From Sphingomonas sp. 32-66-10 (lineage in GTDB: Bacteria; Pseudomonadota; Alphaproteobacteria; Sphingomonadales; Sphingomonadaceae), in contig NCEF01000015.1 of assembly GCA_002280565.1 (NCBI GenBank), forward strand, positions 1 to 35,986: 35,986 nucleotides of DNA, read 5' to 3'. This document shows positions 1 through 35,986 of the stretch, piece after piece. Within the stretch, counting starts at the first letter, position 1. Every line of letters starts with the position of its first letter. The translations under genes were made by a program, and so were the position numbers. A model generated the notes under the pieces. It was not told the DNA's origin. It saw only the letters and a program-made list of their open reading frames with translations, and made no database searches.

Positions 1-435
1 TCCGGTGATCGCTAGCCCGATGCCGCGCCGCGCCAGACCTTTTGCCGCAATTGCAGTTACCTTGCCCGCCTTGCTCAAGAAGGCTCCTACCTTTGACGCA
101 ACCTTCTGTTCGTGCTCGAACGGCTTAAGCGCTTCCTTAAGTGTCGCAGCGAGGGCGGTAAGGGGTTCATCGGCGAGGTCGTCAGCCCATGCGTCCACAA
201 ACGCGACCGGGTGATTGATGGCAAGGTGCTTTGCGAACCGACGCAGGAAGAAGGTTTTGCCGATACCGTAACCTCCGTCGACCGCGATAGTGAAAGCGCG
301 CTTGTCTTCACGAAGCGACGGGCGACCGAGCACGCTTTCAATGTAAGCGGCGAGCTGTTCCGCTTCGGCCTGACGACCGAAGACGTCCCCTTCCCAGATC
401 TGATCAGGGGTCATCGCTAGTTGGCCTTCAGTCAT
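1..435 (-). CDS. KAP-family P-loop NTPase, N-terminal part (runs off the left edge)
   Basis: The reading frame is open from an ATG at 435 to base 1, giving 145 residues with no stop, so the gene continues beyond the window. A Walker A motif (GGYGIGKT) lies at residues 54-61. A segment around residues 82-91 (DAWADDLADE) resembles the Trp/Asp-rich stretch after strand 2 of KAP NTPases. KAP proteins are STAND-like ATPases, often membrane-associated and common in mobile or defence-related regions; the role here is unknown. Residues 113-145 (Ala/Gly/Lys-rich) could begin a membrane insertion, as in many KAP proteins. A second in-frame Met at residue 8 is an alternative start. Codon use (CTT, ACT, GGT, GCA, AAG) is less GC-biased than in neighbouring genes, which suggests horizontal acquisition. 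The family call is fairly secure; the function is not. Confidence 0.72.
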   Translation of the reverse strand, partial: MTEGQLAMTPDQIWEGDVFGRQAEAEQLAAYIESVLGRPSLREDKRAFTIAVDGGYGIGKTFFLRRFAKHLAINHPVAFVDAWADDLADEPLTALAATLKEALKPFEHEQKVASKVGAFLSKAGKVTAIAAKGLARRGIGLAITG

Positions 436-620
436 TGGTTCTCACCCTTGTCGTCGTCGACGAAGGATATAGCAGAGAACGCGCAGTGCTAGCCTACGCC
501 TCCATTCCGGCCCAACTCTGAGGCGTCAGAGGACAAAATACTTGACCCCCCTTTTTCAGGGACTCAAACTGATCGTCGTTACCGATCGTATCTAAAACAC
601 GCCCCAGCCCAAACACAAAA

Positions 621-647
621 AGCCGCAGAAGCGATCCTTCTGCGGCT
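621..647 (-). terminator. Rho-independent terminator downstream of rpmG
   Basis: This is a perfect 11-bp inverted repeat (621-631 with 637-647) with a 5-nt loop. On the minus strand it is followed by a T-rich run (TTTTGTGTTT) at 620-611. It lies 45 bases beyond the rpmG stop codon and should end rpmG transcription before the KAP gene. The region from 436 to 620 holds no gene and presumably contains the KAP promoter. It also has a small hairpin at 516-531 (CTCTGA/TCAGAG). Confidence 0.85.
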
Positions 648-662
648 CCGCATTTGTGGGCG

Positions 663-682
663 GCCCCGGCCTGCGCCGGGGC
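663..682 (-). other. GC-rich hairpin between the rpmG stop and its terminator
   Basis: An 8-bp perfect stem (GCCCCGGC with GCCGGGGC) closes a 4-nt loop, about 10 bases after the rpmG stop on the minus strand. There is no T tail, so it is not itself a standard terminator. It may protect the 3' end of the short rpmG transcript together with the terminator at 621-647. Confidence 0.5.
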
Positions 683-691
683 TGCGTAAGA

Positions 692-859
692 TTACTTGAT
701 CTTCGCTTCCTTGAACTCGACATGCTTGCGCACGACGGGATCGTACTTGCGGAAGCTCAGCTTCTCGGTCTGGTTGCGCGGGTTCTTCTTGGTCACGTAG
801 AAAAAGCCGGTGTCAGCGGTGCTGACGAGCTTGATCTTGACGGTAGTCGGCTTGGCCAT
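692..859 (-). CDS. rpmG: 50S ribosomal protein L33
   Basis: The product is 55 residues, beginning [12 protein letters not shown] and ending in a Lys-rich tail, which is the usual length and pattern of bacterial L33. It binds 23S rRNA near the exit-site region of the large subunit. It has the [10 protein letters not shown] segment typical of proteobacterial L33 and lacks the Cys pairs of zinc-binding (C+) paralogues, so it is a C-minus, zinc-independent form. The frame is open further upstream, but the Met at 859 is chosen because it gives the family N-terminus and follows a purine-rich GGACC stretch. The gene is monocistronic, with a strong terminator downstream. Confidence 0.96.
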
Positions 860-982
860 CGACCTGGTCCTGCAATTATCAAAAACGAATAAAGCGGCCG
901 CGCGCTGGCAGGCCGCTATCAGGGGAGGGCGCATGCCGCCTTGGCGCGGCAATGTCAAGCATGAGCGCGGATTTGAGCTGGA

Positions 983-1080
983 TTCAGCTGCGCTGAACGC
1001 GGCACCAGCCCGCTTCCCCACCCGGCCACCCATATGATGCTACCGCTGGGTGGCCGGGTGGGGGAGCGGGCTGGTGCCGC
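983..1080. repeat. Composite two-hairpin intergenic repeat, copy 1
   Basis: A small hairpin (TTCAGC 983-988, loop TGC, GCTGAA 992-997) is followed directly by a large inverted repeat. The large arms are 999-1032 and 1047-1080: 34 nt each, one T/C mismatch that pairs as G-U in RNA, and a 14-nt loop. The core CACCCGGCCACCCA occurs in the left arm and its complement in the right arm. The same two-part layout recurs at 2678-2782. It sits in the 312-base gap between divergent rpmG and the hypothetical gene at 1172. This resembles a REP/BIME-like or non-autonomous mobile repeat; there is no coding capacity. The rest of the gap (860-982 and 1081-1171) shows no further structure beyond leader sequence. 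Confidence 0.85.
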
Positions 1081-1171
1081 CAACGTGAAACGACGCTAGC
1101 CATCCTTAGCGAGTTATTCACCATGTTGTCGCACGCTGCCGCCATGAGATGAAGCGATACGGGAGGCAGGC

Positions 1172-1489
1172 ATGGCACAGGGACAGAACTGGGTGCTGAC
1201 GAACGAACTCCACCAGCGAATCGATTCGATCGGCGCGCGCGCTGCACGTGCTGCCACATCCGACCTTGCCGCCGACCTGGATGCGATTCGCCGGATCGCG
1301 ATGGCCAATGGCCTGACCCCGGCGGTGTGCATCGTGCACGCGATCGAATCCGCGCTCGCTTCGGGACAGCGCGGGCCGATGATCGCCGACGGGCTGTCGC
1401 TGCTGCGCGATGCAGTGGCCTGTGGCCGCACCGATTCGCGCGCCGACGCGGCCTTCGCAGCGGCTTGCTCGATCCGTCTCGCCAGCTAG
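1172..1489 (+). CDS. Small hypothetical protein (105 aa)
   Basis: I do not recognise a named family. The ATG at 1172 follows a strong ribosome binding site (GGGAGGCAGG, ending one base before the start codon region), and codon use matches the neighbouring real genes. The protein is soluble and probably mostly helical, with many Ala, Ile and Arg residues and two Cys residues in the second half (in AVCIVHAIES and AVACGRTDS). There is no signal peptide or membrane segment. It ends 10 bases before the GDT1-like gene at 1500, so the two are probably co-transcribed. Function unknown. Confidence 0.7.
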   Translation: MAQGQNWVLTNELHQRIDSIGARAARAATSDLAADLDAIRRIAMANGLTPAVCIVHAIESALASGQRGPMIADGLSLLRDAVACGRTDSRADAAFAAACSIRLAS

Positions 1490-1499
1490 AAGGGCTCCC

Positions 1500-2066
1500 A
1501 TGGAGGCGGTGGTTCCTGCGTTCATCGCCGCATTGCTGGTTCAGGCCGGGGACCGCTCGCCCTGGCTCGTCGCGATCCTGGCCGACCGTTATGGCCGCCC
1601 GTTCACCGTCGCCTTTGCCGCGTTGCTCGCCCATGCCGGGGGCAATGCCATCGCCGCGACCGGCGCGCTGCTGATCGCCCCCCTGCTCACCCCCAATGCC
1701 AAGCAATTGCTGCTCGCGCTCGCGCTGGTGTTCGCGGCGATGGGGGCGTTGTGGCGGTTGAAAGCGCCCGACCGGCTGGAGCGCTGGCGGCTGGGGGCAT
1801 TCCTGACCCCGCTGCTCGGCATCTTCATCCTGGCGCTGGGCGATACGACGCAGTTCTTCACGCTGGCGCTGGGCGTGCGCGGGCCGAGCCCCTGGTTTGC
1901 CTTTGGCGGCGCCTGTGCGGGGATTTTCGTCGTGCATCTGGCTGCGGCGCTGATGGGCGAGCTGAGCTGGCGCCAGCTGCCGATACGGGCGTTCCGCATC
2001 GGCTTCGGGCTGCTAGCGCTGCTGGCCGGTGCAGTGGTCGGTGCAGGCGCGCTGCGGTTGATCTAG
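1500..2066 (+). CDS. GDT1/UPF0016 (TMEM165-like) membrane protein, divergent
   Basis: The product is 188 residues and strongly hydrophobic, with about six predicted membrane segments in two similar halves. Each half carries a degenerate copy of the GDT1 family signature E-x-G-D-(K/R)-(T/S): QAGDRS at residues 15-20 and ALGDTTQ at 112-118. The family transports Mn2+ or Ca2+ (for example MneA and Mnx in bacteria, Gdt1 in yeast), using the acidic motif residues from both halves. Here the leading Glu is Gln in the first motif and Ala in the second, while Gly-Asp is kept, so cation selectivity or activity may be altered. The ATG at 1500 is chosen over an upstream in-frame ATG at 1410 because it follows a GAAGGG ribosome binding site and avoids a long overlap. 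Residue 162 is encoded by an AUA codon. Confidence 0.75.
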   Translation: MEAVVPAFIAALLVQAGDRSPWLVAILADRYGRPFTVAFAALLAHAGGNAIAATGALLIAPLLTPNAKQLLLALALVFAAMGALWRLKAPDRLERWRLGAFLTPLLGIFILALGDTTQFFTLALGVRGPSPWFAFGGACAGIFVVHLAAALMGELSWRQLPIRAFRIGFGLLALLAGAVVGAGALRLI

Positions 2067-2168
2067 CCCGTCAATCAGTCTGATCGCGCAATTGCATGCG
2101 CGCCGATGGACCCCAAATGGCAGAGAGTCGTTACATCTCCGACTCAACTGCCAACGAGGGACATCATC

Positions 2169-2666
2169 ATGGCCGATACCGCCAGCGACCTGAAAACGCC
2201 GACCGACCTGAACCGTAACGACGCGAAGAGCGTTGCCGACGCGCTGAACGGCATATTGGCCGACAGCTATGCGCTGTATCTGAAGACCAAGAATTTCCAC
2301 TGGCACGTGTCGGGGCCGCATTTCCGCGACTATCACCTGATGCTCGACGAGCAGGCGGCGCAGATTCTGGCGACCACCGACGCGATCGCCGAGCGCGTGC
2401 GCAAGACCGGCAACACCACCCTGCGTTCGATCGGCGACATCGCGCGTCGCCAGACGATCAAGGACAATGACGCGGACTTTGTGAGCGCCGACAAGATGCT
2501 GGCGGAACTACGCGAGGATAACCTGAAGCTGGTTGAGCTGCTGCGCGAGGCGAAGGAGATTGTCGACGAGGCGAAGGACAACGCCACCAGCGGCGTGCTC
2601 GACGACTGGACCGATCAGGCCGAGGAACGCGCCTGGTTCCTGTTCGAGACCAGCCGCAAGGGGTGA
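2169..2666 (+). CDS. dps: Dps/ferritin-like DNA-protecting protein
   Basis: The product is 165 residues, the usual Dps length. The ferroxidase region is intact: NFHWHVSG around residues 42-49 followed by FRDYH and LDEQ (residues 52-62) supply the conserved His, Asp and Glu ligands shared across subunits. Dps forms a 12-subunit shell that oxidises Fe2+ with peroxide, stores iron and protects DNA in stress and stationary phase. The start at 2169 is preferred to an upstream in-frame ATG (2106) because GAGGGA lies 8 bases before it and it matches the family N-terminus. Codon 29 is AUA. The composite repeat lies just after the gene, where a terminator would be expected. Confidence 0.95.
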   Translation: MADTASDLKTPTDLNRNDAKSVADALNGILADSYALYLKTKNFHWHVSGPHFRDYHLMLDEQAAQILATTDAIAERVRKTGNTTLRSIGDIARRQTIKDNDADFVSADKMLAELREDNLKLVELLREAKEIVDEAKDNATSGVLDDWTDQAEERAWFLFETSRKG

Positions 2667-2677
2667 CGGTTGATCGG

Positions 2678-2782
2678 CTTCAGCTTCGCTGAAGTGCGGC
2701 GCCGGCCCGCTCCCCCACCCGGCCACCCATTCCAGAATATCCTGCCGATGGGTGGCCGGGTGGGAGAGCGGGCGGGTGCCGC
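2678..2782. repeat. Composite two-hairpin intergenic repeat, copy 2
   Basis: A 7-bp hairpin (CTTCAGC 2678-2684, loop TTC, GCTGAAG 2688-2694) is followed by large arms at 2696-2730 and 2748-2782, 35 nt each with three mismatches and a 17-nt loop. Arrangement, orientation and arm sequence match copy 1 at 983-1080, while the loops differ. It fills most of the gap between dps and tRNA-Arg. The element may serve secondarily as a transcription stop for dps, but no T tail is present. Confidence 0.85.
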
Positions 2783-2821
2783 AACCGAGCCAGCAGTGCT
2801 GGATCAAACAAAAAACGGAAA

Positions 2822-2898
<77 letters not shown>

Positions 2899-2941
2899 GT
2901 GGGATGCAGCGCCTAGCAAAGCCGCGCGCGTGGCGCCAGCG

Positions 2942-3604
2942 TTAAACGGCGGGTTGTTGCCAACCCCTGGGCGCGGGCGTCTTTGGCTTGAATGCGCACA
3001 GGTCCGCGACGGGACAGCGCCAGCATTCGGGGGTGCGCGCCTTGCAGATGTAGCGGCCGTGCAGGATCAGCCAGTGGTGCGCGTGCAGGCGGAACGGCTG
3101 CGGCACCGCCTTTTCCAGCTTCTTCTCGACCGCCAGCGGGGTTTTCCCCCGCGCAAGGCCGGTGCGGTTGCCGACGCGGAACAGGTGGGTGTCGACCGCA
3201 AAGGTTTCGTGACCAAAGGCGACGTTCATCACCACATTGGCGGTCTTGCGCCCGACGCCGGGGAGCTGTTCCAGCGCGTCGCGGTCCTCGGGCACTTGGC
3301 TGCCATGCTGGGCGATCAGCGCTTCACTGAGGGCGATGACGTTCTTGGCCTTGCTGTTGAACAGGCCGATCGTCTTGATGTGCTGCTTGAGCCCCTCTTC
3401 GCCCAGTGCGACCATCTTTTCCGGCGTGTCGACTTCCGCGAACAGGCGTCTGGTCGCCTTGTTGACCCCGGCATCGGTCGCCTGCGCCGACAGCACCACC
3501 GCGACGAGCAGCGTGTAATCATTGACCGATTCGAGTTCGGTTTCGGGATGCGGATTGGCTGCGGCCAGCCGCTCGAAAAAGGCGAATAGGTCCGCCTTCT
3601 TCAA
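2942..3604 (-). CDS. nth: Endonuclease III (DNA glycosylase/AP lyase)
   Basis: The enzyme removes oxidised pyrimidines and nicks abasic sites in base excision repair. The product is 220 residues. It has the helix-hairpin-helix LPGVGRKTAN with the catalytic Lys, the catalytic Asp in FAVDTHLFRV, and a [4Fe-4S] cluster motif C-x6-C-x2-C-x5-C near the C-terminus. I place the start at a TTG (3604-3602), where the protein begins KKADLFAFFERL and aligns with the family N-terminus. This TTG overlaps the dapB stop as TTGA, which implies translational coupling; its ribosome binding site is weak. An ATG at 3658 in the same frame would add 18 residues within dapB. It is downstream of dapB in one transcript. 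Confidence 0.93.
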   Translation of the reverse strand: MKKADLFAFFERLAAANPHPETELESVNDYTLLVAVVLSAQATDAGVNKATRRLFAEVDTPEKMVALGEEGLKQHIKTIGLFNSKAKNVIALSEALIAQHGSQVPEDRDALEQLPGVGRKTANVVMNVAFGHETFAVDTHLFRVGNRTGLARGKTPLAVEKKLEKAVPQPFRLHAHHWLILHGRYICKARTPECWRCPVADLCAFKPKTPAPRGWQQPAV

Positions 3605-4329
3605 AGCCCGAGCACCGCATCCATGGTGTAGCGCCCGGCCGGCTGGTTCGCGAGCCACAGTGCCGCGCGCACCGCGCCCCGGGCGAAGATCGCGCGATCC
3701 TGGGCATAATGCGCCAGTTCGATCCGCTCGCCCTCGGTCGCGAGCATCACGCTGTGGTCGCCGACGATGCTGCCGCCGCGCAGCGCGGCGAAACCGATCG
3801 TTCCCTCTGCGCGCGCGCCCGACAGGCCCGCGCGGTCGGCAACGCGGACCTCGCCCAGCGACACGCCGCGCCCGGCGGCGGCCGCTTCGCCCAGCATCAA
3901 TGCAGTGCCCGACGGCGCATCGAGCTTGTGCCGGTGATGCGCCTCGACAATCTCGATATCCCAGTCGGGGCCGAGCCGCGTCGCAGCTTCGCGCACCAGC
4001 CGCGCGAGCAGCACGACGCCGAGCGAGGTGTTGCCGGTCTGAAGCACCGCGATGTCGCGCGCCGCCGCATCGATCGCGGCATGGTCGGCAGCGGTCAGGC
4101 CGGTAGTGCCGATCACGATCGGCGTGCCGGCATCCCGCGCGGCGGCGAGATGCGCGCCGAGCGCCGCTGCAGTGGAGAAATCGACCAGGGCATCAGCGGC
4201 GCGCGCCAGGTCGACCGGATCGTCGCCCGCATCGGCACCGCCGGCGAGGCGCACGCCCTGAACGGCCAGAATGTCGCGGATCGCAATGCCCATGCGGCCG
4301 AGGCTGCCGTAAATGCCGATGCTGGTCAT
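3601..4329 (-). CDS. dapB: 4-hydroxy-tetrahydrodipicolinate reductase
   Basis: This enzyme performs the NAD(P)H-dependent reduction step of the diaminopimelate/lysine pathway in the cytoplasm. The product is 242 residues. The nucleotide-binding motif GIYGSLGRMG is at the N-terminus, followed by VDFSTAAAL and the active-site segment EIVEAHHRHKLDAPSGTA, with the catalytic His and Lys, in the middle. The start at 4329 gives the standard N-terminus; the 20 upstream in-frame codons lack family similarity. It overlaps nth by 4 nt. The first enzyme of the lysine route, aspartokinase, is also in this window at 25521. Confidence 0.96.
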   Translation of the reverse strand: MTSIGIYGSLGRMGIAIRDILAVQGVRLAGGADAGDDPVDLARAADALVDFSTAAALGAHLAAARDAGTPIVIGTTGLTAADHAAIDAAARDIAVLQTGNTSLGVVLLARLVREAATRLGPDWDIEIVEAHHRHKLDAPSGTALMLGEAAAAGRGVSLGEVRVADRAGLSGARAEGTIGFAALRGGSIVGDHSVMLATEGERIELAHYAQDRAIFARGAVRAALWLANQPAGRYTMDAVLGL

Positions 4330-4439
4330 GCGCCGTGCTTGGCGGGGCAAGCGCGCGACTGCAACAGGGGAAATGTTGCGGGATCGCACCGCGCAGCTTT
4401 TCGCTTGCGGGACGCGGTGCGGGCAGCGAAGCAGGGGCG

Positions 4440-5357
4440 ATGTTTCTTCGTTCGCTCGCGCTCGCCGCTACCCTGATCGCCACGCCCGCCACCGCATCGC
4501 CGGAGCAGCTATTCGAAGATGTCCGCATCCTCGCCGCCGACGACATGGCCGGGCGACTGGTCGGCACGCCGGGATCGGCCAAGGCGCGCGCCTATCTGAT
4601 TGCGCGGATGCAGGGAATCGGGATCGAACCGTTCGGCGAAGGATACGAGCAGCCGTTCACGACGAAGCACAAGGACCAGACGCTCAACGGGGTCAATCTG
4701 GTCGGGCGCATTCGCGGGACCGGGAGCAGCGACCGGGTGCTGGTGATCGGCGCGCATTACGATCATTTCGGGACGCGGCACGGTCAGGTGCTGAATGGCG
4801 CGGATGACAATGCATCGGGGGTCGCGGCGCTGTTGGCGATCGCCCAGGATTTTGCCCGGAAACCGCCAGCGCATGACGTGGTCTTCGCGTTGTGGGATGC
4901 CGAGGAACAGGGCTTGTATGGGGCCCATGCGTTCATTGACTCGCCGCCGGTGCCGCTCACGCGGATTGCGCTGAACCTCAATCTCGACATGCTGAGCCGC
5001 AGCGACAAGGGCGAACTATGGATCGCAGGCGCGCATCATTATCCGTTCCTGCGCGCGCGGTTCGAGCGGCTGGTGAAGGAGGCGCCGGTCACGCTGAAGA
5101 TCGGGCATGACGGCCCGCCCTGGAAGGGCATCGATGACTGGACCGCGGGGTCGGATCATTTCGCATTCCACCGGCGCGGCATCCCCTTCGCCTATCTCGG
5201 CGTCGAGGATTATCCCGACTATCACCAGCCGAGCGACGATTTCGAGACGATCCCGAAGGATTTTTTCGCGCGATCGGCGGCAACGGCGGTCATGGCGGCG
5301 CGGTTGTTCGATCGGGAGTTGGGGGCGATTGCCAAGGAGGCCGGGCAGGCGAAGTAG
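4440..5357 (+). CDS. Secreted M28-family zinc aminopeptidase
   Basis: The product is 305 residues with an N-terminal signal peptide (MFLRSLALAATLIATPATA, cleavage near residue 19). The M28 two-zinc site is visible in order: His106 in GAHYDHF, the bridging Asp in NGADDNASG (about 122), the Glu pair in WDAEEQG (155-156), Asp183 in NLDMLSR and His262 in DYHQPSDD. These peptidases remove N-terminal amino acids from peptides in the periplasm or outside the cell. The start at 4440 is chosen because it begins the signal peptide and follows CAGGGGCG; the frame is open further upstream without signal-like sequence. It converges on rpoN, with the stop codons 3 bases apart. The precise substrate is unknown. 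Confidence 0.92.
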   Translation: MFLRSLALAATLIATPATASPEQLFEDVRILAADDMAGRLVGTPGSAKARAYLIARMQGIGIEPFGEGYEQPFTTKHKDQTLNGVNLVGRIRGTGSSDRVLVIGAHYDHFGTRHGQVLNGADDNASGVAALLAIAQDFARKPPAHDVVFALWDAEEQGLYGAHAFIDSPPVPLTRIALNLNLDMLSRSDKGELWIAGAHHYPFLRARFERLVKEAPVTLKIGHDGPPWKGIDDWTAGSDHFAFHRRGIPFAYLGVEDYPDYHQPSDDFETIPKDFFARSAATAVMAARLFDRELGAIAKEAGQAK

Positions 5358-5360
5358 CGG

Positions 5361-6866
5361 TTACGCTCCCTCGAGCGCCTTTTGCCGTCGCCGTTGGACC
5401 GAGCTGCCGATGCCCATCGCCTCGCGATACTTCGCGACGGTGCGGCGGGCGATGTCGAAGCCCTTGGCGTTGAGCATCTCCACCAGCGTGTCGTCGGACA
5501 GGATTTTCTTGGGATCCTCCGCCTGGATCAGCGCGCGGATCGCGCTCTTGACCGCTTCGGCCGAGACCGCGTCGCCGCCTTCCGATGACTGGATCGCGCT
5601 GGTGAAGAAATACTTCAGCTCGAACAGACCCCGCGCGCACGACAGATATTTGTTGCTCGTCACGCGGCTGACCGTCGATTCGTGCATTTCGATCGCCTCG
5701 GCGATCTGGCGCAGCGTCAGCGGCTTCAAATGGCTGACGCCGTGGCGGAAGAACGCCTCCTGCTGCTTCACGATCTCGGATGCCACCTTGATGATCGTGC
5801 GCTGGCGCTGGTCGAGCGCTTTCACCAGCCAGTTGGCGCTGGCCAGCATGTCAGAAAGCCACGCCTTGCTCGTCTTGTCCTGCGGCCCCGCCGACACTTC
5901 GGTGTAGTAGGCGCGGTTGACCAGCACGCGCGGGAGCGTGGCGCTGTTGAGTTCGACCGCCCAGGCCGCGCCACGCTGCGCCACGAAGATGTCGGGCGTG
6001 ACGGAAGGCACCGGCTCGCCGCCATAACGGCAGCCCGGCTTGGGATCGTAGCTGCGCAGTTCGCGGATCATGTCCGCCATATCCTCGTCATCGACGCCGC
6101 AAATGCGCTTCAACCGCGCCAGTTCGCCGCGTGCGAGCAGGTCGAGATTGGCGATCAGCGCCGCCATGCACGGGTCGTAGCGGTCCGCCTCCTTCGCCTG
6201 CAGCGCGAGGCATTCGGCCAGATCGCGCGCGCCGACCCCGGTCGGGTCGAGCGTCTGGATCACCTCCAGCACCGCCTCAACCCGCGCGAGCGGGACGCCG
6301 AGGCGGGTGGCGATATCGAGCAACGACGCGGTGAGATACCCGCATTCATCGATCTGATCGATCAGATGCAGGGCGATGAACAGGTCCGCGCCGTCGATCA
6401 CCGCGCCGATCTGCGCCGTCAGATGCTCGGCGAGGCTCAAATCAGGGGAGGAGAAGCTGTCGAAATCGGGCCCGTCCTCGCCCCCTGCCCCGGTGCCGGC
6501 CATGCCGAGCCCGCCATCGAGTCCACCGACCGAATCCGCCGCGCTGTCATGGTGGAAGGTTTCCGCGGTCAGGTCGACGTCGAGCGCCGCTTCGCCGGTC
6601 GCATCCCCGGACGAGAGGAGTTCGCTCGAATCCGCCGGGCCATCGCGTTCGATGACCGGTTCGGACGGCTCGCCTGGATCGGCGCCATCGCCGCGCTCGT
6701 CATCGCCACGCGCGGCGTCGAGTAGCGGGTTCTTCTCGAGCTCTTCGGCGATGAAGGTCTCGATCTCGAGGTTGGACAGCGCGAGCAGCTTGATCGCCTG
6801 CTGCAACTGCGGCGTCATCACCAGCGATTGCGACTGGCGCAGATCGAGGCGCGGCGCGAGGCTCAT
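5361..6866 (-). CDS. rpoN: RNA polymerase sigma-54 factor
   Basis: The product is 501 residues. The N-terminal Gln/Leu-rich region I (LRQSQSLVMTPQLQQAIKLL) contacts enhancer-binding activators. It is followed by an acidic, variable region II (about residues 50-130), the core-binding domain, and the C-terminal RpoN box ARRTVAKYRE (about 473-482) that reads the -24 element. Sigma-54 directs RNA polymerase to GG-N10-GC promoters. It lies 25 bases after lptB in the same direction, the widespread lptB-rpoN arrangement, and is probably transcribed with the lpt genes. No hpf/ptsN gene follows here; the neighbouring gene is the convergent M28 peptidase. Confidence 0.97.
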   Translation of the reverse strand: MSLAPRLDLRQSQSLVMTPQLQQAIKLLALSNLEIETFIAEELEKNPLLDAARGDDERGDGADPGEPSEPVIERDGPADSSELLSSGDATGEAALDVDLTAETFHHDSAADSVGGLDGGLGMAGTGAGGEDGPDFDSFSSPDLSLAEHLTAQIGAVIDGADLFIALHLIDQIDECGYLTASLLDIATRLGVPLARVEAVLEVIQTLDPTGVGARDLAECLALQAKEADRYDPCMAALIANLDLLARGELARLKRICGVDDEDMADMIRELRSYDPKPGCRYGGEPVPSVTPDIFVAQRGAAWAVELNSATLPRVLVNRAYYTEVSAGPQDKTSKAWLSDMLASANWLVKALDQRQRTIIKVASEIVKQQEAFFRHGVSHLKPLTLRQIAEAIEMHESTVSRVTSNKYLSCARGLFELKYFFTSAIQSSEGGDAVSAEAVKSAIRALIQAEDPKKILSDDTLVEMLNAKGFDIARRTVAKYREAMGIGSSVQRRRQKALEGA

Positions 6867-6891
6867 GTTGTCAGGTCAGGCGGCACCAAAG

Positions 6892-7668
<777 letters not shown>

Positions 7669-7772
7669 GCTGCCTTTCCTGATCGCAGGAGATGCTTAGC
7701 GAATCCTCACCATCCAGTCACTTGGCAAGTTTTATGCATGGATGCGGGCGACGCTACGCCCCGATGTCCCGA

Positions 7773-8327
7773 TCAGTTGCGCTCGGGAACCGTGAAGCGC
7801 CCGGTCACGCGCCCGCCGGAGCGAGTCACGGTGCCATCGGGCGCACGGGTCGTGCCGACGCCCGAACCGTCGATCGACGCGCGGCCGCTGTCGAGGTCGA
7901 GCGTCAGCCGTCCGCCACTGACGGTGTTGCCGCCCTGGGTCAGGCTGACATTGCCCAGCATCGTGATGACGCGGCGGTCGATGTCGTACACGCCATATTG
8001 CGCGCGGGCGGTCTGGTCGGGCCGCGTCACGGTGACGCCGCCCGACGCATCGAAGCGCGTTGCGGCGGGCGAGCCATCGATAACCTGGCCGCTATAGGAC
8101 ACGGTCACCCGCGCGGCGTTAAGCGTCAGGTTCGCCTGCGTGATCTTCACCCCGCCGGACAGGATGGCGCGGTTCGCGCGATCGTCCAGCTCGATGCTCT
8201 GCGCGTCGAAATCGATCGGCGCGCTCGAGTCATGGCGCGACTGGCCGACCGCTGCGCCGCCGATCAGGGCGGTGGTGACAAGGGCCGCAGCGGCGGCGAT
8301 CAGCAGGGGGCGGGGCGTGCGGGCCAT
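7773..8327 (-). CDS. lptA: Periplasmic LPS-transport protein LptA (OstA-like)
   Basis: The product is 184 residues with a signal peptide (about residues 1-28, ending near VGQS). One OstA/LptA jellyroll domain follows (PIDFDAQSIELDD...AILSGGVKITQANL), with the alternating strands typical of the family. LptA forms the periplasmic bridge between LptC and LptD. The start at 8327 is chosen because TAGGTGA lies just upstream and it leaves a 4-base gap from the lptC stop; an ATG at 8372 would overlap lptC. The C-terminus is rich in Arg, Thr and Gly. Confidence 0.93.
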   Translation of the reverse strand: MARTPRPLLIAAAAALVTTALIGGAAVGQSRHDSSAPIDFDAQSIELDDRANRAILSGGVKITQANLTLNAARVTVSYSGQVIDGSPAATRFDASGGVTVTRPDQTARAQYGVYDIDRRVITMLGNVSLTQGGNTVSGGRLTLDLDSGRASIDGSGVGTTRAPDGTVTRSGGRVTGRFTVPERN

Positions 8328-8331
8328 GATG

Positions 8332-8973
8332 TCACCTATTTGCGCGCTTGGGATCGATCCGCAAGCGGGCATTGCCCTCTATTTTTACGGTCCGCTTGTC
8401 GAGGTCGGCGGTCATCTTGTCCCCGCTGAAGTTACCGAGCGGCGTGCTGCCCGACACATTGCCGGTTCCGGTAAGCTCGCGAGACTTGAGATCGATCGTC
8501 GAATCGCGCGTATCGAGGCGGTACCCGTCGGAAGTGCGGAACTGGATCGGGCCGTCGACCGCGACCTGTTCGCGCTCCATGTCATAGCGCCCCTTGTCCG
8601 CCTTGACCTGTGCCGGGCCCTCCGCGAGCTGGATCGCGGCGGTCAGGTCGTTGAGCTGAACCACCGGCTCGGCCGAGCTTTTCTGCACTGCCGAACCGGC
8701 CTGAAGGACAAAGGCCTGGCCCTTGGCATCGGCCCCGCGATAGCGCGCCGACTGGATGCGCAGCCGCTCGCTGGCGACATCGACCTTGTTCTTGTCGAGC
8801 ATAAACGACACGTCGCCGCCCATGAACAGCGGCGCCATCACCAGAAACGCGCCGAGCACGCCGATGCCGGCGGGCAGGATCGTGAGCAGCGTACGCACGA
8901 TTCGGTCATGGCTGCTGCCAGGCCGCGCCCAGCGCTTGCGCCGCGAGCGTTCCTGGACAGCGATTTCAGACAT
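8332..8973 (-). CDS. lptC: LPS export system periplasmic protein LptC
   Basis: The product is 213 residues. There is a basic cytoplasmic N-terminus (RSRRKRWARPGSSHDR), one membrane segment (about residues 30-50, TLLTILPAGIGVLGAFLVMA) and a periplasmic LptC/OstA-type beta domain. LptC anchors the LptA bridge to LptB2FG. The start at 8973 has GAAGG about 8 bases upstream; the frame extends to 9060, but that part would overlap the 3' end of rnd. It is the second gene of the rnd-lptC-lptA-lptB-rpoN run. Confidence 0.93.
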   Translation of the reverse strand: MSEIAVQERSRRKRWARPGSSHDRIVRTLLTILPAGIGVLGAFLVMAPLFMGGDVSFMLDKNKVDVASERLRIQSARYRGADAKGQAFVLQAGSAVQKSSAEPVVQLNDLTAAIQLAEGPAQVKADKGRYDMEREQVAVDGPIQFRTSDGYRLDTRDSTIDLKSRELTGTGNVSGSTPLGNFSGDKMTADLDKRTVKIEGNARLRIDPKRANR

Positions 8974-9026
8974 TTTGGTGGCCTTCGGCTGAGCGGCACC
9001 AGCGCTTCCGATGCTGTGAACCAAAC

Positions 9027-9647
9027 TCACGCATGTGCGAAAATATCCGTTTCGGGCCAACCGGCGAGATCGAGGTCGGCGCGATGCGGCAGGAAGTCGA
9101 AACAGGCCTGGGCCAGCACCGTCCGCCCTTCGCGCGCCAGGCGGCGGATCAACTCTTCGCGCATCGCGTGCAGGTAGCGCACGTCGGACGCGGCATAGTC
9201 CTTTTGCGCGTCGCTCAGCACCGGGCCGCCCCAGTCGGACGATTGCTGTTGCTTGCTGATTTCCTGCCCCAGCAATTCGCGCACCAGATCCTTGAGCCCA
9301 TGGCGGTCAGTATAGGTGCGCACCAGCCGCGAGGCGATCTTGGTGCAGAACACCGGTGCGGCAGTGACGCCCAGATAATGGCGGATCGCGGCGAGGTCGA
9401 AGCGCGCGAAATGATAGAGTTTCACCCGCGCCGGATCGGCGAGCAGCGCGCGCAGATTGGGCGCGGCATAGTCGCTGTTCGGGCCAAAGCGGACCAGATG
9501 CTCGTCCGGGCCGCCATCGGACAGCTGGACGAGACACAGGCGATCGCGCGGGGTGATCAGCCCCATCGTCTCGGTATCGACGGCGATATCGGCGCCCGGC
9601 GCGAACACGCCCTCGGGCAAATCTTCTTCATGGAGATAAACGGCCAT
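9027..9647 (-). CDS. rnd: RNase D-like 3'-5' exoribonuclease
   Basis: The product is 206 residues and has the DEDDy exonuclease domain: Exo I AVDTETMGL (Asp24, Glu26), Exo II HFARFDLAAI, and Exo III YAASDVRYLH with the Tyr of the DEDDy class. It lacks the HRDC domains of E. coli RNase D, so it is the short form common in alphaproteobacteria. The family trims the 3' ends of tRNAs and other small RNAs. It is the first gene of the minus-strand run leading into lptC, with a 53-base gap. Confidence 0.9.
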   Translation of the reverse strand: MAVYLHEEDLPEGVFAPGADIAVDTETMGLITPRDRLCLVQLSDGGPDEHLVRFGPNSDYAAPNLRALLADPARVKLYHFARFDLAAIRHYLGVTAAPVFCTKIASRLVRTYTDRHGLKDLVRELLGQEISKQQQSSDWGGPVLSDAQKDYAASDVRYLHAMREELIRRLAREGRTVLAQACFDFLPHRADLDLAGWPETDIFAHA

Positions 9648-9692
9648 CGCCTGCGCCTAGCCGGTTATGGCTTAACGCTCAACAACCGCGAA

Positions 9693-10487
9693 TCAGGCAC
9701 CGCCGCCGCCAGCGCGCCTTTCGGCGCGGCGGCGCGATGCCATGTTCAACACCTCGACCATCGCCGAGAAGGCCATGGCGGCGTAGATATAGCCCTTGGG
9801 CACATGCACGCCGAAACCGTCGGCGATCAGCACCGCGCCGATCATCAGCAGGAAGCCGAGCGCGAGCATGACCACGGTCGGGTTGCGCTTGATGAAATTG
9901 GCGAGCGGGTCGGCGGCGATCAGCATCACGATGACGGTGACGATCACCGCGACGAACATGATCACGATCTCGTCGGTCATGCCGACCGCAGTCAGGATCG
10001 AATCGACCGAGAACACCATGTCGAGCAGGATGATCTGGAAGATTGCCGACCCGAAGTTCATTGTCGCGACCTGCTTCTTGTCGAGCACGTCATGGTCGCT
10101 GGGCACCGGATCGATCGTGTGGTGGATTTCCTTGGTCGCCTTCCACAGCAGGAACAGGCCGCCGGCAATCAGGATCAGGTCGCGCCACGAGAAGGCGGTC
10201 TCGAAGCTCGGCTCCCCGGTCGGGCCCGTTGCGCCCTGAATGCCGAGGTCGAACACCGGCGTGGTCAGCGAGACGATGACGAAAATCATCGAGAGCAACA
10301 GGATCCGCATCACCAGCGCCAGGCCGATGCCGATTCGCCGCGCCTTTTGCTGCTGATGCTCGGGCAGCTTGTTGGTCAGGATCGAGATGAAGATGAGATT
10401 GTCGATTCCCAGCACCACCTCCATCACGATCAGGGTGACGAGGGCGGCCCAGGCGGCCGGATCGGTGATCAGCGCTGCGATATCCAT
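9693..10487 (-). CDS. TerC/YoaE-type integral membrane protein
   Basis: The product is 264 residues with about seven membrane segments. Both TerC repeats are visible: [13 protein letters not shown] near the N-terminus and [16 protein letters not shown] in the second half, each with the conserved membrane Asp. A cytoplasmic basic loop ([13 protein letters not shown]) and a KEIHHTI loop follow the family pattern. TerC proteins are linked to tellurite resistance and, in better-studied cases, to Mn2+ export, including during protein secretion. The start at 10487 gives the family N-terminus MDIAALI. The gene is divergent from the cold-shock gene across a 203-base gap. Confidence 0.9.
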
Positions 10488-10690
10488 GGCGCCTCTGTGC
10501 CGTCGCGCGCGGCGCCGCGCAAGTATCCGTCGAACCGGTGCCAAAATCGCGACGAAAATGTTCGCGCATCTTCGCGATCTGGTCTATGTCCGATTCCATA
10601 GGCGTGTCGCAAACGCCGGAATAGCTGCGCCTTCGTCCGGTGTCAGCCGTTCGATTCGAATATGGGCGAACCGGGAAGACGAACAGGGCA

Positions 10691-11509
10691 ATGAGTTTTG
10701 ATCGAGGGCGCCGCGGCGAGCGCGGCGGACGTGGCAGAGACAAGCGCGACGGCTTCGGCGGCGACGATTTCGGTGGTGGCAGCAGCTTCGGCGACCGCGG
10801 CGGCTTTGGCGGCGGTTTTGGTGATCGCGGCGGCTTCGGCGGCGGTGATCGCTTCGGCGGCGGCGGTGGCGGCGGCGGTGGTTACCGCGGCGGCAGCGGC
10901 GGCTTTGGCGGCGGCGGTGGCGGCGGCGGCTTTGGTGGTGGCGGCGGCGGCGGTGGCCGCGGCATGCCCCCGCAGGTCGTTGGCGAAGGCACCGGCGTCG
11001 TAAAGTTCTTCAACGCACAGAAGGGCTTCGGCTTCGTCGTCCGCGATGACGGCGGCGAAGACGTGTTCGTGCACATCAGCGCGGTCGAGCAGGCCGGCCT
11101 GACCGGTCTGGCGGAAGGCCAGCCGCTGGGCTTCACGCTGGTCGATCGTGGCGGGCGCATCAGCGCGACCGACCTCAAGATCGACGGCGAGCCGATGCCG
11201 GTCGAGGATCGTGGGCCTCCGCGTGAGCGGAGCGATCGTCCCGAGCGCGGCCCCGGTGGCGGCGGCATGGGCGGCCCGCAGCGTCAGCTGACGGGTGAGA
11301 AGGCGACCGGAACGGTCAAGTTCTTCAACGCCATGAAGGGCTTCGGCTTCATCCAGCGTGACGACGGCCAGCCCGATGCGTTCGTGCACATCAGTGCGGT
11401 CGAGCGCGCCGGCATGCCGACGCTCAACGAAGGCGATCGGCTCGAGTTCGAGCTCGAAGTGGACCGTCGCGGCAAGTACGCCGCGGTGAACCTGACGCCC
11501 GGCTCGTAA
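10691..11509 (+). CDS. Gly-rich (RGG) protein with two cold-shock domains
   Basis: The product is 272 residues. Residues 1-90 are almost entirely Gly, Phe, Asp and Arg with repeated RGG/GGF units. Cold-shock domain 1 spans about 100-163 (RNP1 KGFGFV, RNP2 DVFVHI) and domain 2 about 205-268 (KGFGFI, DAFVHI), joined by a Pro/Arg/Gly linker. Cold-shock domains bind single-stranded RNA or DNA and act as RNA chaperones. An RGG-rich N-terminus is unusual for bacterial Csp proteins, is disordered, and could add non-specific RNA binding or condensate formation (inference). The ATG at 10691 follows CAGGGCA. The 203-base upstream gap may hold a long regulated leader. The coding DNA at 10860-10965 is a low-complexity GGC/GGT repeat. 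Confidence 0.92.
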   Translation: MSFDRGRRGERGGRGRDKRDGFGGDDFGGGSSFGDRGGFGGGFGDRGGFGGGDRFGGGGGGGGGYRGGSGGFGGGGGGGGFGGGGGGGGRGMPPQVVGEGTGVVKFFNAQKGFGFVVRDDGGEDVFVHISAVEQAGLTGLAEGQPLGFTLVDRGGRISATDLKIDGEPMPVEDRGPPRERSDRPERGPGGGGMGGPQRQLTGEKATGTVKFFNAMKGFGFIQRDDGQPDAFVHISAVERAGMPTLNEGDRLEFELEVDRRGKYAAVNLTPGS

Positions 11510-11519
11510 AGCACGTCCC

Positions 11520-12350
11520 ATGTTCCGGCTGACCATTGCCGGACGGGGGATCATCGCGGGGGCTGCCCTGGCCATATTGGCCGCGGCAGCCCCTGTTGTT
11601 TCGGCTCCCGGCCCAACCCAGACGACAGCACCCGCCCCTGCCCCCACCGAGGTGCCGGTCGAGGCCGCGCGCATCCTCGCCACCCATCCGCACGATAGCA
11701 GCGCCTTTACCCAGGGCCTGTTCTTCGCCGACGGGGCACTGTTCGAAAGCACCGGTCAGCATGGCGAATCGGTGGTGCGCGAGGTCGACCTGCTCACCGG
11801 CAAGGTCCGGCGTGAGGTGCGTTTGCCGCGCGAATATTTCGGCGAGGGCAGCACCGGCTGGGGCGACACGATCATCAGCCTGACCTGGAAGCATGGCAAG
11901 GCATTCCGCTGGGATCGCCGCACGCTGCGCCAGATCGGCACGTTCAGCTATTCGGGCGAGGGTTGGGGTCTGACCCAGGACGGCAAGAGCCTGATCCTGA
12001 GCGACGGCACGCCCGAACTGCGCTTCCTCGATCCCGTCACCTTCGCCGAGCAGCGCCGCATCACCGTTACCTATCAGGGCCACCCGATTCGTCGCCTCAA
12101 CGAGCTGGAATATGTGCGCGGCGAGATCCTGGCGAATATCTGGCACCAGGATCTGATCGTGCGGATCGACCCGGCAAGCGGAGTCATCATCGGCGTGATC
12201 GACCTGCGCGACCTTGCCGCCGCGGTTCCGGTGCGCGATTCCGAAGCGGTGCTCAACGGCATCGCCTATGACGACAAGACCGGGAAGCTCTACATCACTG
12301 GCAAGAACTGGCCCTCGCTCTACGAAATCGCGCTGCCAACCGCGAACTGA
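11520..12350 (+). CDS. Secreted glutaminyl-peptide cyclotransferase
   Basis: The product is 276 residues. Residues 1-29 form a signal peptide, and residues 30-48 are a Pro/Ala/Thr-rich linker. The rest matches the plant/bacterial-type glutamine cyclotransferase beta-propeller: the HDSSAFTQGLFFADGALFES start, STGWGDTII, and LNELEYVRGEILANIWHQD are characteristic. The enzyme converts N-terminal Gln of peptides to pyroglutamate. The gene begins 10 bases after the cold-shock gene in the same direction. Its stop codon directly abuts the stop of the convergent DUF1176 gene, with no spacer. Confidence 0.88.
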   Translation: MFRLTIAGRGIIAGAALAILAAAAPVVSAPGPTQTTAPAPAPTEVPVEAARILATHPHDSSAFTQGLFFADGALFESTGQHGESVVREVDLLTGKVRREVRLPREYFGEGSTGWGDTIISLTWKHGKAFRWDRRTLRQIGTFSYSGEGWGLTQDGKSLILSDGTPELRFLDPVTFAEQRRITVTYQGHPIRRLNELEYVRGEILANIWHQDLIVRIDPASGVIIGVIDLRDLAAAVPVRDSEAVLNGIAYDDKTGKLYITGKNWPSLYEIALPTAN

Positions 12351-13361
12351 TCAGCGCGGCACGGCCTTTGCCCGCCACACCGTCAGCCAGTTGATCGATC
12401 CGCGACATTCGCCCATCCCGCGCGCCTCGGTCAGGCGGAAGCGGGTGCCGTCCCAGACATAGGTTTCCGCGCTTCCGCAATCACCGATGCCGCGCCCCTT
12501 GGCATAGCTGCTCAAATCTCCGGTCGTTAGGTCGAACCCGGCATTGACCAGCATCGGCGGGCCGTCTGCGGTCCACCCGGGTGGCGAATCGAATGCGGCA
12601 ATCTCCGCCTTCCCGCCCCGGACAACATAGGCGATGCTCGAAAAATTGTACGCCCCCGCACCACACGGGACCAGCGCCAACGTCGCGCCGCCTCCAAGCG
12701 CGTAGCGCTCGACCTCGGGCCGCGCCTCGCCCGCATAATTTTCGGCGCAGTCCGACTGGGTCCACAGCTGTGCGGGCAGCGCGGGAGACAGCGCAGCCGG
12801 TGTTCCGGCTGGACGGGTCGAGGCAATCACCGGCAGCGCTGGCGCGACGGGTACCGCGCTGGCGGGATTGGCACCCTTGGCGACGGCAGCGGTCGTCGTC
12901 CCCGCCCTGCCCTGCTCGGCATCGATGAAGCGCAGCGATGCCGATGAGCCCGACAGCGAGATGCGCCCGAGCGGCTTGCCCGCGCTATTGCGGACGACCA
13001 CTGCCTTGCCGTTGGCCAGCGCATCGACCAGCGTCAGCGCTTCGGCGCCACTAAACGAATCGCCGCGCCACACCGCCGCCGCACTGGCCGCGGGTGCGCC
13101 CTCGACCTGTACGGTCATTCCGGCGGGTGCGTCCTCGCCCATCAGCTCGACTGCCCATCCGCCAGTCGGCCCGGCATCACGCGTCACCGCCATCTGCCAG
13201 CCATCGTCGGACCAATCGCCGCCCTCGGGCTGGAGCGAGGTCATCTCGCACCGCTTCACATTGTCGCAGGCGACGACCCAGTCGCCAAAGGTCTTCATCG
13301 GCCCCTGTTGCGGGGCGGCCTGGGCGAGCGCGAAGGCGGCAAGGATCAGCATGGCGCGCAT
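12351..13361 (-). CDS. DUF1176 family periplasmic protein
   Basis: The product is 336 residues with a short signal peptide (MRAMLILAAFALAQA). The DUF1176 pattern is visible: FGDWVVACDNVKRCEMTSL at the N-terminus, GDSFSGAEALTLVDALANG in the middle, and CGSAETYVWDGTRFRLTEARGMGECRGS near the end. There are several paired Cys residues suited to disulfides in the periplasm. Biochemical function of this family is not established. An Ala/Pro/Thr-rich linker splits two halves around residues 180-205. A second Met three codons in (13352) has better ribosome-binding spacing (AGG) and may be the true start. It is divergent from the dehydrogenase gene by about 47 bases. Confidence 0.83.
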   Translation of the reverse strand: MRAMLILAAFALAQAAPQQGPMKTFGDWVVACDNVKRCEMTSLQPEGGDWSDDGWQMAVTRDAGPTGGWAVELMGEDAPAGMTVQVEGAPAASAAAVWRGDSFSGAEALTLVDALANGKAVVVRNSAGKPLGRISLSGSSASLRFIDAEQGRAGTTTAAVAKGANPASAVPVAPALPVIASTRPAGTPAALSPALPAQLWTQSDCAENYAGEARPEVERYALGGGATLALVPCGAGAYNFSSIAYVVRGGKAEIAAFDSPPGWTADGPPMLVNAGFDLTTGDLSSYAKGRGIGDCGSAETYVWDGTRFRLTEARGMGECRGSINWLTVWRAKAVPR

Positions 13362-13408
13362 CCTAGCGGTTCGCGCGGCGACGCGGTAGGAGGCGCGCAA
13401 CAGATTTG

Positions 13409-14290
13409 ATGGAGATGGCGATGAAGACGGTTGGCGTGATCGGCGCGGGGCAGATGGGGGCGGGCATCGCCCAGGTTTCGGCGCAGGCGGGCTATCGCGT
13501 GCTGCTGTCCGACATGGATGTGGAACGCGCCGAAAAGGGCAAGGCGGGCATCGCCAAGCAGCTCGCCCGCGCGGTGGAAAAGGAAAAGATCACCGCCGCT
13601 GCCCGCGACGCGGCGCTCGCCAATATCGAATGCGTCGGCGGCACCGACGCCTTCGCGCCGTGCGACCTCGTCATCGAGGCCGCGACCGAGCGCGAGGAGA
13701 TTAAGCGCACGATCTTTACCAATGTCGGCAAGGTGCTGAGCGACACCGCGATCCTCGCCAGCAACACCTCGTCGATCCCGATCACCCGGCTGGCGCAGGC
13801 GGCGCCCGATCCCGCGCGCTTCATGGGCGTGCATTTCTTCAATCCCGTCCCGGTGATGGGCCTGATTGAGCTGATCCGCGGCCTTGCCACCAGCGACGCG
13901 ACCGTCGCGGCGGTCGAGGCGTTCGGCAAGACGCTGAACAAGCGCATCGTCCACGCCAACGACGCGCCGGGCTTCATCGTCAACCGCGTGCTGATGCCGT
14001 TCCTCAACGAAGCGTGCTTCGCGGTCGGTGAAGGCGTGGCGACGATCCCGGACGTCGATGCGGCGATTCAGCTCGGCCTCAACCACCCGATGGGGCCGTT
14101 CACGCTGGCCGACTTCATCGGTCTCGACACCTGCCTGGAGATCACCCGCGTGCTGTTCGAAGGCACCGGCGACCCCAAATTCCGCCCTGCCCCGCTGCTG
14201 ATCAAATATGTCGAGGCCGGCTGGTATGGGCGGAAGACCGGGCGTGGATTCTATGACTATTCAGGCGCGGAGCCGGTGCCGACGCGCTGA
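13409..14290 (+). CDS. hbd: 3-hydroxybutyryl-CoA dehydrogenase
   Basis: The product is 293 residues, the usual single-function length. It has the NAD-binding [14 protein letters not shown] at the N-terminus, SNTSSIPIT, the catalytic His in [16 protein letters not shown], and [14 protein letters not shown] in the C-terminal dimerisation part. It oxidises L-3-hydroxyacyl-CoA with NAD+ in short-chain fatty acid or polyhydroxybutyrate-related metabolism. Three close ATGs (13409, 13415, 13421) are possible starts: AGGAGG at 13388 is 15 bases from the first, and GGAG sits 6 bases before the third (MKTVGVIG). The 3' end overlaps the convergent hypothetical gene by 34 bases. Confidence 0.93.
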
Positions 14291-14742
14291 GCAAAGGTCA
14301 GCGTCAGACTGTCGCCGACCGGAATCGCGTCCCATTGCGCGGTCAGGTCGGCGATGTGGTCGCGGATCGCGAGGATCGTATCCGCATCGACTGGAAGCAT
14401 AGGGCAGGATCGCGCGTCGCAGGTGACGCGGTATAGATCGATCATTGCGTCGGACGGGGTCGTGCCGCCCGACCAACCATCGCCCTGAAACACCTCGACC
14501 AGCCGCTCAACTCCCTCCGATTCGGCATCCGCATCCATTCGGAAGTCCGCCGCCTCGCCATGCGCCACGCGGGTGAGGAAGCCGCGTCGGTGCAGCGCAT
14601 CCTCGACCGCGAAATGGACCATGTCGTGCGGGATGATCCGCTGCTTTGGGCAGACGAGCGTATCCGTCACCGCCCCGTCGCGTAGCACCTCCAGCCGGTC
14701 CTCCTTTCCGCTCCCCTTGATGAAGCGGAAAGCGGTGGTCAC
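14257..14742 (-). CDS. Hypothetical protein, translationally coupled to nupC
   Basis: I do not recognise the family. The frame gives 161 residues from a GTG (14742-14740) that overlaps the nupC stop as GTGA, which suggests coupling to that gene. The protein is soluble. It begins [23 protein letters not shown], has a [18 protein letters not shown] segment around residues 38-55, and a Cys pair (TCDARSC) near 110. There is no signal peptide. Codon use is normal for the window. The 3' end overlaps the convergent dehydrogenase gene. Function unknown. Confidence 0.68.
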
Positions 14743-16007
14743 GGCAGCATCAGTCCCGCCAGCGCCGCACTCAGCAGATTCGCGAGGCTGCCCGCGAGCA
14801 GCGCCTTGATCCCGAGCTTGGCGATCATCGGGCGCTGGTTGGGCGCGAGGCTGCCGGTCGCGGCCATCTGGATCGCGATCGAGCTGAAATTGGCGAAACC
14901 GCACAGCGCGAAGGTGATGATCGCGGTGCTGCGCTCGCTCAACCCCTGCGTCTGGCCGAGGTTGAGGAAGGCGACGAATTCGTTGAGCACCATCTTGGTT
15001 CCGAACAGGCCGCCAGCCGCAGCGGTCTCGTTCCACGGAATGCCGACCAGGAACATCACCGGGGCAAAGGCGGTGCCGATGATCCCCTGGAAGGTCAGGT
15101 CGGGATAGCCGAACAGGCCGCCCACCGTGCCGAGCAGGCCGTTGGCAAGCGCGACCAATGCGACAAAGGCGAGCACCATCGCGCCGACCGCCACCGCGAT
15201 CTTCACGCCGGTCTGCGCGCCCATCGCCGCGGCCATGATGATGTTGGCGGCGCGTTCCTCGTCCACCTCATTCTCGACCGCGCGGATCACCGCTTCCTCG
15301 CCATCGACCAGCGTGTCTTCGAGCGGGAGTTCGTCCGCCTTGGTCACAGGCTCGTCGGGCATCATGATCTTGGCCATCAGCAGCCCGCCGGGCGCGGCCA
15401 TGAAGCTGGCGGCGAGCAGGAACTGGATGTTGATCCCCATCGCCGCATAGGCCGCAAGGATCGTCCCCGCGACACCGGCCATGCCGACCGACATGATCGC
15501 GAACAGCTGCGACGGGGTCAGGCTGGCGAGATAGGGGCGGATCACCAGCGGCGATTCGCTCTGGCCGACAAAGATGTTCGCGGCCGAACACAGCGATTCG
15601 ACCTTGCTGACCCCGGTCACCTTCTCGATCGCGCCGCCGATCCAGCGGACCAGGAACTGCATGATCTTGAGGTGGTAGAGCACTGAAACGAGCGCGGCGA
15701 AGAAGATGATGACCGGCAGCGCGGCGATTGCGAAGCTCTGTCCGCCGACTTCGGGCCGGGCGAGCGGGCCGAAGATGAAGTCGGTCCCCGCCTGGGCATA
15801 GCCGAGCAGCGCCGACACGCCCTTTGCCATTCCCTCGATCGCGGCGCGACCGGCCGGGACGTAGAGCACGAGGAAGGCGATCCCCGCCTGCAGGGCAAAG
15901 GCCGGGCCGACGACCCGGAGGCGGATCGCGCGCTTGTTCGAGGAGAGCAGGAAGGCGATCGCGAGAATCGCGACGATGCCGAGAATGCCGATCGGAAGAT
16001 TGTTCAA
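14739..16007 (-). CDS. nupC: CNT-family nucleoside transporter
   Basis: The product is 422 residues with many membrane segments, the right size for bacterial concentrative nucleoside transporters. The family core is clear: GQSESPLVIRPYL in the substrate-binding re-entrant region, a Cys-containing SLCSAANIFVG just before it, and GNA-type segments LNEFVAFLNLG and ALCGFANFSSIAIQ in the second half. The family imports nucleosides with H+ or Na+ across the inner membrane. A charged cytoplasmic insertion (EPVTKADELPLEDTLVDGEE) lies mid-protein. It is divergent from the YhhQ-like gene across 115 bases, and both concern nucleobase or nucleoside-type import. Confidence 0.94.
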   Translation of the reverse strand: MNNLPIGILGIVAILAIAFLLSSNKRAIRLRVVGPAFALQAGIAFLVLYVPAGRAAIEGMAKGVSALLGYAQAGTDFIFGPLARPEVGGQSFAIAALPVIIFFAALVSVLYHLKIMQFLVRWIGGAIEKVTGVSKVESLCSAANIFVGQSESPLVIRPYLASLTPSQLFAIMSVGMAGVAGTILAAYAAMGINIQFLLAASFMAAPGGLLMAKIMMPDEPVTKADELPLEDTLVDGEEAVIRAVENEVDEERAANIIMAAAMGAQTGVKIAVAVGAMVLAFVALVALANGLLGTVGGLFGYPDLTFQGIIGTAFAPVMFLVGIPWNETAAAGGLFGTKMVLNEFVAFLNLGQTQGLSERSTAIITFALCGFANFSSIAIQMAATGSLAPNQRPMIAKLGIKALLAGSLANLLSAALAGLMLP

Positions 16008-16122
16008 CTAAAGGACCCCTTCGTGCCGCGTCTGCGCGCAGCGTTCCGGGGTGGCACCATAACGTGTGACGCGCGCACCGCTAGGTGCTTCCGTATCGCG
16101 TGAATCCGCGTTACGCAGCACA

Positions 16123-16761
16123 ATGACCACACCGGCTCCGCTGACGCGCTCGCTCTTCGTCCTTTCGATCTTTTATGGCGGCATGGTCTGCATCGCGGGC
16201 GTGCTCGGCAACAAGCAGGTGGCACTGGGGCCGCTGGCGGTGGAGGCGGGGATCTTTGCCTTCCTTTTGCTAGTCGCGGTGTCGAGCGCGATTGCGGAAC
16301 TGCACGGGCGCGTGACCGCGAACCAGCTGGTGCGCTTCGGCTTTATCCCGCTGCTCGCATCGATGCTGTTGTCCTGGCTGGTCTGGGCGCTGCCCGCTTC
16401 GCCCAAGATGGGGCCGGAATATCGCGACGCGATCCAGCTGATCCTCGGGACCACCTGGCGCATCTGGGGCGCGGGGATCGTCGCCTATGGCGTGTCGCAG
16501 ACGCTGAACGTCACCATTTTCAGCGCGATGCGCGGCGGCGAGGGCGGCAAAATGCTGTGGTTGCGCGCCGGCGTCGCGGGCATTCTCAGCCAGATCGTCG
16601 ATACGCTGATCTTCATCACCCTCGCCTTTTACGGCGAATTCCCGATCGGTCCGTTGCTGGTCGGCCAGCTGATTTCGAAGATCGTGCTGTCGGCGCTGCT
16701 GGTACCGGTGCTGATCTACGCCTTTGTCGCGCTCGGGCGGCGGCTGGACCGGGCGGGCTGA
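16123..16761 (+). CDS. YhhQ/VUT-family queuosine-precursor transporter
   Basis: The product is 212 residues with about six membrane segments. The C-terminal part has the family pattern YGVSQTLNVTIFSAMR followed by GILSQIVDTLIFITLAFYG, matching the conserved SQ...D-T-x-x-F-x-x-x-A-F of YhhQ proteins. YhhQ imports preQ0/preQ1 for queuosine tRNA modification; an older family name is VUT (vitamin uptake). The start at 16123 gives MTTPAPLTRSLF; its ribosome binding site is weak. I saw no preQ1 riboswitch in the 115-base leader. Specificity is inferred from family only. Confidence 0.82.
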   Translation: MTTPAPLTRSLFVLSIFYGGMVCIAGVLGNKQVALGPLAVEAGIFAFLLLVAVSSAIAELHGRVTANQLVRFGFIPLLASMLLSWLVWALPASPKMGPEYRDAIQLILGTTWRIWGAGIVAYGVSQTLNVTIFSAMRGGEGGKMLWLRAGVAGILSQIVDTLIFITLAFYGEFPIGPLLVGQLISKIVLSALLVPVLIYAFVALGRRLDRAG

Positions 16762-16777
16762 CACCCGCCGGTGCGGG

Positions 16778-17149
16778 TCATGCCCGCGCCTTGGTCCGCA
16801 GCGATTGGCAATAGCCGATGGTAATCGCGAGCCCGGCAACGACCGCGCCGCCGCCGACGAACACCGCCGTCTGGATCGGCAATATCGCGAACGCGGCGGC
16901 GTAGATCAGCCCGCTGATCACGAGCGACCAGCCGCCGACGCGGTGCACCTTGCGCGCGAGTTCGCTTGGCACGAAGCGCTTGGGCATCATGTTGCCGAAC
17001 CACGCGACCATCAGTCCGGTCGCACCCAGCACGATCCGCGTGACCGTGTCGTGATCGATATGCCCGGCACTGCGCGCCGCACTCAAGCCCAATGCCAGCA
17101 CGACGATGCCGACGCCCCAGGCGAGGCTGATCTTGGTTTCGCTGTTCAT
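16778..17149 (-). CDS. SdpI-like small membrane protein
   Basis: The product is 123 residues with about four membrane segments. A central stretch, WFGNMMPKRF followed by ARKVHRVGGW, resembles the GN-x-x-PK ... W-x-x-THR-x-GG pattern of the SdpI/YhfL family, whose founding member is the Bacillus immunity and signal protein for the SdpC toxin. The start (17149) overlaps the stop of the upstream ArsR-type gene as ATGA, so the two are translationally coupled. In Bacillus SdpI sequesters the repressor SdpR at the membrane; whether that happens here is inference. No toxin gene is seen nearby. Confidence 0.7.
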   Translation of the reverse strand: MNSETKISLAWGVGIVVLALGLSAARSAGHIDHDTVTRIVLGATGLMVAWFGNMMPKRFVPSELARKVHRVGGWSLVISGLIYAAAFAILPIQTAVFVGGGAVVAGLAITIGYCQSLRTKARA

Positions 17150-17439
17150 GATGCACGCTCCTTGCCGGGTGCGGTCGATCCGCTGCCCCCGAATGAATCG
17201 ACAAAGCCCAGCAGCGCTTCTTCGAGCACCGAAAGCTTCAAATGGTAGATGACCGACTTCCCAACCTTTTCGGCGTGGACGAGATCGGCATCCTTGAGCA
17301 CCGCAAAATGCGCCGACATGGTCGGTTTCGACACGTCGAACTGGTCGCTCAGATCGCCCGCGCTCATCGGCCCCTTGCGCAGCAATTGCAGCACGCGGCG
17401 GCGGGTGGGGTCGGACAATGCCTTGAAGACCATGCTCAT
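17146..17439 (-). CDS. ArsR-family repressor, SdpR-like
   Basis: The product is 97 residues and consists of one winged helix-turn-helix domain. It starts MSMVFKALSDPTRRRVLQLL, with recognition region MSAGDLSDQFDVSKPTMSAH at about 25-44 and wing KVGKSVIYHL. The order and wording closely resemble SdpR-type members, and no CxC or His-rich metal site of ArsR/SmtB sensors is present, so it is probably not a metal sensor. It overlaps the SdpI-like gene by 4 nt (ATGA). A 26-bp imperfect palindrome just upstream is a likely autoregulatory operator. Confidence 0.88.
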   Translation of the reverse strand: MSMVFKALSDPTRRRVLQLLRKGPMSAGDLSDQFDVSKPTMSAHFAVLKDADLVHAEKVGKSVIYHLKLSVLEEALLGFVDSFGGSGSTAPGKERAS

Positions 17440-17440
17440 G

Positions 17441-17474
17441 ATTCGTCATTTAGCTAATTATCGAATTGAGTCAA
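17441..17474 (-). promoter_or_regulatory. Candidate operator and promoter of the sdpRI-like operon
   Basis: An imperfect palindrome spans 17441-17466: outer arms ATTCG and CGAAT around a perfect TTAGCTAA core (17450-17457). It is strikingly AT-rich for this genome and begins two bases before the ArsR-type start codon. On the minus strand a near-consensus -35 box TTGACT lies at 17474-17469, so the palindrome covers the expected -10 and start region, fitting a repressor that blocks RNA polymerase. It is also in the leader of argB on the other strand. Binding is inferred. Confidence 0.6.
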
Positions 17475-17520
17475 GCGGCCCATGCTTTCACGATCGGCCA
17501 ACTCCCGCTAAGGGCGCGGC

Positions 17521-18420
17521 ATGACCGATCACGCACCCGACCCCGCAATGCTGGCCAAGGCCGAGACGCTGACCGACGCGCTGCCCTATATGCAGCGTTA
17601 CAAGGGCAAGACCTTCGTCGTGAAATATGGCGGCCACGCGATGGGCGATCCCGAGCTGGCGCGCGACTTTGCCGAGGATGTCGTGCTGCTCAAGGCGGTC
17701 GGGATCAACCCGGTGGTCGTGCATGGCGGCGGGCCGCAGATCGGGTCGATGCTCAAGCGGCTTGGCGTCGAATCACAGTTCGTCGGCGGGCTGCGCGTCA
17801 CCGATGCCGAAACTGCGCGCATCGCCGAAATGGTGCTGGCCGGATCGATCAACAAGGAAATCGTCAGCTGGATCGGCGCGGCCGGCGGCAAGGCGCTCGG
17901 CATTTCGGGCAAGGATTCAGGCCTGGTCACCGCGCGCAAGGTGCAGCGCGATTCCGCCGACCCGCTGCAGGGCATTGAACGCCATGTCGATCTGGGCTTT
18001 GTCGGCGAGCCGGTTGCGGTCGATGCATCGGTGCTGACCACGCTGAGCGATCAGGGCTTCATCCCGGTGATCGCGCCGATCGCGCTGGGCGCGGACGGCC
18101 ATACCTACAACATCAATGCCGACACCATGGCGGGGGCGATCGCCGGCGCGCTGGGCGCATCGCGCTTCTTCCTGCTCACCGATGTTCCCGGCGTGCTCGA
18201 CAAGGACAAGCAGCTGCTGACCGATCTCGACCCCGGACGGATCCTGGCACTGAAGGCCGATGGCACGATCAGCGGGGGCATGATCCCCAAGGTCGAGACC
18301 TGCGTCGCCGCGGTCGATGCCGGGGTGGACGCCGCGGTGATCCTCGACGGGCGCATCCCACACGCGATGCTGCTCGAAATCTTCACCACGCAGGGCGCGG
18401 GCACCTTGGTTCACCGCTAA
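17521..18420 (+). CDS. argB: Acetylglutamate kinase
   Basis: This kinase phosphorylates N-acetylglutamate in the second step of arginine synthesis. The product is 299 residues. It has KYGGHAMG at about 35-42 and [10 protein letters not shown] at about 67-76 for substrate and phosphate binding, [13 protein letters not shown] for ATP binding, and [11 protein letters not shown]. An N-terminal segment (residues 1-28) precedes the kinase fold. Such an extension is typical of arginine-inhibited, hexameric ArgB, so feedback inhibition is likely (inference). The gene is divergent from the ArsR-type operon. Confidence 0.97.
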
Positions 18421-18495
18421 GGCGTATTACATACTCAACACAGTTGCCGATAGCCGCCGCTTTCCTGTAAAAGCGCCAAAACTCCGGAGGCCCGA

Positions 18496-18810
18496 TTGGA
18501 CCCGTTTTTGAACATGCTCTTCGGGATCGTGCAGATCCTGCTCAACGTGCTGTGGTGGATCATCGTCATCCAGGCGGTGCTGTCGATCCTGATCTCGTTC
18601 AACGTGATCAACACCTATAATGATTTCGTCAGCTCGCTGTGGCGTGGCCTCAACACGCTGACCGAGCCGATCTATCGCCCGATCCGCCGCATCCTGCCCG
18701 ACACTGGCCCGATGGATTTCGCGCCGTTCGTGGTGCTGATCCTGATCGCGATCGTCAATTATGCGGTGATCCCCAACCTCGCGGTCGCGCTCTCCAGCCC
18801 GTCGGTGTGA
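18496..18810 (+). CDS. yggT: YggT family membrane protein
   Basis: The product is 104 residues with two hydrophobic segments (about 8-32 and 75-97) on either side of the conserved NTLTEPIYRPIRRILP loop, which defines the YggT family. Members are small inner-membrane proteins linked to osmotic tolerance and, in other bacteria, to cell division or membrane organisation. The start codon is TTG at 18496, supported by CCGGAGG 5 bases upstream. The stop overlaps the next start as GTGA. It is the first gene of a yggT-yggU-folD operon. Confidence 0.92.
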   Translation: MDPFLNMLFGIVQILLNVLWWIIVIQAVLSILISFNVINTYNDFVSSLWRGLNTLTEPIYRPIRRILPDTGPMDFAPFVVLILIAIVNYAVIPNLAVALSSPSV

Positions 18811-19118
18811 GCCAGCCCTGGCGGGAAGCGCCGCCGGGCCTGATCGTCGCGGTGCGCGCGACACCGCGCGCGTCGAAAAGTGCGCTGCTCCCCGGCACGC
18901 CCGAGCATTTCGCCGCACGCATCGCCGCACCGCCGGTCGAGGGTGCGGCCAATGCGGCGCTGATCGAACTGGTCGCCAAGACGTTTGGCGTGCCCAAGCG
19001 CGACGTGACGCTGATCGCCGGGGACACTGCGCGGGTGAAGCGCCTGGCCATCGCGGGCGATCCCGAGAGACTGGCGGGAATCGCCGCAGCGCTCTATGGG
19101 GCGGGCCATGAGCGCTGA
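18807..19118 (+). CDS. yggU: UPF0235/DUF167 family protein YggU
   Basis: The product is 103 residues from a GTG at 18807 that overlaps the yggT stop by 4 nt. The DUF167 signature is clear: [13 protein letters not shown] near the N-terminus, [32 protein letters not shown] in the middle, and KRLAIAGD. The fold is known from structures, but the function is not. YggT and YggU are neighbours in many proteobacteria. The 3' end overlaps folD by 11 bases. Confidence 0.92.
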
Positions 19119-19983
19119 GATCATCGACGGTAAGGCATTCGCCGCCAATCTGCGCGCCCGGGTGGGCGAGGCTGCGGCGGCATTTGAGGGACAGGCGGGC
19201 CGCAAGGCTGGCCTCGCAGTCGTGCTGGTCGGTGACGACCCCGCCTCCGCCGTTTATGTGCGCAGCAAGGGCAAGGCGACAGTCGCCGCCAATATGGCGA
19301 GTTTCGAGCACCGCCTGCCCGCCGACACGACCCAAGATACGCTGATCGCACTGGTGCGCCAGCTGAATGCCGATGCAGCGGTCGATGGCATCCTCGTCCA
19401 GCTGCCGCTGCCCCACCATCTCGACGAGCAAGCCGTGGTTGCGGCGATCGATCCGAACAAGGATGTCGACGGGCTGACCCCGGTCAGCGCCGGGCGGCTC
19501 GCGCTGGGCATCGACGGGCTGGTGCCGTGCACGCCACTCGGCAGCCTGATGCTGCTGCAGGACCAGATCGGCGATCTGTCGGGCCTCGACGCGATCGTGA
19601 TTGGCCGCTCGATCCTGGTCGGCAAGCCGATGGCGGCGCTGCTGACCGCGGCGAATTGCACCGTCACCCTCGCCCATTCGCGCACGCGCGACCTCGCCCA
19701 TCATGTCAGCCGCGCCGACATCGTCGTGGCGGCGGTCGGTCGCGCCGGCTTCGTCAAGGGCGAGTGGCTCAAGCCCGGCGCGACGGTGATCGATGTCGGG
19801 ATCAACCGCGTCGACGGTGCACTGGTCGGCGATGTCGCGTTCGACAGCGCGGCGTCGGTGGCGGGCGCGATCACGCCGGTGCCGGGCGGAGTCGGGCCGA
19901 TGACCATTGCCTGCCTGCTGCGCAACGCGCTGGTCGCGGCGTATCGCAATGAAGCGATCGACTTCGACGCCGCCGCGCTGTGA
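19108..19983 (+). CDS. folD: Bifunctional methylenetetrahydrofolate dehydrogenase/cyclohydrolase
   Basis: FolD interconverts 5,10-methylene-, methenyl- and 10-formyl-THF, supplying one-carbon units. The product is 291 residues. The catalytic YVRSK (Tyr and Lys) is near residue 50, QLPLPHHL and [11 protein letters not shown] follow, PCTPLG lies in the cyclohydrolase part, and the NADP site is [16 protein letters not shown]. The end carries [13 protein letters not shown]. The start at 19108 ([11 protein letters not shown]) is preferred to the ATG at 19096. It is the last gene of the yggT-yggU-folD operon. Confidence 0.97.
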
Positions 19984-20061
19984 TCGCGGACCGCGCCCCC
20001 AGGAAATTTGACCGCTGCCGCGCGACCAGTCATCGCACTGCAGCAAATTCCCCCTTGTGAC

Positions 20062-20074
20062 GTTGTATCATTGC
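20062..20074 (+). promoter_or_regulatory. Possible Zur-like operator upstream of the TonB receptor
   Basis: The 13-mer GTTGTATCATTGC resembles the core GTTATAATATAAC of Zur boxes (9 of 13 positions by eye) and lies 45 bases before the receptor start codon. It sits inside a wider, partly symmetric stretch GTGAC...TGCAC (20057-20076). This fits zinc repression of a zinc receptor, but the match is imperfect and could be chance. Confidence 0.35.
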
Positions 20075-20118
20075 ACTTAAGAGTCCGCGCAAATTCAATT
20101 CAGGGAATTTGCGTAGCC

Positions 20119-22287
20119 ATGAAGTTCAGCACGATCCTGCTCGCCACGAGCATCCTCGCCGCCCCCGCCTTTGCCCAGACCAGCGATCATGCCGAGCGCG
20201 ACCGGTCGAGCCGCAATCCGGTCCATGGCGAAACGGTCGAGGAAGTGGTGATCAGCGCGCCCGGCATCGAGCGGCTCGACCTGCTGGCGGGCACGTCGGT
20301 GGTCACTGGCGACGAACTGGTGCGCGACATTCGCGGCCAGATCGGCGATTCGCTGACCCAGGTGCCGGGCGTGTCGGCGACATCGTTCAGCCCGGGCGCG
20401 TCGCGTCCGGTGCTGCGCGGCTTCCAGGGTGAGCGCGTGCGGGTGCTGACCGACGGCCTCGGCACGCTCGATGCGTCGAACACCTCGACCGACCATGCCG
20501 TGTCGATCGAGCCGCTGACCGCCGAGCGAATCGAAGTGCTGCGCGGCCCGGCCGTGCTGCTGTTCGGTAGCCAGGCAATTGGCGGTGCGGTCAACGTGCT
20601 CGACCGCCGCATCCCGCGCGCGGTGCCGGAGAGCGGCTTCCATGTCGACGCCATCGGCGCCTATGGCTCGGCCGCGGACGAGCGCGGCGGCGGCGCGGCG
20701 GTGGACTTTGCCATCACCCCGCAGATCGTCGCGCACATCGACGGCAGCTATCGCAAGAGCGACGATCTGCGCGTCGGCGGCTATGTGCTGAGCGCCCCGC
20801 TGCGCGCCGAGCAGCTCGAGATTGCCGAGGAAGAGGCAGACGAGGGGCATCTTGAGGAAGCCGAAGAGGCGCTGGAGAACGCCAACCGCAGCGGCCGCCT
20901 GCCCAATAGCGGCACGCGCACCTATTCGCTGGGCGGCGGCGTCGCGCTGATCAACGATGGCGGCAGCCTCGGCTTTTCCGCCGGCTATTATGACACGCGC
21001 TATGGCGTCCCGACGCGCCCGGGCGCGCATCACGATCATGGCGGTGGCGGCGGCGCACCCGACCCGCATGAGGAAGAGGCCGATGTCACGATCGGCCTTC
21101 AGCAGTTTCGCGCGGATATGCGCGGCGAGGTGAAGATCGGTGGCGGCCTGGTCGATGCCCTGCGCGTGCGCGTCGGCTATTCGGACTATGAACATACCGA
21201 GTTCGAAGGCGACGAGGTCGGCACCGTCTTTTACAATGAAGGCTTTGAAGGTCGGCTCGAACTGGTTCAGGCGAACCGTGACGGCTGGCGCGGCGTGACC
21301 GGCTTCCAGGCCTTTACGCGCAACTTCAACGCGGTCGGCGCCGAAGCCTTCGTGCCCAAGAACGTCACCGATCAATATGGCGTGTTCACGCTGCAGGAAG
21401 TCGATCTGGGCGCGATCGGGCTGGAAGGCGCGCTGCGCTACGAGCACACCCGCGTCCGATCGAACACCGTCAAGCTCGATCTGGACGAAGATGGCCCGAC
21501 CGGCGCGTTCGACCGCCGCTTCGACGCCTTCTCCGGCGCGATCGGCCTGTCCTATGCGCTCGCGCCCGAAGTGAAAATCGGGTTCAACGTGTCGCGCGCC
21601 GTCCGCGCCCCGTCGGCTGAAGAGCTGTTCTCCAACGGCCCGCACATCGCGACGCAATCCTATGAAGTCGGCAACCCCAATTTCCGCACCGAAAAGAGCT
21701 GGGGCGGCGAAGTCTATGCGCGCGGCGCGGCGGGTCCGGTACGCTTCCAGATCGCCGGCTATGCCAACTGGTTCGACGACTACATCTATGAAGTCGCGAC
21801 CGGCGACGAGATCGACGAACTGCCGGTGTTCGAGTTCCGCCAGGCCGAGGCCCGTTATCTGGGCGTCGAAGGCGAGGTATCGACGACCTTCATCGACGGC
21901 GGCGAAGGCGGCTTCTCGCTCGGCGGCAATCTGGTTGCCGACTATGTCCATGCCGATCTGGAGGATGGCAGCGCGGTTCCCCGCATCCCGCCGTTCCGCG
22001 TGCTCGCCGGAATCGACGCCAGCCAGGGCCAGTTCGGCGGCCGGGTCGAGGTCGAGCATGCGGTGCGCCAGACGCGCGTCGCCGAGTTCGAGAGCGAAAC
22101 CCCGGCCTTCACCCTCGTCAACGCGTCGCTCACCTGGCACCCGCTGGGCGAAAAGCGCGAGACCGCGATCATCCTGTCGGCGCACAACATCTTCGACGTC
22201 GATGCGCGCCGCCATGCGAGCTTCACCAAGGATTTCGTGCCGCTCCCCGGCCGCGACATCCGCGTGTCGGCGCGGTTGAGCTTCTAA
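20119..22287 (+). CDS. TonB-dependent outer membrane receptor, probably for zinc
   Basis: The product is 722 residues. A signal peptide (1-20, ending AFAQ) is followed by a TonB-box-like EEVVIS near 41-46, the plug domain (about 50-160, with LRGPAVLLFGSQAIGGAVNV), and a beta-barrel ending in the aromatic RLSF. Two insertions stand out: an acidic helix-like segment (about 233-254) and a His/Asp/Glu-rich loop (about 303-320, with HHDHG and DPHEEE). Such metal-binding loops are typical of ZnuD-type zinc receptors. The start at 20119 is chosen for the signal peptide; the frame is open upstream. The metal is inferred from loop composition and a possible Zur site. Confidence 0.88.
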   Translation: MKFSTILLATSILAAPAFAQTSDHAERDRSSRNPVHGETVEEVVISAPGIERLDLLAGTSVVTGDELVRDIRGQIGDSLTQVPGVSATSFSPGASRPVLRGFQGERVRVLTDGLGTLDASNTSTDHAVSIEPLTAERIEVLRGPAVLLFGSQAIGGAVNVLDRRIPRAVPESGFHVDAIGAYGSAADERGGGAAVDFAITPQIVAHIDGSYRKSDDLRVGGYVLSAPLRAEQLEIAEEEADEGHLEEAEEALENANRSGRLPNSGTRTYSLGGGVALINDGGSLGFSAGYYDTRYGVPTRPGAHHDHGGGGGAPDPHEEEADVTIGLQQFRADMRGEVKIGGGLVDALRVRVGYSDYEHTEFEGDEVGTVFYNEGFEGRLELVQANRDGWRGVTGFQAFTRNFNAVGAEAFVPKNVTDQYGVFTLQEVDLGAIGLEGALRYEHTRVRSNTVKLDLDEDGPTGAFDRRFDAFSGAIGLSYALAPEVKIGFNVSRAVRAPSAEELFSNGPHIATQSYEVGNPNFRTEKSWGGEVYARGAAGPVRFQIAGYANWFDDYIYEVATGDEIDELPVFEFRQAEARYLGVEGEVSTTFIDGGEGGFSLGGNLVADYVHADLEDGSAVPRIPPFRVLAGIDASQGQFGGRVEVEHAVRQTRVAEFESETPAFTLVNASLTWHPLGEKRETAIILSAHNIFDVDARRHASFTKDFVPLPGRDIRVSARLSF

Positions 22288-22303
22288 CCTCTCGCCCCCG
22301 AGG

Positions 22304-22343
22304 GACTGGGCGCTGCCGATCAGACAGCCGGCAGCGCCCAGTC
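22304..22343 (+). terminator. Terminator-like hairpin after the TonB receptor, overlapping the ung 3' end
   Basis: A perfect 15-bp inverted repeat (22304-22318 with 22329-22343) closes a 10-nt loop and is followed on the plus strand by TCTATTT. The right arm encodes the last residues of ung (WALPAV), so one sequence serves as ung coding DNA and as a stem for terminating the convergent receptor gene. The short T tail makes it a moderate terminator. Confidence 0.65.
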
Positions 22344-22997
22344 TATTTCACCGCGCCCATGCGACTGCAGAAACGCATTCGCCTGTGAAAACGGGCGCGA
22401 GCCGAAGAAACCGCCATGCGCCGACAGGGGCGAGGGGTGGACCGATTTCAGCACCATATGGCGGGACGCGACCGATGCCGCCTTTTTCTGCGCATGGCTG
22501 CCCCACAGCATGAACACCACCGGATCGGGCAGCGCGTTGACCTGTGCCACCACCGCGTCGGTGAAGCGCTCCCACCCGCGCCCCTTGTGCGACGCCGCCA
22601 GCCCCATCTCGACCGTCAGGCAATTGTTGAGCAGCAACACGCCCTGCTGTGCCCAATGTTCGAGGAAGCCGTGGTTCGGCGGATCGATGCCGAGGTCGCT
22701 CTTGAGCTCCTTGTAGATATTCACCAGGCTCGGCGGCACCTTCACGCCCGGCTGGACCGAGAAACACAGGCCGTGCGCCTGCCCCTCGCCATGATAGGGG
22801 TCCTGCCCCAGGATCACGACGCGGACGCTTTCGGGCGGGGTCAGGTCGAGCGCGCGGAACCAGTCGGCACCCTTGGGAAAGATACGCTTGCCCGCCGCCT
22901 TCTCCGCCATCAGGAACGCGCGCAGATCGGCCATATAGGGGCTGTCGAACTCACGCTGGAGCGGGGCCAGCCAGCTTGGGTGCAGCTTCACGGTCAT
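22320..22997 (-). CDS. ung: Uracil-DNA glycosylase, family 1
   Basis: Ung removes uracil from DNA, starting base excision repair. The product is 225 residues. The catalytic GQDPYHG (Asp66) is at about 64-70, [10 protein letters not shown] follows mid-protein, and the C-terminal minor-groove loop [11 protein letters not shown] is intact. The start at 22997 ([12 protein letters not shown]) gives the family N-terminus; the upstream open frame runs through the csaA gene on the other strand and is not family-like. It is convergent with the TonB receptor gene. Confidence 0.96.
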
Positions 22998-23042
22998 GGG
23001 CAGGGACTGGGCGAATCCGGCCGGCTGTGTCAATCGCGCGTG

Positions 23043-23414
23043 ATGCACATGACCCACGCCGCCAACGCCCCCGCCGCGCCGCAGATCGACTTCGACCAGT
23101 TTCTGGCGGTCGATATCCGCATCGGCACGATTATCGCCGCCGAACCCTTTCCCGAAGCGCGCAAGCCGGCGTTCAAGCTGACGATCGACTTCGGCCCGGC
23201 AATCGGGATCAAACGCTCCTCGGCGCAGATCACCGAACATTACACGCTGGACGACCTGCCCGGGCAACAGGTCGCCGCGGTGGTCAATTTCCCCCCGCGC
23301 CAGATCGGGCCGATGATGTCGGAAGTGCTGACGCTCGGCTTCCCCGATGCGGAGGGGAAAGTGGTGCTGTTCCACCCGAGCGTGCCCGTGCCCAATGGCG
23401 GACGGCTGTTCTAA
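23043..23414 (+). CDS. csaA: CsaA-type tRNA-binding chaperone-like protein
   Basis: The product is 123 residues, an export-related chaperone CsaA homologue formed of one tRNA-binding (OB-fold) domain. [31 protein letters not shown], and the [24 protein letters not shown] stretch are family hallmarks. CsaA binds tRNA-like or unfolded substrates and has been linked to protein secretion in Bacillus. Two starts are possible (23043 or 23049); no clear ribosome binding site is seen. The stop overlaps the convergent lipoprotein gene by 4 bases. Confidence 0.92.
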
Positions 23415-23974
23415 CGCGCGACCGCTCGTCGGAAATCGGGATCTTCGAGCAGCGTTTCGATCAGCTGCGAATAGAGCGCGACATATTCGCGCTCCGCAGC
23501 ATCGATCGCGACCGCACCGATGAAGGACGAGTTCCAGTTCGCCTCGACTCGCAGCGTTTTTTCCATCTTCACCGCGCCGTTTTCGGTGACGCGGAAGGTC
23601 GCGGCGAGTGCGCCGGTGGCCTGACCGACCTTCGGATTGGCCGAATTCTCGATGAGGTCCGCCGAAATCGTGAACCGCGCATTCGGATCAAGCTTGCCCG
23701 CCAGCCGCAATTGCTCGGCCAGCGTCTCGCCCAGATAGGCAGCGAATGAGGTCTTGTTGGGCGGCAGCAGGCGGAAGGCGCGCAGGCCGACCGCCCGATC
23801 CGAACCCGGCGGCAGCCCCGGGCCGAGCCGGAATGCACCGATTGCCAGCGGCGGAATCTGCGGCGCGCTGGCCGCCCGCACCGCACGCGGCGACGCGGAC
23901 GGCGGGGCAGCGGTGGCGCTGCACCCCGCCAGCGCGGCGCTCAGCCCCATTAGCAGCAGGATGCGGCGGTTCAT
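23411..23974 (-). CDS. Putative lipoprotein of unknown function
   Basis: The product is 187 residues with a lipoprotein signal peptide: [18 protein letters not shown], lipobox LAGC at 15-18. The mature part is a mixed alpha/beta domain ([55 protein letters not shown]) ending in a helical [18 protein letters not shown] segment. I do not recognise a named family. It overlaps the upstream secreted-protein gene by 4 bases (ATGA), so the two probably act together in the envelope. Confidence 0.75.
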
Positions 23975-24633
23975 GCGCCGGGCTGGGCCGGTGCGGCTGC
24001 GGCCGGCTCGGTCGGCGCGGTTCCGGCAAAGGCCGGGTCCAGCGCGAGCTGATTCACCGCGTGCCCGATGCCCTGACGCACGATGGTCTCGATGCCGATC
24101 ACCGCGTTCTTGACCTGGATCAGCTCCGGCCCCGGCACCTCCTTGGTGCCCATCGTCAGCCACAAGCCGTGCGTCACCTCACGCCGGATCGGTGTCGCAC
24201 CCGCGGCGGCGTTATATTCCGCGACGATCAGATAGCCGTCACGGACCACCGTCTTGGCGAGGCCAAAGGTCAGGCCAGTGACGAACCCCTTCCCCGCCGC
24301 GTCCTTCTGCACGATGTTATCCATGGTAATGGCCAGCATCGCACCGCCTTCGACCGGCGTTTCCAGCACTTCTGAGAAGGCACCCGACTCGCGGACCAGC
24401 TTGAAGACCTGCTCCTTGACATATTTGGTCGCCTTCGGGTTGGCCTTCTGGTCGGTGGTGAATTGGAAGATGAGCTGAACCGGGCGCGGCTTTTCGACCT
24501 TGGCCCGTTGTTCGGCGGTCAGTTCGCCCAGCTTGCTTTCGATATAATATTTGGCCGCCTGCGCCGGCGCGGCAATGATCATCGCGATCGCTAGCGTCGC
24601 GCCAAGCAGAGCGCGCAGAACTCCGAACAGCAT
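23971..24633 (-). CDS. Putative secreted protein of unknown function
   Basis: The product is 220 residues. A signal peptide (MLFGVLRALLGATLAIAMIIAAPAQA, cleavage near 26) leads a periplasmic or outer-envelope protein with PVQLIFQFTTDQKANPKATKYV, then a Gly-rich hydrophobic stretch GKGFVTGLTFGLAKTVVRDGYL in the middle, and an Ala/Pro-rich C-terminus. No Cys lipobox is present. The start at 24633 has AGGGGGGA about 5 bases upstream. Family not recognised. It is coupled to the lipoprotein gene downstream by a 4-base overlap. Confidence 0.75.
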   Translation of the reverse strand: MLFGVLRALLGATLAIAMIIAAPAQAAKYYIESKLGELTAEQRAKVEKPRPVQLIFQFTTDQKANPKATKYVKEQVFKLVRESGAFSEVLETPVEGGAMLAITMDNIVQKDAAGKGFVTGLTFGLAKTVVRDGYLIVAEYNAAAGATPIRREVTHGLWLTMGTKEVPGPELIQVKNAVIGIETIVRQGIGHAVNQLALDPAFAGTAPTEPAAAAPAQPGA

Positions 24634-24696
24634 AGAATCCCCCCTGGTTGAGGGGCAATTCTGCTGGGCCGGATCGCGCAAGACAAGATGGTTTCG

Positions 24697-24713
24697 GCGG
24701 CGTAATACGCCGC
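24697..24713 (-). terminator. Short hairpin downstream of ubiG
   Basis: A 7-bp perfect stem (GCGGCGT with ACGCCGC) closes a 3-nt loop, 12 bases after the ubiG stop on the minus strand. There is no clear T tail, so it is only a possible terminator or 3'-end stabiliser. Confidence 0.35.
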
Positions 24714-24725
24714 AATAACCCTGCC

Positions 24726-25460
24726 CTACCCGCGCCGCGCGGTGAGCAAATAGTTGAGCGCCATATCCTCGCTCAGATGAAACCCCGCGCCGGGCGAGAA
24801 GCTGAGCCCGCGCAGGCCGGACACCGCCATCCCCGCATCCTCGAGCAGGCCGGTCAGCTCCTCCGGCGTCAGGAACTTGGCATGGTCATGCGTGCCGCGC
24901 GGGATCATGCCCAGCCCCTCGCCCACCGTGATCATCGCCAACCGCGATAGCGGGGTGCGGTTGGGGGTCGACAGGATCATCAGTCCGCCGGGCGCCAGCG
25001 CCGCGACCAGACCGCGCACGAACGCCGCCGGATCGGCGACATGCTCGATCACCTCCATCGATGTGACCAGGTCGAACTGGCGACCCGCGACCTCGGTCTC
25101 GAACTCGCCCGCGCGATAGTCGATGGTCAGCCCCGCCGCTTCGGCATGCGCGCGCGCCGCGCCGATATTCTCGGGCGCTGCATCCACGCCCGTCACCGCC
25201 GCGCCCATCCGCGCCAGCGGCTCGCACAGCAACCCCGCGCCGCAGCCGACATCGAGCGCGGTCCGCCCCTTGAGCGGCGCGAAATCGCGCGGATCGCTGC
25301 CCCAATGCGCGTCGATCGCTTCGCGCACATAACGCAGCCGCACCGGGTTGAGCCGGTGGAGCATCGCCGACTCGCCCTTGGGATTCCACCAGTCCGCCGC
25401 CAGCCGACCGAAATGTTCAGCTTCACGCGGGTCAATCGTTGCTTTGCTTGTCATCGCCAT
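24726..25460 (-). CDS. ubiG: Ubiquinone biosynthesis O-methyltransferase UbiG
   Basis: UbiG performs both SAM-dependent O-methylations of ubiquinone synthesis at the inner membrane. The product is 244 residues. The SAM motif I is LDVGCGAGLLCEPLARMGAAVTG-type (about 69-81), and motif post-I, VTSMEVIEHVADP, follows. FLTPEELTGLLEDAG and a family-typical membrane-associating insertion (LSRLAMITVGEGLGMIPRGTHDHAKF) are present. There are two possible starts, at 25460 and 25454; a GAGGGGGG run upstream fits the second better. It is divergent from lysC by 60 bases, a common alphaproteobacterial arrangement. Confidence 0.96.
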   Translation of the reverse strand: MAMTSKATIDPREAEHFGRLAADWWNPKGESAMLHRLNPVRLRYVREAIDAHWGSDPRDFAPLKGRTALDVGCGAGLLCEPLARMGAAVTGVDAAPENIGAARAHAEAAGLTIDYRAGEFETEVAGRQFDLVTSMEVIEHVADPAAFVRGLVAALAPGGLMILSTPNRTPLSRLAMITVGEGLGMIPRGTHDHAKFLTPEELTGLLEDAGMAVSGLRGLSFSPGAGFHLSEDMALNYLLTARRG

Positions 25461-25520
25461 CCCCCCCTCTTATCAGCGCGCCCACAGCTTCCCAACCGGG
25501 ACTTTGGGGGACAGGTTCAG

Positions 25521-26780
25521 ATGGCGCGTATCGTGATGAAGTTCGGCGGCACGTCGATGGCGGGCATCGAGCGGATTCGCAACGTCGCCGCGCGCGTGAA
25601 GCGCGAATGGGAAGCGGGCAATCAGGTCGCGGTCGTCGTGTCGGCCATGGCGGGCGAAACCGACCGGCTGGTCGGATTCTGCAAGGAAGCCTCGCCGCTC
25701 TACGATCTGCGCGAATATGACGTCGTGGTCGCGTCGGGCGAACAGGTGACGAGCGGCCTGCTGGCGATCACGCTGCAGGCGATGGGCGTTCCGGCGCGCA
25801 GCTGGCTCGGCTGGCAGCTGCCGATCCATACCAGCAGCGCGCATGCCAGCGCGCGGATCGACACGATCGACACCGACACGCTCAATGCCAGCCTGGCCGA
25901 CGGCCATGTCGCGGTGATCCCGGGATTCCAGGGGGTCGCGGACGATCATCGCATCACCACGCTGGGTCGCGGCGGATCGGATACCAGCGCGGTCGCGGTC
26001 GCGGCGGCGATGAAGGCGGACCGGTGCGACATCTATACCGATGTCGACGGCGTCTACACCACCGACCCGCGCATCGTCCCGCGCGCGCGCAAGCTGACCA
26101 AGGTCACCTATGAAGAGATGCTGGAACTGGCGAGCGTCGGGGCAAAGGTGCTCCAGACCCGCTCGGTCGGACTGGCGATGAAGGAGGGGGTGCGCGTGCG
26201 CGTCCTCTCGTCCTTTGAGGATACGCATGACGACGAAGGCCATCGCGGCACGCTGATCGTCGGCGAAGAGGAGATCAACGACGTGGAACGGCAGCTCATC
26301 ACCGGCATCGCCGCCGACAAGAACGAAGCCAAGGTGACGCTCACCAACGTCCCCGACCGGCCCGGCGCGGTCGCGCATATCTTCGGTCCGCTGGCCGAGT
26401 CCGGCATCAACGTCGACATGATCGTCCAGAATGTCGCGCACGCCACCGGATCGACCGACGTGACCTTCACCGTGCCGCGCGCCGAACTCGCCCGCGCGCT
26501 CGACGTGCTGGGCAAGGCAAAGGCGCCGATCGGCTATGATGCACTGATCCACGATACCAAGATCGCCAAGATCAGTGTGGTCGGGGTCGGCATGCGCAGC
26601 CATGCCGGCGTTGCCGCGACGATGTTCGACACGCTGGCGGATCGGCGGATCAACATCCTCGCCATCACCACCAGCGAGATCAAGGTGTCGGTGCTGATCC
26701 ATGAGGACGAAACCGAACTCGCCGTCCGCGTGCTGCACACCGCCTATGGTCTGGACGCGCCGGAGGAAGACGCCGCCTGA
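25521..26780 (+). CDS. lysC: Aspartate kinase
   Basis: Aspartokinase catalyses the first step of the lysine, threonine and methionine route. The product is 419 residues. It opens with MARIVMKFGGTSM, has the active-site GFQGVADDHRITTLGRGGSDTSAVA, and ends with two ACT domains (LTNVPDRPGAVAHIF... and ISVVGVGMRSHAGVAATMF...) that bind lysine/threonine for feedback control. The ATG at 25521 is preceded by GGGGGACAGG. The long upstream open frame is a shadow over ubiG. With dapB in the same window, two steps of the diaminopimelate route are represented. Confidence 0.97.
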   Translation: MARIVMKFGGTSMAGIERIRNVAARVKREWEAGNQVAVVVSAMAGETDRLVGFCKEASPLYDLREYDVVVASGEQVTSGLLAITLQAMGVPARSWLGWQLPIHTSSAHASARIDTIDTDTLNASLADGHVAVIPGFQGVADDHRITTLGRGGSDTSAVAVAAAMKADRCDIYTDVDGVYTTDPRIVPRARKLTKVTYEEMLELASVGAKVLQTRSVGLAMKEGVRVRVLSSFEDTHDDEGHRGTLIVGEEEINDVERQLITGIAADKNEAKVTLTNVPDRPGAVAHIFGPLAESGINVDMIVQNVAHATGSTDVTFTVPRAELARALDVLGKAKAPIGYDALIHDTKIAKISVVGVGMRSHAGVAATMFDTLADRRINILAITTSEIKVSVLIHEDETELAVRVLHTAYGLDAPEEDAA

Positions 26781-26786
26781 GCTTGC

Positions 26787-27590
26787 TCAGCGCGGCGTGA
26801 GCGTTGCGGCGACCCCATAATGGTCGGACGGGAATTCGCCGTTCACCGCGTCCGCAAAGCGGCGCGCGTCGCTGACCTCGAACCGGCGCGGGTCGGCGAA
26901 GATATGGTCGATCACGCGCGCCTTGTGCCCGCGCTCGACCACCAGCGTCGTGTCCGTCGCGCCCGGGGCCAGTGCCGGCTCAAGGCCACGGATCGCGATC
27001 GAGGCGAGCGCGGCTTCGTCGAGCGGGGCGTTGAAGTCGCCCATCAGCACCACCGGCACATCGTCGCTCGGCAGCCAGCCGAGCAGGCCGCCAATCTGCT
27101 GCGCCCGCACCGGCCCGGCATCGGGCTGATGCGCAAGATGCGTGTTGACCATATCGACTAGCCGCCCGCCTGACCGAACCCGCACGCGCAGCGCGGTGCG
27201 ATAATCGTTCAGCGGCTCCAGCTTGATCGTGTCGGTCTCGACCACCGGGAGCCGCGTCAGGATCGCATTGCCATAGCGATTGGCCGCACCGACGGGAGAG
27301 GTCGACATGAACTCGACGCGATAGCCGCCCAGCGCGGCGGCGATCGTCTCTGCCTGATTGGGCAGGTTCTTCTTCGCGTCCTGCAGCACCTCCTGCAGCC
27401 CGATCACATCGGCATCGGCGGCACGCAGCGCATCGACGATCAGCTTCAACCGCAGCGGCCAGTTGCCGGCGTCATGCCAGATGTTGAACGTCACCACCCG
27501 CAGCGGCTGGCGCGGTGCCATGACGCGCGGGGCGCATGCGGCAAGCGGGGCGGTGGCAGCGGCGGCGAGCAAAGTGCGGCGGTCGATCAT
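26787..27590 (-). CDS. Endonuclease/exonuclease/phosphatase-family protein, exported
   Basis: The product is 267 residues. The N-terminus has a twin-Arg pair (DRRTLL) and a lipobox-like LAAC at about 16-19, so it is probably exported, perhaps as a lipoprotein. The EEP fold residues are all present: TFNIWH, LQEVL, NTHLAHQPD, GDFNAP, DHIF and SDHYGV, giving the metal-binding Glu, Asp, Asn and His set. Substrates of this family range from DNA to phospholipids; secreted members include sphingomyelinase-like phosphodiesterases. Which applies is not shown. It converges on lysC with 6 bases between stops. Confidence 0.88.
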   Translation of the reverse strand: MIDRRTLLAAAATAPLAACAPRVMAPRQPLRVVTFNIWHDAGNWPLRLKLIVDALRAADADVIGLQEVLQDAKKNLPNQAETIAAALGGYRVEFMSTSPVGAANRYGNAILTRLPVVETDTIKLEPLNDYRTALRVRVRSGGRLVDMVNTHLAHQPDAGPVRAQQIGGLLGWLPSDDVPVVLMGDFNAPLDEAALASIAIRGLEPALAPGATDTTLVVERGHKARVIDHIFADPRRFEVSDARRFADAVNGEFPSDHYGVAATLTPR

Positions 27591-27599
27591 GGCGCGGCT

Positions 27600-28055
27600 T
27601 TAGTCGGGATCGACCGGAATGTCGAAGTGCAACACGTCCTCACGCGCGCCCAATTTAGTGTAGAGCGCGATCGCGGGCGGATCGACATAATCGGCCTGGA
27701 CATAGATCACCCACGCCCCCGCCGACCGCGCGATCGGGCGCAGCGCGTCAATCAGCGCAGTGGCGATCCCGCGCCGCCGCTGGGCCTCCGCCACGGCGAG
27801 GTCGTAGATATAAATCTCGCTGCGCGCCTGTTCGAACTTGGGCAGGATATAGGCCGCGAGCGCGCCGACCATCGCGCCATCGGCCTCCGCCACCAGCGCA
27901 ATGAAATGGGGATTGGCGAGCAGCGCAGCGACATGATCGGGGCCAGGTGGCGCGGACAGATAATGCTCGTCATCCTCGAATTCGCGCGCGAACAGCGCGT
28001 TCATCGCGGCGAGCGCAGCGGCGTCATTCGGCCCGAGGCGGCGAATCTGCGACAT
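27600..28055 (-). CDS. GNAT acetyltransferase of the AAC(3)-I (aminoglycoside 3-N-acetyltransferase) type
   Basis: The product is 151 residues, one GNAT domain. The wording of the core is very close to the AAC(3)-I family as I know it: GALAAYILPKFEQARSEIYI, then YDLAVAEAQRRRGIATALI (acetyl-CoA loop RRRGIA), VIYVQADYVDPPAIALYTKLG and the C-terminal REDVLHFDI. AAC(3)-I enzymes acetylate gentamicin-class aminoglycosides, and known forms are mostly on integrons and plasmids. Here it is a chromosomal, GC-normal gene with no integron or IS signature around it. Activity on antibiotics is not shown; it may act on another amine. The start at 28055 has AAGGA about 8 bases upstream. Confidence 0.88.
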   Translation of the reverse strand: MSQIRRLGPNDAAALAAMNALFAREFEDDEHYLSAPPGPDHVAALLANPHFIALVAEADGAMVGALAAYILPKFEQARSEIYIYDLAVAEAQRRRGIATALIDALRPIARSAGAWVIYVQADYVDPPAIALYTKLGAREDVLHFDIPVDPD

Positions 28056-28107
28056 GCACTTATCCTTGGGTATTGAACTCCGGCGCGTCCATCGCATTTT
28101 TGTCGCC

Positions 28108-28614
28108 ATGCGTATGATCGTCCCCACCCTTGTCCTCGCCCTCGCCGCCTGCTCGCCCGCCCCGGTTCCGTCGCCCAATGCAAGCGAGGCCGAGCCGGCA
28201 CCGATCGAATCCGGCATTACGCGCGCTCCGACGCCCAGCCCCACGCCGATCACACTCGGCCGCGTGACCGAGGCAGCGGCGGCACAGGTCATTGGCGAAC
28301 TGCGCTGCGCCTTCCTGTCGGACGCCAGCGATCTGCTGCTGGTCGGCGCAGGCGATGTCGACAAGGCGAGCCGTGCAACGGCGGTGGTGATGCGCGGCGC
28401 GACGCCGGTGCTGCTCACCGCGCGCGCGCCCGGCGGGTTCGATGCGATGGCACAGGGCGGCAGCTTTACCGACGCCGAACTGACCGCATCGATCACGCGC
28501 GGTGCCCCGCGTGAGACCGAACATGAAGGATCGAGCCATACCGCAACGCTGTCGGTCGAGGCCCCCGGCTCCGCGCCGGTGGCGATCGACGGCGTGTGGG
28601 AATGCGGCCCCTGA
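28108..28614 (+). CDS. Putative lipoprotein, hypothetical
   Basis: The product is 168 residues with a lipoprotein signal peptide (MRMIVPTLVLALAAC, lipobox LAAC). A Pro/Ser/Ala/Glu-rich linker (about 17-45) leads to a small domain containing two Cys (ELRCAF, and VWECGP at the C-terminus) that could form a disulfide. No family is recognised. It is divergent from the acetyltransferase gene; the 52-base gap holds both leaders. The frame is open upstream to 28054, but only the Met at 28108 starts a signal peptide. Confidence 0.75.
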   Translation: MRMIVPTLVLALAACSPAPVPSPNASEAEPAPIESGITRAPTPSPTPITLGRVTEAAAAQVIGELRCAFLSDASDLLLVGAGDVDKASRATAVVMRGATPVLLTARAPGGFDAMAQGGSFTDAELTASITRGAPRETEHEGSSHTATLSVEAPGSAPVAIDGVWECGP

Positions 28615-28661
28615 GCGCTCGTGGCTTGCCTAAATGCGCGGACCGGCGCTAGGCGAACGCC

Positions 28662-29681
28662 ATGACCATTGGTGAACAGCGCCTTCAGCGCCGCATGGCG
28701 CGCGGCATCGAATTTCTGGGCAGCGAGACTGCGATCCTGTGCGGCGCGATGTCGTGGGTGAGCGAGCGCAACCTCGTCTCAGCCATCTCCAACGCGGGCG
28801 GCTTTGGCCTGATCGCGTGCGGCGCGATGACGCCCGAACTGCTGGATGCCGAGATCGCGGCGACCAAGGCGCTGACCGACAAGCCGTTCGGCGTGAACCT
28901 GATCACCATGCACCCGATGCTGTTCGACCTGATCGCGGTCTGCGCGAAGCATCAGGTGACGCACATCGTGCTTGCCGGCGGCCTGCCCCCGGCGGGGTCG
29001 CTCGACGCGATCAAGGGCAATGGCGCCAAGCTGATCTGCTTTGCCCCGGCGCTATCGCTCGCCAAGAAGCTGATCCGCAGCGGCGTCGATGCGCTGGTGG
29101 TCGAGGGGATGGAGGCCGGTGGCCATATCGGCCCGGTATCGACCAGCGTGCTCGCGCAGGAAATCCTGCCCGAAGTGTCGGAACAGGTGCCGGTGTTCGT
29201 CGCGGGCGGAATCGGGCGCGGCGAGGCGATTGCCGGCTATCTCGACATGGGCGCGGCGGGCGTCCAGCTCGGCACCCGCTTTGCCTGCGCGACCGAGAGC
29301 ATCGCGCATCCGAACTTCAAGAAGGCATTCTTCCGCGCCAGCGCGCGCGACGCGATCTCCAGCGTCCAGATCGACCCGCGCCTGCCGGTGATCCCGGTGC
29401 GCGCACTCAAGAATGCGGGCAGCGAGCTGTTCACCGCCAAGCAGCGCGAGGTCGCCCAGCTGCTCGACGACGGCAAGGTCGAGATGGCCGAAGCCCAGCT
29501 CCAGATCGAGCATTATTGGGCCGGCGCCCTGCGCCGCGCAGTGATCGAGGGTGATGTCGACAATGGCTCGCTGATGGCCGGCCAGTCGGTCGGCATGGTC
29601 AGCAAGGAAGAACCCGTCGCCGACATCATCGCCCAGCTGATGGCCGAGGCGGCGCAGGCGCTGGAGAAGCGAGCGGCTTGA
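28662..29681 (+). CDS. Nitronate monooxygenase/2-nitropropane dioxygenase-type flavoprotein
   Basis: The product is 339 residues with an FMN-binding TIM barrel. GAMSWVSERNLVSAISNAGGFG at the N-terminus, KPFGVNLIT, VEGMEAGGHIG (with the catalytic-type His), FVAGGIGRGEAIAGYLDMGAAGVQLGTRF, and an end segment GQSVGMVSKEEPVADII match the nitronate monooxygenase and FabK-like flavoprotein group. It probably oxidises nitronates or serves as an enoyl-ACP-type reductase; the two cannot be told apart here. The FabK-like groups share this fold. A strong terminator follows at 29731. Confidence 0.9.
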   Translation: MTIGEQRLQRRMARGIEFLGSETAILCGAMSWVSERNLVSAISNAGGFGLIACGAMTPELLDAEIAATKALTDKPFGVNLITMHPMLFDLIAVCAKHQVTHIVLAGGLPPAGSLDAIKGNGAKLICFAPALSLAKKLIRSGVDALVVEGMEAGGHIGPVSTSVLAQEILPEVSEQVPVFVAGGIGRGEAIAGYLDMGAAGVQLGTRFACATESIAHPNFKKAFFRASARDAISSVQIDPRLPVIPVRALKNAGSELFTAKQREVAQLLDDGKVEMAEAQLQIEHYWAGALRRAVIEGDVDNGSLMAGQSVGMVSKEEPVADIIAQLMAEAAQALEKRAA

Positions 29682-29730
29682 TTTCCGAAGCTGCGGTCGC
29701 GCTTCCAGTCTGCTCGCTGATATTTCCATG

Positions 29731-29768
29731 TTCCGTCACCCGAACAAGTTCAGCATGACGGAATTTTT
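29731..29768 (+). terminator. Nested hairpin terminator after the nitronate monooxygenase gene
   Basis: Outer arms TTCCGTCA and TGACGGAA (29731-29738 with 29756-29763) enclose an inner GAAC-AA-GTTC hairpin (29742-29751), followed by TTTTT at 29764-29768. On the minus strand it contains CATGCTGAACTTGTTC, a motif I recall as a frequent intergenic repeat in sphingomonads, so it may double as a REP-like element. The remaining 90 bases before the next gene show nothing further. Confidence 0.8.
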
Positions 29769-29855
29769 GGCGATGGTCGCGCCATCGGCAGCATCTCGCC
29801 CCATTCGCCCACGGGCTTAACCAGTCCTTGACTCCAGCCTGCTTGGGTAGGCGGC

Positions 29856-30551
29856 ATGTCCCGTGTTCTCCTTGCCCTTCCGCTGCTCGCCCTCGCCACC
29901 GCCTGCGCCGGGCCGGAGCGGATCGCCGCTCCCGCCCCGCTTCCGGTTCCTGCGCCCGCCCCCGCGCAGACCGCAGCACCACGCGCGCCCGATGGGGCTG
30001 CAGCAAACCTTGTCATCCCGGCACGCCTGCCGGACGGCAGCTATGCCACCCCCAACCGCGCAGTTTCCGCCGCAGCAGCCGCGTGGCATCTGCGCGCGGC
30101 GTTCAACGTGGCGGCGCTCAACTGCAACGATCCGGCACTTGCCCCCGCCTATAACCAGTTCCTCAAGGCGCATCGCAGCGCACTGAAGTCGGCGCATCAT
30201 GCGCTGACCCGCGAATATGGCGATTCAGCTTCGTTCGATCCGGCGATGACGCGGCTCTACAATTATTTCGCCCAGCCGCCGGTGATGGCGCAGTTCTGCG
30301 CGACCGCCGCGCCGCTGCTGCATCAGCTTGCGCTGCCGACGGCCGACCTCCCGTCGGTCGCGCCCGCCGCGCTGGCGCAGGTCGATCGCCCCTTCACCGA
30401 TTTTTACGCACGTTACGATGCCTGGCGCGTCGATCTGGCCGCATGGCGCGCGGGCGACGCCCCGGCGACCCCACGCCTTGCCTATGCGACCGAGGTGTTC
30501 CGCGCCGAGCCGCATGCAGAAGGCGGTACCGTCACGCTCGCCGCGCGCTGA
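29856..30551 (+). CDS. Putative lipoprotein, hypothetical
   Basis: The product is 231 residues. The signal peptide MSRVLLALPLLALATAC ends in lipobox LATAC (Cys17), followed by a Pro/Ala-rich linker to about residue 50. The rest is helical with two Cys (NCNDPA and FCATAAPL), which may pair, and the conserved-looking FLKAHRSALKSAHHALTREYG. I do not recognise the family. There is no obvious link to ptsP, which begins 41 bases later in the same direction and may share its transcript. Confidence 0.78.
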   Translation: MSRVLLALPLLALATACAGPERIAAPAPLPVPAPAPAQTAAPRAPDGAAANLVIPARLPDGSYATPNRAVSAAAAAWHLRAAFNVAALNCNDPALAPAYNQFLKAHRSALKSAHHALTREYGDSASFDPAMTRLYNYFAQPPVMAQFCATAAPLLHQLALPTADLPSVAPAALAQVDRPFTDFYARYDAWRVDLAAWRAGDAPATPRLAYATEVFRAEPHAEGGTVTLAAR

Positions 30552-30592
30552 ATTCCTTGGCGCTACCCGGGCGATCTGTTAGCGATTCGCTT

Positions 30593-32878
30593 ATGCCCGT
30601 TTCCGCCGCCGCCTCCGCCCGCGAAATTCTGACGCGGCTGCACGACGTGATGGCGTCGCGCACCCCGGCCCAGTCCAAGCTGAACGCGGTGGTCGAGATT
30701 ATCGGGGAGTCGCTGCGCAGCGAAGTCTGCTCGATCTATCTGCTGCGCGAAGGGGTGCTCGAACTGTACGCCACGCGCGGCCTCGCGCAGGAGGCGGTTC
30801 ACGTCACCAAGCTCGCGCTCGGCGAGGGTCTGGTCGGCATGATCGCCAAGAATGTCGAGACGCTCAACCTCGACGAAGCCGCGTCGCACCCCGACTTTGC
30901 CTACCGCCCCGAAACCGGCGAAGAGCAATTCCACAGCTTTGCCGGCGTTCCGATCATCCGCAAGGAGCGCGCCGTCGGCGTGCTCGCCGTGCAGCATGCC
31001 GATCCCCGCAAATATGAAGAGGTGGAGATCGAGGCGCTGCAGACCGTGGCGATGGTGCTGTCGGAGCTGATCGCCAATGCCGGGTTGATCGACAGCGCTG
31101 ACACGAGCGCTGGCGGATCGACGCGCGCCCAGCCGACCGCGACCGCGCGCATCGCCGGGTTCAAGCTGGTCGAGGGCATGGCGGCGGGGGCCGCCGTCTT
31201 CCACCAGCCGCGCATCACCATCGAACATACGGTGGCCGAGGATACCGAGGCCGAGCGCCACCGCGTCTATGCCGCGTTCGACAAGATGCGCGAGCAGATC
31301 GACCGCATGACCAGCCAGGCCGAATTCGGCGTCGGCGGTGAGCATGAGGAGATCCTCGAGACCTACAAGATGTTCGCCTATGACGAGGGCTGGGGCCGTC
31401 GCATCAATGAGGCGATCGACAGCGGCCTGACCGCCGAGGCGGCGATCGAGCGCGTGCAGCAACGCACCCGGATGCGGATGCGGCAGATCGACGATCCGCT
31501 GCTGCGTGAGCGGATGCACGATCTGGAGGATCTGTCCAACCGGCTGTTGCGCATCGTGTCGGGGCAGCTCGGTACGGCGGCACAGCTGGGGCTGCGGCAG
31601 GATTCGATCCTGATCGCGCGCAATCTGGGGCCGGCCGAGCTGCTCGAATATGACCGCCGCCGCCTCAAGGGCGTGATCCTTGAGGAAGGGTCGCTGACCG
31701 CGCACGTTACCATCGTCGCGCGCGCGATGGGCGTGCCGGTGCTGGGCCGGGTCAAGGATGTCCGCCGGCTGGTGGCCGAAGGCGACCGGCTGCTGCTCGA
31801 CGTCACCGAAGACTCGCTCGTCGTCCGCCCGACCCACGCGATGGAAGAGGTGTTCGAGGCAAAGCTGCTGATCACGCAGAAGCGCCGCGCCGCCTTTGCC
31901 GCGATGCGCAACCTCGCGCCCGAGACGCGCGATGGCCATCGCGTCACGGTGATGGTCAATGCCGGCCTGCGCGACGATGTCGCCGCGCTCGACCTGACCG
32001 GTGCCGACGGGATCGGGCTGTTCCGCACCGAATTCCAGTTCTTGGTCTCCGCCACCCTGCCGCAGCGCGAGGGGCAGAAGCGCCTGTATCGCGACGTGCT
32101 CGAGGCGGCGGGCGACCGCCCGGTGATCTTCCGCACCGTCGATATCGGCGGCGACAAGGCGCTGCCCTATCTCGACCATGACGAGAATGGCGAGGAAGAG
32201 AATCCGGCGATGGGCTGGCGCGCCATCCGCCTGGCGCTCGACCGCGAAGGACTGATGAAGGTGCAGGCGCGCGCGCTGCTGGAGGCGGCGGCGGGGCGGA
32301 CACTCAGCGTGATGTTCCCGATGGTGTCCGAACCGTGGGAGTTCGAACAGGCGCGCGCGATCTTTGAGGCGCAGCGTGCCTGGCTGGAGGCGCGCGGGCA
32401 CAAATTGCCGCTGCACATCCGCTATGGCGCGATGCTGGAGGTGCCGGCGCTGGCCGAAGTGCTCGACATTCTGTTGCCGCAGATCGATTTCCTGTCGATC
32501 GGCACCAATGACCTCACCCAGTTCCTGTTCGCCGCCGATCGCGCGCACCCCAAGCTGGCGGTGCGCTACGATTGGCTGAGCCCGTCGATCCTGCGCTTCC
32601 TGCGCCGCGTGACGCGCGAAGCACAGGCGGCGAACGTGCCGGTCGCGGTGTGCGGTGAGATGGGCGGGCGGCCGCTGGAGGCGATGGCGCTGATCGGGCT
32701 GGGCATCGATCGCCTGTCGATCACCCCGGCGGCGGTGGGACCGGTCAAGGCGATGGTCCGCAGCCTCGACCATGCTGCGCTCGGCCCGGCAATGGAACAG
32801 TTACTCGCCAAGCCGCCGCGCGACATGCGCGCGGCACTGGAAGCCTGGGCTGCGGAGCATGGGGTCGAGCTCGCCTGA
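30593..32878 (+). CDS. ptsP: Phosphoenolpyruvate-protein phosphotransferase EI-Ntr
   Basis: PtsP takes phosphate from PEP to start the nitrogen-related PTS relay to NPr and EIIA-Ntr. The product is 761 residues, the PtsP length. An N-terminal GAF domain (about 20-160) is followed by the EI N-domain, with the phospho-accepting His at about 371 in the segment SLTAHVTIVARAMGVPVLG, then the PEP-binding TIM barrel with GIGLFRTEFQFL, FRTVDIGGDKALPYL, and SIGTNDLTQFLFAADR. The start at 30593 gives MPVSAAASAREIL. NPr and EIIA-Ntr are not in this window. The GAF domain probably senses glutamine, as in E. coli (inference). Confidence 0.96.
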   Translation: MPVSAAASAREILTRLHDVMASRTPAQSKLNAVVEIIGESLRSEVCSIYLLREGVLELYATRGLAQEAVHVTKLALGEGLVGMIAKNVETLNLDEAASHPDFAYRPETGEEQFHSFAGVPIIRKERAVGVLAVQHADPRKYEEVEIEALQTVAMVLSELIANAGLIDSADTSAGGSTRAQPTATARIAGFKLVEGMAAGAAVFHQPRITIEHTVAEDTEAERHRVYAAFDKMREQIDRMTSQAEFGVGGEHEEILETYKMFAYDEGWGRRINEAIDSGLTAEAAIERVQQRTRMRMRQIDDPLLRERMHDLEDLSNRLLRIVSGQLGTAAQLGLRQDSILIARNLGPAELLEYDRRRLKGVILEEGSLTAHVTIVARAMGVPVLGRVKDVRRLVAEGDRLLLDVTEDSLVVRPTHAMEEVFEAKLLITQKRRAAFAAMRNLAPETRDGHRVTVMVNAGLRDDVAALDLTGADGIGLFRTEFQFLVSATLPQREGQKRLYRDVLEAAGDRPVIFRTVDIGGDKALPYLDHDENGEEENPAMGWRAIRLALDREGLMKVQARALLEAAAGRTLSVMFPMVSEPWEFEQARAIFEAQRAWLEARGHKLPLHIRYGAMLEVPALAEVLDILLPQIDFLSIGTNDLTQFLFAADRAHPKLAVRYDWLSPSILRFLRRVTREAQAANVPVAVCGEMGGRPLEAMALIGLGIDRLSITPAAVGPVKAMVRSLDHAALGPAMEQLLAKPPRDMRAALEAWAAEHGVELA

Positions 32879-32885
32879 GGCAAAA

Positions 32886-32905
32886 GCCCGACGCATGCGG
32901 GCATT
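32886..32905 (+). terminator. Weak hairpin after ptsP
   Basis: A 5-bp stem (GCCCG with CGGGC) closes a 7-nt loop and is followed by ATTT, eight bases after the ptsP stop. It is weak as a terminator. Between it and the next gene, TTGACA (32922-32927) looks like a -35 box, but no -10 box sits at a normal spacing. Confidence 0.35.
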
Positions 32906-32979
32906 TCAGGTAGTGCGCACGTTGACACTCCTTTAAGGAATGCAGCAAGGCGCTAATATCTGGCACCGGAGGGAATTGA

Positions 32980-33924
32980 ATGGACGGCGAACCGGGCGAC
33001 ACCCCGAACCTGTTTCCGGTGAAGGTCGGGGAAAAGCTGCGCGACGCAAGGCTGGCGCAAGGCCTGGAGCTGTCCGACGTCGCCAGCCGCACCCGCGTGC
33101 CGCTGCGCCATCTCACCGCGATCGAGGCATCGGATTATTCGGGCCTCCCTTCGACCACCTATGCGATCGGCTTCGTCAAGGCCTATGCGCGCGCAGTGGG
33201 GGCGGACGAGGTCGCCCTGGCCCGCGAGCTGCGCGCCGAGACCGCACCCACCTTTGCCGCGCGCGAAGTCTATGAAAGCTATGATCCCGAGGATCCGGTG
33301 CGCGAACCGCCGAGCGCGCTTGCCTGGGGCGGTGCGATCGTCGCGATCCTGCTGCTCGCCGCGGTCGGCCTCTGGTATGGCACCGACCTGTTCCGTGGCG
33401 GCACCAGCGCCGTGCCGGAACCGACCCCGACCGCCCTCGCCACGCCAGACGCCGCACCGACCGAGGCCGCACCGCCAGCGACTGGCGGGCAGGTGACGCT
33501 GATCGCGCAGCAACCGGTGTGGCTGCGCATCTATGACGCGACGGGCACGCGCCTGTTCGAAAAGGAAATGACGGCGGGCGAGCGCTATGACGTGCCGACC
33601 GATGCCAATGGTCCGATGATCAATGTCGGACGGCCAGAGGCGCTGCAGGTCACGATCGACGGGGTCGAGGTCGAACCGCTCGGCCGCCCCGGGATCGCGA
33701 TCAAGGATGTGGCGATCAGCGCGGGCGCATTGCGGACGCGCGGCCAGCCGGGGGCGATGCCAACGCCGACGGCGGGTGAAAACCCCGCTGCGGCGCGTGC
33801 CGCTCCCGTGCGTCGCGCGCCGACGACGCGGTCGGCACCGGCCGAACGGTCGCCCGCCGCCACGCCCGCGCCAGTTGTGCAACCGGCGCCGACGCCCGAG
33901 CCGCTGGCCACGCCGGGTGCTTAA
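32980..33924 (+). CDS. RodZ-like helix-turn-helix membrane protein (DUF4115)
   Basis: The product is 314 residues. A cytoplasmic helix-turn-helix (about 15-85, VGEKLRDARLAQGLELSDVASRT and YAIGFVKAYARAVG) is followed by one membrane segment (about 115-133, WGGAIVAILLLAAVGLWY), a Pro/Ala/Thr-rich linker, a C-terminal DUF4115 beta domain (about 167-245, with WLRIYDATGTRLFEKEM), and a Pro/Ala-rich tail. This matches RodZ, which tethers MreB and organises the elongasome. MreB itself is not nearby. The start has CGGAGGGA about 6 bases upstream. It lies next to cpoB, as in related alphaproteobacteria. Confidence 0.88.
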   Translation: MDGEPGDTPNLFPVKVGEKLRDARLAQGLELSDVASRTRVPLRHLTAIEASDYSGLPSTTYAIGFVKAYARAVGADEVALARELRAETAPTFAAREVYESYDPEDPVREPPSALAWGGAIVAILLLAAVGLWYGTDLFRGGTSAVPEPTPTALATPDAAPTEAAPPATGGQVTLIAQQPVWLRIYDATGTRLFEKEMTAGERYDVPTDANGPMINVGRPEALQVTIDGVEVEPLGRPGIAIKDVAISAGALRTRGQPGAMPTPTAGENPAAARAAPVRRAPTTRSAPAERSPAATPAPVVQPAPTPEPLATPGA

Positions 33925-34000
33925 GCGCAGGGTCAGCATCGGGATGCGACAGACTTTGCTATAGTGGATTGACCAAAGGGTATCGCGGGTGGGGACGAGC

Positions 34001-34948
34001 ATGCGTTTTCTGAACAAGAGTGCGGCGATGGCGGTGGTGCTGGCGGGGATGGCGTCGCTCGCCATGCCGGTGGCGGCACAGACCAGCCGCGACGGGATCG
34101 AAGGCCGGGTCGATCGGCTCGAGCGCGAGATGCGCGCGGTGCAGCGCAAGGTATTTCCCGGCGGCGCGGGCCAGACGGTCGAGCCGCAGATCACCGCTCC
34201 CGACCGCAGTGGCCCCGCTCCCGGCACTCCGGCGAGTGGCGTGGTCACCGACCTCACCGCCCGCGTCAACGCAGTTGAATCGCAGCTGTCGACGCTGACC
34301 GGCCAGATCGAGCAGAACCAGTATCGCCTGCGCCAGCTGGAGGAGGCATTCACCGCCTATAAGCGCTCGACCGATGCGCGCTTGAAGGCGCTGGAGGACG
34401 GCGCTTCGGCGGTCGGCGGTTCGGCCCCGGTCACCGGCATCGGCTCGACGCCGACGCCCGCCCCGCGCCCGACGACGCCGCGCCCGACCACGCCGACCAC
34501 CGGCACGTCGGCACCCACGACGCCGGTCGCGGGGGTCGAACGCCCCAGCACCGACGACGCGGCTGAGGACAGCTATGTCTATGGCTTCCGCCTGTGGCAG
34601 GCGAAGCAATATGACAAGGCGATCGTCGAGTTGCGCAGCGTGGTGCAAAAACACCCCAAGCATCGCCGCGCCAGCTATGCCCAGAATTTGCTCGGCCGCG
34701 CGCTGCTCGACCAGGGCAAGCCTGCGCTCGCCGCGACCGCCTTCTTCGAAAACTATCAGAAGATGCCCAATGGCGAGCGCGCGCCGGACTCGCTCTATTA
34801 CCTCGCGCAAGCGCTGGTGAAGATGAAGAAGCCGGCAAGCGAAGTCTGCAAGGTCTATGACGAGCTGACCCAGGTCTATGGCGACCGCCTCTCCGAAGCG
34901 ATGAAGATGGATGTCGCCACCGGCCGTTCCGCCAGCAAGTGCCGCTGA
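34001..34948 (+). CDS. cpoB: Tol-Pal-associated periplasmic protein, CpoB/YbgF-like
   Basis: The product is 315 residues. A signal peptide (about 1-28, ending VAAQ) is followed by a coiled coil (about 85-130) and a Pro/Thr-rich linker (about 148-185). The C-terminal TPR domain starts with DSYVYGFRLWQAKQYDKAIVELR and includes PDSLYYLAQALVKMKKPASEVCKVYDELTQVYG. CpoB coordinates Tol-Pal and peptidoglycan synthesis at division. The tol-pal genes are not in the window. A GTG at 33989 is an alternative start, but the ATG at 34001 gives the signal peptide. It overlaps the tilS start by 38 bases. Confidence 0.9.
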   Translation: MRFLNKSAAMAVVLAGMASLAMPVAAQTSRDGIEGRVDRLEREMRAVQRKVFPGGAGQTVEPQITAPDRSGPAPGTPASGVVTDLTARVNAVESQLSTLTGQIEQNQYRLRQLEEAFTAYKRSTDARLKALEDGASAVGGSAPVTGIGSTPTPAPRPTTPRPTTPTTGTSAPTTPVAGVERPSTDDAAEDSYVYGFRLWQAKQYDKAIVELRSVVQKHPKHRRASYAQNLLGRALLDQGKPALAATAFFENYQKMPNGERAPDSLYYLAQALVKMKKPASEVCKVYDELTQVYGDRLSEAMKMDVATGRSASKCR

Positions 34949-35799
34949 CGCGCTGAACCCGCCCGACCCGGTGTGGGTCGAGCGGTTTCGGGCGGATTTC
35001 GACCGGCTGTGTGTCGATGCCTATGACGGCACGTTTGCCGACGGTGTGCGGATTGCGCTCGCCGTTTCCGGCGGCGCGGACAGCATGGCGATGCTGCTGC
35101 TCGCCGGCGCCGCCTTTCCCGGTTGCGTGGTCGCGGCGACCGTCGATCATGGCTTGCGGCCCGAGGCGGCCGACGAAGCCGCGATGGTCGCACATGTCTG
35201 CTCACAATTGGGCGTGCACCACGTTACGCTCCGTCTGACCGAGCCAATCATCGGAAGCAGCATTCAGGGCCAGGCGCGCGAGGCGCGCTACGCTGCGCTG
35301 TTCGAGTGGATGCATCAGACCGACGCGTTCCTGTTGCTGACCGCACACCATGCCGATGATCAGGCGGAGACGATGGGTCGATGATCCGACCAACGTCGAT
35401 CCGCATCACGACCGCACCCGCTTTCGCGACCTGCTCGCCAGTCAGTCGCTGCTCGATCCGGTGGCACTGGCCCGGTCCGCTGAATATATCGCCCAAAGCA
35501 ACGACGCGCTCGAAGCCCTTGTCAGGGATCTGTGGCACCAACGCTGGGACGACCGAAGCCTGCAACTTCGGGCCAACAATCTGTCGCGCGAGGTACGGCG
35601 CCGCATGCTGCGTCGAGCGATCCAAGAAACACGGGAGCGCAATGGCATCGTGCTGCCCGTCTTTACCGACTCGACCAACATCGAATCCCTGCTCGATGCG
35701 CTGGATCGCGAGTCCGGTGCCACACAGGGGGGGGTGATGGTACAAGTCAGACGCGACATCTGGACCTTCCGCCCCGCCCCGCCGCGTCGATCACTCTGA
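34911..35799 (+). pseudogene. tilS: tRNA(Ile)-lysidine synthase TilS, disrupted by internal deletion and frameshift
   Basis: The first 157 codons (34911-35384) encode the PP-loop ATPase half: SGGADSM at 53-59, VDHGLRPEAADEA, and TAHHADDQAET at 144-154, then MGR and a stop at 35382-35384. In the +1 frame the protein resumes at about 35374 as RWVDDPTNVDPHHDRTRFRDLL and runs to a stop at 35799. That is the later TilS part, expected about 50-60 residues downstream. The conserved RGSG-x-x-GL block and the segment after it are missing. The join is around 35370-35376, so a deletion of perhaps 150-180 bases also shifts the frame. TilS makes the lysidine that lets tRNA-Ile read AUA and is essential in almost all bacteria. 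An assembly artefact, a second copy or real loss are possible. Confidence 0.78.
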
Positions 35800-35868
35800 T
35801 CGAAGCTGTTCCATTGCCATTAACCTGCGACCGCCTATCTTGTGCGCTGAGGAAGGTGCATTCGACCC

Positions 35869-35986
35869 ATGAGCGACGACAACAAGACCCCCGGCCCTGA
35901 GAATAACGGCAATCCGTGGATGAAGAGCCTGCTGGTGTGGGTGGGGATTCTCGCCGCGCTGGCGCTGTTCGTCAGCATGTTCGGCG
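35869..35986 (+). CDS. ftsH: ATP-dependent zinc metalloprotease FtsH, N-terminus (runs off the right edge)
   Basis: The first 39 codons are present. They start MSDDNKTPGPENNGNPWMKS, then a membrane segment LLVWVGILAALALFVSMFG. This is the usual start of alphaproteobacterial FtsH: a short charged cytoplasmic tail, then the first transmembrane helix. FtsH is the membrane AAA+ protease that degrades unfolded membrane proteins and regulatory proteins. TilS followed by FtsH is a conserved order, which supports the call although no AAA+ motif is in view. The interval 35800-35868 shows no gene and presumably carries its promoter. Confidence 0.85.
   Translation, partial: MSDDNKTPGPENNGNPWMKSLLVWVGILAALALFVSMFG

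Follow-up and report, generated by a model that had tools for sequence, protein, structure and literature searches.

The tilS gene near the 3' end of the DNA analysed here (hereafter the window, 35,986 nt) lacks an internal block and changes reading frame at the point of loss. We attribute this lesion to a local loss of sequence in the assembly at a contig end, with a probability of about 0.84, and in the organism itself the gene is most likely ordinary and intact. The window is the entire contig C37 of a draft genome of 2.68 Mb in 83 contigs, 83.3% complete. The features on which the argument is built, all on the plus strand, are as follows.

33989..34948, + strand: cpoB/ybgF-like gene in one open frame upstream of tilS (below-cut-off matches to NCBIfam tol_pal_ybgF and to PRK10803)
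34911..35375, + strand: tilS N-terminal part with the PP-loop SGGADS and HHADDQAETM (TIGR02432 and PF01171 matches, alignment of relatives, PDB)
35370..35378, + strand: junction in tilS (frame 3 homology to 35375, frame 1 homology from 35374)
35374..35799, + strand: tilS C-terminal part, from WVDDPTN to PAPPRRSL (open, with a stop where expected)
35869..35986, + strand: first 39 codons of ftsH, cut by the contig end (S. tagetis FtsH against this genome)

The lesion in tilS

The lesion is present in the sequence. The N-terminal part of TilS is encoded in an open reading frame of 157 aa at 34911-35384 (frame 3, terminator TGA at 35384), which carries the SGGxDS motif of the N-terminal PP-loop domain as VSGGADSMAM. 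TIGR02432 (lysidine_TilS_N) matches this frame over positions 1-116 of 189 with 94.0 bits (cut-off 93.6), and PF01171 over positions 2-113 of 182. Both family matches are cut at their 3' side, ending at QAETM, and the PDB entries 3a2k and 1ni5 match over the same residues.

The C-terminal part lies in an open reading frame of 149 aa at 35350-35799 (frame 1), with TilS homology starting from residue 9, the W of WVDDPTN at 35374. Taken alone, this frame has no Pfam or NCBIfam match at E 0.001; it is recognised by alignment with 18 hand-picked relatives, to which it is 28-54% identical up to the C-terminus, and it matches residues 205-345 of S. tagetis TilS at 48% identity. Both ends of TilS are therefore recognisable and in the expected order, as the original prediction had it, and the change of frame that it placed near 35370-35376 falls at 35374-35375, where the two homologies overlap by 2 nt and the reading passes from frame 3 to frame 1.

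Measured against the length most frequent among relatives, the net loss amounts to about 149 nt or 49-50 residues, close to the 50-60 residues first estimated. Because about 149 nt is not a multiple of three, the frame shifts as well. The missing residues comprise the R(A/G)SG..GL block and the RPLL.WRR..L segment, between QAET and DDP(S/T)N; both are absent after 35375 and present in the 18 aligned relatives, leaving the catalytic domain incomplete. The absent block had been described as RGSG-x-x-GL. Its absence holds, but that spelling is too narrow, as many relatives carry RASG, RGAG or RGCG instead.

No direct repeat of at least 9 nt that would explain a false join is present within 35301-35450; the lost sequence itself cannot be inspected. 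Third-position GC is rather low in both parts of tilS (0.76 and 0.72, against 0.71-0.90 across the 33 window open reading frames listed). The C-terminal part has no stop ahead of its conserved end and has a coding-like base composition (GC of 0.70, 0.48 and 0.72 at the three codon positions), so any lesion in the organism would have to be recent.

tilS and its neighbourhood in related genomes

We fetched 110 tilS loci of relatives, 30 from a PF01171 genome search and 80 from a second search; of the 18 relatives hand-picked for alignment, 7 come from the first set and 11 from the second. In every one of the 110 loci the open frame that holds the N-terminal part is 290 aa or longer; only in this genome is it cut. 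The C-terminal part was found in 57 of the 110 loci (E 0.001), always sharing the frame of the N-terminal part; at the same threshold it was not found in the other 53, in which it is either more diverged or lacking. All 18 picked relatives have both parts in one open frame, and the stretch from motif to motif measures 147 nt in 13 of them and 153-207 nt in the other five.

Across the 41 genomes of the PF01171 search, the match reaches position 180-181 of 182 without an internal stop in each of the 40 relatives and stops at 117 only in the genome studied here. TIGR02432 covers positions 1-187 of 189 of the S. tagetis protein with 164.6 bits, and through this protein the missing block aligns with the solved TilS structures 1ni5 and 3a2k. 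S. tagetis is the nearest relative by E-value in the search that yielded the 80 loci (66% over the N-terminal part); S. ginsenosidimutans reaches 67%, over a shorter stretch of the same part. No second genome of the same species appeared in that search, which may omit the records of this genome or very near ones.

Both window parts thus align with TilS, the tRNA(Ile2)-lysidine synthetase (TIGR02432, with a PF01171 domain; solved relatives 3a2k, 1ni5 and 1wy5), and the gene neighbourhood is shared with Sphingomonas TilS loci. Unlike known TilS, the window copy lacks about 50 residues between QAET and DDP(S/T)N and changes frame. The tilS ATG overlaps the 3' end of the cpoB/ybgF-like gene. Among the 110 loci, tilS is flanked by cpoB upstream and ftsH downstream in 57, by ftsH only in 26, by cpoB only in 10 and by neither in 17, counts drawn from loci that differ in length and kinship, some being too short to show both genes.

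Elsewhere in the window, positions 27600-28052 on the minus strand encode a putative aminoglycoside N-acetyltransferase, which matches the AAC(3)-I family model over its full length (218 bits, cut-off 200). The protein encoded at 1-435 on the minus strand is cut by the contig start and has no NCBIfam match; we take it to be KAP-type P-loop NTPase-like.

Missing sequence at the contig end

The contig ends at 35986, 118 bases into ftsH and 0.6 kb past the tilS junction. With S. tagetis FtsH (L060:4221-6179) as the query, the end of C37 accounts for residues 1-38 (87%), and a second contig, C29, for residues 88-652 from its first base onward (C29:1-1695, 93%). Read directly, C37 holds 39 ftsH codons and C29 opens at the codon for residue 88. 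Against TIGR01241 (cut-off 600), S. tagetis FtsH scores 861 bits and the part in C29 844 bits. Assuming the gene length of S. tagetis, about 48 codons or roughly 143 nt between the end of C37 and the start of C29 are in neither contig. Two stretches of about 145 nt are consequently absent within 1 kb, from the neighbouring conserved genes tilS and ftsH, on either side of a 0.6-kb end piece. FtsH is essential in some well-studied bacteria. Since the gene is in addition plainly in use, at 93% identity, the ftsH stretch is, judged from these comparisons, almost certainly missing from the assembly and not from the cell.

It is this break, with a missing piece of similar size only 0.6 kb away, that leads us to favour an assembly error for tilS, one of the ways out that the original prediction had offered. 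That both parts still look like a conserved gene and that AUA is still in use argue for an intact tilS in the organism. More specifically, about 149 nt of tilS would have been lost during draft assembly, where coverage or resolution was poor at the contig end. The final 0.6 kb (35374-35986) would then be a short fragment misjoined to the rest of the contig: on its tilS side a gap would have been wrongly closed, and on its ftsH side, ahead of C29, a gap of about 143 nt would have been left unbridged. We infer that both losses share one technical cause.

In the 18 relatives, the tilS block that is missing here stands out locally for its high GC content (mean 0.752 compared with 0.721 for the gene; mean local percentile 0.85), in keeping with poor coverage by short reads. 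The stretch of one relative that corresponds to the ftsH gap shows no such enrichment (0.604 compared with 0.619 around it), so GC content alone cannot account for both losses. Many putative bacterial pseudogenes stem from assembly errors, according to the available part of PMC11017572. The present case resembles such false pseudogenes in that a single defect interrupts a draft-genome gene that is conserved elsewhere along its length; the cases described there are frameshifts and internal stops, whereas here a loss of about 149 nt adjoins a contig end.

Breakage elsewhere in the draft was surveyed with 737 reference proteins from a relative (G020; 60 stretches of 20 kb) together with the tilS locus of that relative (L031) as a positive control. 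The target was 397,986 bases of the genome studied here, window included, in stretches mostly inside long contigs, with tilS at an end. Matches of at least 45% identity and at least 60% chained coverage were taken as comparable, which kept 78 and dropped 659; a gene damaged beyond the 60% coverage would fall among those dropped. Of these 78, 76 read in one frame and the tilS positive control was detected as broken. One further match in two frames traced to a wrong reference open reading frame, which we take to lie over ccmE/ccmF, and the region reads as two open frames here. One in-frame difference in length, in a presumably AmtB-like protein, was ordinary divergence. Broken genes in the other comparisons accordingly number 0 of 77 (comparisons, not necessarily 77 distinct genes), a result that argues against poor assembly quality overall and lends some weight to a real event.

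The need for TilS and the alternative explanations

That real event would be a genuine deletion of recent date, carried by the sampled strain or by much of the sampled population and tolerated because the anticodon of tRNA-Ile2 had changed from CAU to UAU, or else seen in carriers that are dying or in the minority. We consider it unlikely. Besides the survey, it can draw on the clean junction and on one precedent: in the available part of PMC10128029, tilS is called essential, the exception being a B. subtilis deletion suppressed by a change of tRNA-Ile2 from CAT to TAT. The same text names a few genomes with a natural tRNA-Ile2(TAT), and both situations amount to a named way of living without TilS. 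Yet the experiments described there favoured weaker TilS and selected no deletion or stop in tilS, and deletion attempts failed in E. coli and B. subtilis according to the available part of PMC12514573. Alternative wobble chemistry offers no way round: ava2C, another modification of tRNA-Ile2, is no substitute for TilS, as its formation is itself TilS-dependent in V. cholerae (PMC11938285, in the part available).

The rarity of AUA, at 15 of 22,890 aligned codons (68 proteins), would also suit a true deletion. Against it, AUA codons remain, and mostly at sites of Ile, Val or Leu (11 of 15): the residues opposite are Ile in 6 cases, Val in 3, Leu in 2, Met in 0 and others in 4. For comparison, ATC stands opposite Ile in 67% and ATT in 72% of cases, and ATG opposite Met in 64%. 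AUA therefore behaves as isoleucine, in what is a small sample. The two AUA codons singled out in the original prediction are present and in frame, at 1983-1985 (frame from the ATG at 1500) and 2253-2255 (frame from the ATG at 2169).

A suppressed deletion would further call for a UAU tRNA. The draft yielded 27 tRNA genes (RF00005 search, anticodons by ARAGORN), and tRNA-Ile(UAU), the form known from the bacteria with tRNA-Ile2(TAT), is not among them. Nor, however, is a CAU tRNA of any kind, initiator included: the 27 contain no tRNA for Met, initiator Met, Ile or Glu, and a set from an 83%-complete draft with such gaps is too incomplete to carry that comparison.

Patterns for CAU tRNAs, in which we take the GGGCC type to be tRNA-Ile2 and the GGCGG type to be elongator Met, matched 23 of 25 genomes without a mismatch (control pattern 0) and 39 of 41 with one mismatch (reversed control pattern, 6 matches in 5 genomes), the genome studied here being among the non-matching ones in both runs. 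With the one-mismatch pattern, a CAU tRNA of the tRNA-Ile2 type occurs in 39 of the 40 other genomes of the genus; it occurs in 35 of 35 genomes with a completeness of 90% or more and a contamination of 5% or less. Every locus of the one-mismatch run that was read (12 of 12) is a tRNA with CAT, and 5 of the 12 have tRNA-Pro(TGG) within the same 3 kb or less, a tRNA likewise absent from the 27 here. The absence of a CAU tRNA from this draft most likely reflects its incompleteness. ARAGORN labels the tRNA-Ile2-type genes in the relatives' loci L140-L181 as tRNA-Met(CAT); automatic tRNA lists would thus not reveal whether the TilS substrate is there.

The nearby contig break with its loss of similar size weighs against a true deletion as well, and the evidence does not support the claim that the organism itself carries a broken essential gene. 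It is more improbable still that a free-living Sphingomonas-like bacterium truly lost TilS very recently, keeps AUA and reads it through a changed tRNA-Ile2 or by other means within the unassembled part of its genome.

The window copy could instead be a dead one, with a working second tilS in the missing 17% of the genome; we give this very little credence. The draft is indeed incomplete, and in one relative (G013) a further, partial PP-loop match exceeds the cut-off (63.6 bits). However, in 40 of the 41 genomes searched, among them the one studied here, a single match clears the family cut-off. Moreover, the broken copy sits between cpoB and ftsH, as in 57 of the 110 relatives' loci, and its frames are open apart from the one junction. 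The other TilS suggested in the original prediction did not turn up in the 83%-complete assembly, where PF01171, local DNA and the whole TilS of a relative as queries retrieved only the two pieces in the window. The second match in the relative (G013:C52:20532-20792) spans PF01171 positions 2-92 and lies in a 199-aa open frame, in a genome that also has a normal tilS.

Finally, although both parts are open and conserved outside the gap, it is scarcely credible that their translation as two chains, or through a frameshift, yields a shortened enzyme that still works. The PP-loop domain lacks about 50 residues that no frameshift can restore, and this block is present in the 18 aligned relatives and aligns with 1ni5 and 3a2k.

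Loss of sequence during assembly is thus the reading we prefer: the lesion is most likely not in the organism, and a true recent deletion with a suppressor is far less favoured. The case calls for caution, in that an essential gene seemingly lost at a contig end should be checked against the reads and the neighbouring contig before it is interpreted. Were the deletion nevertheless true, it would extend natural life without lysidine beyond the few lineages with tRNA-Ile2(UAU) that are named in the literature consulted.
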